Shown here piece after piece: positions 1 to 64,000 of a stretch of DNA of 64,000 bases. The stretch's first letter is position 1. Every line of letters begins with the position of its first letter. This DNA comes from Methanosarcina horonobensis HB-1 = JCM 15518 (GTDB lineage Archaea; Halobacteriota; Methanosarcinia; Methanosarcinales; Methanosarcinaceae), in the NCBI RefSeq assembly GCF_000970285.1, contig NZ_CP009516.1, positions 4,877,036 through 4,941,035 of the forward strand, read 5' to 3'. The translations under genes were made by a program, and so were the position numbers. The notes below the pieces were generated by a model. The model was not told the origin of the DNA, ran no database searches, and saw only the letters and a list, made by a program, of their open reading frames with translations.

Positions 1-622
1 CCCTGTTTGTTAGCAAAATGTCACTATCTACGGAATAACCGATGAGCATAAGCAGGGCTGCAACCGTTCCAAGTGAAAGTTCAATCCCTGCAACTCGCAT
101 GAAAGCAGCGGCAATTGTAATGTCCGAAAGGGCAGAGAGCACAACTGCAAAAGAAGGTACAGCGCTCCGGAAAATCAGGAAGACTACAATTGACATTCCT
201 ATAAAGGATATAAAAAGAGCCTGAAGAGCCTGAACCTGCAGTTCCTGGCCGTAAACAGGCCCTATCTGCTTGATTTCTACACTGGAATAGCGGCTCATTA
301 CATCGTCTTCAAGCTGTCGCTGTTTTTCATTGTCCATAATCCCGAACTGCATGATAACCCTGCTTCCGGCTTGCCGGGCATCAGTGATAGGGTAAGAGGA
401 GTACATTTCTTCAAGCACAGCGGGAGAATCGGTTGTTTCTACCGAAATCTGGGTACCGCCCTGGAACTCCATTCCCAGGATTACCGGCGACCCGCTGCTT
501 GCAAAGGAAACTAGCAGTACAGCTAAAGAGAGTGCGAGTACTGCAAGAGGGATTGCCAGCAACTGGCGATTATCGTGATTTTTCACGAAATTATCTAAAA
601 GATCGGTCAAACCTGTTGCCAT
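1..622 (-). CDS. secF: Protein-export membrane protein SecF (5' part only)
   Basis: The gene runs off the left edge; about 207 codons from ATG at 622 are present. SecF works with SecD in the cytoplasmic membrane to assist Sec-dependent export. The N-terminus is a short cytoplasmic stretch, then a membrane helix at about residues 20-41, then the periplasmic-type P1 domain opening with GMEFQGGTQ (50-58). Membrane helices resume near residue 145, and the visible end holds IGYSVDSDILLTN, the strongly conserved SecF motif of the RND-like core. In archaea secD normally follows secF and would lie outside the window. No frame damage is visible. Confidence 0.93.
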   Translation of the reverse strand, partial: MATGLTDLLDNFVKNHDNRQLLAIPLAVLALSLAVLLVSFASSGSPVILGMEFQGGTQISVETTDSPAVLEEMYSSYPITDARQAGSRVIMQFGIMDNEKQRQLEDDVMSRYSSVEIKQIGPVYGQELQVQALQALFISFIGMSIVVFLIFRSAVPSFAVVLSALSDITIAAAFMRVAGIELSLGTVAALLMLIGYSVDSDILLTNR

Positions 623-1037
623 AATTAAATACTCCGGATGAATGTATCTATTTTTTTTGAACTTATCCGAGTTTTTTGTCCGGACTTACAATCCAGAAAA
701 CATTCAGACTCATAGTTTGAAAGTGTAAATGTTTACACCAGAACCACAAGGACTTCATAGTCCGTAAAGTTCCCGGTAACCTGAGATTAGAAGTTTTTTT
801 AAGTATTTTTCGAACTCTGGTTCTGGAGAAAAAATTTCCACATTCCTTATAGTGTCAATAAGTTGATTCATTTCAGTTCTAGTTTCGGTTCTATATTCTA
901 TAGATTATATTAATTATTCCTCGAAAAACAACTCTTTCTCTATATAGCGTTAATTCACTCATTTAAAATTAATTGATAGAAGTGATACAAGTTTTAACGT
1001 TATAGCTATATATACCATTTACTGTTCATTAAAAATA
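623..1037. other. Divergent intergenic region between secF and dCMP deaminase
   Basis: AT-rich 415-bp region between divergently transcribed genes. It must carry the secF promoter on the minus strand and the deaminase promoter on the plus strand. No RNA gene or additional reading frame is convincing. Confidence 0.6.
1006..1016 (+). promoter_or_regulatory. TATA box for dCMP deaminase, near-leaderless transcript
   Basis: The stretch ctatatatacc matches the archaeal TATA box. Transcription would start about 25 nt downstream, within a few bases of the ATG at 1038. No Shine-Dalgarno sequence precedes that ATG, which fits a leaderless or very short-leader mRNA. This is inferred from sequence only. 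Confidence 0.45.
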
Positions 1038-1490
1038 ATGACAGAAAGACCCTCCCTTGACGAATACTTCCTTGAAATAGCCTTTGTGGTAGGCAAACGG
1101 GCGACCTGCCTCCGGAATAACGTAGGGGCAGTGATCGTCCGGGATAAACGCATTCTTTCAACCGGATATAACGGAGCCCCAAGTGGTATGGAGCACTGCC
1201 TTGACATCGGGTGCATCCGGGACCTTGAAAAAATTCCTTCAGGCACGCGGCATGAGAAATGCAGAGCAGTACATGCTGAGCAGAACGCCATCATTCAGGC
1301 TGCAATCCACGGGGTGAGCATTGCCGGAGCAACCATTTACTGCACGCACCAGCCATGTATTCTGTGCGCAAAAATGATTATAAACTCAAATATCAAAAGG
1401 GTAGTATACTCAATACCTTATCCTGACACCGATTCCCTTGTTTTCTTCAGAAGCGCAGGCGTGGAAGTCGAATATATTCCTTTGAACTGA
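1038..1490 (+). CDS. Deoxycytidylate (dCMP) deaminase family protein
   Basis: A 150-residue zinc-dependent cytidine/deoxycytidylate deaminase fold protein. The zinc site is complete: HAE at residues 79-81 (His ligand and catalytic Glu) and PCILC at 106-110 (two Cys ligands). The N-terminal NNVGAVIV and YNGAPSG segments are typical of dCMP deaminases (ComEB-like). The expected reaction is dCMP to dUMP, feeding dTMP synthesis in the cytoplasm. The gene stands alone, divergent from secF and followed by an insertion sequence. The substrate is assigned by family resemblance; a related base or nucleoside deaminase activity is not excluded. Confidence 0.88.
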
Positions 1491-1627
1491 AATATTGAAT
1501 ACCCTGCCAAGCTATATGTAATTATAAGGATCTCAAATTAGCTCTTAAAATCCCTGATCTAATTTGACAATTCTTTTCTTTAAAAATATCCTCCAAATGA
1601 ATTTCTATTTTGAACTTTGTTTTGTAA

Positions 1628-2689
1628 TTATGTAAGCACCAAAAGTTGATATGCAACGAAGTTTAGGAGTGAATACATTTTTCTACTCTGCTTTCTTACT
1701 CTTCTTACATCGAATTTTACTGTATCCTTAATATGACCATGTATCTTTTCGCATTCAGCTCTCTTTTTGTATAGTTCTTTAAACGAATTATCTCTGATGT
1801 TCTGATTTCTCAGATACATCCCAACCTGTATCATTCTTCCATTCTGATACAGGAACCTAAGTTTATCTTCCGTTTTTGCGTTTATGTCTCCTCCTTTTTT
1901 CCACAACTTATTGACCCAGTGATCTATTCTTTCGATTTCTCCTTCACTATTAATAACAGCATTTGATGCGTAAGAGATGACTGGTTTTGCGCTAAGATGG
2001 AACCATATATACGCATGATTCAGGAAGGAGTCATAACCTCCATCTGCTGAATATGATTCTATATTATCATCCATTTTTTGCAAAGCTTCTATGTGTTTGA
2101 TAAGTTCTGGAGAATCAGCTACAAGACCATTTGTATGGGTCATAAACACAGGGTAAGTTCCAACCATTGTAATGTGAGCCTTATCCATTTTGCATTCATA
2201 ATGAGGGTTATAATCAACATGCTTATCGTATCTTGAAGCTTCAAGTGGGGTAGAATCAATCTTAGCTTCCTTTTCTGATGAGAGTTTGAGAATTTTTTCA
2301 CCTAGCAACATCATGATTTCATTGATTCCCTCTTCTCCAAGCCTATACTTCACAAAATGATGAAGAGTTCCACCTGAAGGAAGTTTTATCTGACAGTTTT
2401 CATCAAAAAAAGAGAGCAAAATAGCTTCTTCTTCTGTTAAAGAAGAAATAGTTTTATCATACGAAAGTTTCCTGAAACATTTCACAATAAACAATTTTAT
2501 CATAGAAGAAACACTGTATTTAAAGTGCCAGCTTTTGTTGGTATAAAAAGTACGTTCGACGTGCTTTGCAATATCGTCAAGGCAGAGAAAGTACAGGAAT
2601 TGGCAAATTGAGGTACTTTCTCTGCTCAGATAGTTTTCGAAGGAGTCCTCAAAGAGGACTCCTTTATATACCATAATTTTTTTAGACAT
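1628..2689 (-). CDS. DDE transposase of the IS4/IS5/IS1182-like superfamily
   Basis: A 353-residue intact transposase. The presumed catalytic triad is Asp145 in KIDSTPLE, Asp216 or Asp220 in ADGGYDS, and a Glu at 312 or 314 in RAECEKIHGHIK, whose spacing fits DDE transposases. The N-terminal 60-130 region, with LPSGGTLHHF, resembles the N-terminal domain of Methanosarcina IS transposases. The ORF is undamaged, so the element may be active. A perfect 10-bp inverted repeat with a 3-nt loop lies in codons 9-17. The exact IS family would need a database comparison. Confidence 0.85.
   Translation of the reverse strand: MSKKIMVYKGVLFEDSFENYLSRESTSICQFLYFLCLDDIAKHVERTFYTNKSWHFKYSVSSMIKLFIVKCFRKLSYDKTISSLTEEEAILLSFFDENCQIKLPSGGTLHHFVKYRLGEEGINEIMMLLGEKILKLSSEKEAKIDSTPLEASRYDKHVDYNPHYECKMDKAHITMVGTYPVFMTHTNGLVADSPELIKHIEALQKMDDNIESYSADGGYDSFLNHAYIWFHLSAKPVISYASNAVINSEGEIERIDHWVNKLWKKGGDINAKTEDKLRFLYQNGRMIQVGMYLRNQNIRDNSFKELYKKRAECEKIHGHIKDTVKFDVRRVRKQSRKMYSLLNFVAYQLLVLT
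2641..2663 (-). promoter_or_regulatory. Perfect hairpin within the start of the transposase gene
   Basis: Arms aggagtcctc and gaggactcct (10 bp each) flank a 3-nt loop. The hairpin covers about codons 9-17 of the transposase. In mRNA it would form a very stable stem just behind the initiating ribosome, which could limit transposase synthesis. The function is inferred. Confidence 0.5.
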
Positions 2690-2835
2690 GAAAGCGGCAA
2701 TTTTTATGATATTTAAAGCTGCCGCTATTGAAAAAAAGAATTATAGACCGGAGTTAGGGGAAAAAAGAATAAGTTTTTAAGGCAAAATTCTAGTTTGAGA
2801 ACCTCAATTATGGAACCGAAGTAAGAGGTGGAGTG

Positions 2836-3159
2836 ATGTCTGAAGAGTTAAGAGCCAGGACGCTGAAGGTAGAAGATCTAATTGAATATCAGAATGGGGC
2901 TGTTGTAAGCCGGGAAATTATCCGTAAAGGCACGGGAACCGTGACCATATTTGCTTTCGACAAAGGGGAAGGACTGAACGAACATACGGCACCTTTTGAT
3001 GCCATGGTTCAGGTAATAGACGGGAAGGCAGAAATCACAATTTCCGGGAACAAGAATGTCCTGGAGAAAGGGGATATGATCATAATGCCTGCCAATGAGC
3101 CTCATGCTCTGCATGCCCTTGAAAGATTTAAAATGATTCTGACCATGATCCGGTCTTAA
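2836..3159 (+). CDS. Single-domain cupin protein
   Basis: A 107-residue small beta-barrel protein. Cupin motif 1 spans about residues 45-63, with His50. Cupin motif 2, GDMIIMPANEPH, is at 79-90 with His90. One of the usual metal-ligand His residues of motif 1 is replaced, so metal binding is uncertain. I chose ATG at 2836 over GTG at 2833 because gaggtg at 2825-2830 then has normal spacing. The gene converges on cofE. Substrate and role are unknown; small cupins of this type act as isomerases, dioxygenases or sensors. Confidence 0.85.
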   Translation: MSEELRARTLKVEDLIEYQNGAVVSREIIRKGTGTVTIFAFDKGEGLNEHTAPFDAMVQVIDGKAEITISGNKNVLEKGDMIIMPANEPHALHALERFKMILTMIRS

Positions 3160-3249
3160 TCTTACTTAACTTTTACTTTAAACCTGAATTTCGAACTTTT
3201 ATTTTTAACCCATTTTCTTCTTCTCAACTCATCTCTATTTCGAAGAAAC

Positions 3250-4014
3250 TCATCTTTTGTTTCGCAGGCATCGAAGCCCTTTTTTGAGAACATCCATATC
3301 TTCAGGGCGGTATGACTCTTTTATAGATGTGTTCCCTTCGAAGTAGTAATCAAGCCCGCGAATGATTACAACGGGAATGCCGCCTGCTCCTTCTCCCATT
3401 AAAAGGTTGGCAGCGCCTGCAAGCTCATCAGCAATTGCTTCTTCTGTAATCTCCAGGGTTTTGCCGAAGAGATCCTTTTCCCCTATCCAGCGTTTTATCG
3501 GTTTGATTTTGAAAATCCCTATAGCAACCCCGGTCTGCCCGATCTTGAAGGCTCTTCCGTTCGTGTCCGTAACAATTACACTTAACTTTTTTCCACTAAT
3601 TCTTTCGAGCTCATTTCCAAGTTTTGAAGCACTGGCGTCCGAGTTTTCAGGAGGGTAGAGTAGAAATCCGTGCTCAATATTGGATTCGTCAACTCCTGCG
3701 TTAACGCAGGTGTGCCCCGCAAGTGTTGTTACAAGCATGAAAGGCGCTTCGACAAAAACTTCCCTGCTCCTTGCCAGGACAGCCTGGATAAAGCGGGCAT
3801 CTTTTCCTGTCCGGGCTGCTATTTCAAGAGCCTGTTCTTCCGGGATAATGTCTTCGAGCCTGAAGATTTCCCCTTCGGTTTTTGCAACAATGGTTGAGGC
3901 AATAACAATAATGTCTCTGTCCTGAAGTTCAATTCTCTCACAGATGATAGAGGGCAGGTCATCCCCTTTATGTATAAGGGGAATCTTTTCTACGGCAATT
4001 GCTTCAAATTTCAA
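3250..4014 (-). CDS. cofE: Coenzyme F420-0:L-glutamate ligase
   Basis: A 254-residue enzyme that adds glutamate residues to F420-0 with GTP to give F420-2, the hydride carrier of methanogenesis. Family features are the N-terminal EKIPLIHKGDDL, IVIASTIVAKTEG, the AGVDESN segment, IVTDTNGRAFKIGQTGVAIG near the middle, and LMGEGAGGIPVV towards the C-terminus. Length and order match archaeal CofE. The gene stands alone, convergent with the cupin gene. The start ATG at 4014 begins MKFEAIAVEKIPL, which fits the family. In some other lineages the same domain is fused to a second domain (FbiB); here it is the single-domain archaeal form. Confidence 0.95.
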   Translation of the reverse strand: MKFEAIAVEKIPLIHKGDDLPSIICERIELQDRDIIVIASTIVAKTEGEIFRLEDIIPEEQALEIAARTGKDARFIQAVLARSREVFVEAPFMLVTTLAGHTCVNAGVDESNIEHGFLLYPPENSDASASKLGNELERISGKKLSVIVTDTNGRAFKIGQTGVAIGIFKIKPIKRWIGEKDLFGKTLEITEEAIADELAGAANLLMGEGAGGIPVVIIRGLDYYFEGNTSIKESYRPEDMDVLKKGLRCLRNKR

Positions 4015-4175
4015 AGGGCTTCCTCAAAGGTTTTAAAGGTTATAAAGTATGGAACAACAAAGTTTTTAAGTTCTCGATAAGGGTTAGTAATATTGGGCTC
4101 TGGTAAGGATTATAAAAATCCGGAATCCGATCTTTTTGAATCAGGGCTTTTTTCTCATTTTAAATAACGTTGATT

Positions 4176-4346
4176 TTAAATAAGGTTGATTTCGCCGAAT
4201 TCCGGAGACAATCCCGTAAATGAATAATTTACAGCAGTAAAGGCAGTAACCATAAATAAGACCACCGATATACTGGGCTTTGCGGCGATGATGAGAGTTA
4301 CCCCAGCTGAGCAAAAGATGATGAGAACAATTTCCTGATGCCGCAC
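4176..4346 (-). CDS. Small two-helix membrane protein, unknown function
   Basis: A 56-residue hydrophobic reading frame starting at GTG 4346, chosen because an aaggtga Shine-Dalgarno sequence lies just upstream. Two membrane spans are likely, IVLIIFCSAGVTLIIAA and SVVLFMVTAFTAV, separated by a short KPS loop, with a short polar tail. It lies alone between cofE and an uncharacterised plus-strand gene. I do not recognise a family. Small membrane proteins arise easily by chance in AT-rich DNA, so the call rests mainly on the ribosome-binding site and the regular hydropathy. Confidence 0.4.
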   Translation of the reverse strand: MRHQEIVLIIFCSAGVTLIIAAKPSISVVLFMVTAFTAVNYSFTGLSPEFGEINLI

Positions 4347-4549
4347 TTTTTCACCTTGCACTTACTTTGTCCTGATACTTACTTTGTTTTGGTTATGAAT
4401 TCTCTTTTTCCGAGTTTTTATCCATTCTACATTTCTCAAATTTACCTCTATCTGTGTCAGATTAATCTGTGTCAGGTTTCAGGTATTCCACTCATTTCAG
4501 GAGCGCATTTAAGAATTTTTATCTAGTATGCAAACCAATTTCTGAAGGG

Positions 4550-4963
4550 GTGTTAAGAATCAGCCAGTACGACCTGAATGAAATTATACAAAAAATCAAA
4601 GAAAAAAGTCCGTTTGATTTCAAAGAGGCACACCGGGGTAAAGCTCGAGCCTTAAGAGTTATTGTAAGTAAACTGTACTATTCTCTGGACTATAAAAATG
4701 AGCCTCAGGCAACCCGGGAAAAGATAACTCAACTCCTTCTTTACCACGGGCAGTTTAGCAGGGAGGAGATTGATGAAACCTTCAGAGCATCATCCAGGGA
4801 AACCACAGATTATTCCATAGAATTTCTAAAGCAGCATCCGGAGCTTGCAAGGTCTGAAGCCCGGAAGACCAAAGAATTCCCTGATGAAGAAGATGAAAAA
4901 TTAGAAATTGAAGAACTGGAAAAGCCTAAAGATACCAAATACATTTTCCCGCACTATACCTGA
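4550..4963 (+). CDS. Uncharacterised helical protein
   Basis: About 137 residues from a proposed GTG start at 4550; the in-frame ATG at 4469 would add 27 residues that look non-coding. The N-terminal 85 residues are rich in charged helices (ISQYDLNEIIQKIKEK, RALRVIVSKLYYSLDY, TREKITQLLLYHGQFS). The segment GQFSREEIDETFRAS could form a helix-turn-helix. The C-terminal third is acidic and probably disordered, ending in KYIFPHYT. It resembles methanogen-specific proteins of unknown function that may carry a winged-helix fold. No operon partner is visible, and the start codon is uncertain. Confidence 0.6.
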   Translation: MLRISQYDLNEIIQKIKEKSPFDFKEAHRGKARALRVIVSKLYYSLDYKNEPQATREKITQLLLYHGQFSREEIDETFRASSRETTDYSIEFLKQHPELARSEARKTKEFPDEEDEKLEIEELEKPKDTKYIFPHYT

Positions 4964-5227
4964 AACTTGATAAGAAAATTTCTGAAATAAGGCGGAATAG
5001 GAAAAAGCAGTTAAAATGAGCCAGTGAGAAAAATACCGAATAAACCGTTAATTGATAGAAAATATGTTGACTGGAAAATATAAGTAAGCAGAAATAAGTA
5101 AGCAGAAATAAAAAAATGAAATTAAAAGACTGCGAAAAAACGTGCAGCCTCTCCTAGATCAGTTGTCTCTCCTGGTTCGTTATAATAGAGTTTACTTTCT
5201 TTTTCTGGAAGAATTACTCAATCTGTA
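4964..5227. other. Intergenic region with a short direct repeat
   Basis: This 264-bp convergent gap holds a short direct repeat of ataagtaagcagaa at about 5090-5112. No gene is supported. Confidence 0.4.
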
Positions 5228-5689
5228 TTACTCAATCTGTATTTTTTTTGTCGGCTCTTCGATTCTCGCTTTAGGCAATGATATTGTCAGAACACCATTC
5301 TCTATTTTTGCAGTAGAGCCTTCTTCCTTGACACTGGTTGGCAGGCGGACTGCACGGTAAAATTGCGTGTATGATCTTTCCTTACGCAGGTATCCTTCTT
5401 CTTCGGACTCTTTTTCCTTGCCGGTCTTCGCACTGATCTCAAGCATATCTTCTTTGAGGTTGATTTCCACATCTTCCTTATTGATTCCTGGGAGGTCTGT
5501 GGTGACCAGAAGTTTATCTTCTTCTTCCTTTATGTCGATGGCAGGAGTGTATACTTTTCCGCCTCCCCATTCTTCCATGGGCATGAAGTCTTCAAACAGC
5601 TGGTTCAGACGTTCCTGTGTTCTTCTAATCTCTTCAAAAGGATCCCAGCGTGAGGGTCCTGAAAACGATCTTTTAGCAGGCCATCTCAT
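5228..5689 (-). CDS. Small heat-shock protein of the HSP20/alpha-crystallin family
   Basis: A 153-residue ATP-independent holdase chaperone that binds unfolding proteins in the cytoplasm. The N-terminal region is WDPFEEIRRTQERLNQLF. The alpha-crystallin domain covers about residues 46-141, with PAIDIKEEEDKLLVTTDLPG at its start and NGVLTISLPK (131-140) near its end. The C-terminus carries the IxI anchor (IQI, 150-152) used for oligomer assembly. The start ATG at 5689 opens MRWPAK. A TATA box lies about 70 bp upstream. The gene is monocistronic and converges on the uncharacterised gene ending at 4963. Confidence 0.95.
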   Translation of the reverse strand: MRWPAKRSFSGPSRWDPFEEIRRTQERLNQLFEDFMPMEEWGGGKVYTPAIDIKEEEDKLLVTTDLPGINKEDVEINLKEDMLEISAKTGKEKESEEEGYLRKERSYTQFYRAVRLPTSVKEEGSTAKIENGVLTISLPKARIEEPTKKIQIE

Positions 5690-5759
5690 TTCAATATTCC
5701 CCCTTAAATAAAAAAATGATGCAGATATAGATGTGCTATTTTGAATATATTGAGAAAGG

Positions 5760-5769
5760 ATATATAAGT
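5760..5769 (-). promoter_or_regulatory. TATA box upstream of hsp20
   Basis: On the minus strand the sequence reads acttatatatcc. A start site about 25 nt downstream would give an mRNA leader of roughly 45 nt before the ATG at 5689. Placement is inferred from sequence. Confidence 0.45.
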
Positions 5770-5986
5770 TTTCTCAGGTAATTTCACTAAAATGTACGGA
5801 AAAAAAGAACCTGAACAAAATAAGTGTATAAAAGAAAAAAATCTCTGAAAAACCCGATTAAGAGATATTTCCGGAAAAATTAAAAGACTTCAGGTTTGGA
5901 AACTGATAATAAATCTATGAAGAATTTGGTTACAGAAATCTCATAAAGAACCCGGGTACAGAAAATCTTATAAAGAACCTGAAAAT

Positions 5987-7180
5987 TCAGTTCTTTACAA
6001 GCATTCCTATAAGATCTGAAGCTTTTACGAGCCCCATAGAGCCATTTTTAACTGATTCTTCATCAAAGGTTTCCACACTATCAAGATCGGGTTTATCAGT
6101 TCTGTAGACTGCAAAAGGAATAGGATCTCTCGTATGAGTCTTCACCGAGACCGGAGTCGGATGGTCCGGCAGTACAAGAATCGTAAACGGTTCTTCTGAT
6201 GCTTCAGCATGTTTAAGGATAGGGGCAACTATCCTGCTGTCAAAGTCCTCAACTGCTTTCAGCTTTTTCTCAACACTACCTTCGTGTCCTGCCTCGTCAG
6301 GAGCTTCCACATGCACGAAAACAAGATCCCTGGTCTTCAGAGCTTCAATAGCTGCACTGGCTTTTCCTTCATAATTGGTGTCCAGATAACCGGTTGCTCC
6401 GGGGACCTCAATTACATCCAGACCTGCATAGATTCCTATGCCTTTAAGCAGGTCCACTGCGGAAATGATAGCTCCTTTTTTTCCGTAAAGTTCTTTAAAA
6501 GTCGTGAACTTTGGAGCATAACCCTGTCCCCAGACCCATATGGAATTTGCCGGGTTTTTGCCTTCCTGTACTCTTTTCAGGTTAACAGGGTGCAGTTCCA
6601 GAACAACCGTGGAAGCCTCAATCAACCCTGAAAAAAACTCCCCATCCTCTCCTCTGGGAAGATAATTATCTTTTTTCTCTCCTGTGATGTCATGCGGAGG
6701 CGTACACTCCGTTTTAGCTCCAAGGTTATTCCCGGAAACAATGAGGTGCCTGTAACTTATGCCGGGATAAAACCTGACTTTTTCTGTCCCGAGTTCGGAA
6801 TCAAGCGTGTCGATAAGAATCTCTGCTTCATCGCTGCTGATATGCCCTGCACTGTAGTCTTTTATCATCCCATTTTCTATAGTAATAAGATTGCACCTGA
6901 AAGCCACATCATCAGCTGCAAGAGCCACTCCCATGCTCGCAGCTTCCAGAGGAGCCCTTCCTGAATAATAGATTGCAGGATCGTAACCGAGAATTGACAT
7001 ATTTGCAACATCGCTTCCGGGAGGAAAACCATCAGGTACGGTCTTTGCAAGCCCGGCTTTCCCGCGCGCTGCAATGGAGTCCATAGCAGGGGTTTGGGCT
7101 GCCTGGAGAATTGTCCTGCCTCCAAGTTCCTTTATGGGATAATCCGCCATTCCATCTCCTATAAGTACGGCATATTTCAT
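5987..7180 (-). CDS. apgM: 2,3-bisphosphoglycerate-independent phosphoglycerate mutase, archaeal type
   Basis: A 397-residue enzyme of the alkaline phosphatase superfamily that interconverts 3- and 2-phosphoglycerate in gluconeogenesis and glycolysis. [15 protein letters not shown] at the N-terminus carries the first metal-binding Asp (Asp9). [14 protein letters not shown] near residue 55 carries the presumed nucleophilic Ser56. [13 protein letters not shown] and [10 protein letters not shown] supply further metal ligands. I chose ATG 7180 rather than the upstream ATG at 7198 because ggtga lies five bases before it and the family starts at this MK. Archaeal aPGM rather than the longer bacterial iPGM. 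Confidence 0.94.
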
Positions 7181-7198
7181 TGCTTCACCTGTTTCCAA

Positions 7199-7661
7199 CT
7201 GTTTTACACTTTCTCATCTTACGGATAAAATATATTACTTTCTACCAGACACCTTTAAGGTATTTTTCCGGTATCTGCCAGCAAGCTTTTTCTGCCGATC
7301 CTAACGTCTCATCCTTAATTCATTCAAATCTAATCCTTAACTCATTTTACACAAACATTATAATATAGTATCCATATCCTATACACGACAGGCTCTCAGC
7401 ATAAAATATATTAAGTGGCAGAAGAGCCGGAGACGCTGTTCTTTACAGGCAGCTTATATATAAAGAGACAGACTGTAAGCGTAGCAGGATCTCTTGGATT
7501 TGATAAATGCTAATCTCAGATTGATTGATCCAGTATATAATTAGCCTGAAGAGTATAGATCAGGAAAGTCAAAATTAATTAATCCAAAATACTAAGAGCT
7601 ACATATTGAAAAAAGTAAATGTGTCAGAATATCAGACTTAATCCCAAAACGTGATCCGATC
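7199..7661. other. Divergent promoter region of apgM and aspartokinase
   Basis: This 463-bp AT-rich region lies between divergent genes. An apgM TATA candidate is near 7224-7238 (minus strand), and a plus-strand box is at 7453-7465. The latter implies an aspartokinase leader of about 170 nt. Long 5' leaders are common in Methanosarcina. I see no reading frame or RNA motif I can name. Confidence 0.5.
7453..7465 (+). promoter_or_regulatory. TATA box of the aspartokinase-purM unit
   Basis: The sequence cttatatataaag is a near-ideal archaeal TATA box. The gene starts at 7662, so the predicted leader is about 170 nt and could hold a regulatory element. None is recognisable. Confidence 0.4.
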
Positions 7662-9080
7662 ATGAAAATTGTAATGAAATTTGGAGGAACTTCCGTTGGA
7701 GACGGAAAAAAAATCCGTCACGTTGCCCAGCTTCTTAAAAGATACCATGAGGAGGGCAACCAGATCGTGGTGGTAACCTCGGCACTCGGTGGAGTAACCG
7801 ACAGGCTTCTGGAAAATGCTCGCCTTGCCTCAACAAAGGGCAAGGTTTCGCTTGTGAAAGAATTTAAAACAGAGCTTACAAACAAACACCACGGAGCCGT
7901 GAGGGATGCCATTGATGATCCCAATGTCGCAAAAGAAGTCCTCCAGATACTTGACATCAGGATTGAAGAGCTTGAAAAAGCACTGATCGGAATCTGCTAT
8001 CTGGGCGAACTTACCTACAGGTCAATTGATTATATCTCCTCCTATGGAGAACGTCTGGCGGCTCCGATAGTTTCAGGGGCTGTCCGTTCCCTTGGAGTTT
8101 CATCAATAGAATATACAGGAGGAGAGGCAGGGATTGTAACCACATCGGATTACGGAAATGCTCGTCCCCTTGAAAAGACATACGAGCTTGTATTAAAGAG
8201 ACTTGGGTGCAGGCTTGATTCCCATGTCCTTGTGGTAACAGGCTTCATAGGAGAAAACGAAGATGGAATAATTACCACCCTCGGAAGAAGCGGGTCTGAC
8301 TTCTCAGCTTCCATCCTTGGGGCAGCCCTGAAAGCCGATGAGATCTGGCTCTGGAAAGAAGTCAACGGAATTATGACTACGGATCCGAGAATCGTGCCCG
8401 AAGCAAAGACCATCCCGCAGATCTCCTATGCAGAAGCTATGGAACTTTCCTATTTCGGGGCAAACGTGCTGCACCCGCGCACCATTGAACCTGCAATGCG
8501 TGAACATATTCCTGTACGTGTCAAGAACACCTTTGATCCGGAGTTCCCGGGCACACTTGTGGTGGCAGAAAAGTTTCAGTGCAGACATGTTGTAAAAGCG
8601 GTAAGCCTGATCAAAAACGTAGCCCTTATTAACATTTCGGGAGCTGAAATGGCAGGGACAGTCGGGACTGTGGCAAGGCTCTTTACAGCACTTGCAAGGG
8701 CAGGAGTGAACATCGTTATGATCAGCCAGGGTTCTTCAGAATCCAATCTCTCTTTCGTGGTCAGTGAGTCTCACGTAGAACCTGCATTAAAAGCCCTCCA
8801 TTCCGAATTCAACCGGGAAATCGTAAAGGAAATTACTTCTGACAAAAACGTCTGTGTGGTTGCGGTTGTGGGTGCAGGTATGGCAGGAACTCCCGGAGTG
8901 GCAAAAAGAGTATTTGGAGCACTTGGAAATTCGATGATTAATATTATTATGATCAGCCAGGGATCTTCACAGTACAATATATCTTTCGTGGTCAGGGAAG
9001 ATGACGCATTTGCCGCAGTCAAAACCCTGCATGACGAATTTGAACTTTACAACGGGAATGGAATTGAGAAAAAGTTATGA
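7662..9080 (+). CDS. Aspartate kinase
   Basis: A 472-residue enzyme catalysing phosphorylation of L-aspartate, the first step towards lysine, threonine, methionine and homoserine-derived compounds. The kinase domain begins MKIVMKFGGTSVGDG and includes TTLGRSGSDFSA (ATP/aspartate site). Two ACT domains follow, at about residues 320-390 and 400-465. Each contains a VNIVMISQGSS-type or INIIMISQGSS-type ligand segment, so feedback control by an amino acid (lysine or threonine) is expected. The gene is followed after 22 bp by purM, suggesting co-transcription although the pathways differ. Confidence 0.95.
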   Translation: MKIVMKFGGTSVGDGKKIRHVAQLLKRYHEEGNQIVVVTSALGGVTDRLLENARLASTKGKVSLVKEFKTELTNKHHGAVRDAIDDPNVAKEVLQILDIRIEELEKALIGICYLGELTYRSIDYISSYGERLAAPIVSGAVRSLGVSSIEYTGGEAGIVTTSDYGNARPLEKTYELVLKRLGCRLDSHVLVVTGFIGENEDGIITTLGRSGSDFSASILGAALKADEIWLWKEVNGIMTTDPRIVPEAKTIPQISYAEAMELSYFGANVLHPRTIEPAMREHIPVRVKNTFDPEFPGTLVVAEKFQCRHVVKAVSLIKNVALINISGAEMAGTVGTVARLFTALARAGVNIVMISQGSSESNLSFVVSESHVEPALKALHSEFNREIVKEITSDKNVCVVAVVGAGMAGTPGVAKRVFGALGNSMINIIMISQGSSQYNISFVVREDDAFAAVKTLHDEFELYNGNGIEKKL

Positions 9081-9102
9081 AGCAGGCAGGAAGGGTCAGA
9101 GA

Positions 9103-10104
9103 GTGAGCGAAAAGCACCTAACATATGCGGATTCGGGCGTGGATATTACAGAGGAAGAAAAAACCGTCAAAACCCTTATCGATAAATTAAGTTACGTTCG
9201 AAAAGGTATCGGAGCCCCTCTCACAGGGATAGGACATTACGCAGGGCTTCTGGACTTCGGAGAATACGCCCTTGCCCTGACAACGGATGGAGTGGGCTCA
9301 AAAGTCCTTATTGCAAACGAGATGCAGCGCTGGAACACCGTAGGGATAGACTGCATTGCAATGAATGTTAATGACCTTCTGGCTATCGGGGCTGAGCCTG
9401 TAGCTTTTGTGGATTATCTTGCCCTTGAAAAGCATGAAGAGGGCTTTGCCGCACAGATCGGAGAAGGGCTGCTGAAAGGAGCCGAAATATCCAGGATGTC
9501 AATTGTAGGCGGGGAGACCGCAACCCTGCCCGACATCATTAAAGGCTTTGACCTTGCAGGCACATGCCTCGGTTTTCTCAAAAAGGAGAATATTATTGAA
9601 GGAGGGAAAGTCCAGGTAGGAGACATGATTGTCGGTATTCCTAGTACAGGAGTCCACAGTAACGGTTACACTCTGGTAAGAAAGATCATGGAGAAATCCG
9701 GCTACTCTTATCATGACCCCTGCCCCTATGATGGTTCAAAAACCATAGGAGACGACCTTCTCGAACCCACCAGAATCTATATTGAAATCCTTGATGTCCT
9801 TAAAGAGTGCGAAGTCCACGGGCTTGCTCATATAACAGGCAGCGGGCTTTTGAAACTGAGAAGAGTAACTAAGCTTGGTTTTGATTTCTATGATCCTCTG
9901 GAGCCCCAGGAAATTTTCAAGTTCCTGCAGAAAGAAGGCGGAGTAGACAATCTCGAAATGTACAGAACCTTCAATATGGGAATGGGCTTTTTGATTATCC
10001 TGCCGGAAAAAGATGCCGCAAAAGCTGCAGAGATAACAGGCGGAAAAATTGTAGGAAGAATAGTGGAAAGTGGGATCAGGGTTAAAGACCTTGTAATAGA
10101 GTGA
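9103..10104 (+). CDS. purM: Phosphoribosylformylglycinamidine cyclo-ligase (AIR synthetase)
   Basis: A 333-residue enzyme that closes the imidazole ring, converting FGAM to AIR with ATP in purine synthesis. LTYADSGVDI near the start is the conserved PurM N-terminus. LALTTDGVGSK, DCIAMNVNDLLAIGAEP and GGETATLPD form the ATP and substrate site, and GIPSTGVHSNGYTLVRK and HITGSGLLKL are further signatures. I set the start at GTG 9103 because ggaaggg lies seven bases before it and upstream in-frame starts fall inside the aspartokinase gene. No damage is visible. Confidence 0.94.
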   Translation: MSEKHLTYADSGVDITEEEKTVKTLIDKLSYVRKGIGAPLTGIGHYAGLLDFGEYALALTTDGVGSKVLIANEMQRWNTVGIDCIAMNVNDLLAIGAEPVAFVDYLALEKHEEGFAAQIGEGLLKGAEISRMSIVGGETATLPDIIKGFDLAGTCLGFLKKENIIEGGKVQVGDMIVGIPSTGVHSNGYTLVRKIMEKSGYSYHDPCPYDGSKTIGDDLLEPTRIYIEILDVLKECEVHGLAHITGSGLLKLRRVTKLGFDFYDPLEPQEIFKFLQKEGGVDNLEMYRTFNMGMGFLIILPEKDAAKAAEITGGKIVGRIVESGIRVKDLVIE

Positions 10105-10246
10105 AAGTAAAAATAAAAATAATAAAACTCAATTTTGAGAGTTAACGTAGAGGAAAACTGGGGAAAACTCGTTTCCTCTAAACTCAATTTTTCTAACTTT
10201 TTTCTCAGTTCTTTTTTTTCCAAATTTTGATTTTCTAACTCTTAAC
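10105..10246. terminator. Convergent terminator region with an 9-bp hairpin and T tracts
   Basis: Between the converging purM and DUF1894 genes, tagaggaaa at 10148-10156 pairs with tttcctcta at 10172-10180. T-rich tracts follow on the plus strand around 10186-10220. A smaller ctcaa/ttgag hairpin lies near 10129-10140. The structure could end transcription in both directions; this is inferred. Confidence 0.45.
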
Positions 10247-10621
10247 TTATTTTTTCCACATATCCTGGTAACTGGTCGAGGATACTTTCGAGCTTTCAGA
10301 AGGCTTGCTCTTCTTCAATGGGGTAGTTGCCTTTTCTTTCTCCATTTCCCTGAGCCGATCAATCTCCTTTATGCTGTCCTCGTTGTCCACGGTCAGGACA
10401 AAAGTTCCATGGCAGGGCTTTGTATATGTGAAAATGAGGGCACTGCCCTTAGCTCCCATAGCAATTGGAGGGACTCCTATAATGTGGTAGTCCTTAAAGA
10501 TCTTGTAACCTGGAGATACATAATAGACCTCATCCGAATTTTTTTCTATGTACTCTCTGGCATCTCTGTAAGTCGTTTTTTCCAGGAGGATTGTGTACTT
10601 CATCTGCTCAATACAGCTCAT
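10247..10621 (-). CDS. DUF1894-like methanogen protein
   Basis: A 124-residue protein recognised from memory as the DUF1894 type found in methanogens; its function is unknown. The conserved core is SDEVYYVSPGYKIF, then GxPPIAMGAKGSALIF, then KPCHGTFVL, followed by a charged helix and a Lys/Ser-rich tail. The ATG at 10621 overlaps the stop codon of the upstream DUF1890 gene (ATGA), so the two are translationally coupled. The start is supported by the second copy at 13127, which aligns from the first residue (MSCIEQ against MVCLSE). No membrane segment or catalytic motif is visible. Confidence 0.82.
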   Translation of the reverse strand: MSCIEQMKYTILLEKTTYRDAREYIEKNSDEVYYVSPGYKIFKDYHIIGVPPIAMGAKGSALIFTYTKPCHGTFVLTVDNEDSIKEIDRLREMEKEKATTPLKKSKPSESSKVSSTSYQDMWKK

Positions 10622-11076
10622 CCGATTATTCCCTCCACTACTTTATCCAGTTTGTTTTTGAGACGAAGAGGGTTGTGAACATCTTTTGCAATGATCTTTT
10701 CACCCTCGAATTCAATAGTTTCAGCCAGAGCCTCGGCGTTCCTGCCAAAGACAATTGAGTACAGCTTTGCCTGAGAAATTGCACTCATAGTTGCTGCATA
10801 AGTCATCCCGGCATCGTTATGCATAAAAGCGAAACAAATATCGAAATCATCTCTTTTCTCCATGATGTCCTCCAGGGTTTTATCGAGGCTTACAAGATTT
10901 TTTGCATAGTAGCCGTCGGAGTCAGAGACTTTCAAAAGCCTGGTTGCGGCTTCTGTCCCGGCAACGCTTACATCGAACCCTAGTTTGGTAAGCTTATGGG
11001 AAAGATACAGAGCAATGCTGGTTTGAATCGGGATCTCGGGACATCCCATCATGAGGAGAACTTTTGCGCCGGCCAT
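10618..11076 (-). CDS. DUF1890-like methanogen protein
   Basis: A 152-residue protein beginning MAGAKVLLMMGCPEIPIQTS, recognised as the DUF1890 type from methanogens. I recall that a Methanothermobacter homologue was solved by structural genomics; no function is established. The GCPEIPIQ loop followed by a helix, the later DICFAFMHNDAGMTYAAT and the alternating strand-helix pattern suggest a Rossmann-like alpha/beta fold with a Cys near the N-terminus. It is the first gene of a two-gene operon with the DUF1894 protein, overlapping by four bases. Persistent pairing suggests a complex. Confidence 0.82.
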   Translation of the reverse strand: MAGAKVLLMMGCPEIPIQTSIALYLSHKLTKLGFDVSVAGTEAATRLLKVSDSDGYYAKNLVSLDKTLEDIMEKRDDFDICFAFMHNDAGMTYAATMSAISQAKLYSIVFGRNAEALAETIEFEGEKIIAKDVHNPLRLKNKLDKVVEGIIG

Positions 11077-11468
11077 AACATTTCATCTCTGAGATACTTT
11101 ATCTGTAAGAGTGGGATATTGGTTAATCCTGAATTTCAATCTTTGCAATTGAGATTACAAAGCCTCTTGAAAACAAGATAACGTTTTAATCAAACAGCTT
11201 ATCCATAAGTCCGTGTTTCAACTGCTGTAATATCTAATTTTGACTATATCTAATTTTGACTATATCTAATTTTGACCATGTCTAATTTGGTCATTCCGAT
11301 TTTATCATTTTTAATATATAAATTATCAAGACCAGTTTTAAAATAGATCTCAGAGTTTTCCTGCCTTCCAGCCTGGACATTGAAGCTTAAAATCATATTG
11401 AATATTTGAAAATTGTTGTTCTCAGTGACAGAAAATTATTAATTAATATTACTCTATAAAGAAATATT
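11077..11468. other. Intergenic region upstream of the CrtI-like gene
   Basis: This 392-bp AT-rich divergent region contains the 16-bp tandem repeat listed separately and further AT-rich sequence with possible TATA boxes near 11310-11325 and 11440-11460. No reading frame is supported. Confidence 0.5.
11233..11294. repeat. 16-bp tandem repeat, about 3.9 copies
   Basis: The unit tctaattttgactata occurs perfectly at 11233-11248 and 11249-11264. It recurs with three changes at 11265-11280 and as a partial, diverged copy at 11281-11294. It lies between the divergent DUF1890 and CrtI-like genes, about 175 bp before the latter. Confidence 0.85.
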
Positions 11469-12857
11469 ATGAACAGTTATGATTCAATCGTAGTAGGTGG
11501 TGGAGTCAGTGGATTATTGTCTGCTCTGGTGTTGTCTAAATCCGGGAAGAATGTTCTTCTTTTAGAAAAAAATAGAAATTTGGGAAATAACTGCAATAGT
11601 TACCTCGTTAATGGCTATCGGGTTGATACAGGGCCTCATGCTATTACTCAACTCCACAATGGCGGACCGCTAAGATACTTAATGGAGAATTATTTTGATT
11701 ATGTCCCTGCTCTTATTGATTATGGGGATTATTTTATTCGTGAGGAAGAAGGCCTAAAAGAGGTACCTACTACCCTTAAAGGTTACCTTACAATGGATGT
11801 GTTACCAAGAAAGGATCGTCTGATAATTGCGCAGTCATTAACTAAAATGCTGCTTTCCTGGGAGTTTGGAGCAGATATTTCTAATGTCTCAGTTTATCAG
11901 TCCCTGCCGTGGAACACACTTTCATCTGATACAAAAGAATTCATGGACACATTCAGTTATTTCTTATCCGGAAAATCTGCAAAAGAGACATCAGTTCAGA
12001 GAATGTTTGTAGGAGGGGGATTTATTGAAGAGGATATCGATAAGGATATTATTCGTGAAAATAGTGAACATCAACATAGTGATAAATTTAAAAGATTGTC
12101 TTATGTCAGCAGACTGTTAAACAATAATAAAGTAAATTATAATCAGTATTATCCACGAAATGGTTTGAAAGCGGTATTAAATTCCATTCTGTATTCTCTA
12201 CCAGAAACAGTTGAGATTAAAACTAATACTGCCGTAGAGAAGATAGTCACAGAAAACGATATTGCAAAAGGCGTTTTAACAAAGGAAGGCCCCTACTTTG
12301 CAGATATAATCGTTTACTCAGCTTTTGCAAAGGATCTCCCCAAATATATTACTGATTTACCTGCACCTTATATTTCGGATTTGAATAGAATCAAGCAATC
12401 AAAATCTTTGACTATATGGCTTGGTCTGGATGAAGCATTTGAAGAGTTCAACTACATAGGAGGAGAAGTGTGGTTTAAGAAAAAGTCCTTCTGGGCAATG
12501 CCAATAAGCAATTACAATAAGAGTTTTGCTCCCAAAGGTAAAAAGCTTGTGGGATTCATGTTTTCCATAGATGAAAACAGTTCTTTAGAATCTGAAAAGC
12601 TGGAAGCGTATAATACTATTTTACGAGTTTATCCTAGTATAAATAAACATATAGATATGGTTCATTACCAGATCACTATTCCAGAGAAAGCTTCTGTGGC
12701 AATAGACGGTTTTATTGCAGATACGGTCACCCCAATAAAAAATTTATATTTAGTTGGTACAGATGCAGATGACCGAAGTATGGGGATAACCAGAGCTGCT
12801 TATTCTATAGTAAAACTCATAACTGTTCTGAGAAAGGAAAAAATCCTGGATTCGTAA
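11469..12857 (+). CDS. FAD-dependent oxidoreductase of the phytoene desaturase (CrtI) family
   Basis: A 462-residue flavoprotein. The N-terminal FAD-binding motif is VVGGGVSGLLSALVLSKSG (about 8-26) with the ribose-binding acid in LLLEKN. The C-terminal FAD segment NLYLVGTDADD...GITRAAYS closes the fold. The family desaturates or saturates polyprenoid and carotenoid chains. I cannot assign the substrate; archaeal relatives act on isoprenoid lipids or related quinone-like molecules. Codon use is clearly more AT-rich than in neighbouring housekeeping genes (runs of Asn/Lys/Tyr codons ending in A or T), which may mean transfer or low expression. It stands alone after a repeat-bearing intergenic region. 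Confidence 0.8.
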   Translation: MNSYDSIVVGGGVSGLLSALVLSKSGKNVLLLEKNRNLGNNCNSYLVNGYRVDTGPHAITQLHNGGPLRYLMENYFDYVPALIDYGDYFIREEEGLKEVPTTLKGYLTMDVLPRKDRLIIAQSLTKMLLSWEFGADISNVSVYQSLPWNTLSSDTKEFMDTFSYFLSGKSAKETSVQRMFVGGGFIEEDIDKDIIRENSEHQHSDKFKRLSYVSRLLNNNKVNYNQYYPRNGLKAVLNSILYSLPETVEIKTNTAVEKIVTENDIAKGVLTKEGPYFADIIVYSAFAKDLPKYITDLPAPYISDLNRIKQSKSLTIWLGLDEAFEEFNYIGGEVWFKKKSFWAMPISNYNKSFAPKGKKLVGFMFSIDENSSLESEKLEAYNTILRVYPSINKHIDMVHYQITIPEKASVAIDGFIADTVTPIKNLYLVGTDADDRSMGITRAAYSIVKLITVLRKEKILDS

Positions 12858-13126
12858 TGTTGTATCTTTTATTTTTTGAGCCTTCAAACATTACCAAGAA
12901 AAAAAATTATTTAAAAAAATGCTGCAGAACAATATTTTGATTAAATCAAAGAATTCTATAGAATCTTTCGTTCTTCATTTTCCACTCCTTTTTTCAAAGT
13001 GTTATCTCTATATATTATCCCTCACATAATTTTAATTTGTAAATAAATTCGCAGTCGTTTGAGGCAGTGATAGTTATCGAAGTTTTCCGGATTATTCCAG
13101 AGAAAAAACATAAAAGGTACAAAAAA
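12858..13126. other. Intergenic region
   Basis: AT-rich gap with an A-rich stretch just after the CrtI-like stop codon. An upstream in-frame extension of the next gene (13067-13126) looks non-coding. Nothing else is supported. Confidence 0.4.
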
Positions 13127-13429
13127 ATGGTGTGTCTAAGCGAATACGACTTTGAGATTCTCCTGAAGAACGCAACTCCGAAAGAATGCGAAAACTTTAT
13201 TAAGGAACGTTCGGATGAAGTGTATCTGGTACCCGGAGGGTACAGTATAAAAGGTATTTTCCTTCTGGGTACAGCTATTCCTGTTGGTTTTTCAGGAAAT
13301 GCCATATTATTCCAATTCATAAAGCCCTGCTTCGGTCTCTTTGTACTGAGGATGAAAGATGAAGCAGAGGAAATCAAGAAACTTAGAGAGCAGTATAAAA
13401 AGGACAAAAATGTAAAGAAGATAAAATGA
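13127..13429 (+). CDS. Second DUF1894-like paralogue
   Basis: A 100-residue protein clearly homologous to the product at 10247-10621. Shared positions include the MxCxxx start, the ILL segment, SDEVYxVxxGY, a GxxxPxxxxGxAxxF stretch and KPCxGxFVL, ending in an EIKKLRE helix. I moved the start to ATG 13127 because aggt lies nine bases upstream and this makes the two paralogues align from residue 1. Unlike the first copy it lacks the long Ser/Lys tail and has no DUF1890 partner next to it. It converges with the GATase1-like gene on the minus strand. Function unknown. Confidence 0.78.
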   Translation: MVCLSEYDFEILLKNATPKECENFIKERSDEVYLVPGGYSIKGIFLLGTAIPVGFSGNAILFQFIKPCFGLFVLRMKDEAEEIKKLREQYKKDKNVKKIK

Positions 13430-13463
13430 GACTAAAATGAGACTTTTAGTCAGGATTCAGTTT

Positions 13464-14033
13464 TCAGGCTTTAACCTTTCTCGTACATGCAGCAGCCCTG
13501 CACTCAAAGAATCCGGCTGCAGGCAACTCATGGATCGTGGTCGCGACAATCATACCTTCTCCGATTTCTTTTACGACCATAATAGGCCTGCCTCTGTCAT
13601 CTTCAAGAACAACTTGAGCATCTGTCTCTGAAAAATAGCCGTCACATCCTGCAGGGGGAATGATGTTTTCTACAAGTTTCTGAGCTTCGTGTTCGTCCAC
13701 AGGATGGGGTGTGCAGGAATTTTCTTCCATTACGTATTTCAGAGAGAAAGGCAGCCACTCATACTCATACTCAGGCACAAGAGGACTGAAAATGAGAAGG
13801 GTTCCGCCTTTTGTCACAAATTTTTCAAGAGAACGCTTGCCGCGCTCAAGCCCGGACCCTGTTTTTGTATACTGTTTATTTGCAAAACCGGTCGGCAGGA
13901 TAAGGATTTTACAGGCTGGCAGGTAAGGGGTGCCAAGGGATGTTGAGAGCGCACGGCTGCACTCAAGCCCGTACTCTACAAACAGTTTTTCAAAAAGAAG
14001 GGGACAGTCCCAGAGCAGAATTACGTCACTCAT
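13464..14033 (-). CDS. Protein with a class I glutamine amidotransferase-like fold, unknown function
   Basis: A 189-residue protein if it starts at ATG 14033 (MSDVILLWDCPLLFE); the upstream ATG at 14072 would add 13 unconvincing residues. The segment CKILILPTGFAN followed by a helix and LEKFVTKGGTLLIFSPLVPE is typical of GATase1/ThuA-like domains. These proteins often bind rather than hydrolyse a ligand, and no nucleophile-elbow Cys is evident. The second half has GEGMIVATTIHELPAAGFFECRAAACTR, a usual closing strand. The three C-terminal Cys-bearing residues may bind metal. It lies just downstream of the first RHH paralogue on the same strand, so co-transcription is possible. Confidence 0.62.
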   Translation of the reverse strand: MSDVILLWDCPLLFEKLFVEYGLECSRALSTSLGTPYLPACKILILPTGFANKQYTKTGSGLERGKRSLEKFVTKGGTLLIFSPLVPEYEYEWLPFSLKYVMEENSCTPHPVDEHEAQKLVENIIPPAGCDGYFSETDAQVVLEDDRGRPIMVVKEIGEGMIVATTIHELPAAGFFECRAAACTRKVKA

Positions 14034-14084
14034 AAAAAGGGATAGTAAGCTCCCACATATGAATTTATCCATCCTGGTAAAAAT

Positions 14085-15218
14085 TCATTGTGTAAAGGAG
14101 GATGCAGACTCCGTACTTAAGACTCTTGACTTATAGGTGCAGCTAACATCTACGTTTTTTCTGAATTCAAAAACAATCATATGAGGGCTGGAAGAGACCG
14201 TGAACGGATGACCAGTGTACTTGAAAATATTTGAATAGTATAATGCAACACGCTCGCATACCTTACTATCAGAGTAATCGTGAATTAATCTCACACACTC
14301 GCTGCCCTTCTCAGTACAGACTTCGATTTCGGTTCCTATACTGTCAGTAAGGTAAAGTGCTTTGAAAATCATTATATGTTCTGCAAGTGTGAAAGCCTCC
14401 GGGGGTTTGCCCGTAAATAACTCGAATTCTCTTGCCATATCCTCTACTGAAGGAAGACTTCCGGAAACAAAAGCTTCAAAAACTTTTTTATTCATGCTGA
14501 GCCGCTGGTAGTTTTGATCCCTGTAGATTTTGATAAGATTTTTCCAGAATTCCGGTTTTCTCTGGATCTCCTTGAAAGTGCTCTCCATTGGTCCGAAGTA
14601 TTCCTCAAGTCCTTTAGGGACTTTTTCGTAGTCAAGAAATTCAAACCTTTTAAAATAAACTTTAGTCACATTTGACTTGCTGAACAGGCCCTGTATGTCA
14701 AGCTTCATATGTTTTGCCAGAAAGAGGGAAAGGCTATGGGCAATTACTCCCCTGAAGCAGGGATTGCCATTTGAAAGGGTCAGGATTAAAGATTCTGGTT
14801 CCGGGCTTCCAGCGAATTCTGCGTCTACTTTAATTTTCCAGCCCAGTCTGTCATTCAGCGCGTTTACATAATTAATAAAATCAGGAATTCTTTTAATAGT
14901 ATACGGGTTTATTAATTCGTATACATTCGACTCTTCAATAAGCAGGCCAGAAGTTTTCTTAATAAACCACTCAAGCATGGTATGATGGATAAGCAGAAAT
15001 TCTTCTTCTTCAATCAGTTTATTGCGAGACTCCGCATTTTTTAAAGCCTGACTTGAGTTTTTTTCTCCGTTTTCATTCTTCTTTCCTTCGATAACTTCAG
15101 AGGCAGTTTCGATAGAGTCCCTTATCGCTGCACTTAAATTTCCATTATTTTTGTCCAGAAAGGGCTTTAATTTATCTATGTAACATTGGTCAATCGAGAT
15201 GTTTTTTCGAACTATCAA
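14085..15218 (-). CDS. RHH-like regulator paralogue 1 (uncharacterised Methanosarcina family)
   Basis: A 377-residue protein from a TTG start at 15218, chosen because gagg lies about eight bases upstream and because all three tandem paralogues begin at the same RKN motif. The first 40 residues (VRKNISIDQCYIDKLKPF, NNGNLSAAIRDSIE) look like a ribbon-helix-helix DNA-binding domain. A linker rich in Glu/Asn/Lys follows, then a second domain that is well conserved among the copies: WKIKVDAEF, SLSLFLAKHMKLD, STFKEIQRKPEFWKNL, YQRLSMNKKVFEAF and LIHDYSDSKVCERV. No catalytic motif is visible. Domain 2 may be a sensor. Function unknown. Confidence 0.72.
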   Translation of the reverse strand: MIVRKNISIDQCYIDKLKPFLDKNNGNLSAAIRDSIETASEVIEGKKNENGEKNSSQALKNAESRNKLIEEEEFLLIHHTMLEWFIKKTSGLLIEESNVYELINPYTIKRIPDFINYVNALNDRLGWKIKVDAEFAGSPEPESLILTLSNGNPCFRGVIAHSLSLFLAKHMKLDIQGLFSKSNVTKVYFKRFEFLDYEKVPKGLEEYFGPMESTFKEIQRKPEFWKNLIKIYRDQNYQRLSMNKKVFEAFVSGSLPSVEDMAREFELFTGKPPEAFTLAEHIMIFKALYLTDSIGTEIEVCTEKGSECVRLIHDYSDSKVCERVALYYSNIFKYTGHPFTVSSSPHMIVFEFRKNVDVSCTYKSRVLSTESASSFTQ

Positions 15219-15567
15219 GTGGACATCCTCTTTTCCCTTTTTGGAATGCAGAAAAATCGAGTTTACCTCGCTCTCTGCACTTTTCTATATTTGTAAGTCA
15301 GTAATAGATTGTAGTTTCTACTTATTAATTTTTTTGCTGGAGCATAGAACAGAAGACTTATATTTAAGAATAAAAGTCTAAAAGAAAGAAAACGAAAAAA
15401 ACACAAGCATAAAAAACAAAATTAACTCAAAAACAAAAGGTAAAAAGCCAGATTTACACAGACAGTTCATTTAAATTTTTTATTCTGTTAGAGGAGGAAG
15501 GAAAAGGACAATTATCATTAATGAGGTAAAAGGCAGCATACCAGTCTTAGCAGCTATGGGAAAGATA
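15219..15567. other. Intergenic region between paralogues 1 and 2
   Basis: This 349-bp AT-rich gap must contain the promoter of paralogue 1 (minus strand). No gene or RNA motif is supported. Confidence 0.45.
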
Positions 15568-16617
15568 TTAACATCCGTCCGTAAATTCCATAATGATAAG
15601 ATTTGATACGGTCCTGACCTCAAATGTATAACCTGCTGCCTTGAATATTTTTGAAACAAAATCTATAAGTTTCGTAATCGCAGTTTCTTCAGAAAATTGA
15701 TGCCGAATTTTTATATTCATCTTTCCTCCCTCAACTGTTCTTTCAATATCATTGGCAAGCTGGGTAACAAAAGCCAATTTTTTGCAAATGGCAAGCAGTT
15801 CGTAAAAAGGAATTTCCTGAATAGGCTTACCTGCAGATGCTTCAAAAAAACTTGTTACATCAGGAATCTCCCCCGAGAGAAGGGATTCAAATACATCCCT
15901 GTTAAGGTTTATCCGCTCATATCTCTGTAACCTGTATCTTTCTACTAGAGAGGTCCAGAAATCAGGCTTGCTTCTAATTTCTTTAAAAGTATAGTCAAGA
16001 GTTCCAAAGTTCTTTCTAATCCCGGGAGGAACATCCATATCGGATTTATGGTCCTTAAGAAAGATACGAATCGAATTAGATTTCCGATGGACAAAAGGAA
16101 CATCAAGGTTTAGATAGCGGCCGAGGAAGATAGAGACCGCTTCAGCAAGATATGCTCTCAAACTGGGATCCCCGTTTTCGATTACTATCACCTCGGACTT
16201 ATCCTCCTAGGTGCTGGCGTAAACTTCAATACCCCAGCCCATGTTCAGACTGCGCTTATTGAGATACTCAATGAGGTTTGAAACACTCCTTATTTTGTAC
16301 GGATTGAAAATTTCACTTACAAGTTCATCGTCTACCAGTATTCCATCAGTGTTTTCAATAAGCCACCTGAATGATAACTGGCTGATTAATATGCATTCTC
16401 CGCTCTCGATCAGGCTATTACGAATCTCAGGATACTTTGTTGAGCCCTGTGTAAGGTATTCCATGGCGTCTTCTACGGACTCATGACCCTGAAGAGCAGC
16501 ATCTGCAAGCTCTATTGCATCCCTTATTGCAGCACTCAGGTTCCCATTATTTTTGTCCAGGAAGGGCTGCAATTTCTGAAGGTATTCATCTTCCATAGAA
16601 ACGTTTTTGCGAATCAA
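15568..16617 (-). CDS. RHH-like paralogue 2 with an in-frame UAG (possible pyrrolysine codon)
   Basis: From TTG 16617 to TAA 15568 is one continuous frame of 349 sense codons interrupted only by TAG at 16209-16207 (codon 137). Before it lies the RHH-like domain (IRKNVSMEDEYLQKL, GNLSAAIRDAIE) and GWGIEVYAST. After it, EDKSEVIVIENGD and the full second domain continue in the same frame and match paralogues 1 and 3. The TAG aligns with a lysine codon (AAA) of paralogue 3 in LSSAKES. Methanosarcina can decode UAG as pyrrolysine, so readthrough to a full-length protein is plausible. Alternatives are a recent nonsense mutation, or reinitiation at GTG 16191, since aggagg overlaps the TAG 11 bases before it. 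Confidence 0.7.
16207..16209 (-). other. In-frame amber (TAG) codon, candidate pyrrolysine site
   Basis: The codon context on the minus strand is ACC TAG GAG GAT AAG. Reading continues open for 213 codons to a TAA stop. One base change (AAG to TAG) from a lysine codon would produce it, and the aligned residue in the sister gene at 16738-17844 is lysine. Confidence 0.6.
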
Positions 16618-16737
16618 AGGCTATCCCTGCATTATAAAAGTTGTTTTTCAATAAACAGCCTGCGGCGCAGGCACATTCTAGACTTAAAATTAAAGCAGAT
16701 TTAGATGATTTCATGTTTATAAAAGTTGGTGCTTTTT

Positions 16738-17844
16738 TTAAAAATCCAGATCCGAAGAGACTTTTACAGCATCCTGCAATGAAGTCTCAGGAAGTGAAAA
16801 ATCAAAAATTATAAGCCCTGACACGTAAGTTACACTGAATCTGTGCAGGCCAGCCTCAAATAAATTGGAAAACAGCTGGATAAGTTTTAACACTACACAT
16901 TCATCAGAGTAATCGTGTCTGATTTTGATGTACTCTTTCCCTTTCTCAGCGAATATCTCAACATCGCTCACAAGCTGTGAGGCAACTACAAGGTATTTAA
17001 AGAGGGGAAGCAATTCCGAAAGAGGGATTTCACGAAGAGGGCGATCAGCTTTAATTTCAAAATATTTTGTGATATCAGGTAATTTTCCTGCCAACAAAGC
17101 TTCAAAAAGATTCTTGTCCAAATTTACCCTTTGATAGTTGAATTTTGTATAGAGTTCGGCAAGCGTTACCCAGAAAGCAGGTTTTCTCTCAATTTCCCTA
17201 TATAGGAGGTCTTTAGAACCAAAGTGTTTCCTGACTCCAGGAGTTATATCCTGTATGTCATGCCGGGCAGAATGCCTCAGGTATACGGTAATTGAGTTGG
17301 ACTTTCTGTGAAGTGCTTCTGCGTCCAGGCCCATCCAGCATGAGAGGAAAATACAGACAGTTTTTACGAACAACTCGCGAAGGTCCCTGTCTCCCCCAAT
17401 AAAATCTATAGTTGCATCCTCATTTTGAAAGCTTTCTTTAGCAGAACTCAGGACTTCAATTTTCCAGCCCATTAGTCTACTGGTGTTGTTCAGGTGCTCT
17501 TCCAGCTCAGATATGGTGGTGATCAGATAAGGGTTTATAAGTCCATGGACAATATCTTTATCAATAAGCTTACCAGCACTGCTTCTCATAAGCCACTTCA
17601 TCATCTGTTGATTTATCATTACATATTCTCCGCTCCTGAGAAACTGTTCCCTTATTTCAGGCAAACTTTCCTTTCTTTTCAGGCTTTCAGCGGTCTCTTT
17701 TAGAGTTTCATGGCTTTCAGGGCAGAGGCTAAACAGGTCGATTACTTCCCTTATTGCTGCACTTAAATTTCCTCCATTCTTTTCCAGCAGAGGCTGGAGT
17801 TTCTGGAGGTGAACTTCATCTAAAGAAACGTTTTTGCGAATCAA
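16738..17844 (-). CDS. RHH-like regulator paralogue 3
   Basis: A 368-residue protein from a TTG start at 17844. The ATG at 17898 is in frame but adds 18 residues absent from the sister proteins. Residues 1-45 (IRKNVSLDEVHLQKLQPL, GNLSAAIREVIDL) form the RHH-like domain. The region YVMINQQMMKWLMRSSAG follows and then the family domain: GWKIEVLSSAKES, CIFLSCWMGLD, RKSNSITVYLRH, YREIERKPAFWVTLAELY, YQRVNLDKNLFEALLAG and IKIRHDYSDECVVLKLI. The C-terminal strand LIIFDFSL closes the fold. It is the most upstream gene of the three, 120 bp from paralogue 2, so the set may be transcribed together. Function unknown. Confidence 0.75.
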   Translation of the reverse strand: MIRKNVSLDEVHLQKLQPLLEKNGGNLSAAIREVIDLFSLCPESHETLKETAESLKRKESLPEIREQFLRSGEYVMINQQMMKWLMRSSAGKLIDKDIVHGLINPYLITTISELEEHLNNTSRLMGWKIEVLSSAKESFQNEDATIDFIGGDRDLRELFVKTVCIFLSCWMGLDAEALHRKSNSITVYLRHSARHDIQDITPGVRKHFGSKDLLYREIERKPAFWVTLAELYTKFNYQRVNLDKNLFEALLAGKLPDITKYFEIKADRPLREIPLSELLPLFKYLVVASQLVSDVEIFAEKGKEYIKIRHDYSDECVVLKLIQLFSNLFEAGLHRFSVTYVSGLIIFDFSLPETSLQDAVKVSSDLDF

Positions 17845-18139
17845 AACAATCCCACTTCTTTGTTTTAAGATTGTAGCTGGCCCCAGAGAAATTTCCATCT
17901 GCAGAATTAAATACCTGAGGTTTGAGAATCATATTTATATCGCAGTCTCAACTCAGGTAATTATTATAGACATTATTACGAAATTTGCACTTCCAGACAG
18001 TTACTGGTTAAAAGATACAAAATATAAATAATTTATTATTTCATCTGGAAAATATAAATTTACATATTCTCCTAGCAGTCTTTTTTCCAAAGTCCCATGA
18101 CCGGAACGGTTTTAAGGTCTACATATATTATTTAGCCTC
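17845..18139. other. Divergent intergenic region
   Basis: This 295-bp AT-rich gap separates paralogue 3 (minus) from the PUA gene (plus). Several TATA-like stretches occur (17930-17940, 18025-18060, 18122-18133), but I cannot choose between them. Confidence 0.4.
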
Positions 18140-18622
18140 ATGACCTGCGACCTAGAAAGGCTTTCGAGAGTCCGTATGATTGCGGACTACCAGTTCGGGA
18201 AAGGTACAGGAGCAGAGCTCTTTCCTGACGGATCAACGTTCCAGTTGTCTCGGACAAAAAGAGTACGCCAGGTCCTTTATTCAGGCAGGAGAATTGCAAC
18301 TGCAAGAGCAAAGGACGGCTTTTTCACTCTCAGTATTGAAGGTGCTTCCATAGTCCACAGTCTTCTACCGAAAAAAAAGTTCAGGGTAGTCATATCAGAT
18401 GACGCTGCTCCTTTTGTGGAGGCAGGGAAAACTGCTTTTGCAAAGCATGTAATTGAGATTGACCAGGAACTTCGAGCTGGAGAAGAAGTGCTCGTTACAG
18501 ATAAAGCAGACAGGCTGCTTGCAACAGGGCAGTTGCTCTTATCTCCTGTAGAGATCCTTTCTCTTGACAGTGGAGCAGCTGTAGATGTACGGGTAGGAAC
18601 TGGTTCGAAAAAAGAAGAATAA
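18140..18622 (+). CDS. Archaeal PUA-domain protein
   Basis: A 160-residue protein with an N-terminal subdomain (RVRMIADYQFGKGTGAELFPDG) and a C-terminal PUA domain from about residue 75, including VVISDDAAPFVEAGKTAFAKHV and GEEVLVTDKADRLLATGQLLLS. PUA domains bind structured RNA. The N-terminal part resembles the C2 segment that precedes PUA in archaeal tRNA-guanine transglycosylase (archaeosine synthesis). Stand-alone copies may act as a TGT subunit or paralogue, or on tRNA generally. No catalytic residues are evident. The gene is monocistronic. Confidence 0.83.
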   Translation: MTCDLERLSRVRMIADYQFGKGTGAELFPDGSTFQLSRTKRVRQVLYSGRRIATARAKDGFFTLSIEGASIVHSLLPKKKFRVVISDDAAPFVEAGKTAFAKHVIEIDQELRAGEEVLVTDKADRLLATGQLLLSPVEILSLDSGAAVDVRVGTGSKKEE

Positions 18623-19034
18623 ATCCTTGAGATCTGGAAACCGATCAGTAAATTATAAAGTGTGAAACAGTAAGAAAAAGAAAGAATGCGGAAGATCAGA
18701 TAAAGAAAATAAAGGTAGTTAAAAAATTTTAAATTTTATACAGAAGAGCAAAAGAATTTTTACTTTTTATACAAATTTTCATATAGCTAGATATAATATA
18801 TAAGATGTAATCCTTACTGCTCAAAAAATGAGAATGAGCGAAAAAAATGGATAAGAATATATCATAGACAGTTATTTTTGCATGAATATGAATACTACTC
18901 ACAAAATAAAGAGTTGTGTTTTCAGTATTGCTGCATAAAAAACTTTCCCTGAATCCGCACCTGAAATCTTTACACCAGATCATAAAAAAGTTTCCCCGGA
19001 GAGTGAAAATATCTCAGAGCCAGAGCAGATCCTA
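18623..19034. other. Intergenic region
   Basis: A 412-bp AT-rich region before the bactofilin-like gene. No convincing gene, RNA or repeat is visible. The next start codon lacks a strong Shine-Dalgarno sequence. Confidence 0.45.
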
Positions 19035-20153
19035 ATGTACCTTCTGGTTCCCGACAATACCAGAATAGAAACAAACAGAATTATAGTAGAGGGAGATGTT
19101 ATTGTCGGCAACCACTCCAGCGTCCAGTACTGTATATCCGGAGATACTGTCATCATGGGAGAAGGGGTTGCTGTTTCAGGGGATGTGGTAGCCTTCTCTG
19201 ATGCCAGAATTGACATGTGGTCAAAAATAGGCAGTGGAGTTAAGGTCGGAAGAAACGCCTATCTGGGAGAATTTGTCACCATTGATGGAAAACTGATTGT
19301 AGAAGGGGACCTGGACGTAGGAAAGGAAGTCAAAATTAAAGGCGGATTTGAAGCCAAAGGCTGGATCATTGTCAGGAACCCTGTCCCAGTAATAATGTTT
19401 CTGCTTCTGTATATCAGAGAAATGATGCGCCTTGGAAAAGGAGAAGAAGTAGAAAAAGCTCTTGAAGAGCTTTTTGATGACTCTGAGGAGGGAGAGAAAC
19501 TTGATGGAAAAGAACCTGCGGAAAAAGTACTTATCATACCCGCAGACACAAGAATATCTCCTGAAGCCATTGAGGTTGGCGGAAAAGCGGTTATCGGGAG
19601 CAACTGCTACCTTATAGGAAATCTCAGGGTACAGTCTGTCGAAACCGGAAAAAATCTGATCCTTAAAGGAAGCATCAGTTCGGAAGGAAACATAACAATA
19701 GGAGAAAACAGTACTGTCTATGGAAACCTTATTTCGAAAGGGCAGGTACATATTGGAAGGAACAGCAGAGTCTTCGGAGGAGTAAGAGCTGATGCTGTGT
19801 TCCTGCACGAAAAAGCGAGAGTGGACGGCACAATAAAAGCACCTTCAGGAGTATCTTTTTTACGAGAAGCATCAGGAGAAATGCCGCCTCTTGCAGAGGT
19901 TAACGCTTTAGGGAAAGTGCTTATGGTTGAGGCAGAGGAGCCGTTAAAGGGTGAAACTGAAGAGAACCTCATAAAAGCTGCGGACCTGGTCGAAATAGAT
20001 TCTCTGATTAAAACCGGCCCGAAAGTCAAAATCGGTTTTGTGCCCGGCATGGAGAAAAAATCTGCCAGAACCAGGTCTCTTGCGAGAACCCGACATTTTG
20101 CAGGGCCCAGATCACAGAGAAAGAGACAGGAAGCCGGAGAGCACCAGAGCTAA
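19035..20153 (+). CDS. Bactofilin-like beta-helix (polymer-forming) protein
   Basis: A 372-residue protein with two stretches of short beta-helix repeats. Residues about 10-110 contain IIVEGDVIVGNHSSV, VSGDVVAF, GVKVGRNAYLGEF and LIVEGDLDVGKEVKIKG. Residues about 180-275 contain AVIGSNCYLIGNLRV, LILKGSISSEGNITIGEN, STVYGNLISKGQVHIG and SRVFGGVRADAVFL. Between them is a hydrophobic segment (VPVIMFLLLYIREMM) and an acidic linker. The C-terminus is basic (RTRSLARTRHFAG). The repeats fit the bactofilin/polymer-forming cytoskeletal family, which makes filaments at the membrane in bacteria. The role in archaea is not established. A left-handed-helix acyltransferase is an alternative, but no His catalytic motif is seen. 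Confidence 0.68.
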   Translation: MYLLVPDNTRIETNRIIVEGDVIVGNHSSVQYCISGDTVIMGEGVAVSGDVVAFSDARIDMWSKIGSGVKVGRNAYLGEFVTIDGKLIVEGDLDVGKEVKIKGGFEAKGWIIVRNPVPVIMFLLLYIREMMRLGKGEEVEKALEELFDDSEEGEKLDGKEPAEKVLIIPADTRISPEAIEVGGKAVIGSNCYLIGNLRVQSVETGKNLILKGSISSEGNITIGENSTVYGNLISKGQVHIGRNSRVFGGVRADAVFLHEKARVDGTIKAPSGVSFLREASGEMPPLAEVNALGKVLMVEAEEPLKGETEENLIKAADLVEIDSLIKTGPKVKIGFVPGMEKKSARTRSLARTRHFAGPRSQRKRQEAGEHQS

Positions 20154-20610
20154 CCGGAACTCTTTAAATCCGGCTTTGAGAATGCACAGTTCTTCTGCTG
20201 AAAATTTTCAAAATGGTTACTCCCGGAATATAGAGTTTTCCTGTAGATCCTTACTTCTTTGAGCACTTATTTTGCTCTATAGCAGAAAATTTTCTTTTTC
20301 TAGAGAGAGCAGATAACCAATAGTTATTCTCAAAGGATTCCGAAGGAATTAGCAACTATCCGGTTTTTGAAAAGTAAGGGAAAAATTTAAACTGAGAAAC
20401 TAGTTAATCAGGAAATCATTAAATCCAGGATATGTTCAGTAGAAATTGAAGATCCATTTAAAATTAAATCCAATTAAAACGCTCACAATTGACATATAAA
20501 CTCATGAATTTTCAGTACATTGACGAAAGAAAATTTAACATCCAAGATAAATATTCACTGTTAGATCTTTAGATAAATTTATAATTACAGATTTAAGGAA
20601 AGGAATTCAC
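20154..20610. other. Intergenic region upstream of argD
   Basis: 457 bp, AT-rich. It should hold the argD-hisC promoter and perhaps a terminator for the preceding gene. I see no gene and no clear hairpin-T-tract. Confidence 0.45.
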
Positions 20611-21798
20611 TTGACAGAAAACATTATTGAATCCGGGGACCTGCAGGCAAGGTACAATTCTACTATAGAAAAAGACTCAAAGTATGTAATGCAGACTTAC
20701 GGGCACCATCCCCTTGTGCTTTCAAAAGGCAAAGGAGCAGTTGTTCAGGATATTTACGGCAAAGAGTATATCGACTGCGTTGCAGGCATTGCGGTAAACA
20801 ACGTGGGACACTGTCATCCGGCAGTTGTTAAAGCAATCCAGGAACAGGCTGAGAAGCTGATCCACGTTTCCAATCTCTATTATACAGAAATCCAGGCAGA
20901 ATTTGCTGAAACCCTTGTATCGATTACGGGTATGGAACGTGTCTTTTTCTGCAACTCTGGAGCTGAGTCCGTAGAAGCTGCAATGAAACTGGCCCGCGTG
21001 ACTACCGGAAAAAGTGCATTTGTAGCAACTGAGCATTGCTTCCACGGTAGGACCATAGGGGCACTCAGCGTGACTCACAAAAGCATGTACAGGGACCCTT
21101 TTATGCCGCCTGTAAGTTCGGGAACCACCTTTGTCCCGTATTCCGATGCCGATGCTATAAGGGAGGCAATCTCCAAAGACACCGCAGCAGTAATCCTTGA
21201 ACCGATTCAGGGAGAAGGTGGAGTCAATATCCCAGGTCCCGGATATTTAAAAGAAGTAAGGGAAATCTGCGACGAGACCGGAACCCTCCTTATCTTTGAC
21301 GAAGTGCAGACAGGCTTCGGAAGGACAGGTACCTGGTTCTGTAAAGAGCAGTTCGGAGTTGAACCTGATATTATGAGCATGGCAAAAGCTATAGGAGGAG
21401 GATTCCCCATGGGTGCCATTGCAGCGCGCAGCGGGTTAAGCTTCGGGCGCGGGCAGCATGCCTCTACTTTCGGAGGCGGACCTCTTGCATGCGCGGCAGC
21501 TCTTGCTTCGATTCAGGCGATAAAAGAGGAAAAGCTTCTGGAGCGCTCAAAGGAAATGGGAGCTTATTTCATGAAAAAACTCTCAGGCATGACAAGGGAC
21601 GACGTTGTTGAGGTCCGCGGGAAAGGGCTTATGATAGGAGTTGAAATCAAATACCCCTGCGGAAAGTTTGTAGATTTTGCAAGGGAACGCAGCGTACTTG
21701 TAAACTGCACCTCGGATTCGGTACTCCGCCTTGTCCCTCCGCTTGTAATTACGAAAGAACAGATAGATGCGGTAGTTGATGTTCTTGAGCAGGCGTGA
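20611..21798 (+). CDS. argD: Acetylornithine aminotransferase
   Basis: A 395-residue class III PLP-dependent aminotransferase that makes N-acetylornithine from its semialdehyde in arginine synthesis, and may also act in lysine synthesis. Motifs are [16 protein letters not shown] (114-129), [12 protein letters not shown] (144-155), EPIQGEGGV (198-206), [11 protein letters not shown] (230-240) and the PLP lysine in SMAKAIGGG (Lys259). The start is TTG 20611 with ggaaagg upstream. The 3' end overlaps hisC by 20 bases, indicating an argD-hisC operon. Confidence 0.94.
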
Positions 21799-22879
21799 AC
21801 TGATAAAAAAGGAAATCTTTGATATTGCAGAGTACGTTCCCGGAAAGTCCATTGAAGAGATAGCCTCCACTTACGGGCTCGACCCGACATCGATTATCAA
21901 ACTCGGTTCAAACGAAAACCCTCTGGGACCTTCCCCAAAAGCTGTCAGGGCTCTTGTAGAGGCAGCTCCCGGAGCAAATATCTACCCTTCAGCAGATGCA
22001 CGCGAATTAAGAGAAGCTCTCTCGAAATACACAGGTTTTCCGATGTCGAACATTGTCGCCTCGGGACCCGGAATGGACGGGCTTCTTGACGGGCTTTGCA
22101 GGATAATTATTGAAAAAGGAGACGAGGTTATCGTCCCTACCCCTACCTTTTCCTATTATGAACTGCCTGCCAGAGCCTGCGGCGGAAAACCCGTATTTAT
22201 CAGACGGAACCCGGACTTCTCAGTAAATCCTGAAAAAATCCTTGAAGCCGTATCTTCCAGGACAAAAATTATCTTCCTGTGCTCCCCCAATAACCCGTCA
22301 GGCAACATCCTTCCCGAAGCTGATCTGAGAAAAATCGTTGAAAATACCCATGCCCTTGTGTTTGTGGACGAAGCATATGTTGAGTTTGCGGACAGAAACC
22401 TTGCAGCACTTGTAAGGGAATATGACAACCTTGTAATTGGAAGGACTTTTTCGAAGGTATTCGGGCTTGCAGGATTGCGTCTGGGCTACGGGATAATGCC
22501 TGAATGGCTTGTAAAAGAGTACTCAAGAGCGGCCACCCCGTTCTCTGTAAGTCTTCCGGCTTTACGAGCAGGACTGGCTGCGCTTTCGGACACAGACCAT
22601 CTGAATAAAAGTATAAATCTTGCAAGGGAAGGCAGAAAATACCTGAAAGACAAAATCCCATTTATGGTTTATCCTTCACAGGCAAACTTCGTACTTGTGG
22701 ATGTCGCCCCTTTAAAAGCAAAAAAGATCACTGAGAGCCTTCTGAAGAAAGGAATAATCGTGCGCTCCTGTGATTCTTTCAGGGAAGCCGGAGATTCTTT
22801 TATCAGGGTAACGGTCGGTACTCCTGAGCAGAATGAGAAGGTTGTCAGGGCTTTTGAAATTTCGAAAAGCGAAGTTTAA
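21779..22879 (+). CDS. hisC: Histidinol-phosphate aminotransferase
   Basis: A 366-residue class I/II PLP aminotransferase converting imidazole-acetol phosphate to histidinol phosphate. [10 protein letters not shown] (44-53), CSPNNPSGN (168-176), FVDEAYVEF (195-203) and the PLP lysine in [17 protein letters not shown] (Lys226) are all present. The start ATG at 21779 lies inside argD, in another frame, giving a 20-base overlap and probable translational coupling. The in-frame TTG just before it is less likely. HisC family members can also act on aromatic amino acids. Confidence 0.93.
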
Positions 22880-22973
22880 AGCCCTGCTACCAAAACCTTG
22901 ATCCTTTCCTTAAATTTAATTTTTTAAACATTCAAATTTTTTGAAAACCAGACTTTTTTAACTTATCCGATCC

Positions 22974-23008
22974 TAAATTTTCTCTTTTTTTCTCTTTTTT
23001 TCTCTCAC
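22974..23008. terminator. T-tract terminator between hisC and mptD
   Basis: The plus strand shows three runs of T broken by ctc (tctctttttttctcttttttt pattern). A small ttcaaa/tttgaa hairpin lies at 22931-22945. Oligo-T runs are the usual archaeal termination signal. The two flanking genes converge here. Confidence 0.5.
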
Positions 23009-23010
23009 TT

Positions 23011-23367
23011 TTATTCTATATTTTGAATTTTCATCAACGGATAATTCAATTCAGAATCGTATTCAATTGCGACCTTTACACGTGAAGAGCCGTATTTTAC
23101 AGTGATTTTAACCTCAAGCATGGGTCCTTGAAGTTCTGTGTATCCGAACTCGCTGTTTAATTTACTTTTTAAAAGATCCCGGTCGATTTTCACTGAGATG
23201 TTTTCTACGAAGGGCTGAACCGAAATGCTTTCCTGAATAGCCTGCTCAAGGCTTGAAGCTGTTTTCAGGTTTATAGGGGAACCTGTAAATTGATGATATA
23301 GAGCTCCCAGTTTTATTCCTGCTTCGAAAAGTGCGTTATCCCTATCTGTTATTTTATTTTCGGTCAA
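23011..23367 (-). CDS. mptD: Archaeal dihydroneopterin aldolase (MptD)
   Basis: A 118-residue protein of the DUF372/MptD family, which cleaves 7,8-dihydroneopterin to 6-hydroxymethyl-dihydropterin on the way to the methanopterin-type C1 carrier. The diagnostic N-terminal segment is FEAGIKLGALYHQFTG (14-29). The middle has VKIDRDLLKSKLNSEFGYTEL, and YDSELNYPLMKI ends the protein. Length matches the family. It follows pssA by 69 bp on the same strand, so it may be the last gene of the artA-asd-pssA unit, though its function differs. Confidence 0.9.
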   Translation of the reverse strand: MTENKITDRDNALFEAGIKLGALYHQFTGSPINLKTASSLEQAIQESISVQPFVENISVKIDRDLLKSKLNSEFGYTELQGPMLEVKITVKYGSSRVKVAIEYDSELNYPLMKIQNIE

Positions 23368-23436
23368 ATTAATCCTCTCCTTGCCAGTTCGATGTGACTG
23401 TATGCTGGGGTAATTTTTGAAGTAAATTTACTTTTT

Positions 23437-24180
23437 TTACTGTTTATCTTTCCTTCCTTCAGCTTTCAGCCCTTTCTTGCTGCCGTAATCTTTGCTGTTA
23501 GCAATGCTGATCAGAGGAATCTTCAAGAAAGGTGAAAAGAGGTAGCTCAGCATGAGGATAAAGGGCAGGAAAGAAAAGAACCGCATATACTGCACATCGA
23601 TAAAGTAAAGAAGCATAGTTATCCCGAACACAGAAGCCACAAAAGCCAGAATTCTGATGTTCCTGATCTTGGGATAATTTACAGTGCTCACCATAAGTAT
23701 AGAGAGGGCAAGAGTCAGAGCAAGCAGAACATCTACTATCACAAAGTTTTCCCCGAGCAAAAGGTATGTAACAAGCATTATGCAGCCTGCGGTAATAGGA
23801 AGCCCTTCAAATCCTGCCTTCGGGACAGATATAGTAGAATTGAAACGGGCGAGCCTGAGTACGCCACAGACAGCATAAAAGCCTGAAAATATTCCAACAA
23901 TAGGCTCTTTTGCTCCGAATTCGAGGAATATGAGAAGAGCAGGAGCAACCCCAAAAGAGACTGCATCTGCCAGGGAGTCAAGTTGCTCCCCAAGTTCTCC
24001 CCCTTTAAATCGACGGGCAATGTATCCATCTGCCCCATCTGCAATTGCCGCAAGCAGAAGTAAGATTAGAGCAAAGCCAAAAGAGTCACTCTGGGCAGCT
24101 ACTGCAATGGAGCCAATCCCGCAAATCAGGTTCAAAAGAGAGACCAGGTCCGGGAGTCTTAACATCTGAAATACGTTCAT
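23437..24180 (-). CDS. pssA: CDP-diacylglycerol/archaetidyl-serine synthase (PssA type)
   Basis: A 247-residue integral membrane CDP-alcohol phosphatidyltransferase. The active-site motif DGx2ARx8Gx3Dx3D is seen as DGADGYIARRFKGG followed by GEQLDSLADAVSFG near residues 46-75. At least six membrane helices follow. It joins CDP-archaeol and serine to give archaetidylserine. The start ATG at 24180 replaces a TTG two codons earlier. The gene follows asd with the stop and start almost touching, and artA is just upstream, so one operon is likely. Confidence 0.92.
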   Translation of the reverse strand: MNVFQMLRLPDLVSLLNLICGIGSIAVAAQSDSFGFALILLLLAAIADGADGYIARRFKGGELGEQLDSLADAVSFGVAPALLIFLEFGAKEPIVGIFSGFYAVCGVLRLARFNSTISVPKAGFEGLPITAGCIMLVTYLLLGENFVIVDVLLALTLALSILMVSTVNYPKIRNIRILAFVASVFGITMLLYFIDVQYMRFFSFLPFILMLSYLFSPFLKIPLISIANSKDYGSKKGLKAEGRKDKQ

Positions 24181-24182
24181 AT

Positions 24183-24809
24183 TCAAAAGTTCCTGTCATT
24201 ATTTATTGTTGCTATAATTGTCTTGCCTGCAAGCACTCTCTCCCCTTTTTGAACCTTAATGTCAAAATTATGAGGAATCGTTACATCAACTCTTGATCCA
24301 AAGCGGATCATACCAATACGCTGTCCCTGCTCTACAATATCATTCACACTTGAGTATGTGACAATCCTGCGGGCAATGGTGCCTGCAATCTGTGTGACCC
24401 TTACATCCCCGTACTTGCTGTGGATAATAAACTCATTTCTTTCATTCCTTTCCGAGTCCTTACAAAAAGCAGGAAGATAACCACCTTTTTTGTAGACTAT
24501 CTCCCTGATTTTTCCGGAAATCGGAGCTCTGTTAACATGTACATTCTGGAGAAACATAAAAATACAAATTTTCCTGCCCCTGATATCGATAATCGTGCCA
24601 TCGGCAGGAGAGATCATGTAATCATCAGAAACTTCTACTTTTCTTTCGGGGTCTCTGAAAAAAATAACCATAGCAAAAGTTAATGCCATCCCCATATGAG
24701 CCATATGATTAAGGAAGGTTAAACTATCCGTCGCCCAGGAAAGAATTGCAAACAGGGCGGTTACAGACGCAGCTGTAAAAAGCCAGGGTTCAGATCCTTT
24801 TGCAATCAT
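24183..24809 (-). CDS. asd: Archaetidylserine decarboxylase (PSD family, PssD/Asd)
   Basis: A 208-residue pyruvoyl-dependent decarboxylase of the short PSD type. Two N-terminal membrane helices (about 8-25 and 33-50) are followed by FFRDPERKVE, ISPADGTIIDI and FLQNVHVNRAPISG. The self-cleavage motif RFGSRVDV lies near residue 168, where the Ser of GS becomes the pyruvoyl group. It converts archaetidylserine to archaetidylethanolamine at the membrane. It starts only 6 bp after artA and ends beside pssA. Confidence 0.9.
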   Translation of the reverse strand: MIAKGSEPWLFTAASVTALFAILSWATDSLTFLNHMAHMGMALTFAMVIFFRDPERKVEVSDDYMISPADGTIIDIRGRKICIFMFLQNVHVNRAPISGKIREIVYKKGGYLPAFCKDSERNERNEFIIHSKYGDVRVTQIAGTIARRIVTYSSVNDIVEQGQRIGMIRFGSRVDVTIPHNFDIKVQKGERVLAGKTIIATINNDRNF

Positions 24810-24814
24810 TAATC

Positions 24815-25684
24815 TCAGTCCCCAGCAAATCTATGCAGAAGATATTTCAATTCTTCGGAGAGTATGACCCAGAGACCATCAATCATCGTCAGTAGCTCAG
24901 GCAGAATCTTGAGTACAGCATATGAAATTAAGAAGAGGGCTATTCCTGACCCTGCCTTTGCAATATAATTATGGGCAATAATGAAACTGTCCGCTCCAAA
25001 CCACTGTTCCCCATAAGCTACAACCACAAAAATATCCCTTATAAGGTTGAGCACATAAATCACGGGCACGGATACAATGAAAGCCGGAACCAGACGGTTA
25101 AGAGGAGCTCTGACCGCACCTATCAGCCCCACAAAAAGAGCAATGCTTTCAATTGCGGTACAGCCCAGGATGATCTCGACCGTATATCCGTTAAGAGTTA
25201 TCGTATTCCAGGATTTCATGTATGCAGGGACCCCGAAATACTGGAGAACCCAGGTAACCTGGGAGGTAACGTTCCCTATAATCCAGGTGTTCAGAGGAGA
25301 GAAATTTGCAAATGGGAAGTAAACAAGAGCTCCAAGCGCACTTGCACTTGTAAGCATTGAAGTTATGTCAAGGGAGTTTTCCTCAGTCTGAGCTGAGAAT
25401 GTCGAGTGCATTATTTCTCTATTGTTTTTTAGAACTAGGAGACCCTCTTTATACTCGCGGAGCATGATATATGCCACAAGTAAGCAGAAAAAGGCAAATA
25501 CAAGCGTAAGGACCACATTGGCATAATCCTGAGTCTCGATGTAGTGGAGAGGCTGGTATCCCCAGTGAATGGAAAACAGACCCCATCCTATTCCCCCTAT
25601 AAGTTTACGAACTCTCGAAGTTCTGGGGATGACGGATGACGCAATCATTAACCCGACTGCGAGCCAGAGTACACTTTCTATCAT
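24815..25684 (-). CDS. artA: Archaeosortase A
   Basis: A 289-residue polytopic membrane protein of the exosortase/archaeosortase family. The catalytic set is present: Cys175 in EIILGCTAIESIALFVG, Arg216 in LNLIRDIFVVVAYG, and His238 in SFIIAHNYIAKAGS. About eight membrane helices are likely. ArtA cleaves proteins bearing a C-terminal PGF-CTERM or similar signal and transfers them to a lipid anchor at the cell surface. Here it leads an operon with asd and pssA, two enzymes of archaetidylethanolamine synthesis, matching the functional link known from Haloferax. The start is ATG 25684. Confidence 0.93.
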   Translation of the reverse strand: MIESVLWLAVGLMIASSVIPRTSRVRKLIGGIGWGLFSIHWGYQPLHYIETQDYANVVLTLVFAFFCLLVAYIMLREYKEGLLVLKNNREIMHSTFSAQTEENSLDITSMLTSASALGALVYFPFANFSPLNTWIIGNVTSQVTWVLQYFGVPAYMKSWNTITLNGYTVEIILGCTAIESIALFVGLIGAVRAPLNRLVPAFIVSVPVIYVLNLIRDIFVVVAYGEQWFGADSFIIAHNYIAKAGSGIALFLISYAVLKILPELLTMIDGLWVILSEELKYLLHRFAGD

Positions 25685-26531
25685 TTTTCACGCACCTTTT
25701 TGCCCGGGATAAAGTTATTCAATATTCTATGTTTTCCAATGATATCGGAAAATCTCGAGCAAGTTCTGAAGTTTCCAGGAAGTAGAATATGAAGTTCCCT
25801 AAAATAATTTATAGATTTCCATAAAGTTCTACAAAGAACTTAAAGTTTTCACATCAATAAATATTAAGGAACTCAAAGGTTATGGATTTTACTTTTCTGA
25901 TATATCGAATTTACAGTCATCTAATGAGTTGTTCCCAAATGATACATTGGGACACTGGTAGACATGTACCTGAAAGATAACACCAGAGAACGCATCTCCG
26001 GTAATATAGCGTGATGATATCGATAGATGATACCGAGTATGGGCTACGGCATGTGACCTAACTCTAGATATATAAATACCTGCCCGGACTTCTGCAGTCA
26101 GGCGTTTGGTAATGTTAAGAGCCCGCATGTTAAGGGCCTGTAGATAAATAACAGATTTCTATTATAGAAAAATAGCGGAATATAAAACATTTTTATTTAC
26201 AGGAAAAACTATCTGGACTCAAAGTTCAAAAAATACGTGAAGAGCTTTTTGGTTATCTATAAAAGAGAAATCTTTAATAAAGGCTATTGTGTAAGTGACT
26301 CTTTTACTTGATGAGACTCGACTCATAGAACAGAAAACCTAGGAATAACTCAAAATAGAATTAAAAAGATTAAAAAAATTGAGAAGAATAATTGAAATAT
26401 GATGACGAGTTTCTACAATATGTACAATACTAATATATTATTCTCCCTGGCACTTTGCCAGAAAAAGCTAATCAGGAACGAGGTTAGTAGAGGAAAAAAT
26501 ATCTCACGAAAAGTGAACTGCGAAGGCTTTT
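25685..26531. other. Long gene-free region upstream of artA and Nudix
   Basis: This 847-bp divergent region has no convincing protein gene. Positions about 25925-26140 are richer in G+C and in short hairpins than the flanks and are listed as a candidate RNA. The remainder is AT-rich and should hold promoters for artA (minus) and the Nudix gene (plus). A small atgag/ctcat hairpin lies near 26308-26325. Confidence 0.5.
25925..26140. ncRNA. Candidate structured non-coding RNA (strand unclear)
   Basis: At least four hairpins can be drawn. gttcccaa/ttgggac spans 25931-25953. An acc-a-gaga/tctc-c-ggt stem spans 25982-26002. cctg/cagg enclosing gact/agtc lies at about 26079-26102. gccc/gggc is at 26121-26137, with atgttaag repeated at 26112 and 26127. 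A TATA-like tatataaata at 26069-26078 reads as a box on both strands. An 79-codon minus-strand frame crosses the region but resembles no protein I know. No RNA family is recognised; this is a hypothesis. Confidence 0.3.
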
Positions 26532-26966
26532 ATGAAACATACTACCCCCAGCCTAACTGTTGACACTGTAATTCTCTTTAAAAACAAGCTTGTTCTGGTG
26601 AGGAGAAAAAACCCTCCCTTTGAAGGAAAATTTGCCCTTCCTGGCGGCTTCGTCGAAATCGGAGAAAGTACAGAAGAAGCAGCTTCCAGGGAAGCTTTTG
26701 AAGAAACAGGCCTTTCTGTAGAGATTATCAAACTTATCGGTGTCTATTCCGACCCTGAACGTGACCCCAGGAGGCACACAGTCTCCGTGTGCTACCTTGC
26801 TAAAGGAGAAGGATATTTAAAATCAGGTTCTGACGCTGATGCTGTTGAACTTTTTGAGTTTGATTCGATTCCTGATCTGGCTTTTGATCATAATAAAATG
26901 ATAAACGATGCAAAAAGTGATATTAATGCAATTCTGTACCAAATGCAAAAGTATGATGTTTCCTAA
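26532..26966 (+). CDS. Nudix hydrolase
   Basis: A 144-residue Nudix-fold pyrophosphohydrolase. The Nudix box GGFVEIGESTEEAASREAFE plus ETGL fits the GX5EX7REUXEEXGU pattern exactly (about residues 37-59). SDPERDPRRHTVSVCYLAK is typical of ADP-ribose pyrophosphatases, so ADP-ribose or a related nucleoside diphosphate derivative is the likely substrate. The start ATG is at 26532. The 3' end overlaps the TFS gene by 41 bases in another frame, so the two are probably co-transcribed. Confidence 0.9.
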   Translation: MKHTTPSLTVDTVILFKNKLVLVRRKNPPFEGKFALPGGFVEIGESTEEAASREAFEETGLSVEIIKLIGVYSDPERDPRRHTVSVCYLAKGEGYLKSGSDADAVELFEFDSIPDLAFDHNKMINDAKSDINAILYQMQKYDVS

Positions 26967-27240
26967 AGACGGTAATTACCAGTGCAGAAAGTGTGGGAAC
27001 ATAATACCGATTGAAAATAATGCAAAGAATTTCGTCTCCAAAGCCAAAATTGACGATCACGAAGTAGTGGTACTCGAAGGTGAACAGACCTCAGGCCTGC
27101 CAACAACGAGTGTAAAGTGCCCTGAGTGTGGGAACAACACAGCAGCTTGGTGGCTCAGACAGCTCAGGTCTGCAGATGAGTCCGAAACGCGTTTCCTCAA
27201 GTGTACGAAATGCGGGTTCACCTGGAGAGAATACGACTAA
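26926..27240 (+). CDS. tfs: Transcription factor S (archaeal TFIIS-like, RNA cleavage factor)
   Basis: A 104-residue factor that helps RNA polymerase cleave and rescue backtracked transcripts. The N-terminal zinc ribbon is CTKC...CRKC (residues 4-7 and 20-23). The C-terminal zinc ribbon has CPECGNN and CTKCGF. The conserved acidic pair in SADESETRF is the catalytic DE that reaches into the polymerase. The ATG at 26926 is chosen because the family starts at MQFCTKC; an earlier in-frame start lies within the Nudix gene. It is often annotated as RNA polymerase subunit M. Confidence 0.92.
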   Translation: MQFCTKCKSMMFPKDGNYQCRKCGNIIPIENNAKNFVSKAKIDDHEVVVLEGEQTSGLPTTSVKCPECGNNTAAWWLRQLRSADESETRFLKCTKCGFTWREYD

Positions 27241-27566
27241 ATTCCACACTTTTTCCTTCCGGGCCCTTCTTAAAAACGTACTTCTGGAAATATAACTCAG
27301 AAGAATGTATTTCTGAATAACGGATTCTCAGGTCAGAATTTCTTTAGTATCTCAGGCAGAGCCTGAAGCTTCCTGATTTTCTGACCAAGATTTATATAGT
27401 TGCCCGGACTTTGAATCTAATAGTTTAGCTCGATTTCAGATGTGGTTACCTATTCCGATTCAAAAACTTTCCTCAAAAGGATAAATTGTTCCAAATTGTA
27501 AGGAAATTTATATATCCAGGGATAGATAAGGAGTTTAAGGCTTAATTTATTTGATGGAGAAGAATC
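27241..27566. other. Intergenic region upstream of pcn
   Basis: 326 bp, AT-rich. A strong TATA box is at 27507-27516. No other gene is seen. Confidence 0.45.
27507..27516 (+). promoter_or_regulatory. TATA box of the pcn-priL operon
   Basis: The sequence tttatatatc lies 51 bases before the pcn ATG. Transcription would start near 27537, giving a leader of about 30 nt, which contains the ribosome-binding sequence gatggagaag just before the ATG. Confidence 0.5.
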
Positions 27567-28304
27567 ATGTTCAAGGCAGCAATTAATGCAGAGCTTCTGA
27601 AAGACGCGATTGCCGCACTGGCTGTAATTGTAGATGAGGTCAGATTCAAAATTAAACCCGAAGGTATTTCAGTAAAGGCGGTTGATCCTGCCAACGTTGC
27701 TATGGGAATTTTTGAACTTGGATCATCGGCTTTTGACGAGTACAGCGCTGATGAGTGCGAAATAGGAATCGACCTGAATAAGATTACCGACCTTCTGGGA
27801 ATTGCGGACAGGAGCGATACAGTCCGGATGCAGCTTGAAGAAGGAAGCAATAAACTCCTGATTGATGTAGGAGGGCTGTCCTATACACTTTCTCTTCTTG
27901 ATCCTTCAACAATCCGTGCAGAACCCAGAGTTCCCCAGCTTGAACTGCCTGCCAAAGTTGTCATGAACGGTGCAGACCTCAGACGTGCCGTAAAAGCTGC
28001 AGAAAAAATAAGCGATCACATGCTTATGGGAGTTTCCGGCGATACTTTCTATATGGAAGCAAAGGGCGATACCGATCAGGTCCGGCTGGAAATGGGCAGA
28101 GACCAGTTAATAGACCTTAAAGCAGGTGAAGCTTGTTCCCTCTTCTCCCTGGACTACCTGACAGATATTGTCAAGCCAACAAACAAGGTAAGTGAGGTTA
28201 CTCTCTCACTTGGAAGAGACTTCCCCATCCTGATTGACTTTGAAATTGCGAACGGCGCAGGAAGAATCTCTTACCTTCTGGCCCCGAGAATTGAGTCGGA
28301 CTAA
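27567..28304 (+). CDS. pcn: DNA polymerase sliding clamp (PCNA)
   Basis: A 245-residue sliding clamp; three copies ring the DNA and tether polymerases, ligase, FEN1 and other replication proteins. FKAAINAELLKDAIAAL starts the protein. VKAVDPANVAMGIFEL and LSYTLSLLDPSTIR are conserved in domain 1, DTFYMEAKGDTDQVRLEM in domain 2, and the C-terminal ISYLLAPRIESD forms the pocket lip for PIP motifs. Length is standard. It is followed after 6 bp by priL, so clamp and primase are co-transcribed. Confidence 0.96.
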   Translation: MFKAAINAELLKDAIAALAVIVDEVRFKIKPEGISVKAVDPANVAMGIFELGSSAFDEYSADECEIGIDLNKITDLLGIADRSDTVRMQLEEGSNKLLIDVGGLSYTLSLLDPSTIRAEPRVPQLELPAKVVMNGADLRRAVKAAEKISDHMLMGVSGDTFYMEAKGDTDQVRLEMGRDQLIDLKAGEACSLFSLDYLTDIVKPTNKVSEVTLSLGRDFPILIDFEIANGAGRISYLLAPRIESD

Positions 28305-28310
28305 GGTGGC

Positions 28311-29438
28311 ATGCAGGCAGAAAAACTTGCATATTACCCATTTACTTCAGAAGCATCTGCCCACGTTGGAAACCTGGGAATTTCCTTAGAAAGCCTGCTC
28401 AATTCGAGGGCTTACAGGGCTGCAAGAGCCAGGGGGATAGAAAGGGTAAAAGAGGCTCTGGAAGGAGAAATTAAAAAATCCCCTGTATCAGGGGAAGCCC
28501 AGGTGTTATCAGAACTCCTTTCCTATCCTTTTGCAAGAATGCTGGTTGCCTGCGTTGACGATCAGCTCTTCACCAGGCGCTATGCTCTGGCAGAAGCCAA
28601 GGCTGCTCATACTTTTTTAAGAAATGAAACCCCGAATTTTTTGCTCGAATTCGGAGAAGGTTTTGAAATTCTTGCAGATTTTCAGGACTCCTATTTCAGC
28701 ATGCATTTCACGGACTATATCCGGTTTTCAAATTCCCTGAAAGACCCCTCCTGGAAACTGACAAACCGCCAGCTCAGGGCAGGCAAAATAAAAATCACAA
28801 AAGAAGAGTTTGCAAGGCTTCTTGAAGAAGCGGTCAGGGAAAGGATTGAACAGTCCTTCCCTATCCCGGAAATCCCTCCCGAAGTCTCCAGTTTCTGTTC
28901 TCCCTACGTTGCCGAGATAAAGGAGCAGTTCGAGGTCCAGAAAAAGAAATTCGGGTCTACGGACTTTGGAGCTGTTGAGCCCGAACTCTTCCCTCCCTGT
29001 ATTGCCCATGCGCTTGCAAACGTACAGGGAGGGATGAACCTTGCCCATTCTATGCGTTTTGCGATGACTTCTTTCCTGCTCAATGTGGGCATGTCAGTGG
29101 ATGAAATCCTGAACCTTTTCAATATTTCTCCTGATTTTGATGCAGAAAAAACTCTCTATCAGATAGAGCATATTGCAGGCGCTACAGGCAATACGTACAA
29201 ACCCCCAGCCTGCGACACTATGAGGACTTACGGCAACTGCATAGGAAAAGACAGGCTCTGCGAGAAAATCAGCCACCCTCTTGGGTACTATGAGAAAAAA
29301 GTATTCATAAAAAATAAGGAGAGAGAACAGGCAGAGGGAAAAGAAAAGGAAAATGAAAAGAATGATGGAAAGGGAAAAGGAGATGAAAAGAATGATGGAA
29401 AGGAAAAGGGAGATGAAAGGGAAATAAAAGAGAAGTGA
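28311..29438 (+). CDS. priL: DNA primase large subunit
   Basis: A 375-residue regulatory subunit of the archaeal/eukaryotic primase, partner of PriS. The N-terminal helical domain begins LAYYPFTSEASAHVG. The C-terminal Fe-S domain has Cys in LFPPCIAHAL and in CDTMRTYGNCIGKDRLC, then SHPLGYYEKK. These four Cys are the expected cluster ligands. The last 40 residues are a Lys/Glu/Asn/Gly tail (KENEKNDGKGKGDEK) encoded by a repeated DNA stretch, which is not part of the family core. The start ATG at 28311 follows the pcn stop by six bases and uses ggtg as ribosome-binding site. Confidence 0.94.
   Translation: MQAEKLAYYPFTSEASAHVGNLGISLESLLNSRAYRAARARGIERVKEALEGEIKKSPVSGEAQVLSELLSYPFARMLVACVDDQLFTRRYALAEAKAAHTFLRNETPNFLLEFGEGFEILADFQDSYFSMHFTDYIRFSNSLKDPSWKLTNRQLRAGKIKITKEEFARLLEEAVRERIEQSFPIPEIPPEVSSFCSPYVAEIKEQFEVQKKKFGSTDFGAVEPELFPPCIAHALANVQGGMNLAHSMRFAMTSFLLNVGMSVDEILNLFNISPDFDAEKTLYQIEHIAGATGNTYKPPACDTMRTYGNCIGKDRLCEKISHPLGYYEKKVFIKNKEREQAEGKEKENEKNDGKGKGDEKNDGKEKGDEREIKEK
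29332..29424 (+). repeat. Coding tandem repeat in the priL tail
   Basis: A purine-only stretch in which gatgaaaagaatgatggaaa and similar units repeat with a period of about 30-33 bp. It encodes the unit EKNDGKxKGD twice. It lies after the Fe-S domain, so it probably has little effect on the core fold. Confidence 0.7.
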
Positions 29439-29519
29439 AAGAGAAGTAAAGAGAAATAACAAAAAAAATGATAGTAAAATTGTAGGGATGCCAGCCATTG
29501 GCTGTTCACAATTGGCCGC

Positions 29520-29984
29520 TCATGAAAACTGCCTGACAAATTCCTCTGGCATTAAAGTACGTTTTGAGGTTTCTTCAACCGATAGTCCTTCATTTAAGAG
29601 CCTTTTTACTACACTTTCCATGGGTTCTCCAACTTCAACGATATGCATATCAGGGTCGTAAAATCTGATAACCCGCTGTCCCCAGGGCTGTTCTTTTAAT
29701 TTATGTACATATTCAATGGAATCCATACCTTTCAGCTTTTGAAGGAAGCTATCTAAATCTTCCTCTTCAAAATACAATTCAGAATTATTTGATTTTTGAA
29801 TAATGTTATTCTTATTTACGCTTATTAGATCTGAAAAATGCGATTTTAGATGTATTGCAAAGCCGCCTTCAAATGATATGTTTTCGCCAAAATCATACTG
29901 TATTTTTTGATTAAGAACTTTTTCGTAAAAGTTCCTGGAAATTTCCATATTGTTGACAACAATAAGCGGACATATAAACTTCAT
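29520..29984 (-). CDS. VOC-family (glyoxalase/bleomycin resistance-like) protein
   Basis: A 154-residue protein of the vicinal oxygen chelate fold. ICPLIVVNNMEISRNFYEKVLN opens the first beta-alpha-beta-beta-beta unit, and GQRVIRFYDPDMHIVEVGE closes the second, with a metal-ligand-type Glu. The C-terminus adds a helical segment, RLLNEGLSVEETSKRTLMPEEF. The start ATG at 29984 is preceded by a perfect aaaggaggg, which rules out the upstream ATG. Substrate is unknown; VOC proteins include lyases, isomerases and antibiotic-binding proteins. It is divergent from the broken SDR gene. Confidence 0.85.
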   Translation of the reverse strand: MKFICPLIVVNNMEISRNFYEKVLNQKIQYDFGENISFEGGFAIHLKSHFSDLISVNKNNIIQKSNNSELYFEEEDLDSFLQKLKGMDSIEYVHKLKEQPWGQRVIRFYDPDMHIVEVGEPMESVVKRLLNEGLSVEETSKRTLMPEEFVRQFS

Positions 29985-30272
29985 TCTATTCCCTCCTTTT
30001 GTGGTGAGCACGATACTGGATATAATTCATTGTCCCAAATTATTGTTTATATAGCGATAATAAACCTTCCCGATTAATCCTTTGAGTGTTCGTTTCGGTA
30101 TTATTATTTCTGTTCTTTACTTCTGTTCCTAAAAATTACTTTGGTATTTATTAATCTCAGCCTAGCAAGCTGAAAGTGTCAAATTCGATGAGTTATCATA
30201 CAGTCCAACATACAAACATTTAAAATCACTGGATTACTACAAAATTTATGAAAAAATAAGGAGAAACAGGAA

Positions 30273-31040
30273 ATGAAAAATCTGTTTGATTTAACGGAAA
30301 GAGTTGCTATTGTAACAGGTGCTTCTTCAGGTCTTGGAGTAGATTTTGCCAGAGCTCTGGCAAATCAGGGTGCAAATATTGCTTTAGTTGCACGTTGTGA
30401 GGAAAAATAAAAGGAAGTACAGAAGAGAATTGAAGAACTTGGAGTAACCTGCCGATATTACGTATGTGATGTGATGAAAACAGAACAGATTAAAAATGCT
30501 GTGGAGCAAACAGAAAAAGACTTCGGCAGAATTGATATCCTTGTAAACAATGCCGGTCTTGGACTTGTTGATGCTGCAGACAAAACAACTGATGAAATGT
30601 GGCGCACAATGATTGATACCAATCTGAACGGTGTCTATTTCTTTGCCCGCGAAGTCGGAAAAGTAATGTTAAAGCAAAAATACGGAAGAATCATTAACAT
30701 CGGATCTATCCACTCAACAGTGTCAATGAAAAGACTGCCGGTTACAGCTTATTGCTCAACAAAGGGCGGAGTTTTAATGCTCACCAAGTCTCTGGCAACT
30801 GAGTGGGCAAAAGAAGGCATTACTGTCAACGCAATCGGACCCGGTTATTTTGCTCTCGGAATGGCAGAAGGAGTTGTCGCTGACCCGAAATTTGCAAAAA
30901 TTATCGAATTTATGTGCCCCATGGGACGTGCAGGACAGTCTGGAGATCTGGATACAACAGTTGTTTACCTTGCATCCGATGCATCAAGATATATTACAGG
31001 CCAGATAATTACAGTTGACGGCGGCTGGACCGCACTTTAA
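30273..31040 (+). pseudogene. Short-chain dehydrogenase/reductase broken by an in-frame TAA
   Basis: The frame opens at ATG 30273 (MKNLFDLTERVAIVTGASSG), preceded by aggagaaacagg. It holds the NAD(P)-binding TGASSGLG motif, then TAA at 30408-30410 (codon 46), where an EEK-x-KEVQKR sequence would be expected. The same frame then runs undamaged for 210 codons: DILVNNAGLG, MERSIHS-like INIGSIHS, the catalytic YCSTKGG, and TVDGGW at the end. TAA is not reassigned in these archaea, so this is a nonsense mutation or a sequencing error. It resembles bacterial gluconate 5-dehydrogenase or FabG-type reductases and may have been acquired by transfer. Confidence 0.8.
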
Positions 31041-31340
31041 CGCAAATGTTGTTGTCTTTAAAGATCTGAATTTCAAGTATTTCAACCAATTAGAAGATTA
31101 TGATGACACATCAGTAAAAGAGAGATTCGAAAACGGAACTTTATCTTTCTTATATCTGCTTCAACTGTTCTCCTGTTTTCAAAAAAGAAAGTTCGGCAGA
31201 GGTATGTTTCAATACAAAAACTAAAACTATGAAAACTAAAAAATTGCCTGTCTCACAGGCAATTGCCTAAGCTCTTAAATTTTTACCAAAATCCGAACCT
31301 TTACCTACCTGAGTTCTGAAACTTTATCGAAGCTTGAACT
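31041..31340. other. Intergenic region
   Basis: A 300-bp convergent gap with no supported gene. A ctgtctcacaggcaattgcc segment around 31248-31268 repeats gccaattgcctgtc-like sequence partly inverted (ttgcctgt/acaggcaa), forming a hairpin that may terminate transcription. Confidence 0.4.
31247..31263. terminator. Hairpin terminator candidate between the SDR and CbiA/CfbB genes
   Basis: The arms ttgcctgt and acaggcaa surround a short ctc loop. It sits in the convergent gap, with aaaaa upstream and a T-rich stretch about 20 bases downstream. Its role is inferred. Confidence 0.4.
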
Positions 31341-32660
31341 TTACCTTCTTTTGTATTCCCTGCATTTTCCCACGAACTTATCTACAGGGAAACTTGCAGG
31401 ATGGGAGTGCATATACCCTGCAAGGGTGTTGTGCTCGATAAGACCGTCAAAACCATCCTGTATACCTTTTCCGCGAATCATTTCGTATGCAAACCTGGCA
31501 TCACGGTCGCATTCAGTAAGGGAATAATGGAACTCATGACCCCTGATATTGCGGGAAGAGAAGTTTTTGTCAAGGGGACGGGCTTCGGTATACCCGAGAG
31601 CTTTCAACCGGTTAGTCATGCGCGTATTTGCAGGCACAACATCAGCCAGTTTATAGGTCCTGTCATCGACCTCGTAAGTTCCGCAGAGATAGAGAAGACC
31701 GCCGCATTCTGCGTAAATAGGCAGGCCGTCAGCCGCAAGCCCTTTCAATTTCCGGGTGGTCTCCGAGTTTTCAAGAACTTCTGCATAAAGCTCAGGGTAG
31801 CCGCCTCCAAGGTAAATTCCGTCCACATCAGGAACTTCTCCTTCCATTGGGCTGAAAAATACCACTTCTGCTCCGTTGTCTCCGAATGAATCAAACATAT
31901 CCCGGTAGTAGAAACAGAAAGCAGGATCCCAGGCAACTCCTATCTTTAGATCCGTTCCCAGACTCTGGATTACTTCAGTTTCTGGAACCGAACAGGGCTC
32001 GGCAAGTTCAAGCACTGCATCAAGGTCAACGTTTTCTTCGATAAAGGCTGCCATTTCCGCAGTGTTGTAGTCCTTTTCATGCGCCATGTAGAGCCCCAGG
32101 TGCCTTGAAGGGACCTCAATTTCTTTCCTTCGGGGAATCGTGCCGACAACAGGAATATTGCCAGGGAGCGAATTCACTACAAGTTCTACATGGCGTGGGC
32201 TGCCTACCTGGTTCAGGATCACGCCTGCAACCCTGATTTCCGGATCGAACTCGGAATAGCCTTTCAGGAGGGCTGCGGCACTTCTGGACATGCCGTGGAC
32301 ATTGATTACCAGAATCACCGGAATGTCCAGAGTTTTTGCTACGTGTGCCGAACTTGCAATTTCCGTAGAATCAATTCCGTCAAAGAGACCCATTACCCCT
32401 TCAACAACAGCAATGTCAGCATCTGCAGAAGTACGGGCAACTGTCTGCCTGACACCTTCCGTACCCATCATATAGGTATCCAGATTTCTGGACGAACGCC
32501 CGCAGATGGCTGTATGGTGGGAAGGGTCAATGTAATCCGGTCCTACCTTGTAAGGCTGAACTTTAAGCTGCCTGTGCTTTAAGGCAGCCATGATACCCAT
32601 GGAGACTGTGGTTTTTCCAACTCCACTGTGGGTTCCTGCGATAAGTATTCCTTTTGTCAT
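31341..32660 (-). CDS. Cobyrinate / Ni-sirohydrochlorin a,c-diamide synthase
   Basis: A 439-residue CobB/CbiA-family amidotransferase. The N-terminal ATPase domain has the P-loop GTHSGVGKTTVSMG and KVGPDYIDPSHH. The C-terminal GATase1 domain has YLGGGYPELYAEVL, the catalytic Cys in IYAECGGLLYL, and the partner His in YMHSHPASF. It amidates the a- and c-acetate groups of a corrinoid or of Ni-sirohydrochlorin. The same family serves cobalamin (CbiA) and F430 (CfbB) in methanogens, and context here does not settle which, so I give no symbol. The start ATG at 32660 fits the P-loop-first N-terminus; the upstream ATG at 32717 is unlikely. Confidence 0.9.
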   Translation of the reverse strand: MTKGILIAGTHSGVGKTTVSMGIMAALKHRQLKVQPYKVGPDYIDPSHHTAICGRSSRNLDTYMMGTEGVRQTVARTSADADIAVVEGVMGLFDGIDSTEIASSAHVAKTLDIPVILVINVHGMSRSAAALLKGYSEFDPEIRVAGVILNQVGSPRHVELVVNSLPGNIPVVGTIPRRKEIEVPSRHLGLYMAHEKDYNTAEMAAFIEENVDLDAVLELAEPCSVPETEVIQSLGTDLKIGVAWDPAFCFYYRDMFDSFGDNGAEVVFFSPMEGEVPDVDGIYLGGGYPELYAEVLENSETTRKLKGLAADGLPIYAECGGLLYLCGTYEVDDRTYKLADVVPANTRMTNRLKALGYTEARPLDKNFSSRNIRGHEFHYSLTECDRDARFAYEMIRGKGIQDGFDGLIEHNTLAGYMHSHPASFPVDKFVGKCREYKRR

Positions 32661-33107
32661 TTGGTAACTATTGTATAGATTAATATATATCAATTCGGCT
32701 GTTAAGGAGAACAGCAACCGTTTACCGGAAAAACCAGTTGTTCACGTACACAGCGTATTTGCGCACATTTGTTCAGTGCTTATTCGCGTAAATTAGATGT
32801 GCAGTTTAAAATTAGATGTGATTTTAAAACAAGCCTAATTTTAAAAATCAGGATTGAATAAGTAAGCTTAAAGTAATTTAAAGGCAGAGAGAACAAAAAA
32901 TCAAACTTTAAAACTTTTCTTTCTCGACTCTCCGAAATAATATGCGCTACCGATATATATTAGCTGCAATTAGGTATTATAGTAGATGAAACATATCGCT
33001 AGCAGATATTCTTTTTAGTCCTGACGCTTTTGATTATTCCAGATAACCGGGTCAGGACTCTACCAAAAAATATTATTACCTCCATAATATAAATACGCAG
33101 GGGAAAT
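32661..33107. other. Divergent intergenic region before moaA
   Basis: This 447-bp region has a TATA candidate ccgatatatatt at 32950-32961, implying a moaA leader of about 125 nt. The segment aaattagatgtg occurs twice near 32787-32823. No gene or recognisable riboswitch is present. Confidence 0.45.
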
Positions 33108-34157
33108 ATGAAGGACAACAATTCAGGGAAAAGTTCCCTGCTTAGGGAAGAAAAAGAAGAAAAAATCCTGGTTGACCCTTACGGGCGAAAGGTAACCGGG
33201 CTTCGGATATCCATTACTGACAGGTGTAACCTTTCCTGCATGTACTGTCACAACGAGGGGGCAGACTGCTGTTCCTGTGGCCCAGTCGGGCACGAGATGA
33301 GCCCGGAACTGATCTGTGGAATTGTTCGGGAAGCAGCGAAATTCGGAGTGAGTAAGATAAAATTTTCCGGAGGAGAACCGCTTTTCAGGAAAGACTTTGA
33401 AGATATCCTTGCCTGTCTCCCACCTCTAAAAGAAGTTTCTGCAACTACAAACGGTATTATGCTCGAAAAGCGTGCAAAGACCCTTAAAGCTGCGGGGCTG
33501 GACAGGGTAAACGTGAGCCTGGATACTCTTAATTCCGAGAAGTACGGCAAGATTACAGGAGCTCCGCCGGGCACGCTTGAGAAAGTTATCAAAGGAATCG
33601 ACAGTGCAGTTGAAGCCGGATTGACTCCCGTAAAGCTCAATATGGTGCTCCTGAAAGGCATAAACGACAACGAAATCGATGACATGATGGATTTCACCCG
33701 TCCTTATAAAGGAAAAGTCATCCTGCAGCTTATAGAGCTCATGAACATTGCTCCTGAGCTTTCAAAATATACCATTGACTCAAAAGCCCTTGAAAAAAGC
33801 CTTGAAGAAAGAGCTAGCGAGGTCAGAGTCAGGCACCTGCATCACAGAAAAAAGTACATTATCAATGGCGTGGAAGTGGAGTTTGTGCGGCCAATGGACA
33901 ATTCTGAGTTCTGTGCTAACTGCAGCAGGCTCAGAATCACAGCCGATGGAAAGCTTAAGCCCTGCCTGCTTGTACACGATAACCTTGTTGATGCAAGAGA
34001 AGCAAAGACCCCCGAAGAGATCGAAAAACTTCTCAGGCTCGCAGTAAGTCGGAGGAGACCTTACTATACTCCAATTATAGGAATTGAAGAATTAGAAAAG
34101 AAAAGGAGGCAGGAAAAGTATATAAAAAGAAGTAAAAATAAAGCAACTGAGAAATAG
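33108..34157 (+). CDS. moaA: GTP 3',8-cyclase (molybdenum cofactor biosynthesis MoaA)
   Basis: A 349-residue radical SAM enzyme that starts molybdopterin/tungstopterin synthesis from GTP. The SAM cluster motif is CNLSCMYCHNEG. The segment KFSGGEPLFR follows, and a second Fe-S cluster is bound by FCANCSRLR and the Cys in LKPCLL. The product feeds formylmethanofuran dehydrogenase, which needs Mo- or W-pterin. The gene ends in TAG, a rare stop here, and TAA follows after four more codons, so readthrough would add only SRKR. The start ATG at 33108 has gggg upstream. The N-terminal 25 residues are charged and longer than in some relatives. Confidence 0.94.
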   Translation: MKDNNSGKSSLLREEKEEKILVDPYGRKVTGLRISITDRCNLSCMYCHNEGADCCSCGPVGHEMSPELICGIVREAAKFGVSKIKFSGGEPLFRKDFEDILACLPPLKEVSATTNGIMLEKRAKTLKAAGLDRVNVSLDTLNSEKYGKITGAPPGTLEKVIKGIDSAVEAGLTPVKLNMVLLKGINDNEIDDMMDFTRPYKGKVILQLIELMNIAPELSKYTIDSKALEKSLEERASEVRVRHLHHRKKYIINGVEVEFVRPMDNSEFCANCSRLRITADGKLKPCLLVHDNLVDAREAKTPEEIEKLLRLAVSRRRPYYTPIIGIEELEKKRRQEKYIKRSKNKATEK

Positions 34158-34225
34158 AGTAGAAAAAGGTAAAAAAGGGAAATAATTGAAGTAAAAGAAC
34201 CAAAAAATGCAACGAGGAGAAAAAA

Positions 34226-34387
34226 ATGAAAATTGAACTTCTGGTAGACGGCAGGAAAATCCCGATGAATGAGTTTGTCCAGACAATAGTAGGAAACGTT
34301 ATTAAGGCAATGGTTGAGACTCTTCACACAATTGATAGCGACTGGAAAGAAATTTCTATTCGTATAGAACAGGATGAAGCAAAGTAA
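34226..34387 (+). CDS. Small conserved-looking protein of 53 residues
   Basis: The frame begins MKIELLVDGRKIPMNEFVQT and ends ISIRIEQDEAK, with 53 residues. A perfect gaggag ribosome-binding site lies eight bases before the ATG. The protein reads as a beta strand, a turn, an amphipathic helix (VQTIVGNVIKAMVETLH) and a final strand (EISIRI), which is a plausible small alpha/beta fold. It lies 68 bp after moaA on the same strand, so it may be co-transcribed. I believe similar short proteins occur in other methanogens but cannot name a family. Function unknown. Confidence 0.72.
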   Translation: MKIELLVDGRKIPMNEFVQTIVGNVIKAMVETLHTIDSDWKEISIRIEQDEAK

Positions 34388-34503
34388 GGAAAGAAAAAAG
34401 AAATTTAAGAGTTTTTTCTGAAATAAAAAAGAAAAACAGGTTTACCTGGTACAGATTCTATTCTCTTTTTTTAGTTAAAACACATAGATTAACTTTACTG
34501 TTT

Positions 34504-35295
34504 TCAAAGGTATTTTTCGATATCAGAAAACTCGATTCTTGCAGTTGAATCAAGGGAGATCGGAGTTATTGATACATGCCCCTTCTGCATAATAGCGTGC
34601 ACGTCGGTCCCTTCTTCTTCTTCGCGGATAAGATCACCTGCAATCCAGTAATAAGGCCTGCCCCTGGGATCGCGACGTTCTTCAACGTCGGTTTTAAAGA
34701 CCTTCCGGGCAAGGCGGGTTATTTCTACCGGGGTGTCCTCTTCGGCATGGTAAGGAATGTTGATATTCAGGAGATCCACATTTTCCGGCATGCCATGCCT
34801 CAGCACGTTTCGGGCAATTCTGTTAACTACTTTTATCCCTGCTTCGAAGCGCTCTCTATGATAATCCCTGGGGTCATCGAATTTCTGTCCCTCATCAAGC
34901 ACCTGCATGGAAGCGGCAATTGCCGGAACTCCATAGCTTGCAGCTTCAAGGGCTCCTCCGATGGTCCCTGAGGTAGTGATCGTATCCGTGCTTATGTTTT
35001 CTCCAATATTAAATCCCGAGAGCACCAGGTCAGGCATTTCCTTGAGAATTGTGAAAATGCCAAGAATTACGGAGTCCGTGGGAGTGCCACCCACCGAATA
35101 AGCAGGTATGCCCCCTACATCAGTCTTTGTGATCCGGAGGGGCTCAAAGATAGAAATCGAACGCCCTACTCCACTCTGCTGGACAGCAGGAGCCGAAATT
35201 GTAACTTCCCCAAGATCCGAAACGCTGTCAAAGGCGGCTTTCAGGCCTGTAGAGTAAACACCGTCATCATTTGTAACAAGAATTTTTGGGACCAT
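34504..35295 (-). CDS. surE: 5'/3'-nucleotidase SurE
   Basis: A 263-residue metal-dependent nucleotidase acting on nucleoside monophosphates. The start KILVTNDDGVYSTGL carries the metal-binding NDD pair (residues 8-10). SAPAVQQSGVGRSISIF and GTPTDSVILG are conserved, and LVLSGFNIGENIST has the Asn ligand. SGTIGGALEAASYGVPAIA follows. The ATG at 35295 is preferred over one at 35307 because ggaaag lies before it and the family begins at this point. The gene converges on the small protein after moaA. No damage is visible. Confidence 0.94.
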   Translation of the reverse strand: MVPKILVTNDDGVYSTGLKAAFDSVSDLGEVTISAPAVQQSGVGRSISIFEPLRITKTDVGGIPAYSVGGTPTDSVILGIFTILKEMPDLVLSGFNIGENISTDTITTSGTIGGALEAASYGVPAIAASMQVLDEGQKFDDPRDYHRERFEAGIKVVNRIARNVLRHGMPENVDLLNINIPYHAEEDTPVEITRLARKVFKTDVEERRDPRGRPYYWIAGDLIREEEEGTDVHAIMQKGHVSITPISLDSTARIEFSDIEKYL

Positions 35296-35696
35296 CAGCT
35301 TTCCCATAAGTTGCCGAATAATTTAAAATTTATGGAAAGGCTGCACTGATTTTAACCTTTGTATTGCAGGTAAATGTTTTCCAGATCCGATTTTCATTCA
35401 AAGATAATTATAGAAACAAAAATAATATATTATGGGCAATATATATTAATAAAAAAAATGTTTAACGGGGGTGAGAATAAATCCTGAAATCTCAAAATGA
35501 AAATGGGAAAAGGGTATTATCCCGTGTAATTTTGTTTTTCTTAATCATAGATTAAAGAATCTTTACCAGAATTTCCAATGTTACTGGTAATTGAAAATTT
35601 TATAACTGTAATAGTTATTATAAATCAACAAATCGGAAAGAGTGAAAGATTTCAGTTAAATGGCTAAAATCCGGAGAAATTCGGGGAGTGGTATTG
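35296..35696. other. Divergent region with the aceP promoter and long leader
   Basis: 401 bp, AT-rich. TATA-like stretches at 35423-35432 and 35440-35449 suggest an aceP start near 35470 and a leader of about 220 nt. The tccagatt/aatttcca segments around 35570 and the gttattata repeat near 35605 are short and may be chance. No gene is supported. Confidence 0.45.
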
Positions 35697-36287
35697 ATGG
35701 TAGAAGCACAGGAAGTAATAACACATGTACACGTAAGAGACAGGACTGCAAACCCTTCACCATTGGGATTTACCGGCCTCGGCCTTTCGGCAGTCCTCCT
35801 TAGCCTCAGCTATATAGGACTTTACCCTGTGGACTCAATGATTGTATCCATGGCAATTTTTCTTGGAGGTTTTGCTCAGGTCTTTGCAGGCATTATGGCA
35901 TGGAAGAAGGGAAGTGTTTTCGGAGGCACGGCATTCTGTGCGTTCGGGCTTTTCTGGTTCTCCCTTGCAGGATTGATACTTATGCCTTCACTTGGGTGGA
36001 TTGAAGGTCCTGAGCCTTTATCACTTGCAGCCTACCTCTTCCTCTGGGGAGTTTACACCTTCGTTATGCTGATAGCAACTCTGAAGCTGGGCAGTAAAGC
36101 TATAATGTTTGTATTTGTGACCCTTTTCCTGCTGTTTATGCTGCTGGCTGTTGTAAACGCCACAGGAAACACAGGCCTGCTCGTCATAGCTGGTTATGTA
36201 GGGCTTATCTTGGGTCTTTCAGCCCTATATACCGGCCTTGCTGAAGTGCTTAATGATGCATACGGAAGGACAGTCGTTCCTATCTGA
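35697..36287 (+). CDS. aceP: Acetate transporter of the AceP/SatP (GPR1/FUN34/YaaH) family
   Basis: A 196-residue polytopic membrane protein. The family signature NPSPLGFTGLGL lies at about residues 18-29, ahead of six membrane helices. Members transport acetate, and in Methanosarcina the AceP homologue is associated with growth on acetate. The start ATG at 35697 follows ggggagtgg at 35683-35691; an in-frame GTG at 35688 is less likely. It is monocistronic with a predicted long leader and ends 155 bp before a hairpin-T terminator. The symbol follows the Methanosarcina mazei literature as I recall it. Confidence 0.85.
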   Translation: MVEAQEVITHVHVRDRTANPSPLGFTGLGLSAVLLSLSYIGLYPVDSMIVSMAIFLGGFAQVFAGIMAWKKGSVFGGTAFCAFGLFWFSLAGLILMPSLGWIEGPEPLSLAAYLFLWGVYTFVMLIATLKLGSKAIMFVFVTLFLLFMLLAVVNATGNTGLLVIAGYVGLILGLSALYTGLAEVLNDAYGRTVVPI

Positions 36288-36441
36288 GCCATAAAAGGAA
36301 AGGCAAAAAATAAAAGGAGAAATTAAGAAATAAAAGCATGAGTAGAAAAAAACCTGGAAATTAAACAAGAGATAACAGGAACATAAGATTAAATTTAGAA
36401 AAAAATACAACGGCAGAAATGCCGAAGCAAAGGATAAAACA

Positions 36442-36482
36442 CAGGGCTGTTTGTTCAGCATATGCTGGGCCCTGGTTTTTTT
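36442..36482 (+). terminator. Hairpin and T-tract terminator of aceP
   Basis: cagggc at 36442-36447 pairs with gccctg at 36469-36474, and seven T follow. An inner cagcatatgctg palindrome strengthens the structure. Confidence 0.6.
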
Positions 36483-37182
36483 GATCTGATAGTGCCTCCT
36501 TTTCTAGCTATTGACCGGTCATTTTGATTCCTATTCACTTTTTAACCTGAGGATTTTTGAAATAGGCGGGGTATTAAAGAAAGATGTTTGAGCCACCCTA
36601 CGTGGATTATTCCAGCTTCAGGTGTTTTGAGTCCAGGATTGAAACAAAACCTCTTTTCCATGGGTAAAACTTACACAATTGTGAACGGAATCTGACAAGC
36701 CTGAGCACTGAAAAAGCATTTTGTTTTAACTTTTGGGGCCTCAGACTTGCAGTTTCCAATTACACACAGGTATAGTTAAGCTGTGTAAGTCCTGCGATAC
36801 CAGAATCAGTAAGAGCCTGTCCGTTTAACTGACCATTGGTATTTCATCGGGCTTTCCTCAGCTCAGTCCGGAATAGTCTTTTTTCTGTAGAGGTTGTTTT
36901 CAATTCAAATTCGAAAGGAGGCAAACCTGCAGAATTTTATTATCTGCAGTTTTAAAGTGTGTTTTTAATTTTAAAGCATATGTTTAACTGTGTATTCATA
37001 CAGGTGATAAACACTTAAAGAAAACATTATCACCTTCATTGTTAGAAACTCCAGACTATGAAGCCATTCCCCGATCTCCATAATCGTTTCCGGTTGTAAA
37101 CTTTTCTTTTCTAATACGGTTTTTATAATTTCATGTAAACTCTTTGCTAACATTTTATCGTAACCCCACTGATAATGTATTC

Positions 37183-37343
37183 TATCAGACGTTAACTCAA
37201 AGCATTCCCTGTTTGAAAATGCCCTGTGCGAGATATTTTTTTATCCAACGTAGTCTCAAAGGAGCCTTCTGTTTGAAGACGTCCTGCATAGCATACACTA
37301 TCCGACGTAGTCTTGAAGAGGCATCTCCATATTGAAAATGCCA
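37183..37343. repeat. Degenerate tandem repeat of about 58 bp, three copies
   Basis: Three copies begin with tatcagacgt (37183), tatccaacgt (37242) and tatccgacgt (37299). Each is followed by a caaag/gaag block, a pyrimidine-rich stretch and gtttgaaaatgcc-like sequence. A fourth, weaker copy may start near 37354. The similarity covers nearly the whole unit, so this is not a repeat-spacer (CRISPR) array. Confidence 0.6.
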
Positions 37344-37622
37344 TATTTTACCCCACCGACTCTAGCTTTAGAAGCTTGTCATATTAAAACTTGTTGAGCC
37401 TGTATAAGAGAATTTTATATGAGTACATGAATAATTTACAGGCCCTTCAATTAACTTTTTGACCATGAAGCAAAAAAAGGAAGCTGAATTTTGATGGCAA
37501 AGGAACGAAGCATACTAAAATAGAACAGAGCTTAAAAACCCAGGATCGAGAAAAGAAGCCAGTATCGGATGTTTATTTCTAACCTGAATTTGTCATGCAA
37601 ATAAGACCTGAGCGCAGATCTC

Positions 37623-37911
37623 TCAGGCATACACAACTTCCTTCATAATAATGTCCTTCAGTTGTGGCTTGAGAGCTTTTTCAGTAACGAGGTCAATTTC
37701 CTGACCGAATAAGTCTTCCAGATAGAATTTAAATCCATGTAATTGTCAAAGGTTTTCTGTCCTTCCTCAAACACTACGAGTACGTCGAGGTCACTACACT
37801 ATCTTCTTTTTCTTCTCCTCTCGCAAAAGATCCGAAAAGGCCGATTTTTTTGACCCCAAATTTTTGGCGGATAAGTTTCTCGTTCTCCTTCAAAGTCGAG
37901 ATAGCATCCAT
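37623..37911 (-). pseudogene. MNT-type nucleotidyltransferase with two frameshifts
   Basis: From ATG 37911 the frame reads MDAISTLKENEKLIRQKFG, then IGLFGSFARGEEKEDS, which is the canonical GSxxRG nucleotidyltransferase motif. It then shifts frame. DLDVLVVFEEGQKTFDNYMD follows in a second frame, and FKFYLEDLFGQEIDL to KEVVYA in a third, ending at TGA 37623. Joined, the pieces give a normal small MNT antitoxin-like protein of about 96 residues with the metal-binding DxD. MNT proteins pair with HEPN toxins or substrate-binding subunits. No intact HEPN partner is found beside it. Confidence 0.75.
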
Positions 37912-38145
37912 AATCAGTACTCTGCTTCAATCTTTAAAATATTTGTCTCGAAAAGGCCGCAGGGTATAACAACAAGAAGAATTGAAAAACAGGGCAATAT
38001 CAGTAGCTGTCCCAAACCTGTCTTTTCCCCGCGCCTCAGCATGACGCGAGCGCAAAGATTCGGAAATGCACACCCATATTGGCTATCAACTGGTGTAGAG
38101 ATAAGTTTTAAAAAAGTATATATCACAATTTAAATTATTATTTTT

Positions 38146-38946
38146 ATGAAAAACGAAATTTCTGGTCGCCCTTTTTCGCTAAAAGTCTATTTGCTAATTA
38201 TCATTGCACTTTCATGGCCTTTTCAGATTGCCTACCCATTTTTAGGAGAAGCTTTTAAGCCCCTCCTTTTAGTATCAATGATCATGGTTGGTGTCGGCAC
38301 TTATATTGCCGGCAAGTTTGTGTTCAGGGATGGGTTTGAAAATGCCGGCTGGCAATGGGGCAAACCCAGGCATTATTTATACGCTTTTGGACTTGCGTTA
38401 TTTTTATGGGCTTTCCCGAGAGTTATTGAACAGCTACTGGGAATTTATGAAGCTCCTCAAGACGTAAGCACCACAACCATTCTGGCTGAGTTTTTATTTA
38501 GTTTTACAATCACACTCATTCCGGCTTTTGGGGAAGAATTCGGTTGGCGTGGATATTTATTGCCTCGTTTATTCGCCCGATACACGACCCGCTATGCACT
38601 GCTTCTGCACGGCTTTATCACCTGGGTCTGGCACCTGCCAGTTATAGTTGTAATGGGAACGCAGATAGCCGGCAATCCTCTTGTTTCAGTATCGCTTGTT
38701 ATGCTTGTCAGTTTGATACCGACAGTTATGCATGCAGTTGTATTTGCCTACATCTGGTCAAGCACGCAAAGTTTAGCCGTATCGACCGTTTACCATGCCG
38801 CATTTGATGAAGTTCGTGATTCCATTGAAGGGACGGCTGGTTTAGGTCCGCTTTCACAAAACTGGCAAATGCTAATTCTTACTATTTTAGGAATTGCGCT
38901 ATTATGGAAAGCAAAATGGAAAAAAACAGCTAACACTTCGTTATAA
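38146..38946 (+). CDS. CPBP-family intramembrane metalloprotease
   Basis: A 266-residue membrane protein of the Abi/CAAX-protease-like (CPBP) family. Motif 1 is GEEFGWRGYL (EExxxR) at about residue 130. Motif 2 is HGFITWVWHLP near 150, and motif 3 is VYHAAFD near 218. Eight hydrophobic segments surround them. The family includes Rce1-type prenyl-protein proteases and proteins linked to bacteriocin self-immunity. The substrate is unknown. It is monocistronic and lies in a degraded, accessory-looking region between two broken MNT/HEPN remnants, so it may be part of an acquired cassette. Confidence 0.9.
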   Translation: MKNEISGRPFSLKVYLLIIIALSWPFQIAYPFLGEAFKPLLLVSMIMVGVGTYIAGKFVFRDGFENAGWQWGKPRHYLYAFGLALFLWAFPRVIEQLLGIYEAPQDVSTTTILAEFLFSFTITLIPAFGEEFGWRGYLLPRLFARYTTRYALLLHGFITWVWHLPVIVVMGTQIAGNPLVSVSLVMLVSLIPTVMHAVVFAYIWSSTQSLAVSTVYHAAFDEVRDSIEGTAGLGPLSQNWQMLILTILGIALLWKAKWKKTANTSL

Positions 38947-39076
38947 ACTTGGTAAAATGAAGTTCAAATAAATTATACAGTTATTATTCATAACTTCATT
39001 TTTGGATTTCACTTGCGGACGCCAGGATCAAAACGGTATTAGATTAAAGGTAAGTCCAAAAAAGGAATTATTAACC

Positions 39077-39397
39077 CTATGTCTCCGCTCTTTCGACAAT
39101 CCGCCGACAGACTTTATCCATCAGATACCAGTAATCCTTTATCTGTTGATAGATCTCCTCCACAGCCTCTTCGTCGTAGGTGTGAGTACTGAGATTTCTA
39201 TCATCGGTCATTTCAAGAGTTTTCACTGTCTCTTCTTCCGAAAGGATACCTGCTTTGAATGCTTCTCTGAAACATGACTTTGGAGAAGTACACTCGATAC
39301 CCTCCCTAACTCGAAGGTAATCCTTGATAAACTTCCAGAAAATGTCAAATAAATATTCAAATCTCTTAACTATAATCTCCCCTTGCCCTGGAACCAA
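39077..39397 (-). pseudogene. HEPN-type nucleotidyltransferase-binding protein, 5' end lost
   Basis: The readable part VKRFEYLFDIFWKFIKDYL, then SPKSCFREAFKAGILSEEE, then TDDRNLSTHTYDEE matches the nucleotidyltransferase substrate-binding family (HI0074 type). It retains the RNxxxH-like motif of HEPN proteins. The N-terminal 25-30 residues are missing; the open frame before it is out-of-frame MNT sequence. The gene ends in TAG with a TAA one codon later. It could still be translated from a weak internal start, but a deletion product is more likely. Confidence 0.7.
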
Positions 39398-39494
39398 AAA
39401 GTATCACAATAACATCTTCTTCTTTAAAAGTTTCAATAATAAGGGATTTCAAATCCTGAAGGCTTTTTTGATAGATAGGAGAAGAACTATTCAT
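39366..39494 (-). pseudogene. Truncated MNT nucleotidyltransferase, fused to the HEPN remnant
   Basis: From ATG 39494 the frame encodes 42 residues, MNSSSPIYQKSLQDLKSL... to LFGSRARGDYS, and stops at TAA 39366. It contains the GSRARGD motif of MNT nucleotidyltransferases but lacks the DxD metal site and the rest of the domain. It overlaps the HEPN remnant by 32 bases. The pattern implies a deletion that removed the 3' end of the MNT gene and the 5' end of its HEPN partner. Confidence 0.7.
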
Positions 39495-39817
39495 CTAATA
39501 TTCATTTAAGGATTTTCAATACTTTAATTTAATGTTAGTCCTAGAGAATTTCGATTTCTGAGTTCAAGTTTAAGGTTCAGGTTTTGCATTAACTTACTTA
39601 AGCTAGGTAATTCTTAAAAGTCCCCACCTAAAGCATGCTTGATTAGTATAAAGTGACCAACCTCACTGCCAACTATCAATTTCTATCTTTTAACCCCCTC
39701 ACCTCAGAGCAGTGCAAATTTAATATAATGATACCCTTTATCCATCTATTATTTCTAACAAATCAAAAATTCACGATTACCCGATATCCCCCAATCAATG
39801 TCACGAGGATTTATAAA

Positions 39818-41659
39818 ATGGATAAATACGAAAAAGTATTCGAGCTGGCAAAGCGCCGCGGCTTTTTGTGGAACTCATTTGAGCTGTATGGCGGAAGCCG
39901 CGGATTTTATGATTACGGACCTCTCGGGAGCACGCTGAAGAGGCGCATAGAGCAGATCTGGAGAGAATTTTATGTTATCCAGGAAGGGCATATGGAGATC
40001 GAGTGCCCGACCATAGGGATTGAAGAAGTCTTTATCGCATCCGGGCACGTTGGAGGCTTTTCTGACCCACTTTGTGAGTGTATGAACTGTAAAGAAGCTT
40101 TCCGAGCTGACCACCTTGTAGAAGATGTAACTGAAGCTGCAGGGACACTGAGCGCAGAAGACCTTACCAGGGTCATAAGGGAAAACGAAATCAGATGCCC
40201 AGAGTGCGGTGGAGAATTCGGGGAAGCCTACGAGTTTAACCTGATGTTCAAGACCACAATCGGGCCAGGGACCGGAAGGCAGGGGTACCTCAGGCCTGAA
40301 ACGGCTCAGGGGATGTTTGTGGACTTCCAGAGGCTGTCCAGGTTCTACAGGGATAAGCTGCCTTTCGGGGCTGTGCAGATAGGCAAGTCTTACAGAAACG
40401 AGATTGCACCAAGGCAGGGTGTAATCAGGCTCAGGGAGTTCACGCAGGCCGAATGTGAGATCTTTGTTGACCCGAGGAACAAGAAACACCCCAATTTCGA
40501 GCGCTTTGCAGATAAGGAACTTGTTCTCTATTCACAGGAGGCACAGAAAAAAGGCGAATCTATCAGGATGACTGTACGGGAAGCTGTGAAGAGCGGAATC
40601 ATTGCCCATGAGGTCCTGGGCTACAATATTGCACTTACCAATGAGTTCCTGACAAAAGTAGGGATGGATCCTGCAAAACTCAGGTTCAGGCAGCACCTGA
40701 CAGATGAAATGGCACATTATGCAATTGACTGCTGGGACGCAGAGATCGAAACAGAGCGCTTCGGCTGGGTTGAAATCGTGGGAATTGCCGACAGGACGGA
40801 CTACGACCTCAAAGCCCATGCAAGAGTCAGTAAAACTGACCTTTACGTTTACGTTGAGTATGACGAGCCTAAAATGGTGACCCGCTTTGTTGTAAAGCCG
40901 AACATGGCCAAACTTGGTCCCCTCTTCAAGGGCAAAGCAAAAGCCGTTGCAGATGCCTTGAAACAGCTTTCGGAAGAAGAGCTCTCAAAGGACCAGATCA
41001 AAGTCACCGTGGATGGAGAAGAACTGACTGTCAGCTCGGATGTAGTGGACTTTGCCGAAGAGACCGTAAAGGTCAGCGGGGAAAATGTTATCCCTCACGT
41101 TATTGAGCCTTCCTACGGAATAGACAGGATCTTCTACGGAGTCATGGAGCATGCCTTTGATGAAGAGAATGTTGCTCAGAAGGCAGCAGAGTCCGGACTT
41201 AAAGGTGCGGAAGCAGCAGAAGGCGTAGAAAAGGCAGAAAAAAGACCTGAAGCAGTAAAGGATGAAAGTGAAGTGGAAGGCGAAGAAGAAGCACGCCTTG
41301 TGATGCACTTCTCAAGTGCAGTCGCCCCTGTTCAGGTGGCAGTTCTCCCGCTCCTCACCAGGAAAGAGCTTGCAGACCCGGCAAAAGAGATAGTTGCAAA
41401 ACTCAGGGAGAAGAACCTGCTTGTCAATTATGACGATTCAGGGACTATCGGGCGCCGCTACAGGAGAAATGACGAAATAGGGACTCCCTACTCAGTTACC
41501 GTTGACTATGACACTCTTCAGGACGGAACTGTTACAATCAGGGACAGGGACTCCATGCGCCAGATAAGAGCCCCAATCGACGGAATAGAAAACGTGCTCT
41601 ATGAGTTGATCTACAGGGGCAGAAACTTCGAATCCGCAGGCAAGCCCTTTAATTTCTGA
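39818..41659 (+). CDS. glyS: Glycyl-tRNA synthetase
   Basis: A 613-residue class II synthetase of the alpha2 (eukaryotic/archaeal) type, charging tRNA(Gly). The N-terminus has GFLWNSFELYGGSRGFYDYGPLG. Motif 2 lies around SYRNEIAPRQGVIRLREFTQAE, and motif 3 around PSYGIDRIFYGVMEHAF. The C-terminal anticodon-binding domain begins near VAPVQVAVLPLL. Between the catalytic and anticodon domains there is an Ala/Glu/Lys-rich insert of about 35 residues (KGAEAAEGVEKAEKRPEAVK). The start is ATG 39818 with gaggat upstream; an earlier in-frame ATG would add 55 unrelated residues. Confidence 0.95.
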   Translation: MDKYEKVFELAKRRGFLWNSFELYGGSRGFYDYGPLGSTLKRRIEQIWREFYVIQEGHMEIECPTIGIEEVFIASGHVGGFSDPLCECMNCKEAFRADHLVEDVTEAAGTLSAEDLTRVIRENEIRCPECGGEFGEAYEFNLMFKTTIGPGTGRQGYLRPETAQGMFVDFQRLSRFYRDKLPFGAVQIGKSYRNEIAPRQGVIRLREFTQAECEIFVDPRNKKHPNFERFADKELVLYSQEAQKKGESIRMTVREAVKSGIIAHEVLGYNIALTNEFLTKVGMDPAKLRFRQHLTDEMAHYAIDCWDAEIETERFGWVEIVGIADRTDYDLKAHARVSKTDLYVYVEYDEPKMVTRFVVKPNMAKLGPLFKGKAKAVADALKQLSEEELSKDQIKVTVDGEELTVSSDVVDFAEETVKVSGENVIPHVIEPSYGIDRIFYGVMEHAFDEENVAQKAAESGLKGAEAAEGVEKAEKRPEAVKDESEVEGEEEARLVMHFSSAVAPVQVAVLPLLTRKELADPAKEIVAKLREKNLLVNYDDSGTIGRRYRRNDEIGTPYSVTVDYDTLQDGTVTIRDRDSMRQIRAPIDGIENVLYELIYRGRNFESAGKPFNF

Positions 41660-41693
41660 ATTGAAGAAATTAAGGATACTACCGGGTTTCTGA

Positions 41694-41740
41694 GCTGCGG
41701 GCTGAAGAACCTGCAGCAAAACCTTTTAATTTTTTTATTG
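41694..41740 (+). terminator. Intrinsic-type terminator of glyS
   Basis: gctgcggg at 41694-41701 pairs with cctgcagc at 41710-41717 (one G-U pair, loop of eight). It is followed by aaaaccttttaattttttt. The position, 35 bp after the glyS stop, suits a terminator. Confidence 0.65.
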
Positions 41741-41747
41741 CTTTTAT

Positions 41748-41803
41748 AATAACTTAGTAATAACTTAGTAATAACAACTTAGTAATAACAACTTAGTAAA
41801 GTA
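41748..41803. repeat. Tandem repeat of an aacttagtaata(ac) unit
   Basis: aacttagtaat occurs four times at about 41751, 41762, 41776 and 41790 with spacing of 11-14 bp. It lies between the glyS terminator and the hef gene, so it may overlap the hef promoter. Confidence 0.75.
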
Positions 41804-41892
41804 AAAATAATCATGTAATATAACAACTCCATAATCCCGTAAAGTAAATTAACCATTAAAAATAAAATTGCCCTACAACCCCCTGAATCAAA

Positions 41893-44442
41893 ATGAGCGA
41901 AAGTCTTTTTCCCGAGAAGCCGGTGTTCATGAGGCATCCGCTGATAAAGCCCGATACCGTTGAGCAGAGACTCTACCAGCTGAATCTGGCAGGAAAAGCC
42001 CTTGAAGGTCCAAGCCTTGTTGTTCTTCCTACTGGGCTCGGTAAGACTATTATAGCCCTTTTTGTGATTGCTTCCAGGCTCCAGCGCTTCGGGGGAAAAG
42101 CCCTTATTCTCTCCCCTACAAAACCCCTTGTTGAGCAGCATGCAGCTTTTTTTAAAAAGGTAATGGCTCTTCCTGAAGAAGAGGTTCTGGCTTTTACTGG
42201 CAGCATTTCTCCTGCAGAAAGGGAAAGGCTCTGGGCTCAGGGAAAATTGATAATATCTACTCCGCAGGTAATTGAAAACGATATTCTTACCAGGAGAATC
42301 AGCCTTGAGGACGTAAGCCATATCACTTTTGACGAAGCCCACAGGGCAGTCGGAAATTATGCATATACCTTTATTGCGGAAAAGTATTTTGAGAGCGCAA
42401 AAAATCCGCACATTCTCGGAATTACTGCAAGCCCGGGAAGTTCGGATGAGAAAATCTCAGAGGTCTGCGAAGCCCTGCATGTCCAGAATGTAGCCGTAAA
42501 AACCGAAAAAGACAGGGATGTTCGCCCTTATGTGCAGGAAAAAGAAATCGAATGGGTTCAGGTCAATCTTCCTGCGGAAATGGCAGAGATCCGGGGCTAT
42601 CTGGAGAAGATTTTTGATGACAGGCTTGCGATTGTAAGAAATCTGGGTTTTTCCGCAGGCAGTGGAAAATATGTCTCCAAAAAAGACCTCCTGCTCCTCC
42701 AGAAGAAGCTTCAGGGAGAAATAAGAATAGGAGGGGATCCTGCAATCTTTTCTGCCATGTCCGTGGTCGCAGAAATGATGAAGGTGAACCATGCAGTGGA
42801 AATGGTGGAAACACAGGGGCTTGAGGCCCTGAGGAAGTACCTGGAGAAACTGGACGCTGAAGCCTCTTCCAGTAGTGCGAGCAAGGCTGCAAAAAGATTG
42901 ATGGACGATCTCTATATGCGAAAAACCCTCTACAGGGTAAAAGAATGCGATGTCGAACACCCCAAACTTGCGCTTGCACGAAGAATAGTATGCGAGCAGC
43001 TTGAAGGAAACCCGGACTCGCGAGTAATTGTTTTTACGAATTACAGGGACAGCGCTGAAATGGTAGTTAATGCCCTTTCCGAAGTTTCCGGGATTGTTCC
43101 TGTCCGTTTTGTCGGGCAGGGTTCGCGCCATAAGGATAAAGGGCTTACACAAAAGCAGCAGGTTGAAATCCTGGACAGGTTCAGGGCCGGGGAATATAAT
43201 GTCCTGGTAGCCACATCAGTTGCTGAGGAAGGACTTGATATCCCTGCCACAGACCTCGTCCTGTTTTATGAACCTGTTCCCTCGGAGATCCGGAGCATCC
43301 AGCGCAAAGGCAGGACAGGCAGGCAGCATAAGGGCAGGGTGACTGTTCTTGTGACAAAAGGCACCAGAGATGAGGCTTATTACTGGAGCAGCAAAAGCAA
43401 GGAAAAAAGGATGCTGAACAGTATGCACGGGCTTGAAGCTGTACTGGGTCCAAAAACTGCAAAGAAAAGTGCAGAACTTTCGGATTTTGAAGGCTTATCC
43501 TTTATTTCGGATTCAAAACCGGATTCAAAGCCAGGATTGCAGGAAACCGAAAGCGAAAGTAGAGATGAAATAGAAAGTGAGAATTGGAACGAACCTGGGG
43601 ATAACGGCAGCAACAATTTTGCGGCTACGAGGGAAAACGGAGAAGAAAGAGGAGAAAATAAAGAGATAAACCTGGAAAAAAGTTCAGATAGAAATGGAAA
43701 GAAGGAAGAAAAAGAAAAAACTGATGCAAACATAAAAGAAAGGCAAAAAACCCTTGTGGATTTCGGAACCGCATCAGGAGAAAGATCAGCCGAATTCCTC
43801 AGAATAGTTATCGATCACAGGGAAACAAAAAGCGGAGTTGCAAAAGTTCTTAACAGACTCGGCATGGAACTCAACTTTGCAGCTCTCGAAATAGGGGACT
43901 ATGTCGTAAGTGACCGTCTTGCAGTGGAAAGAAAGCGTACGGATGATTTTGCAAGTTCCCTGATAGACGGGAAACGAAACCTTTTTGCCCAGCTTTCTGA
44001 TCTTTCCAGAGTCTATGAAAAACCTGTCCTGATAATTGAAGGGGAAGATCTTTTCACCTCCAGGCAGATTAACCCAAACGCTATTTATGGCTCTTTAGTT
44101 TCCATTGCTATTGACTTTGGAGTATCCATTCTGTACTCCCGGGATGAAGAAGAGACTGCTTCTATTTTAAAAATACTTGCAAAGCGGGAGCAGACAGAAG
44201 AGAAACGAGAAATCAATCCTCACGGGAAAAAATCTGCCAGCACCCTTGCAGAACAGCAGGAATATCTCATTTCTTCTATCTCTAATATCGGACCAAAAGC
44301 CGCTAAAAACCTCCTTTCGCATTTTGGCTCGGTAGATGCCGTTATGCGGGCTGATACAGAAGAGCTGAAGAAAGTAAAGCAAATAGGTCCAAAAACAGCA
44401 GCCAGGATTAAAGAAGTGTTCGAAAGCCCGTATAAAGGTTAA
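41893..44442 (+). CDS. hef: Hef: DEAH helicase-ERCC4 nuclease (archaeal FANCM/XPF-like)
   Basis: An 849-residue enzyme for stalled replication forks. The helicase domain has the Walker A motif PTGLGKT (46-52), DEAH at 147-150, GITASPGSS near 176 and RTGRQHKGRV near 475. A charged, low-complexity linker covers about residues 530-615. Then come the ERCC4 nuclease, with ERKRTDDF at about 679-686, and a helix-hairpin-helix pair (ISNIGPKAAKNLL, VKQIGPKTAARI) near the C-terminus. QKTLVDFG at 618-625 fits a PIP box for binding PCNA. It is monocistronic. The start ATG at 41893 fits the family. Confidence 0.95.
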   Translation: MSESLFPEKPVFMRHPLIKPDTVEQRLYQLNLAGKALEGPSLVVLPTGLGKTIIALFVIASRLQRFGGKALILSPTKPLVEQHAAFFKKVMALPEEEVLAFTGSISPAERERLWAQGKLIISTPQVIENDILTRRISLEDVSHITFDEAHRAVGNYAYTFIAEKYFESAKNPHILGITASPGSSDEKISEVCEALHVQNVAVKTEKDRDVRPYVQEKEIEWVQVNLPAEMAEIRGYLEKIFDDRLAIVRNLGFSAGSGKYVSKKDLLLLQKKLQGEIRIGGDPAIFSAMSVVAEMMKVNHAVEMVETQGLEALRKYLEKLDAEASSSSASKAAKRLMDDLYMRKTLYRVKECDVEHPKLALARRIVCEQLEGNPDSRVIVFTNYRDSAEMVVNALSEVSGIVPVRFVGQGSRHKDKGLTQKQQVEILDRFRAGEYNVLVATSVAEEGLDIPATDLVLFYEPVPSEIRSIQRKGRTGRQHKGRVTVLVTKGTRDEAYYWSSKSKEKRMLNSMHGLEAVLGPKTAKKSAELSDFEGLSFISDSKPDSKPGLQETESESRDEIESENWNEPGDNGSNNFAATRENGEERGENKEINLEKSSDRNGKKEEKEKTDANIKERQKTLVDFGTASGERSAEFLRIVIDHRETKSGVAKVLNRLGMELNFAALEIGDYVVSDRLAVERKRTDDFASSLIDGKRNLFAQLSDLSRVYEKPVLIIEGEDLFTSRQINPNAIYGSLVSIAIDFGVSILYSRDEEETASILKILAKREQTEEKREINPHGKKSASTLAEQQEYLISSISNIGPKAAKNLLSHFGSVDAVMRADTEELKKVKQIGPKTAARIKEVFESPYKG

Positions 44443-44717
44443 ATTATAAAAAGAAGCTGTTTTAAGGCAGGATCTTATAAAATCTTATAAAAAGCGAAAA
44501 TTTAAGTACAGACCTGATAACTGCTGAATTCAAAAACAAAACATACCCGGAGACTAAGGTTGAAAATCCAGATAATATGAGGAGGATAGCAGGCAAAACG
44601 TTAGAGGAAAACCGTGTACATAAAGCTTGCAGTAACAGATTCAACCTGTGCGCTCCGGGAAAAAACGTTTTTTACGGAATTCCCTTAGGGAATTCCCGCG
44701 AGAAGAAACCTGTCCTA
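44443..44717. other. Intergenic region with a palindrome
   Basis: 275 bp. ggaattccc tta gggaattcc at 44676-44696 forms a perfect 9-bp hairpin, just beyond the 3' end of the small membrane protein gene, so it may act in termination. A plus-strand frame crosses here but overlaps that gene and lacks support. Confidence 0.5.
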
Positions 44718-44900
44718 TCAATACCTTTTGACGTTGCAGAATATTTTTTCGAGACGCCGCCTGTGAACCGTGCATTTTGGCTCAGGCAGCACACCGAGGA
44801 GAATGAAAATCCACCCGAACGGGAAGAGAAGGATCATTGCTCCAAGCACCCTCAAAAAGGTAATCAGACATGAAAGCAGGTCTTTGTATATCTCTCGCAT
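44718..44900 (-). CDS. Small single-helix membrane protein, unknown function
   Basis: A 60-residue protein, MREIYKDLLSCLITFLRVLG, followed by a membrane span of about 20 residues (VLGAMILLFPFGWIFILLGV) and a basic tail (HRRRLEKIFCNVKRY). The Shine-Dalgarno sequence gaggtgat lies immediately upstream with ideal spacing, which decides ATG 44900 over the upstream ATG at 44918. The positive tail would stay inside by the positive-inside rule. No relatives are recognised, and there is no operon partner. Function unknown. Confidence 0.65.
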   Translation of the reverse strand: MREIYKDLLSCLITFLRVLGAMILLFPFGWIFILLGVLPEPKCTVHRRRLEKIFCNVKRY

Positions 44901-45780
44901 GCTTTCATCACCTCTCAATATACATTTATCTGGTCATAAAATATAAAGACTCCTAAAAAAAATTTATGAAAAATCATGATAAATCTGTTCGGCTTCAAAG
45001 TGCTGATTTTCAAAATAAAGGGCAAAAACATAACGATAAATAATTATAGAAAAAATTTCCTCAAAAATCATCTTATTGAAGTTAACGGAGTTAAGGAGAA
45101 AAACAAAAGCTAGTGGTAAAGAGATCAACTCCTCTAGATATTGACTTCTGTAAAATCAATCACAGGAAAAAGGATTCCTGTAACCAAAAAATGTGATATT
45201 ATAATGAAAAATCAGGAAGAATAGGAAATAATAATAGATTTTGAATATATAACAAATAGATATAAAGAATATAATTAAAAAGCCTGCATAAAATACAAAA
45301 AGAATCGTCAAATATGCCTCATGTCGCAAAATCACTATCGTGAGAGATATGCCGCAGGTATGAGGGGAGAAAGGTCACATATTGAGATCAAAGTCTCCCG
45401 GAAAGAAGTTCAGGTTTTACAGGTAAATTCCGCCAGTCAGGGCATATTGAACTTCCTGAAGAGAAAAAAAGAACAGACAAATCCTATTTTCTCAAACAAA
45501 CCTTCATATATGACTTTAATAGCTCATTTTATCCTGAAAATCTTCCCTTTAGCTCTTTATTTTGCATTTAAGCTTTTTTTTCTGGAGTTTTGTCTTCTTA
45601 TAGACTTTATTTCCTATTACCTGATCACAGGCAGATTTTTTGTGTCATATTTTCCCATAGTCAGGCTATTTGTCAGATTTTGTATTTATTGGGCTTTCTT
45701 ATTTATCGAGCTTTCTTATTTATCAGGCTTTATGCTTTATATTTCATACCTATCAGGTTTTCATATCTGCCCATCAGTTT
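44901..45780. other. Gene-free region of about 880 bp
   Basis: Very AT-rich, with TATA-like sequence near 45240-45260. A plus-strand frame at 45321-45845 opens with MSQNHYRERYAAGMRGERSH but its second half is T-rich, reads as low-complexity Phe/Leu/Tyr and runs into the opposite-strand gene, so I do not call it. The T-rich 45550-45780 stretch contains degenerate ttatttatc.ggcttt repeats. Confidence 0.45.
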
Positions 45781-46407
45781 TTACATTTGATTTAGCCGCT
45801 CTATCAGACCAATCCCTTTTTCGATCAACTCTAGATGCTCAGTGATACTACGCGGGTTCTTTTCATCCTGCATGGAAGCTGCAATATTGATCATCTTTTT
45901 AAAGAGAAGGTTTTCCAGCACTTCACAGTCCTTCTGATTGGTAGAAGCCCTGGATGCTTCCGTATGTCCTGAACGAACTGCAGCAGGTACGGTCTGAGCT
46001 TCAGGAACTGGCCTTCCTGCCTCTTCTGTTTCATAAGAGGCATAAGAGGTCTCCGGAGATTCTTCTTTCGTAAATGGAAGAGCTTTCCTTTCTTCCTCTT
46101 CAGCTTCCGATGTTCTTTGCCCGAACCGGGATTTCTGCCTGCGTGTCTGTACTTTCTTTCTGGGTTCAAAAGAAGGTCTGTCTCTTTCAGTAGAAGGTCC
46201 GGTTTCTGGAGCCTGGACTTCTGCCGCAGGTTCGGGAACCGGAGCTTCTTCCTCTTCTTCCCTGACATCACAGATTGGGCAGATTACCGTGCCCTGGTAA
46301 CGAAACTTCGGGGCTCCGCAGACTTTGCAGTGCTCGGCGAGCATTGTGCCCCCAAGCTCCAAGAAACGGGCTATTCGCTTTACTTTTTTGTCTTTCTCAG
46401 AATCCAT
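45781..46407 (-). CDS. Autoantigen p27-like (SSSCA1-type) zinc-ribbon protein
   Basis: A 208-residue protein. VKRIARFLELGGTMLAEHCKVCGAPKFRYQGTVICPIC, near residues 10-48, is the conserved p27/SSSCA1 zinc ribbon with two CxxC pairs. A long acidic and Pro/Glu/Ser-rich linker (about 55-155) is probably disordered. The C-terminus is a helix of about 50 residues (CEVLENLLFKKMINIAASMQ). The domain is found across archaea and in human SSSCA1, with no agreed function. The ATG at 46407 is chosen over the ATG at 46440 because the family core starts just after it. The gene is monocistronic. Confidence 0.82.
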   Translation of the reverse strand: MDSEKDKKVKRIARFLELGGTMLAEHCKVCGAPKFRYQGTVICPICDVREEEEEAPVPEPAAEVQAPETGPSTERDRPSFEPRKKVQTRRQKSRFGQRTSEAEEEERKALPFTKEESPETSYASYETEEAGRPVPEAQTVPAAVRSGHTEASRASTNQKDCEVLENLLFKKMINIAASMQDEKNPRSITEHLELIEKGIGLIERLNQM

Positions 46408-46653
46408 ATGCCTAATCTTCCTTTTTGCACAGATTCTCACTTATTTTATAAGATTTTTCCTGTAGCTCCCTCTATATGAAACTACCTTTATAATATCCAC
46501 AATGAAAAAAACTCTATACGCAGAATCGAGAAGAGAAGGCATTGAAATAATCAGGAACAAAGATTACCGATAATATTTTATATAACAAGCCTGTCTTACA
46601 CTAATTTATTAGCTCTAATTTTTACATCATAATTGACTGCGAAGGTGATTCAA
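46408..46653. other. Divergent promoter region
   Basis: 246 bp between divergent genes; AT-rich with TATA-like tttatataac near 46577. No other content is seen. Confidence 0.4.
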
Positions 46654-46926
46654 ATGTCATCAAATGATTCAGCAGAAGTTATCCGACAATGTCTTCAAGT
46701 TCTAGACAGCATAACAAGTGACTCTTCAGTTCCAAGAAATATCAGGCGTTCTGTGAATGAAATTATGGACATCCTGAACAACGAATCCGAACCTCTCTTC
46801 CTGAGAGCAGCATCAAGCATCTCCATTCTCGAAGATATAAGCAATGACCCAAACCTTCCTCTGCACACAAGGACTCTGATCTGGAATCTTTCAAGCCAGC
46901 TCGAAACAATTCCAGTAGATGAGTAA
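46654..46926 (+). CDS. UPF0147 family protein
   Basis: A 90-residue helical protein. [33 protein letters not shown], then [20 protein letters not shown], then [14 protein letters not shown] is the UPF0147 pattern, found widely in archaea and without known function. Its alternating helices suggest an all-alpha fold. The ATG at 46654 is chosen because ggtgat lies five bases upstream; the TTG at 46633 would add residues not in the family. Monocistronic. Confidence 0.88.
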
Positions 46927-47681
46927 AACCACAGATTGTAAAAAATTTTCTAGTCCCTCAAAAAAATTTTCCGAGAGCACTCAAAAGATCGAACCAGCTC
47001 CCGGAAAGGAAAAAGCTCAGATGCGTTTCTTGAGACGATTCTGTAAAAAAATCCCAGACTTAACCTGATTCTAAAAAAAGAGCTATAAGGGAAGTGACCC
47101 GGTAATTTTTATAGTCACCTCCATCGGATTTTGGAATTAACTGGAAGTAAAGGATACCGACAAGATAAAAACCAAGGTAAAAACCTTTTTCATCTTTTTT
47201 CTATTTTTTTCTATCTTTTCTTGACATTTTCTTTATCTTTTCTTAACATTTTTTCCTATTTTTCCTTGATATCTTCTCTTTTTCCGGGTCTGATTTTAAA
47301 TTCGTATCAAATTTTTACTTGATTTTTACGTTTAACAGGAGAATTAATATAGATTAGTTGATACACGAAAAAATAGATAAAAAGAAAGATAAGGATATAA
47401 AATGCCTCAAGCTCGAGTTATACAGGACAAGAAACCTGAGTTGCATGTGAAGGCAATAAATAAGGCGAAGATAAGAAATAATACACTGCAACACTGAATC
47501 GAACTTAATATTAACTGCAGTCAAAGAAATGCAGTGAAAGCGAGATTTTGAGATAAATCTATGAAAACCTAAAAAAGCATAAAAATCAAAAATGCATGTA
47601 AACGTATAAAAATAGAGTGACCTGCTAGGTATAGAAAGCCAGTAAAACATAAACGTAAAGGTCTACGGGGGGAAGAAAGTA
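46927..47681. other. Gene-free region with a pyrimidine tract
   Basis: 755 bp with a plus-strand T/C-rich run from about 47187 to 47285 in which cttttct-type units recur, likely a terminator for the UPF0147 gene or a recombination-prone tract. An inverted pair ttccgagagc/gctcccggaa at 46969-47006 could form a hairpin. A short frame across the T-rich run is low-complexity and rejected. The translin leader must lie near the end. Confidence 0.5.
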
Positions 47682-48314
47682 ATGCTGGAAGAAATTTCTA
47701 ACCGGATAAGGGAGAATCTTGAGGTCAAAGACAGGATCAGGGAAGAAGGACTGAAGATCTCAAGAGAAATTGTAAGGGAATGCAGGACAGCAAGTTTTGC
47801 CCTGCATGGGGAAGACTTTGAGAAAGCAGGTAACAGTATAGAAGCTGCTGGAAAAGCTTTAAAAAAGCTTAAGGCCCGATTTGAGGGGCATGCTGACATT
47901 TACCATGCAGGATTTGTAGAACATGCGCAACAAGAATACTCGGAAGTTACAGTCCTCTATAGCCTGCTGAAAGACGAAGGAAAAACTCAGAATCTCCCTT
48001 CTCCTGATGAGCTGGGAGTTGAGTATGCTGCTTACCTTAACGGGCTTGGCGATGTGGTAGGCGAGCTCAGAAGGCACATTCTTGACCTTATAAGGGGAGA
48101 GTCCTTTGAGAAAGCCGAAGTGTTTTTAGGGATCATGGAAAATATCCATGCAGTCCTGATGGACTTTGACTATCCCGATGCAATTACAGGCGGGCTCAGA
48201 AGAAAGACTGATGTGTCCCGCTCCTTGATAGAAAAAACGAGAGGCGATGTGGTAAACTCAATTCAGCAGAAAAAACTTGAGCTTGCGATGAAAAGTCTGG
48301 AATCCAGATTGTAA
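47682..48314 (+). CDS. Archaeal translin-family protein
   Basis: A 210-residue all-helical nucleic-acid-binding protein. The translin signatures are GVEYAAYLNGLGDVVGELRR, then YPDAITGGLRRKTDVSRSLI, then EKTRGDVV in the C-terminal half. In eukaryotes translin and TRAX form the C3PO endoribonuclease; archaeal homologues form octamers and may be RNases or RNA-binding. I do not see the full TRAX active site. It lies 320 bp upstream of sepS on the same strand with its own promoter region between. The start ATG at 47682 follows ggggggaag. Confidence 0.88.
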   Translation: MLEEISNRIRENLEVKDRIREEGLKISREIVRECRTASFALHGEDFEKAGNSIEAAGKALKKLKARFEGHADIYHAGFVEHAQQEYSEVTVLYSLLKDEGKTQNLPSPDELGVEYAAYLNGLGDVVGELRRHILDLIRGESFEKAEVFLGIMENIHAVLMDFDYPDAITGGLRRKTDVSRSLIEKTRGDVVNSIQQKKLELAMKSLESRL

Positions 48315-48632
48315 AAGAAAATCCAGATGTAGATAATTAGAGAAGCTCGGATGTAAGATAATCATATAGAAATCAAATTTAAAACAATTAACAATTCTCT
48401 CCTTCAGTGCCCTGACAGAATTAGGCTAAGAAGGAGCTAAATAATTTCCACAATAACCACTAAAATCGTTTACTATTCAGTGAAGTTACATTACAGTTCA
48501 GCACTCAGCTACCTGAAACCCGTTATCCAGTGCATTTTGCTGGGCATCCAGACATCAACATATACATATAAACGATAAAACCCTAAGGGTCTGATAGATC
48601 CGAATTCCAGTAATCAGTACAAGAGGATATCC
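48315..48632. other. Intergenic region with the sepS promoter
   Basis: 318 bp. TATA-like acatataaac at 48565-48573 gives a predicted leader of about 40 nt. No other features are seen. Confidence 0.45.
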
Positions 48633-50252
48633 ATGAGATTTGATCCAGAGAAAGTAAAAAAAGATGCAAAAGAAAACTTTGACCTTGCCTGGAACGAAGG
48701 CAAAAAGATGGTCAAAATACCTACCCTTAACGAGCGCTACCCGAGAACAAATCTGAGATATGGGAAGGCTCATCCTGTTTATGATACAATCCAGAGACTG
48801 AGAGAAGCCTATCTGCGTATGGGTTTTGAAGAAATGATGAACCCCCTTATAGTTGATGAAAAAGAGGTCCATAAGCAGTTCGGAAGCGAAGCCCTCGCAG
48901 TCCTTGACCGCTGTTTCTACCTTGCAGGCCTTCCCAGGCCCAATGTGGGCATTTCTGACGAACGCATTGCACAGATAACAGAAATCCTGGGCGACATAGG
49001 AGAAGAAGGCATAGACAAAATCAGGAAAGTCCTTCACGCTTACAAAAAAGGAAAAGTTGAAGGAGATGACCTGGTTCCTGAAATTTCGTCATCCCTTGGA
49101 GTTTCGGATGCTCTTGTAGCTGACATGATTGATAGGGTTTTTCCTGAGTTCAAAGAGCTTGTCCCTCAGGCAAGCACAAAAACTCTACGCAGTCACATGA
49201 CTAGCGGCTGGTTCATTTCCCTTGGAGCCCTCCTTGAGAGAGAAGAGCCTCCTTTCAATTTCTTCTCAATAGACCGCTGTTTCAGGCGCGAGCAGCAAGA
49301 AGACGCTTCAAGACTTATGACCTATTATTCAGCTTCCTGCGTGATTATGGACGAGGATGTAACTGTTGACCATGGAAAAGCAGTTGCTGAGGGACTTCTT
49401 TCTCAGTTCGGGTTCGAAAAGTTCCTTTTCAGACCAGACGAGAAGCGCAGCAAATACTATGTGCCTGACACCCAGACCGAGGTCTTTGCTTTCCATCCGA
49501 AGCTGGTAGGATCCAATTCAAAGTACTCGGACGGCTGGATAGAAGTTGCAACTTTTGGCATCTACTCCCCAACCGCCCTTTCAGAATATGACATTTCTTA
49601 TCCTGTAATGAACCTCGGGCTTGGGGTCGAGAGGCTTGCAATGATCCTGCACGATGCCCCCGACGTCCGCTCCCTGACTTACCCGCAGATCCCGCAGTAT
49701 AGTGGATGGGAAATGCCGGACAGTGAACTTGCAAAGCAGGTTTTCGTAGACAGAATGCCTGAGACTCCAGAAGGACAGGAGATTGCATCTGCTGTGGTTG
49801 CCCAGTGCGAACTCTACGGAGAGGAGCCAAGCCCCTGCGAGTTCCCCGCATGGGAAGGAGAGGTTTGCGGGAAAAATGTCAAGGTTTCCGTAATCGAGCC
49901 AGAAGAGAATACAAAGCTCTGCGGACCCGCTGCTTTCAATGAAGTGGTTGCCTATCAAGGAGACATACTGGGAATACCGAACAATAAGAAATGGCAGAAA
50001 GCTTTTGAAAACCACTCTGCAAGGGCGGGCATCCGCTTCATAGAGGCTTTTGCAGCCCAGGCTGCCAGGGAAATTGAAGAAGCTGCAATGTCAGGAGCAG
50101 ATGAGCATATTGTCAGAGTCAGGATTGTCAAAGTCCCCTCTGAGGTCAACCTTAAGATAGGTCCTACTGCCCAGAGGTACATCACAGGCAAAAATAAAAA
50201 GATAGATATCAGGGGCCCAATCTTCACCTCGGTAAAAGCTAAGTTTGAGTGA
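48633..50252 (+). CDS. sepS: O-phosphoseryl-tRNA(Cys) synthetase (SepRS)
   Basis: A 539-residue class II synthetase that charges tRNA(Cys) with phosphoserine; SepCysS then makes Cys-tRNA(Cys). The N-terminus has FDPEKVKKDAKENFDLAWNEG. Motif 2 is FFSIDRCFRREQQED at about 209-222 and motif 3 is GLGVERLAMIL at about 329-339. The insertion GLPRPNVGISDERIAQ is typical of SepRS rather than PheRS. The C-terminal domain (KVSVIEPEENTKLCGPAAF and later) binds the anticodon. The enzyme occurs almost only in methanogens and relatives. The last codons lie inside a 22-bp tandem repeat. Confidence 0.96.
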   Translation: MRFDPEKVKKDAKENFDLAWNEGKKMVKIPTLNERYPRTNLRYGKAHPVYDTIQRLREAYLRMGFEEMMNPLIVDEKEVHKQFGSEALAVLDRCFYLAGLPRPNVGISDERIAQITEILGDIGEEGIDKIRKVLHAYKKGKVEGDDLVPEISSSLGVSDALVADMIDRVFPEFKELVPQASTKTLRSHMTSGWFISLGALLEREEPPFNFFSIDRCFRREQQEDASRLMTYYSASCVIMDEDVTVDHGKAVAEGLLSQFGFEKFLFRPDEKRSKYYVPDTQTEVFAFHPKLVGSNSKYSDGWIEVATFGIYSPTALSEYDISYPVMNLGLGVERLAMILHDAPDVRSLTYPQIPQYSGWEMPDSELAKQVFVDRMPETPEGQEIASAVVAQCELYGEEPSPCEFPAWEGEVCGKNVKVSVIEPEENTKLCGPAAFNEVVAYQGDILGIPNNKKWQKAFENHSARAGIRFIEAFAAQAAREIEEAAMSGADEHIVRVRIVKVPSEVNLKIGPTAQRYITGKNKKIDIRGPIFTSVKAKFE

Positions 50253-50309
50253 GTAAACAGTAAAATTTGAGTGAATAAACAGTAAAATTTGAGTGAATAA
50301 ACAGTAAAA
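50244..50309 (+). repeat. 22-bp tandem repeat overlapping the sepS stop codon
   Basis: The unit tttgagtgaataaacagtaa aa occurs at 50244-50265 (one change), 50266-50287 and 50288-50309. The first copy covers the last two codons and the stop codon of sepS. Each copy therefore repeats a Phe-Glu-stop sequence in the same frame context. Confidence 0.9.
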
Positions 50310-50385
50310 ACAGAACCAAGAGGCAAAAATAGAAGTAAGCCGTAAAAACAGGAATGAGCTGTATGCAAAAAAAGGAGTGCCGCTT

Positions 50386-51108
50386 TTGAGGTATCCGAAA
50401 CTTAAGAGATTGATGGAAACCGGAGAGCCTGTGTGTATAACCTTTGAGATAGAAGGGAGCACAGAAGAAGAACTCAGGGAAGCAGTGGCATTCCAGAAAG
50501 CAGTATCATTCAACGGAACAGCTCCCGAAGGGGAAGTAGTCCTGAAAGGAAGGAAAGAATTTCCCGAGAAATCAGGCTTCCTTTTTTGCGAACTTGTGCA
50601 AAAAGCCCGTATGGGAGAGAGGTTCCGGATTTCAGGGCAGAGCTGCTCTCCCGGAGACTATATCCTGAGGCTTTCTGAAAAGAGCCCTGCCGAATATTAT
50701 CTCAGGTCCGGCAGGTACAGGAATACACAGGCTGCAGAAAAAGCAGCCCTATCCCTTCCAAGATTAAAGAGAAAATTTTACTCGATAGTTATTGAGCCTC
50801 TCTCCCTTAATAAGAATAGTTTTGATGTACTGATCCTTTTCCTTAAACCCGCAAGAGCCATGAGAATTGTCCAGGCAAACGCCTATTCAGTAGGAAAAAG
50901 GACGTTAATTGATACGATGGGTGCAGCTTCAATCTGTGGAGACTGTACCGTACTGGCTCTTGAAAACGGAATGGGTTTATCCTTCGGGTGTAAAGGGTCA
51001 AGAAAACACAGCGGATATAAAGATTTTGAGGTTCCTCTTGGGATTGCTTTTGAAAAAATAGACGAAATAGAGGAAGGGCTTTCAAAGCTCCCCGAAACAG
51101 AAAAATAA
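50386..51108 (+). CDS. DUF169 family protein
   Basis: A 240-residue protein. Matches to the DUF169 family are YPKLKRLMETGEPVCITF, GDYILRLSEKSPAEYY, the long central FYSIVIEPLSLNK, then MRIVQANAYSVGKRT, ASICGDCTVLALENG and GCKGSRKHSGYKDFEV. Several conserved Cys (SICGDC, FGCKG) suggest metal or cofactor binding. Function is unknown. I chose TTG 50386 because aaggag lies eight bases upstream; the GTG at 50377 would abut that site. It follows sepS after a repeat and may be co-transcribed. Confidence 0.84.
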   Translation: MRYPKLKRLMETGEPVCITFEIEGSTEEELREAVAFQKAVSFNGTAPEGEVVLKGRKEFPEKSGFLFCELVQKARMGERFRISGQSCSPGDYILRLSEKSPAEYYLRSGRYRNTQAAEKAALSLPRLKRKFYSIVIEPLSLNKNSFDVLILFLKPARAMRIVQANAYSVGKRTLIDTMGAASICGDCTVLALENGMGLSFGCKGSRKHSGYKDFEVPLGIAFEKIDEIEEGLSKLPETEK

Positions 51109-51200
51109 GATACAATGTACGGATATGCGCCTCTTAGCTTTTTTTTATGTTAGTTTGTTCTTATTTTATTTTTTATTGTGTTGACCTTTTCTTCTGTCAC
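51109..51200. terminator. Convergent T-rich gap
   Basis: Between the converging DUF169 and J-protein genes, the plus strand shows ttttttat, ttattttattttttattg. T tracts on both strands could terminate both genes. Confidence 0.4.
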
Positions 51201-51908
51201 TTAGTTGAGGACATTTACTATACTTTCCAGCCCGATAGCCTCCAGTTGTTCAGGAGAAACTACTGCAACGGTTGCCAGAAGTAAGATCAAGACAAGAGCG
51301 TAGATAATGCTCTTCAGTAAAAAGGAACTCATTGAAGAGCTTTTTTTGCGTTTACTGTCATCAACTTCTTCTGCCAGCCCTTCATACCTGACTTTTACAC
51401 TTGACCAGTCGGCATTTTTCCTGCCTGACTCACCTGAAGAGTCATCAGTCTCAGAATCTTTGCTTTTTCCGGAGAAAACGTATTTTGACCAGTCAACAGC
51501 TGGAGACTCTGAAGATGAAGTTGATTGACAGGTACTTAGAGGATCATTGCTGGATTTGAACGAAACATAAGATATCGTGGTCGTTCTGAAAGGAGATTTG
51601 GAACCCGACGGCATATCAGGCATTTCCGGAGCCTGAGAGTCCTGGGAAGGCCCCTGAATACTTGAATTATCAGAAGCGACAGATATTTCCGTTACCTTTT
51701 CCTCTGGAGGCAGAGACATATCATATGCCTTTCTTTTTTGAGGATCTTTGAGGGTTTCGTAAGCCTCTTTGATTTTTATGAATTTTTCGTGGGCATCAGG
51801 GGACTTGGCTCTGTCCGGATGATATTTTTTTGCAAAATAATGATACCTATCTTCGATTTCCTCAGAACTCGCACTTCTGGGAATGTCGAATAACTGATAA
51901 TAGTCCAC
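51201..51908 (-). CDS. Membrane-tailed J-domain protein
   Basis: A 235-residue protein with an N-terminal J domain (about 1-65) carrying HPD at residues 30-32, the contact for Hsp70 ATPase activation. It is followed by a long Ser/Asp/Glu/Pro-rich region (about 70-190) and a single hydrophobic segment near the end (about 195-217, SIIYALVLILLLATVAVV) with a short tail. The zinc-finger and substrate domains of DnaJ are absent. The layout predicts a tail-anchored cochaperone on the cytoplasmic membrane face. It lies 144 bp downstream of a lidless DnaK on the same strand, which is the obvious partner. Confidence 0.82.
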   Translation of the reverse strand: MDYYQLFDIPRSASSEEIEDRYHYFAKKYHPDRAKSPDAHEKFIKIKEAYETLKDPQKRKAYDMSLPPEEKVTEISVASDNSSIQGPSQDSQAPEMPDMPSGSKSPFRTTTISYVSFKSSNDPLSTCQSTSSSESPAVDWSKYVFSGKSKDSETDDSSGESGRKNADWSSVKVRYEGLAEEVDDSKRKKSSSMSSFLLKSIIYALVLILLLATVAVVSPEQLEAIGLESIVNVLN

Positions 51909-51961
51909 TGCTTTTCACCCTTTGAAACTATGTATTATTACTGAGCCTAATGTTGAGACAT

Positions 51962-52036
51962 TCTATTGAACTGTTAATCTATTGAACTGTTAATCTATTG
52001 AACTGTTAATCTATTGAGCCGTTAATCTATTGAAAG
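51962..52036. repeat. 16-bp tandem repeat, about 4.7 copies, between J-protein and DnaK-like genes
   Basis: The unit tctattgaactgttaa occurs perfectly at 51962, 51978 and 51994. It occurs with two changes at 52010, and as a partial copy from 52026 to 52036. It fills most of the space between the two co-oriented chaperone genes, just after the DnaK stop codon (minus strand). Confidence 0.92.
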
Positions 52037-52052
52037 TCTACTTATCAAAGTA

Positions 52053-53531
52053 TTAGTCATTGAGGCCCTCGGGCCTTTCTATAGTAACGCTTCTCATAAT
52101 TCCGGTTCCGAGGTCTTTAGCTGTAGCATGTATTATTCCGTTAGCATCAATATCGAAAGTAACCTCTATCCGTGGAATTCCTTTTGGAGCAGGTGGAATA
52201 TTATCGAGAACAAGCGTTCCTAAAGTAACATTTTTAGATGCAACCCTTTCCTCCCCCTGAAGGATTTTGCCTCTTACGACCTTCTGGTTATCGTAATGTG
52301 TGGTAAAGGTTTTACTGTTTCTTGTGGGAATTGTCGTGTTCCTTGGAATTATCGGTGCCATGAGATCCCCTATGGTTTCAAACCCGAGAGTAAGGGAAGT
52401 TACATCAAGAAGTACAACGTTACCTGCGTCAAGTTCTTCCTTTGGAGATTTAAGGTAATCGTTTCCGAGAATGCCAGCCTGAACAGCAGCTCCCATTGCA
52501 ACCACTTCATCAGGATTAATGTTCTGAAGAGCTTTTTTTCCCATAAACTCTTCTACAGCTCTCACGACAGCAGGTATCCTGGTAGATCCACCCACGAAAA
52601 TGACTTCATCAATTTCTGCAGGGGGAAGCTTCCCGTCCTGCAGGGTTTTCTCCATAATTGAGATAGTTTTTTTAACAAGGTCTTCAGTCATTGCGTCGAA
52701 CTGTTCTCTTGTTATATCGATGTCCAGGTTTTTGTTTTCAAAAACATAGGGCAGATTAACATTTGCGGTTGTGAGAGTCGACAGGTCAATCTTGCAGCGC
52801 TCTGCAGCCTCTCTAATGCGCTGCATTGCCTGAGGTATACCCGAGAGGTCTTTACCCTCAGCTTCCTGGAACCTGGCAAGTAAGTGTTCAACGATCCGTC
52901 TGTCGAAATCGTCACCACCAAGTTCGGTATCCCCGCTTGTAGCGAGCACTTCGAAGATCCCGCCTTTAATTTTAAGAATGGAGACATCAAAAGTCCCGCC
53001 TCCAAGGTCATAAACCAGAATTTTCCGGTTATCAATCCCATCCCTCAGACCATAAGCAAGCGCGGCTGCAGTAGGTTCGTTTATAACTCTGAGAACTTCG
53101 AGCCCTGCAAGTTCACCTGCTTTTTTTGTTGCAAAGCGTTGAGAATCGTTAAAGTAAGCAGGAACGGTTATTACCGCTTTTTCAACGGCATCCCCTAAAT
53201 ATTTCTCCGCATCGTGTTTTAGTTTTTGAAGGATCTTTGCGGAAACTCCGTGAGGAGTAAATTTCTCATTGTTCAGTGGTACCCTGTAATCGGGTTTCCC
53301 CATGTGTCTCTTGATGGAATGAACGGTATTCTCGGGGTTAGAAACCATCTGCCTTTTGGCAAGATCTCCTACGAGTAACTCATTCTTTTTTGAAAAACCC
53401 ACAACTGAAGGCGTAGTCCTTTTTCCTTCGGAATTGGTAATGACCTTGGGCTCACCAAGTTCAATTATCGCCATACAAGAATTAGTGGTTCCCAGGTCGA
53501 TTCCCAGTACTTTTCCTCTGATATTTGCCAT
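52053..53531 (-). CDS. DnaK-like Hsp70 without the C-terminal lid
   Basis: A 492-residue Hsp70. The nucleotide-binding domain begins [14 protein letters not shown], with [27 protein letters not shown] and [13 protein letters not shown]. The beta substrate-binding domain ([18 protein letters not shown] to [15 protein letters not shown]) is complete. The protein ends soon after, at [11 protein letters not shown], so the roughly 120-residue helical lid and disordered tail of normal DnaK (about 620 residues) are missing. The ATG at 53531 follows gggggtg; the further upstream in-frame start is not typical. Its position beside the J-protein suggests a pair. It is divergent from the thermosome gene. 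Confidence 0.88.
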
Positions 53532-54440
53532 TGGCGCACCCCCAAGATTTTTATAATGTTTCGAAGAGATATTAATTTTTCTATTGGAGTTGTGATATAC
53601 ACATGTCGAATTAAATAATTTAAATAAATTACAAAGATTGGACAAATAAATAGTATAATATTTACTCAGATATAAAACGTTCTTTTTAAATTTTATTCAT
53701 AATGGAATAATTAGCATGACAAAGAATAGGTTAAAAATTTTCAGCTTGAGAAAATAACCATATCAAAATCTGGACTTATTTCAATGAAGATGAAACATAA
53801 AGATAAGCTGTAGAAATCACAAAAAGTAGAATAAGAGAAAGAAAAAAAATAGAGAAAGAAAAAAATCTTTTGCAGATATTTTGATTTCTTTATAACTGCA
53901 GAAAAAATGAACTAAACAGATTAAGTGTTTACGTTTAATACCATAACTTACCTCCAATATTGCAAATGGAAAACAAGGAAAAAATAAAACTTTAGATAAA
54001 ATATTTTATAAATAAACGAAATAGTTTGTATAAAATCTTATAATTTAGATTATAATTTTTTCTATTAAGAGAATTTATTTCTCTTTTATCCTCTATTGTT
54101 ATTTTGCCATTTTTACTCCCTGACTATTCCTGATAATTTCCAGATTATTTACTCAAGTTGTTCTGGAAACTTAAGTGCAGAAATATATACCAATTACCTA
54201 ATTTTTATTACCTGATTACCTAATTTTTATCGGATCTCCTACCTGTTTAACTGTTCTTTTCCGTTAAAGAAATCCGATATAAAACGGGTTCATCCAGGCT
54301 GTTCTTTGATGGAATATAAACTCAAAAATCCACTTATTCCGGAGAAAGCTTCGGGATGAGTTTATATAGAAGTACAAACATGTAAAATGCGATTTTAATT
54401 CCAGAGCTATTCCAAACTCACATTAATGGAGGATTAAATC
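53532..54440. other. Divergent region between the DnaK-like and thermosome genes
   Basis: 909 bp, very AT-rich. It should hold both chaperone promoters; a thermosome TATA box is at 54361-54368. Short direct repeats such as ttacctgattacctaattttta (around 54195-54228) occur. I see no protein gene or RNA. Confidence 0.5.
54361..54368 (+). promoter_or_regulatory. TATA box of the thermosome gene
   Basis: tttatata lies about 80 bases before the GTG start; transcription would begin near 54388 with a leader of about 50 nt carrying ggagg. Placement is inferred. Confidence 0.5.
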
Positions 54441-56096
54441 GTGGCAGGACAGCCAATATTCATTTTAAAAGAAGGAAGTAAGCGAACCAGAGGCAGGGAT
54501 GCCCAGAGCAACAACATTATGGCTGCAAAGGCAGTAGCAGAAGCAGTCAGAACCACCCTTGGTCCCAAAGGTATGGACAAGATGCTCGTGGACTCAATGG
54601 GCGATGTGGTCATTACAAACGACGGGGCAACCATTCTCAAAGAGATGGACATTGAGCACCCTGCAGCAAAGATGGTGGTAGAAGTTTCCAAGACCCAGGA
54701 TGATGAAGTGGGAGATGGAACTACCAGTGCAGCCGTAGTCGCAGGTGAGCTCTTAAAGAAGGCCGAGGACTTAATCGAACAGGAAGTTCATCCGACAATT
54801 ATTGCATCCGGATACAGGCTGGCAGCTGAAAAAGCTGTTGAGGTCCTTAACTCCCTGGCAATGAATGTGGATATGTCCAACAGGAACCTGCTGGTCAGCA
54901 TTGCCGAAACCGCCATGACCGGAAAAGGTGCAGAAGCCTCCAAGAGACTCCTTTCCGAGATTTCCGTGGACGCTGTTACAAGTGTTGTAGACACAAACGG
55001 CAAGATGACAGTCGACAAGGAAAATATTAGCGTTGTCAAGAAAGTAGGCGGCAGGACTGAGGATTCCGAGCTTATTCCGGGCATGATCATTGACAAGGAA
55101 AGAGTTCATACAAACATGCCTGAAAAGGTCAAAGATGCAAAGATCGCACTCCTGAATACCGCAATAGAGCTCAAAGACACCGAAGTGGACGCAGAAATTT
55201 CAATAACTTCTCCTGACCAGCTCCAGTCCTTCCTTGACCAGGAAGAACAGATGCTCAAGAAGATCGTCCAGAAGGTAATCAACAGCGGTGCAAACGTAGT
55301 TTTCTGCCAGAAGGGAGTTGAAGACCTTGCCCAGCACTACCTTGCAAAAGCAGGCATTTTCGCTGTCCGCAGAGTCAAGAAGAGTGACATGGAAAAACTC
55401 GCAAGAGCAACAGGCGGCAAGCTCATCACCAACCTCGACGAGATTACCCCCGAAGACCTCGGCTTTGCCAGGCTCGTTGAAGAGAAGAAGGTTGGCGGCG
55501 ACAGCATGACATTTGTCACAGGCTGCGACAACCCGAAAGCTGTTACTATTTTGCTGCGCGGTGGCACAGAACATGTGGTTGACAGCATCGACAGCGCTCT
55601 TGAAGACGCCCTCCGTGTAGTAGGAGTTGCAATCGAAGACGAAAAGCTCGTTGCAGGTGGCGGCTCTCCAGAAGTTGAAGTTGCTCTCAGGCTCCAGGAA
55701 TACGCAGCAACTCTTGAAGGCAGGGAACAGCTTGCAGTCAAAGCTTACGCTGAAGCTCTCGAAGTTATTCCAAGAACTCTTGCGGAAAACGCAGGTCTCG
55801 ACCCGATCGACATGCTCATGGAGCTCCGCTCCCAGCACGAAAAAGGAATGAAGACCGCAGGACTTAATGTTTACGAAGGCAAGGTCGTTGACATGTGGGA
55901 GAACTTTGTAGTCGAACCCCTCAGAGTCAAGACACAGGTAATCAACGCAGCTACAGAGTCTGCAGTCATGATCCTCAGGATCGACGACATCATCGCTTCT
56001 ACCCGTGCAGCTCCGAGCCCCGAAGAAATGGGTGGAATGCCACCAGGAATGGGTGGAATGCCGGGAATGGGTGGAATGCCACCAGGAATGATGTAA
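54441..56096 (+). CDS. Thermosome subunit (group II chaperonin)
   Basis: A 551-residue subunit of the archaeal chaperonin that folds proteins in an ATP-driven double ring. [20 protein letters not shown] and [15 protein letters not shown] (about 90-104) form the nucleotide site. [15 protein letters not shown] lies near residue 405. The C-terminus is a Gly/Met-rich tail of [13 protein letters not shown] repeats that hangs into the central cavity. The start is GTG 54441, with ggagg about ten bases upstream. Methanosarcina have several thermosome paralogues; I cannot tell which this is. Likely heat-induced, as for other archaeal chaperonins. Confidence 0.95.
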
Positions 56097-56437
56097 TTCT
56101 CCAAAAGTAAAACCGAATACTGATTGAATCCAAAAAGGTGCAGTTTCCATACTGCTCCTTTTTAAAGTTCAATCAGAAAACATTCAAGCCTGAAAGCCTG
56201 TTTTCCGGACTCTCACCGGAAAATCCATGTGAATCTACTTTCTCTTTTTCTCTCAGGCTTCTTTTCAGGTTTTTCGAATAAATCAGAATTCTTTCAGGTT
56301 TTTGAATTACAGGCTATTTTTGCAGTCAGAACCTTATAAATGAATTTATAAACGGACTTATAAACAAATTTATAAAAAATCCGCAAGAGAATTCATAAAA
56401 GAATTAGTAAATGTGTTTTTGCAAATTAACTCGCTTT
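56097..56437. other. Convergent intergenic region
   Basis: 341 bp. A hairpin (tgcagtttcc...ggaaactg-type) is not clear. The plus strand is T-rich after the thermosome stop (56155-56170 and 56230-56280), which may act in termination. Repeated cttataaa(t/c) motifs occur at 56333-56400. No gene is supported. Confidence 0.45.
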
Positions 56438-57559
56438 TCAACTTTTTTTAAGACAGTTGAGGATGTCTTCAGCTTCATACTTTGTTTTTATTATCCGCGT
56501 CCTGCCTCGCTTGCCCTTGCCTGTAAAGTCGGCGTCCACATAGTTAAGTGTCTGAAGCCTGTTGACCATGCCGTAAAAGCGAGTGTATCCGAGCTGTGTC
56601 AGTTCGTGGAATGATTTGTAGAGTTCTCCGGCCTTGACGTCATCTGCCCTTGCTATCAGTTCAAGCAGTTGTTTTTCAGAGTCCGAAAGGAGGCTTATGC
56701 CCCTGCACAGATGCAGAAGTTTGGAAGCTTCGTAGGCTTTTTCCGCATCCTCGGATAAAATCATGCGGCTTCCCCTACGCTCGGCGTTGAAACCCGAACG
56801 TCTCAGAAGGTCGATCCCAACCCTGAGATCTCCTGTCTTTTCCACGTAAGAGACGACAAGTCCCAGCACTTCGTCAGAGATTACTTTCGGGTAAAAACCG
56901 TACCTAACTCTGTCCTTAAGGATATCCAAGATCTCTGCCTCCCCATACCTTGGGAAGGATATTTCTTCAGGCAGAAAAACCGAGTTAACCCTTGAATCCA
57001 GGCAGTAAAGATCAGATGCATCATTTACGATCCCTATTACCCCGATTTTTGCTCCCGGGTATTGTTCATGAGCCCTCAGAAGAGAATACATCACTTCATT
57101 GGCGTGACCTTCACAGCACAGATAATTAAGATCGTCCAGTGCCACAATCAGAACTTTCTCCGAAGAAACCAGGAAATTTACAACAGTTTCAAAAAGTTTC
57201 CTGAAAGCAATCCCGGAATTAGGAGGGGAGATTCCAAAAAGCTGTCTGTAAATCCTGGACATTACCGCAAAACGTGTTGAATCGATCTGGCAGTTAACCT
57301 TCACAGTTACAATACCTGGAGCATGGGCTTCGATTTCTCTAAAGGTTTTCATAACTGCACTTGTTTTTCCTGTTCCCGGAGGCCCAACCAGCAAACAGTT
57401 TAAAGGACGCATACCGCGCAGAGCTGGTTTAAGTGCAAACCTGAGCGCATTTAACTGCGAGTCCCTGTGAGGAAAGTATTCCGGGAGATAATCCGGCTCA
57501 AGTACCGAAAGGTCCTTAAATAAGGTTTCGTCCCAGAGTAGTATATCGTTACCTGTCAA
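56438..57559 (-). CDS. cdc6: Orc1/Cdc6 family replication initiator
   Basis: A 373-residue AAA+ initiator. Walker A is VGPPGTGKTSAVMK at about 59-72, and Walker B is LIVALDDLNYL near 141. Sensor and lid segments follow, and the C-terminal winged helix includes LLELIARADDVKAG, YTRFYGMVNRLQTL and GRTRIIK. ORC1/Cdc6 proteins bind origin sequences or load MCM. It is one of several copies typical of Methanosarcina. I looked for origin recognition boxes in the flanking gap and found none I could recognise, so this may be a non-origin paralogue. The start ATG at 57559 fits. Confidence 0.92.
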   Translation of the reverse strand: MTGNDILLWDETLFKDLSVLEPDYLPEYFPHRDSQLNALRFALKPALRGMRPLNCLLVGPPGTGKTSAVMKTFREIEAHAPGIVTVKVNCQIDSTRFAVMSRIYRQLFGISPPNSGIAFRKLFETVVNFLVSSEKVLIVALDDLNYLCCEGHANEVMYSLLRAHEQYPGAKIGVIGIVNDASDLYCLDSRVNSVFLPEEISFPRYGEAEILDILKDRVRYGFYPKVISDEVLGLVVSYVEKTGDLRVGIDLLRRSGFNAERRGSRMILSEDAEKAYEASKLLHLCRGISLLSDSEKQLLELIARADDVKAGELYKSFHELTQLGYTRFYGMVNRLQTLNYVDADFTGKGKRGRTRIIKTKYEAEDILNCLKKS

Positions 57560-58356
57560 GGAAATATGCTCCTTTGTGATTGCTGTACTTTAATTTAGCA
57601 TTTTTACTGCTGGATTCTCACCACTGAATTTCCTGTGATTGCCAGATACTGATTTTGAGTGCCGGTCTGTAAAGACATATCCGACTGATCTTGTCTAACT
57701 GATTATAAAGCAATCTAATTAGATATTGAATTCAGTGTAATTAAACATTTTAAGTTCCGCATTTTGAACACAGCTTTTAAAAGGTCAAATCTCAGATTTT
57801 AATATAAATAAGTTAAATTTTCGTAAATATATCTATTGCTCTGTTTAAATTTTTCATAAATATGTTTTATTACATCTTAGCTTTTTTGAATTTTTACGAA
57901 TAATGAATTACTTCTAAACATGCATCCTGTAATTTTGGGAGACTGCCCATGAGACCGATAATTCAATAATATTGACAACCAACCCCGGATAAAGAAAGAA
58001 ACTTATGATTTGTTCTGTTAACTTTATTTAAGTTTAATTTATAAAAAGGGTATTTATTGACTGAAGGCAAAACAAACAAAAGAAGAATTAAAATAGAAGC
58101 AACTAAAAAGTTAACAGAAAACACTAAAGAGTAAATAAATGCCATTAAAAATGGCCAAAAATATTTGAAGGACAGATTAAAGTATTACGAAATTGCTTGA
58201 AGAGCATTATAAGATTAATCGAAGAATAATTAGAGTAATTAAAACAGAGAGAAATTTCTGAGCACATATTTGAAGGTTAACTGCATATTTGAAGGTAACT
58301 GTATACTTGAAAAACAGACGCAATATGTTCGGTATTTATAGCGGATAGGGGGAAAC
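57560..58356. other. Divergent intergenic region of about 800 bp
   Basis: Very AT-rich from 57720 onwards. No origin recognition box, RNA gene or frame could be recognised. Candidate TATA boxes are at 57800-57812 and 58030-58045, and a ggggga ribosome-binding site precedes the CYTH-CHAD gene. Confidence 0.5.
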
Positions 58357-60999
58357 ATGGAAATCGAATCTAAATTTCTTGTACCTGAAGAGACAGATTT
58401 TAAAGCACTTGAAAATCTCTCCAAGATTGCTTCTTATACGATTTCTGAAGCCCATATCCAGCTAAATGAAGACACTTTTCTTGATACTGAAAATAAAGAC
58501 ATAATGGCTGCAGGATACTACCTGAGAGTGAGAAAATCTTCAGGGGAAAAAGGGAAATGGATCACCATCAAAAGTCTGGGAGGTTTTAAAGCAGGAACCC
58601 ACAGGAGAGAAGAATACGTCAGTTTCCTGCCTGAAGGGCTTTCCGTACTCGAATGCCCCGACCTCCGGATTAGGAATATGATTTTTGAATTTACTTCAGG
58701 GCTTAACCTATCTCCGTTTATTACTCTCAAACAGAAAAGAATAATTCGCCAGTTAAAGCTTGAAGAAAAACCTATAGCTGACCTCTATCTGGACAGAGTA
58801 AACCTCAAAAGCGAGAGCAGGAAAAAAATATACAATGAATTTGAGGTTGAACTTAAAAGCGGAGGGACTGTTGATGACCTTGAGGCCATCCGAGCTTTCT
58901 TGTACAGTCATTATAGACTTGTAGAGAGTCCTTTTTCCAAATTTGAGAGAGCCTGTATTTTCAGGGAAAATCTCCCTGAAAAAACTCTTCTGGATCTGAG
59001 AGAAAGAGCTGTCTGTACACAGCTGGCGAACCACAAAAATATCTACGGGAAACAGGCTAAAATTCTGCTTTTACTTGACAGGGGCAGTAGTCCCGAAGAA
59101 CTAAGCCTTCTACTCAAAACTCCAGCACCTGAGATCGAAGCCCTGCTTTCGCGGTTTGAAAAACAAAGGCTTTCTATTTTTCCTTTTACAAGATCTAAAG
59201 AAAAAACTCCTGAAAAAAATCTCATATTTTACTTCCAATCCGGAAGAGGGAATCCAGAAAAGAGCTGGACAGAAATTGGTTACGAAGAATGGTCTGCCGA
59301 CACCCTCTTAAAATATTACGGGATTAGCAGAGAAAAGGCAGAAAATATAATGGCAGGATCTCTTGCTCTTTTTGACGGGCTTTCTGCTTATCACGGACTC
59401 GGAAAAAAAGAAAGAGAACTACTTGGACTTGCAGCTCTTCTGCAGAATATCGGGAGTACCGTATCCAGCAGAGAAGAAAAAACACTGATCAGCAGGGAGA
59501 TTATCCTCACACATCCCCTTAAAGGCCTGAAACTTAATGAATTGAAGATGCTGGCTCTGATAACGGAACTTCAGGACTCTTCAAAAAGTGAGAAAAACTT
59601 TTGCCTTGCGCTTGAAGAGACGAATAATAATCTTTCTCCTGCTTTTCAGAACAAAGCTCTTACTCTTGTTGCTTTTCTCCGGATCGCAAGCATATTAGAA
59701 ACCGGCAATCAAAGCTCTTTGCCCTGCAGGTTCAGGCAGCTTGACGGAGCCGTCGAAATAGAACTTACAGAACTTGATGCAGAAAAAATTGCAAAAAAAG
59801 CAGAAAAGAGAAGCGAACTTTGGGAATATCTCTTCAACACTGAGTTGCGATTCATTCAGGCCAGGGAATCTCTTGAATCCGGAGTCACAGATAAAACAAA
59901 GAGAGAAAAAGTAGAAGAAGATGAAGAAAAAGGAGAGGAAAAACTTCGGGAGAAAGTTGAGGACAGAATTGAAAAAAGGATAGAGAAGAAGAAAAGAAGA
60001 GAAACCCAGAAATTCACGGTCAGTCCGGAAGATTCCATGGCTTTTGTTGCGCACAGAATCTTTGCATATCAGTTCTCCCAGATGCTCGCCCATGAAAAAG
60101 GGACTCGAAAAGGAGAAGATATCGAAGAGTTGCACGATATGCGCGTCGCGGTCCGCAGAATGAGGGCAGCAGCAATAGTGTTTGGGGAATACCTTGAATC
60201 CGAAAAAGTGGAGCCTCACCTTAAAGGGCTCAGAAGAACTCTTGGTGCACTGGGCGGAGTCCGGGACCTGGATGTTTTCCGGGAGAAAGCAGAAGCTTAC
60301 CTGAAAAACCTGCCACCAGGGCATGAGCATGACCTTGACCCTCTTTTTCTTACACTTGAAGAGGAAAGAGAAAAAGCCAGGGAAGACATGCTTGATTACC
60401 TGGACAGTGAAAAGTACAGCCGTTTTAAAAAAGATTTTTCGGAATTTCTGGACTTTCCGGAAACCTGGACTCTACCCACAAGTACGGAAAAACATGATTC
60501 TCTACCGCACAGGGTAAAGGATGTCCTTCCTTCTATCCTCTACGCCCGTTTAGCCGATATAAGCGCCTATTCCGAATGGTTAGAAGGACCCTATGTTTCT
60601 ATTGAGAGGCTGCACAGGCTCAGGATTGCAGCCAAAGGGCTACGTTATACTCTGGAATTCTTTGAGAGTGTCCTTGGAAAAGAAGTTGAGGGTCTGATCA
60701 AGGATTTCAAAGTTTTGCAGGACCACCTTGGAGACCTTCATGACGCAGCAGTTGCAACTGAAATGCTGGGTGCTTATCTAAAGACAGGAGCCTGGGAACT
60801 TCCAGGAAGTGAAAAGGTATCAAATGAAAAAAAACAAGTAACCGAAAATCCTGAAGGAATTGAAGCTTACCTCGCCTATAGAGAAGCAGAGCTTTTAACA
60901 TTACTTGACACTTTTCCGGAAGCCTGGGAAAAAGTCCAGACAGGCGAGTTTAGAAAGGAAATTGAAAGTGAGATCAGAAGCCTGTATGAGGTCCACTGA
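58357..60999 (+). CDS. CYTH-(degenerate Ppx-type HD)-CHAD fusion protein
   Basis: An 880-residue protein. The CYTH (triphosphate tunnel) domain covers about 1-195, with EIESKF at its start and YYLRVRK and KTIKSLGG-like KWITIKSLGG in its strands. The middle (about 300-505) resembles the C-terminal HD domain of the neighbouring Ppx, with LLGLAALLQNIGS where Ppx has EYGATLHDIG, so the metal His-Asp pair is lost. A Glu/Lys coiled linker (about 512-548) leads to the CHAD domain (about 552-870), with DMRVAVRRMRAA, LGGVRDLDVF and RLRIAAKGLRYTLEFF, a Lys/Arg/His-rich helical polyphosphate-binding fold. It converges with ppx. Confidence 0.9.
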   Translation: MEIESKFLVPEETDFKALENLSKIASYTISEAHIQLNEDTFLDTENKDIMAAGYYLRVRKSSGEKGKWITIKSLGGFKAGTHRREEYVSFLPEGLSVLECPDLRIRNMIFEFTSGLNLSPFITLKQKRIIRQLKLEEKPIADLYLDRVNLKSESRKKIYNEFEVELKSGGTVDDLEAIRAFLYSHYRLVESPFSKFERACIFRENLPEKTLLDLRERAVCTQLANHKNIYGKQAKILLLLDRGSSPEELSLLLKTPAPEIEALLSRFEKQRLSIFPFTRSKEKTPEKNLIFYFQSGRGNPEKSWTEIGYEEWSADTLLKYYGISREKAENIMAGSLALFDGLSAYHGLGKKERELLGLAALLQNIGSTVSSREEKTLISREIILTHPLKGLKLNELKMLALITELQDSSKSEKNFCLALEETNNNLSPAFQNKALTLVAFLRIASILETGNQSSLPCRFRQLDGAVEIELTELDAEKIAKKAEKRSELWEYLFNTELRFIQARESLESGVTDKTKREKVEEDEEKGEEKLREKVEDRIEKRIEKKKRRETQKFTVSPEDSMAFVAHRIFAYQFSQMLAHEKGTRKGEDIEELHDMRVAVRRMRAAAIVFGEYLESEKVEPHLKGLRRTLGALGGVRDLDVFREKAEAYLKNLPPGHEHDLDPLFLTLEEEREKAREDMLDYLDSEKYSRFKKDFSEFLDFPETWTLPTSTEKHDSLPHRVKDVLPSILYARLADISAYSEWLEGPYVSIERLHRLRIAAKGLRYTLEFFESVLGKEVEGLIKDFKVLQDHLGDLHDAAVATEMLGAYLKTGAWELPGSEKVSNEKKQVTENPEGIEAYLAYREAELLTLLDTFPEAWEKVQTGEFRKEIESEIRSLYEVH

Positions 61000-61123
61000 C
61001 AGATTCTCAGTTATTTTTGAGAAGCAGTTTAAATTGAAAAAAATCCAGGTAACCCAATTTTTGAAAAGGCTTCACTTTGGAAGGAATTTTATTTCTGAAG
61101 AAACCTCAAGTTTTTAAGGAGTT

Positions 61124-62755
61124 TTAGTCCCGTGGGACTTCCTCAACTTCAATGTTTCCTTCAAAAACTAAAGGAGCTCCCACAGCCTGTTCTATAAGAA
61201 CTTTGGACTGGAGAGAGTAACCGAAAATCTTCTTAAAGTATTTTTTTTGTTTCTCAACTTCCCAGATTTCGAGCTGACACTCCTTCTGAGCGTGCATTTC
61301 AAGCACAAGACTTTCAGTAGAGGCGATATAGAAACGAACATGAGATATAATACCGGTATGGGTACGGTCAAGCCCTTCAGCAATGCGGAGCAGGGCACTG
61401 AGCACCCGGATACTTTTTACAGCTTCTTTACTTAGTCCCTCAAGGTTGGGGTGTTTCTTTTTAGGGGTAATCTTCCTGTGGAAATAAGCAAGGTTCGCAA
61501 TAATCTCTATTTCTTCAGGCTGAAAACCAGGGAGGCTGCTTTCTCTTATAAGATGGTAAGCATGTGCTTGATGGGTATCATATGAGAGGAATGTCCCTAT
61601 GTCGTGCAGGGTTGCGCCGTACTCAAGAAGCTCTCTCTCGTTCTCCCTGAATTCATAGATGCCAAGAGCCTGAATGCTGTCAAAGAGCTCAAGGGCAAGC
61701 CTTGTAACGATATGGGCATGTTCCTCGTCAAAGTTACAGGCAAGGCCAAGCTGCATAATGCTGCGCTTTCTTACCGACATCTGCGTGACCATGTAGGAGA
61801 ACTCGCTCTTTGAAATATAATCCACAAGCAGCCCTTCCCTGAGCCCCCGTTTGCTGACAGTAATCTCTGAAAGTCCGAGCTCCTCCATAAGAGTCTCTAT
61901 GATCGCAGCCCCTGCAAGGATTATATCTGCCCTCTGGGAATTTATCCCTGGGAATTTGCGCCTTTCTTCAAGCGGAATGGCACACATTGCCCTGACTATC
62001 TCCTTCAGATCTTCGTACTCAAGTTTCTCAAAACTTTCATGGGCTGTCTTATGAAGGTAAACAAAAGCGATTTTTGCAAGATTTTCGATAGTCCCCGAAC
62101 TTCCAATTGCGCAGCCTACCGTGTACCTGGAAAGCTCTTTAATTATATCCGCACTCTTGCGCCTGATGTATGCTTTGATCTGCTCATAACGTTCGTCGGA
62201 AACCGGACCTGCTTCATCCGGAAGGAACATGTTTGTCAGGCGAATTGACCCGAGGTTAAGGGAGTGAAGGAAATAGCACTGGTTCTGGTCACCTACTGAC
62301 ACTTCAGTACTTCCTCCACCTATGTCGATAAAAAGGGCTTTTGAGTATCCGAGCCTGAGCCCGCTTGAGACTCCGAGATAGATCAGGCGAGCTTCTTCTG
62401 AACCTGAAATCGTGCAAACCTCAAGGTTTGCTTCCTTTTTAATCATTTCAAGAAGCTGGACTTTATTGCTTGCATCCCGTGTTGCAGAAGTTGCCACAGC
62501 TATGATGTCTTCTGCCCTGTAAGCCCTTGCAAGCTCCATAAACTTTTTACAGACAACAGTTGCCCGCTCCATAGCTTTTGGCTGCAGAATTCTGTCTATA
62601 AACTCCTTTTCTCCAAGCCGCACCGTTTCCTTCTGCTTGGTCAGGGGCTGGTAAGACCCGTTAGGATTGATCCTGACCAGAAGAAGCCGGACCGAGTTGG
62701 TCCCTATATCAATAAACGCAACAACCCTGCCTTCGGAAATTTTCTCGGGTTCCAT
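61124..62755 (-). CDS. ppx: Exopolyphosphatase / guanosine pentaphosphatase (Ppx/GppA)
   Basis: A 543-residue ASKHA-fold phosphatase releasing phosphate from polyphosphate ends. VVAFIDIGTNSVRLLLV starts the fold, with AVATSATRDASN, FIDIGGGSTEVSVG and GCAIGSSGTIENL following. A C-terminal HD domain (about 330-480) has YGATLHDIGTFLSY with an intact His-Asp near residue 382, and LAYFHRK and LLRIAEGLDRTH. The polyP pathway context (ppk1 upstream on the same strand, CYTH-CHAD downstream) favours Ppx over GppA. Long by family standards because of the HD domain, as in bacterial Ppx. Confidence 0.93.
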   Translation of the reverse strand: MEPEKISEGRVVAFIDIGTNSVRLLLVRINPNGSYQPLTKQKETVRLGEKEFIDRILQPKAMERATVVCKKFMELARAYRAEDIIAVATSATRDASNKVQLLEMIKKEANLEVCTISGSEEARLIYLGVSSGLRLGYSKALFIDIGGGSTEVSVGDQNQCYFLHSLNLGSIRLTNMFLPDEAGPVSDERYEQIKAYIRRKSADIIKELSRYTVGCAIGSSGTIENLAKIAFVYLHKTAHESFEKLEYEDLKEIVRAMCAIPLEERRKFPGINSQRADIILAGAAIIETLMEELGLSEITVSKRGLREGLLVDYISKSEFSYMVTQMSVRKRSIMQLGLACNFDEEHAHIVTRLALELFDSIQALGIYEFRENERELLEYGATLHDIGTFLSYDTHQAHAYHLIRESSLPGFQPEEIEIIANLAYFHRKITPKKKHPNLEGLSKEAVKSIRVLSALLRIAEGLDRTHTGIISHVRFYIASTESLVLEMHAQKECQLEIWEVEKQKKYFKKIFGYSLQSKVLIEQAVGAPLVFEGNIEVEEVPRD

Positions 62756-63102
62756 TCATGACCACCTGAAAGCCCTGCCTTTCGTTTTTCTCGAAGGATT
62801 CGAGAGCTTCATAAGCTTCACAATATCCGTTCACATTTTTATTCTATTTGAGATTTGTTTTTCGGTCTCTTATTTTAATGATTTGTATCTTTCTATATAT
62901 GTAAAATTGTAAGTTCAAAAACCCTGCCCATATGAAACTCTGAAAAGTTGTATAAAAACTTCCGGTGGAAAAAGAAATAAGAAAAATAGGTAAAAAAGAG
63001 GAAAAATGAAAGAGAAAATAAAGAAAATAAGAGAATAAGTATTTGATAAAAGGAAGGAAAAAGGAAAGAAAAAAGAAAAAAGAAAAGTTTAGATTTTTCC
63101 CT
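62756..63102. other. Intergenic region between ppk1 and ppx
   Basis: 347 bp. A purine-rich (A/G) tract lies on the plus strand from about 62965 to 63092, which is a T/C-rich terminator-like tract for ppk1 (minus strand). The remainder, near 62830-62900, has TATA-like sequence for ppx. No gene is supported. Confidence 0.45.
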
Positions 63103-64000
63103 TCAGCTTTCTTCTGTCTTAATATCCCAGTTACCTCTGTTCTCAAGCATCCAGAACTGAGAATCCAGTTCTTCTTCTTCGGGTTGCGGGTAAATCCTTT
63201 CAGTCCTGCCGTTGGGAAGCAGGAGACGGGCTTTTATGTTATCCTTCAGGTGGGTGCCGAGAATGACATCGCGTACAACAGGAATATAATCCGAAGACAC
63301 GGGAAAGAGGACTTCGACCCTGTTGTCAAGGTTGCGGGGCATAAGGTCGGCGCTTCCCATAAAGATTTCTTCTTTTCCGCCGTTCCTGAAGTAATATACT
63401 CTTGAGTGCTCAAGAAAACGCCCGACTATCGAAATTGCTCTGATGTTTTCGCTCAACCCGTAAATACCGGGCCTCAGGCAGCAGATACCTCTTACAATAA
63501 GATCTATCTTTACCCCGACTCGTGAAGCCCGGTAGAGCTCACGGATGCACTGATAGTCAACAAGGGAATTCATCTTGAAGATCAGGTGTCCATTTCCGAA
63601 TTTTTCATGTACGTCAATCTCGCGCCTGATGCGTTCAAGAATTTGATGTCTCATAGTCTGGGGAGCTGCAAGGAGTTTTATGTAATGATCTTTCCTTGAG
63701 TAGCCTGTAAGGGCATTGAAAAGGTCAGAGATATCCTTGCCTATGAAAGGGTCGCTTGTCAGATAGCCGAAGTCGGTATAGATTTTGCCTGTAACAGCAT
63801 TATAGTTTCCAGTACTCATATGCACATAATACCTGATGCCGCCTTCTTTTTCAGCTCTAACGATCAGGCACATCTTGGCATGGGTTTTGCGCCCTGGAAA
63901 GCCATAGGCTACATGAACCCCTTTGCGCTCAAGTTCTTTTGCCCAGCCAATGTTGTTCTCCTCGTCAAAACGGGCTTTAAGCTCAACAAGGACTGCAACC
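63103..64000 (-). CDS. ppk: Polyphosphate kinase 1, C-terminal part (continues past the window)
   Basis: The frame is open to the right edge; about 298 C-terminal codons are visible. The internal ATG at 63873 is not the start because coding similarity continues upstream (VAVLVELKARFDEENNIGWA). PPK1 makes polyphosphate from ATP on the membrane. The catalytic His is in KTHAKM, and YVHMSTGNYNAVTGKIYTDFG follows. The second phosphotransfer segment SRVYYFRNGGKEEIFMGSAD and NLDNRVEVLFPV are typical. PPK1 is mainly bacterial, so a transferred origin is plausible. It lies upstream of ppx on the same strand. Confidence 0.94.
   Translation of the reverse strand, partial: VAVLVELKARFDEENNIGWAKELERKGVHVAYGFPGRKTHAKMCLIVRAEKEGGIRYYVHMSTGNYNAVTGKIYTDFGYLTSDPFIGKDISDLFNALTGYSRKDHYIKLLAAPQTMRHQILERIRREIDVHEKFGNGHLIFKMNSLVDYQCIRELYRASRVGVKIDLIVRGICCLRPGIYGLSENIRAISIVGRFLEHSRVYYFRNGGKEEIFMGSADLMPRNLDNRVEVLFPVSSDYIPVVRDVILGTHLKDNIKARLLLPNGRTERIYPQPEEEELDSQFWMLENRGNWDIKTEES

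Follow-up and report, generated by a model that had tools for sequence, protein, structure and literature searches.

An in-frame UAG at codon 137 of a putative regulatory gene of Methanosarcina horonobensis is likely decoded as pyrrolysine (Pyl), so that a full-length protein would be made beside a truncated one. This reading is the best supported of those considered, since the same codon is TAG in two species, selection downstream of it is not relaxed, the host encodes a complete Pyl cassette and Thg1 offers a precedent with an identical Trp-to-UAG change. An earlier note on this DNA had proposed read-through with Pyl at a site where a sister protein has lysine. The read-through part of that proposal has gained ground; the lysine part has not, as orthologues carry Trp at what appears to be a variable turn.

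Candidate Pyl genes without a role in methylamine metabolism rarely have the backing of more than one species. Close relatives differ at this site, some with TAG, some with TGG and some with yet other codons, which provides a natural experiment on how UAG enters and persists in a conserved gene. If confirmed, this case would support the view that UAG is a partly free sense codon in Methanosarcina, and would imply that genes of this type may be wrongly annotated by pipelines, either as pseudogenes or as two separate genes.

The Amber-Interrupted Gene and Its Locus

The stretch of DNA analysed, hereafter the window, comprises 64,000 nucleotides (G000:C1:4877036-4941035) of the M. horonobensis genome (G000), a single contig of 5.02 Mb. 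The amber-interrupted gene is one of three tandem paralogues, a fourth copy being found elsewhere in the genome. Its minus-strand frame, from TTG (16617) to TAA (15568-15570), contains 350 codons including the final stop and is broken by the TAG alone, as the earlier note had described. That note was also right in stating that the stretch following the TAG is open and conserved, but its length is 212 sense codons and not 213 (Table 1).

Table 1. Features of the amber-interrupted gene and its neighbours (positions in the window).
Feature	Position	Strand	Description
Whole unit	15568..16617	-	TTG start; 349 residues with TAG as sense; TAA stop; aligned to 14 orthologues
Upstream part	16207..16617	-	136 codons + TAG; possibly RHH-like N-terminus, helices, first strand of predicted beta-hairpin
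In-frame TAG, codon 137	16207..16209	-	Codon alignment: TGG in G008 (presumably M. mazei) and G025, TAG in DH2
Downstream part	15568..16206	-	212 sense codons + TAA; purifying selection by omega
AGGAGG, Shine-Dalgarno-like, overlapping the TAG	16203..16208	-	Encodes (x)-Glu-(Glu)-Asp in the family
GTG, candidate reinitiation start	16189..16191	-	GTA in DH2
Upstream paralogue	16738..17844	-	44% identical, uninterrupted; sequence comparison
Downstream paralogue	14085..15218	-	37% identical, uninterrupted; sequence comparison

Searching the gene against Pfam and NCBIfam profiles revealed no family above cut-off, RHH included. Below threshold, RHH_5 matched residues 110-124 (E 0.017), which are not N-terminal, and NCBIfam aCcr1 weakly matched residues 8-37 (E 0.098). 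Judged by eye, the pattern of residues 3-42 is suggestive of an RHH-like N-terminus, and a regulatory role of the gene is plausible. Sequence searches retrieved no homologue of known structure, and an internal duplication of the helix-strand unit found no support in the sequence. As regards an H-NOX/V4R/TRAPP-like fold, the Foldseek hits obtained with the low-confidence structural model (overall pLDDT 64) include H-NOX (E 3e-3, TM at most 0.37), ranked behind designed proteins, and carry little information. In this model, codon 137 is predicted to lie between the strands of a beta-hairpin (residues 130-136 and 142-148), a region where the local pLDDT is about 75-84.

Codon 137 Across Methanosarcina

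Among 31 Methanosarcina genomes, sampled at one per species, 14 proved to contain a close orthologue set among the same neighbouring genes. An in-frame stop interrupts two of these, in M. horonobensis and in Methanosarcina sp. DH2 (G020), whose proteins are 84% identical; in both it is a TAG and in both it occupies codon 137. Sequencing error or a lone lesion is ruled out by the identical TAG in the independent DH2 assembly. Both flanks of the TAG align, with neither stop nor frameshift, to the 12 uninterrupted orthologues. In UBA10923 (G025) and in G008, which we take to be M. mazei as its PylS matches that of M. mazei at 454 of 454 residues, codon 137 is TGG in a gapless alignment, with the same adjoining one-codon deletion. 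The remaining orthologues have TGG, TTG, CGG, TGT or TCC. M. acetivorans (G001) and M. mazei, both used in a 2013 survey, carry sense codons at this site. When the search was extended to the order, 111 genomes gave a match, and no further TAG-bearing full-length member was present among the matches listed.

This alignment of orthologues, which the earlier note had put forward as a check, therefore gives TAG twice and otherwise Trp, Leu, Arg, Cys or Ser, Lys being present in none of the sense orthologues. By alignment and structure prediction, codon 137 is a Trp position, one G-to-A transition from TAG, inside a variable turn. The Lys that had been pointed out in the upstream paralogue does exist, but it is poorly aligned: its column is occupied by K, R, G, H or N depending on the species and adjoins an indel. 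Pyl as an analogue of a conserved lysine was consequently rejected, orthologues carrying Trp and other residues.

Decayed or interrupted copies of the family were also encountered in the genus (G014:C3:53823-54942 and G019:C94:3713-4579), the G014 copy with mixed TAG, TAA and TGA stops.

Selection on Both Sides of the TAG

The silent-site divergence of the two TAG species is large (dS about 0.7-0.9). Compared pairwise, M. horonobensis and DH2 have a dN/dS of 0.14 in the downstream part (dS 0.69) and of 0.067 in the upstream part (dS 0.87). Branch omegas were obtained with a codon model written for this analysis. For the downstream part, omega was 0.191 on the two TAG branches vs. 0.196 on the background, and omega = 1 was rejected (2dlnL 56); these values span entire terminal branches, so that with a recent and separate origin of the TAG in the two species, some of the selection would be older than the TAG. 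Taken singly, the TAG lineages gave 0.15 for M. horonobensis (2dlnL 38) and 0.25 for DH2 (2dlnL 19). Upstream, omega was 0.10 on the TAG branches vs. 0.13 on the background.

The sequence following the TAG is thus still protected by selection. The earlier note had suggested measuring dN/dS there, and had named extra lesions as a finding that would speak against read-through: the measured value (0.19) is unrelaxed relative to the background (0.20) with neutrality rejected, and neither species has a second stop or a frameshift in the 212 codons. As a counterpoint, low dN/dS downstream of in-frame stops has been reported as a general phenomenon in prokaryotes (PMC7918605).

UAG Usage and the Decoding Machinery

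In the window, UAG terminates one of the 45 open frames of at least 150 codons, and in 400 kb of the M. horonobensis genome 3.3% of them, which bears out the rarity of this stop assumed in the earlier note. Across four species, it ends 2.5-4.6% of long frames. Junctions at which a single stop separates more than 100 codons on each side number 15 in the window (11 TGA, 2 TAA and 2 TAG), so two abutting open stretches are in themselves no rarity. The other TAG junction (33428) was dropped, being antisense to moaA. Judging from the aligned sequences, the coding-frame conservation around the codon-137 TAG is not a product of chance. Interruptions were surveyed in 400-kb stretches of four genomes (M. 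horonobensis and three relatives), with a restriction to the longest, likely coding, frame; this filter is coarse, and unfiltered versions were swamped by conserved non-coding frames. In the 400 kb of M. horonobensis, the codon-137 TAG is the only stop breaking a coding-frame gene that is sense in a relative, and over the four stretches it is the only such stop common to two species.

Both TAG species possess a tRNA-Pyl gene with a CUA anticodon, a PylS homologue and an in-frame TAG in mtmB, M. horonobensis having two such mtmB genes. In the latter species, the tRNA-Pyl gene is followed by what we take, from gene order, length and sequence, to be pylS, pylB, pylC and pylD. The UAG-decoding apparatus on which the earlier note had relied is accordingly encoded in this genome.

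History of the Codon

A tree of six flanking genes has the topology (DH2,(M. horonobensis,(M. mazei,UBA10923))), supported at 97-100%, and rejects DH2 and M. horonobensis as sisters (p-AU 0.0006). On this tree, TAG and TGG would have been swapped at least twice in the clade sharing the one-codon deletion, TAG having arisen twice or having once reverted. Either history, i.e., 1) one origin followed by reversion to TGG or 2) two origins, implies that the gene was working when the codon switched, and provided that the flanking-gene tree holds, codon 137 behaves as a sense codon. With the tree of the orthologues alone, which is too weak to decide, a single TAG origin stays compatible (p-AU 0.34), as does recombination.

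A Model for Decoding and Its Alternatives

A likely scenario is that a TGG (Trp) codon mutated to TAG in a functional gene and is now decoded by tRNA-Pyl. Release factor would compete with Pyl-tRNA at UAG 137, termination leading to a 136-residue N-terminal fragment and Pyl insertion to the full 349-residue protein, with Pyl137 placed in the turn of the predicted beta-hairpin. In M. acetivorans, read-through of an amber codon placed in a reporter gene amounts to 20-30%, and a special element (PYLIS) is unnecessary (PMC2933860). As relatives accept Trp, Leu, Arg, Cys or Ser in the turn, the change from Trp to Pyl would probably be near-neutral for folding. An orthologous Trp and a variable site suggest that Pyl137 is probably a tolerated Trp replacement rather than a functional lysine analogue. 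Earlier surveys had anticipated that UAG would enter genes neutrally (PMC3639795, PMC4153887). It seems improbable that the UAG serves as a sensor, the ratio of fragment to full-length protein tracking the Pyl-tRNA supply and Pyl137 being possibly active too; were this so, a putative DNA-binding protein would be tied to methylamine metabolism in the two TAG species.

Alternatively, the gene may have undergone fission, with the UAG ending an N-terminal protein and a coupled GTG start, aided by the AGGAGG, making a second one with which it assembles. Both elements are present in M. horonobensis (AGGAGG at 16208-16203 and GTG at 16191), as the earlier note had objected against its own proposal: the AGGAGG does overlap the TAG and the GTG does follow 11 nt on, but reinitiation is weakened by the replacement of this GTG by GTA in DH2. 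A GTG does occur in DH2 as well, two codons downstream of that position, yet it is located 17 nt past the AGGAGG, and starting there would cost half of the following strand. Although the conservation of both halves is equally what two reinitiation products would display, the AGGAGG is ordinary coding sequence for EED, also found in the TAG-less M. acetivorans and G010, and both candidate starts fall inside the predicted beta-hairpin, which a break at the TAG would cut in two; this constitutes moderate evidence (local pLDDT about 75-84, overall 64). Fission would moreover have to have happened twice at this codon, or else the M. mazei branch would have had to regain TGG, and we regard it as unlikely.

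In a gene that is being lost, the TAG would be a nonsense mutation followed by an untranslated remnant. Such loss could be tolerable in the presence of two flanking paralogues and a fourth copy, and decayed copies of the family are known in the genus (G014, with mixed stops). Such copies look different, however: here, 212 codons persist in both species with no second stop or frameshift, omega (0.19) indicates no relaxation and the same codon is affected in two species, all of which makes a pseudogene very unlikely. Read-through could also be ensured by a near-cognate elongator tRNA instead of tRNA-Pyl, since read-through of in-frame stops has been inferred in prokaryotes lacking Pyl (PMC7918605). 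With a dedicated UAG-decoding tRNA-Pyl gene in both species as the simplest decoder, this appears extremely improbable.

Comparison With Known Pyrrolysine-Containing Proteins

Three of the features by which Pyl-decoded genes are recognized were found here: the host has tRNA-Pyl, PylRS and PylBCD, a single UAG is flanked by sequences under selection, and the same codon is involved in more than one species. The closest parallel to decoding of UAG 137 as Pyl is Thg1, the tRNA-His guanylyltransferase of M. acetivorans, likewise a non-methylamine gene with an in-frame TAG where relatives have Trp. Its sequence in M. acetivorans (L066) is NFVAS-TAG-GYYALR, while M. horonobensis and DH2 have NFV[VA]SWGYYALR, with Trp at the TAG position. 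In Thg1, Pyl has been physically observed and is dispensable for activity (PMC2933860). The Thg1 TAG occurs in one species with Pyl observed, whereas the codon-137 TAG occurs in two species and its decoding as Pyl is deduced; if confirmed, Trp-to-Pyl exchange through TGG-to-TAG mutation would be a recurrent route.

Similarly, the TetR-family protein MA2902 is a putative regulator with a TAG in two Methanosarcina (M. acetivorans and M. barkeri) and is unproven as a Pyl protein (PMC1914089), but it belongs to a different family, as told from annotation. In Ca. Methanomethylophilus alvus, the genes of putative Pyl proteins also have sporadic TAGs absent from homologues, and suppression was said to stabilise such mutations (PMC4153887); that organism is from a different order, and its TAG stops are rarer (1.6%).

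The methyltransferases MtmB, MtbB and MttB of the same organisms have an in-frame UAG read as Pyl, the mtmB TAG being seen here as well. Unlike their UAG, which is conserved across isozymes and whose Pyl is thought to be catalytic, codon 137 is a variable site with TAG in two of 14 orthologues. The amber-interrupted gene has no Pfam match to methylamine methyltransferases and its UAG is absent from 12 of the 14 orthologues, which excludes it from that group. In DH2, mtmB (G020:C26:449276-450623) was matched as two overlapping pieces, which points to either a frameshift or a faulty assembly. The M. horonobensis pylB (L046:7258-8373, plus strand) itself ends with TAG, and read-through would extend it by about 20 residues into an overlap with pylC; this agrees with the TAG-ended pylB that has been described (PMC2933860) in M. 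acetivorans and M. mazei.
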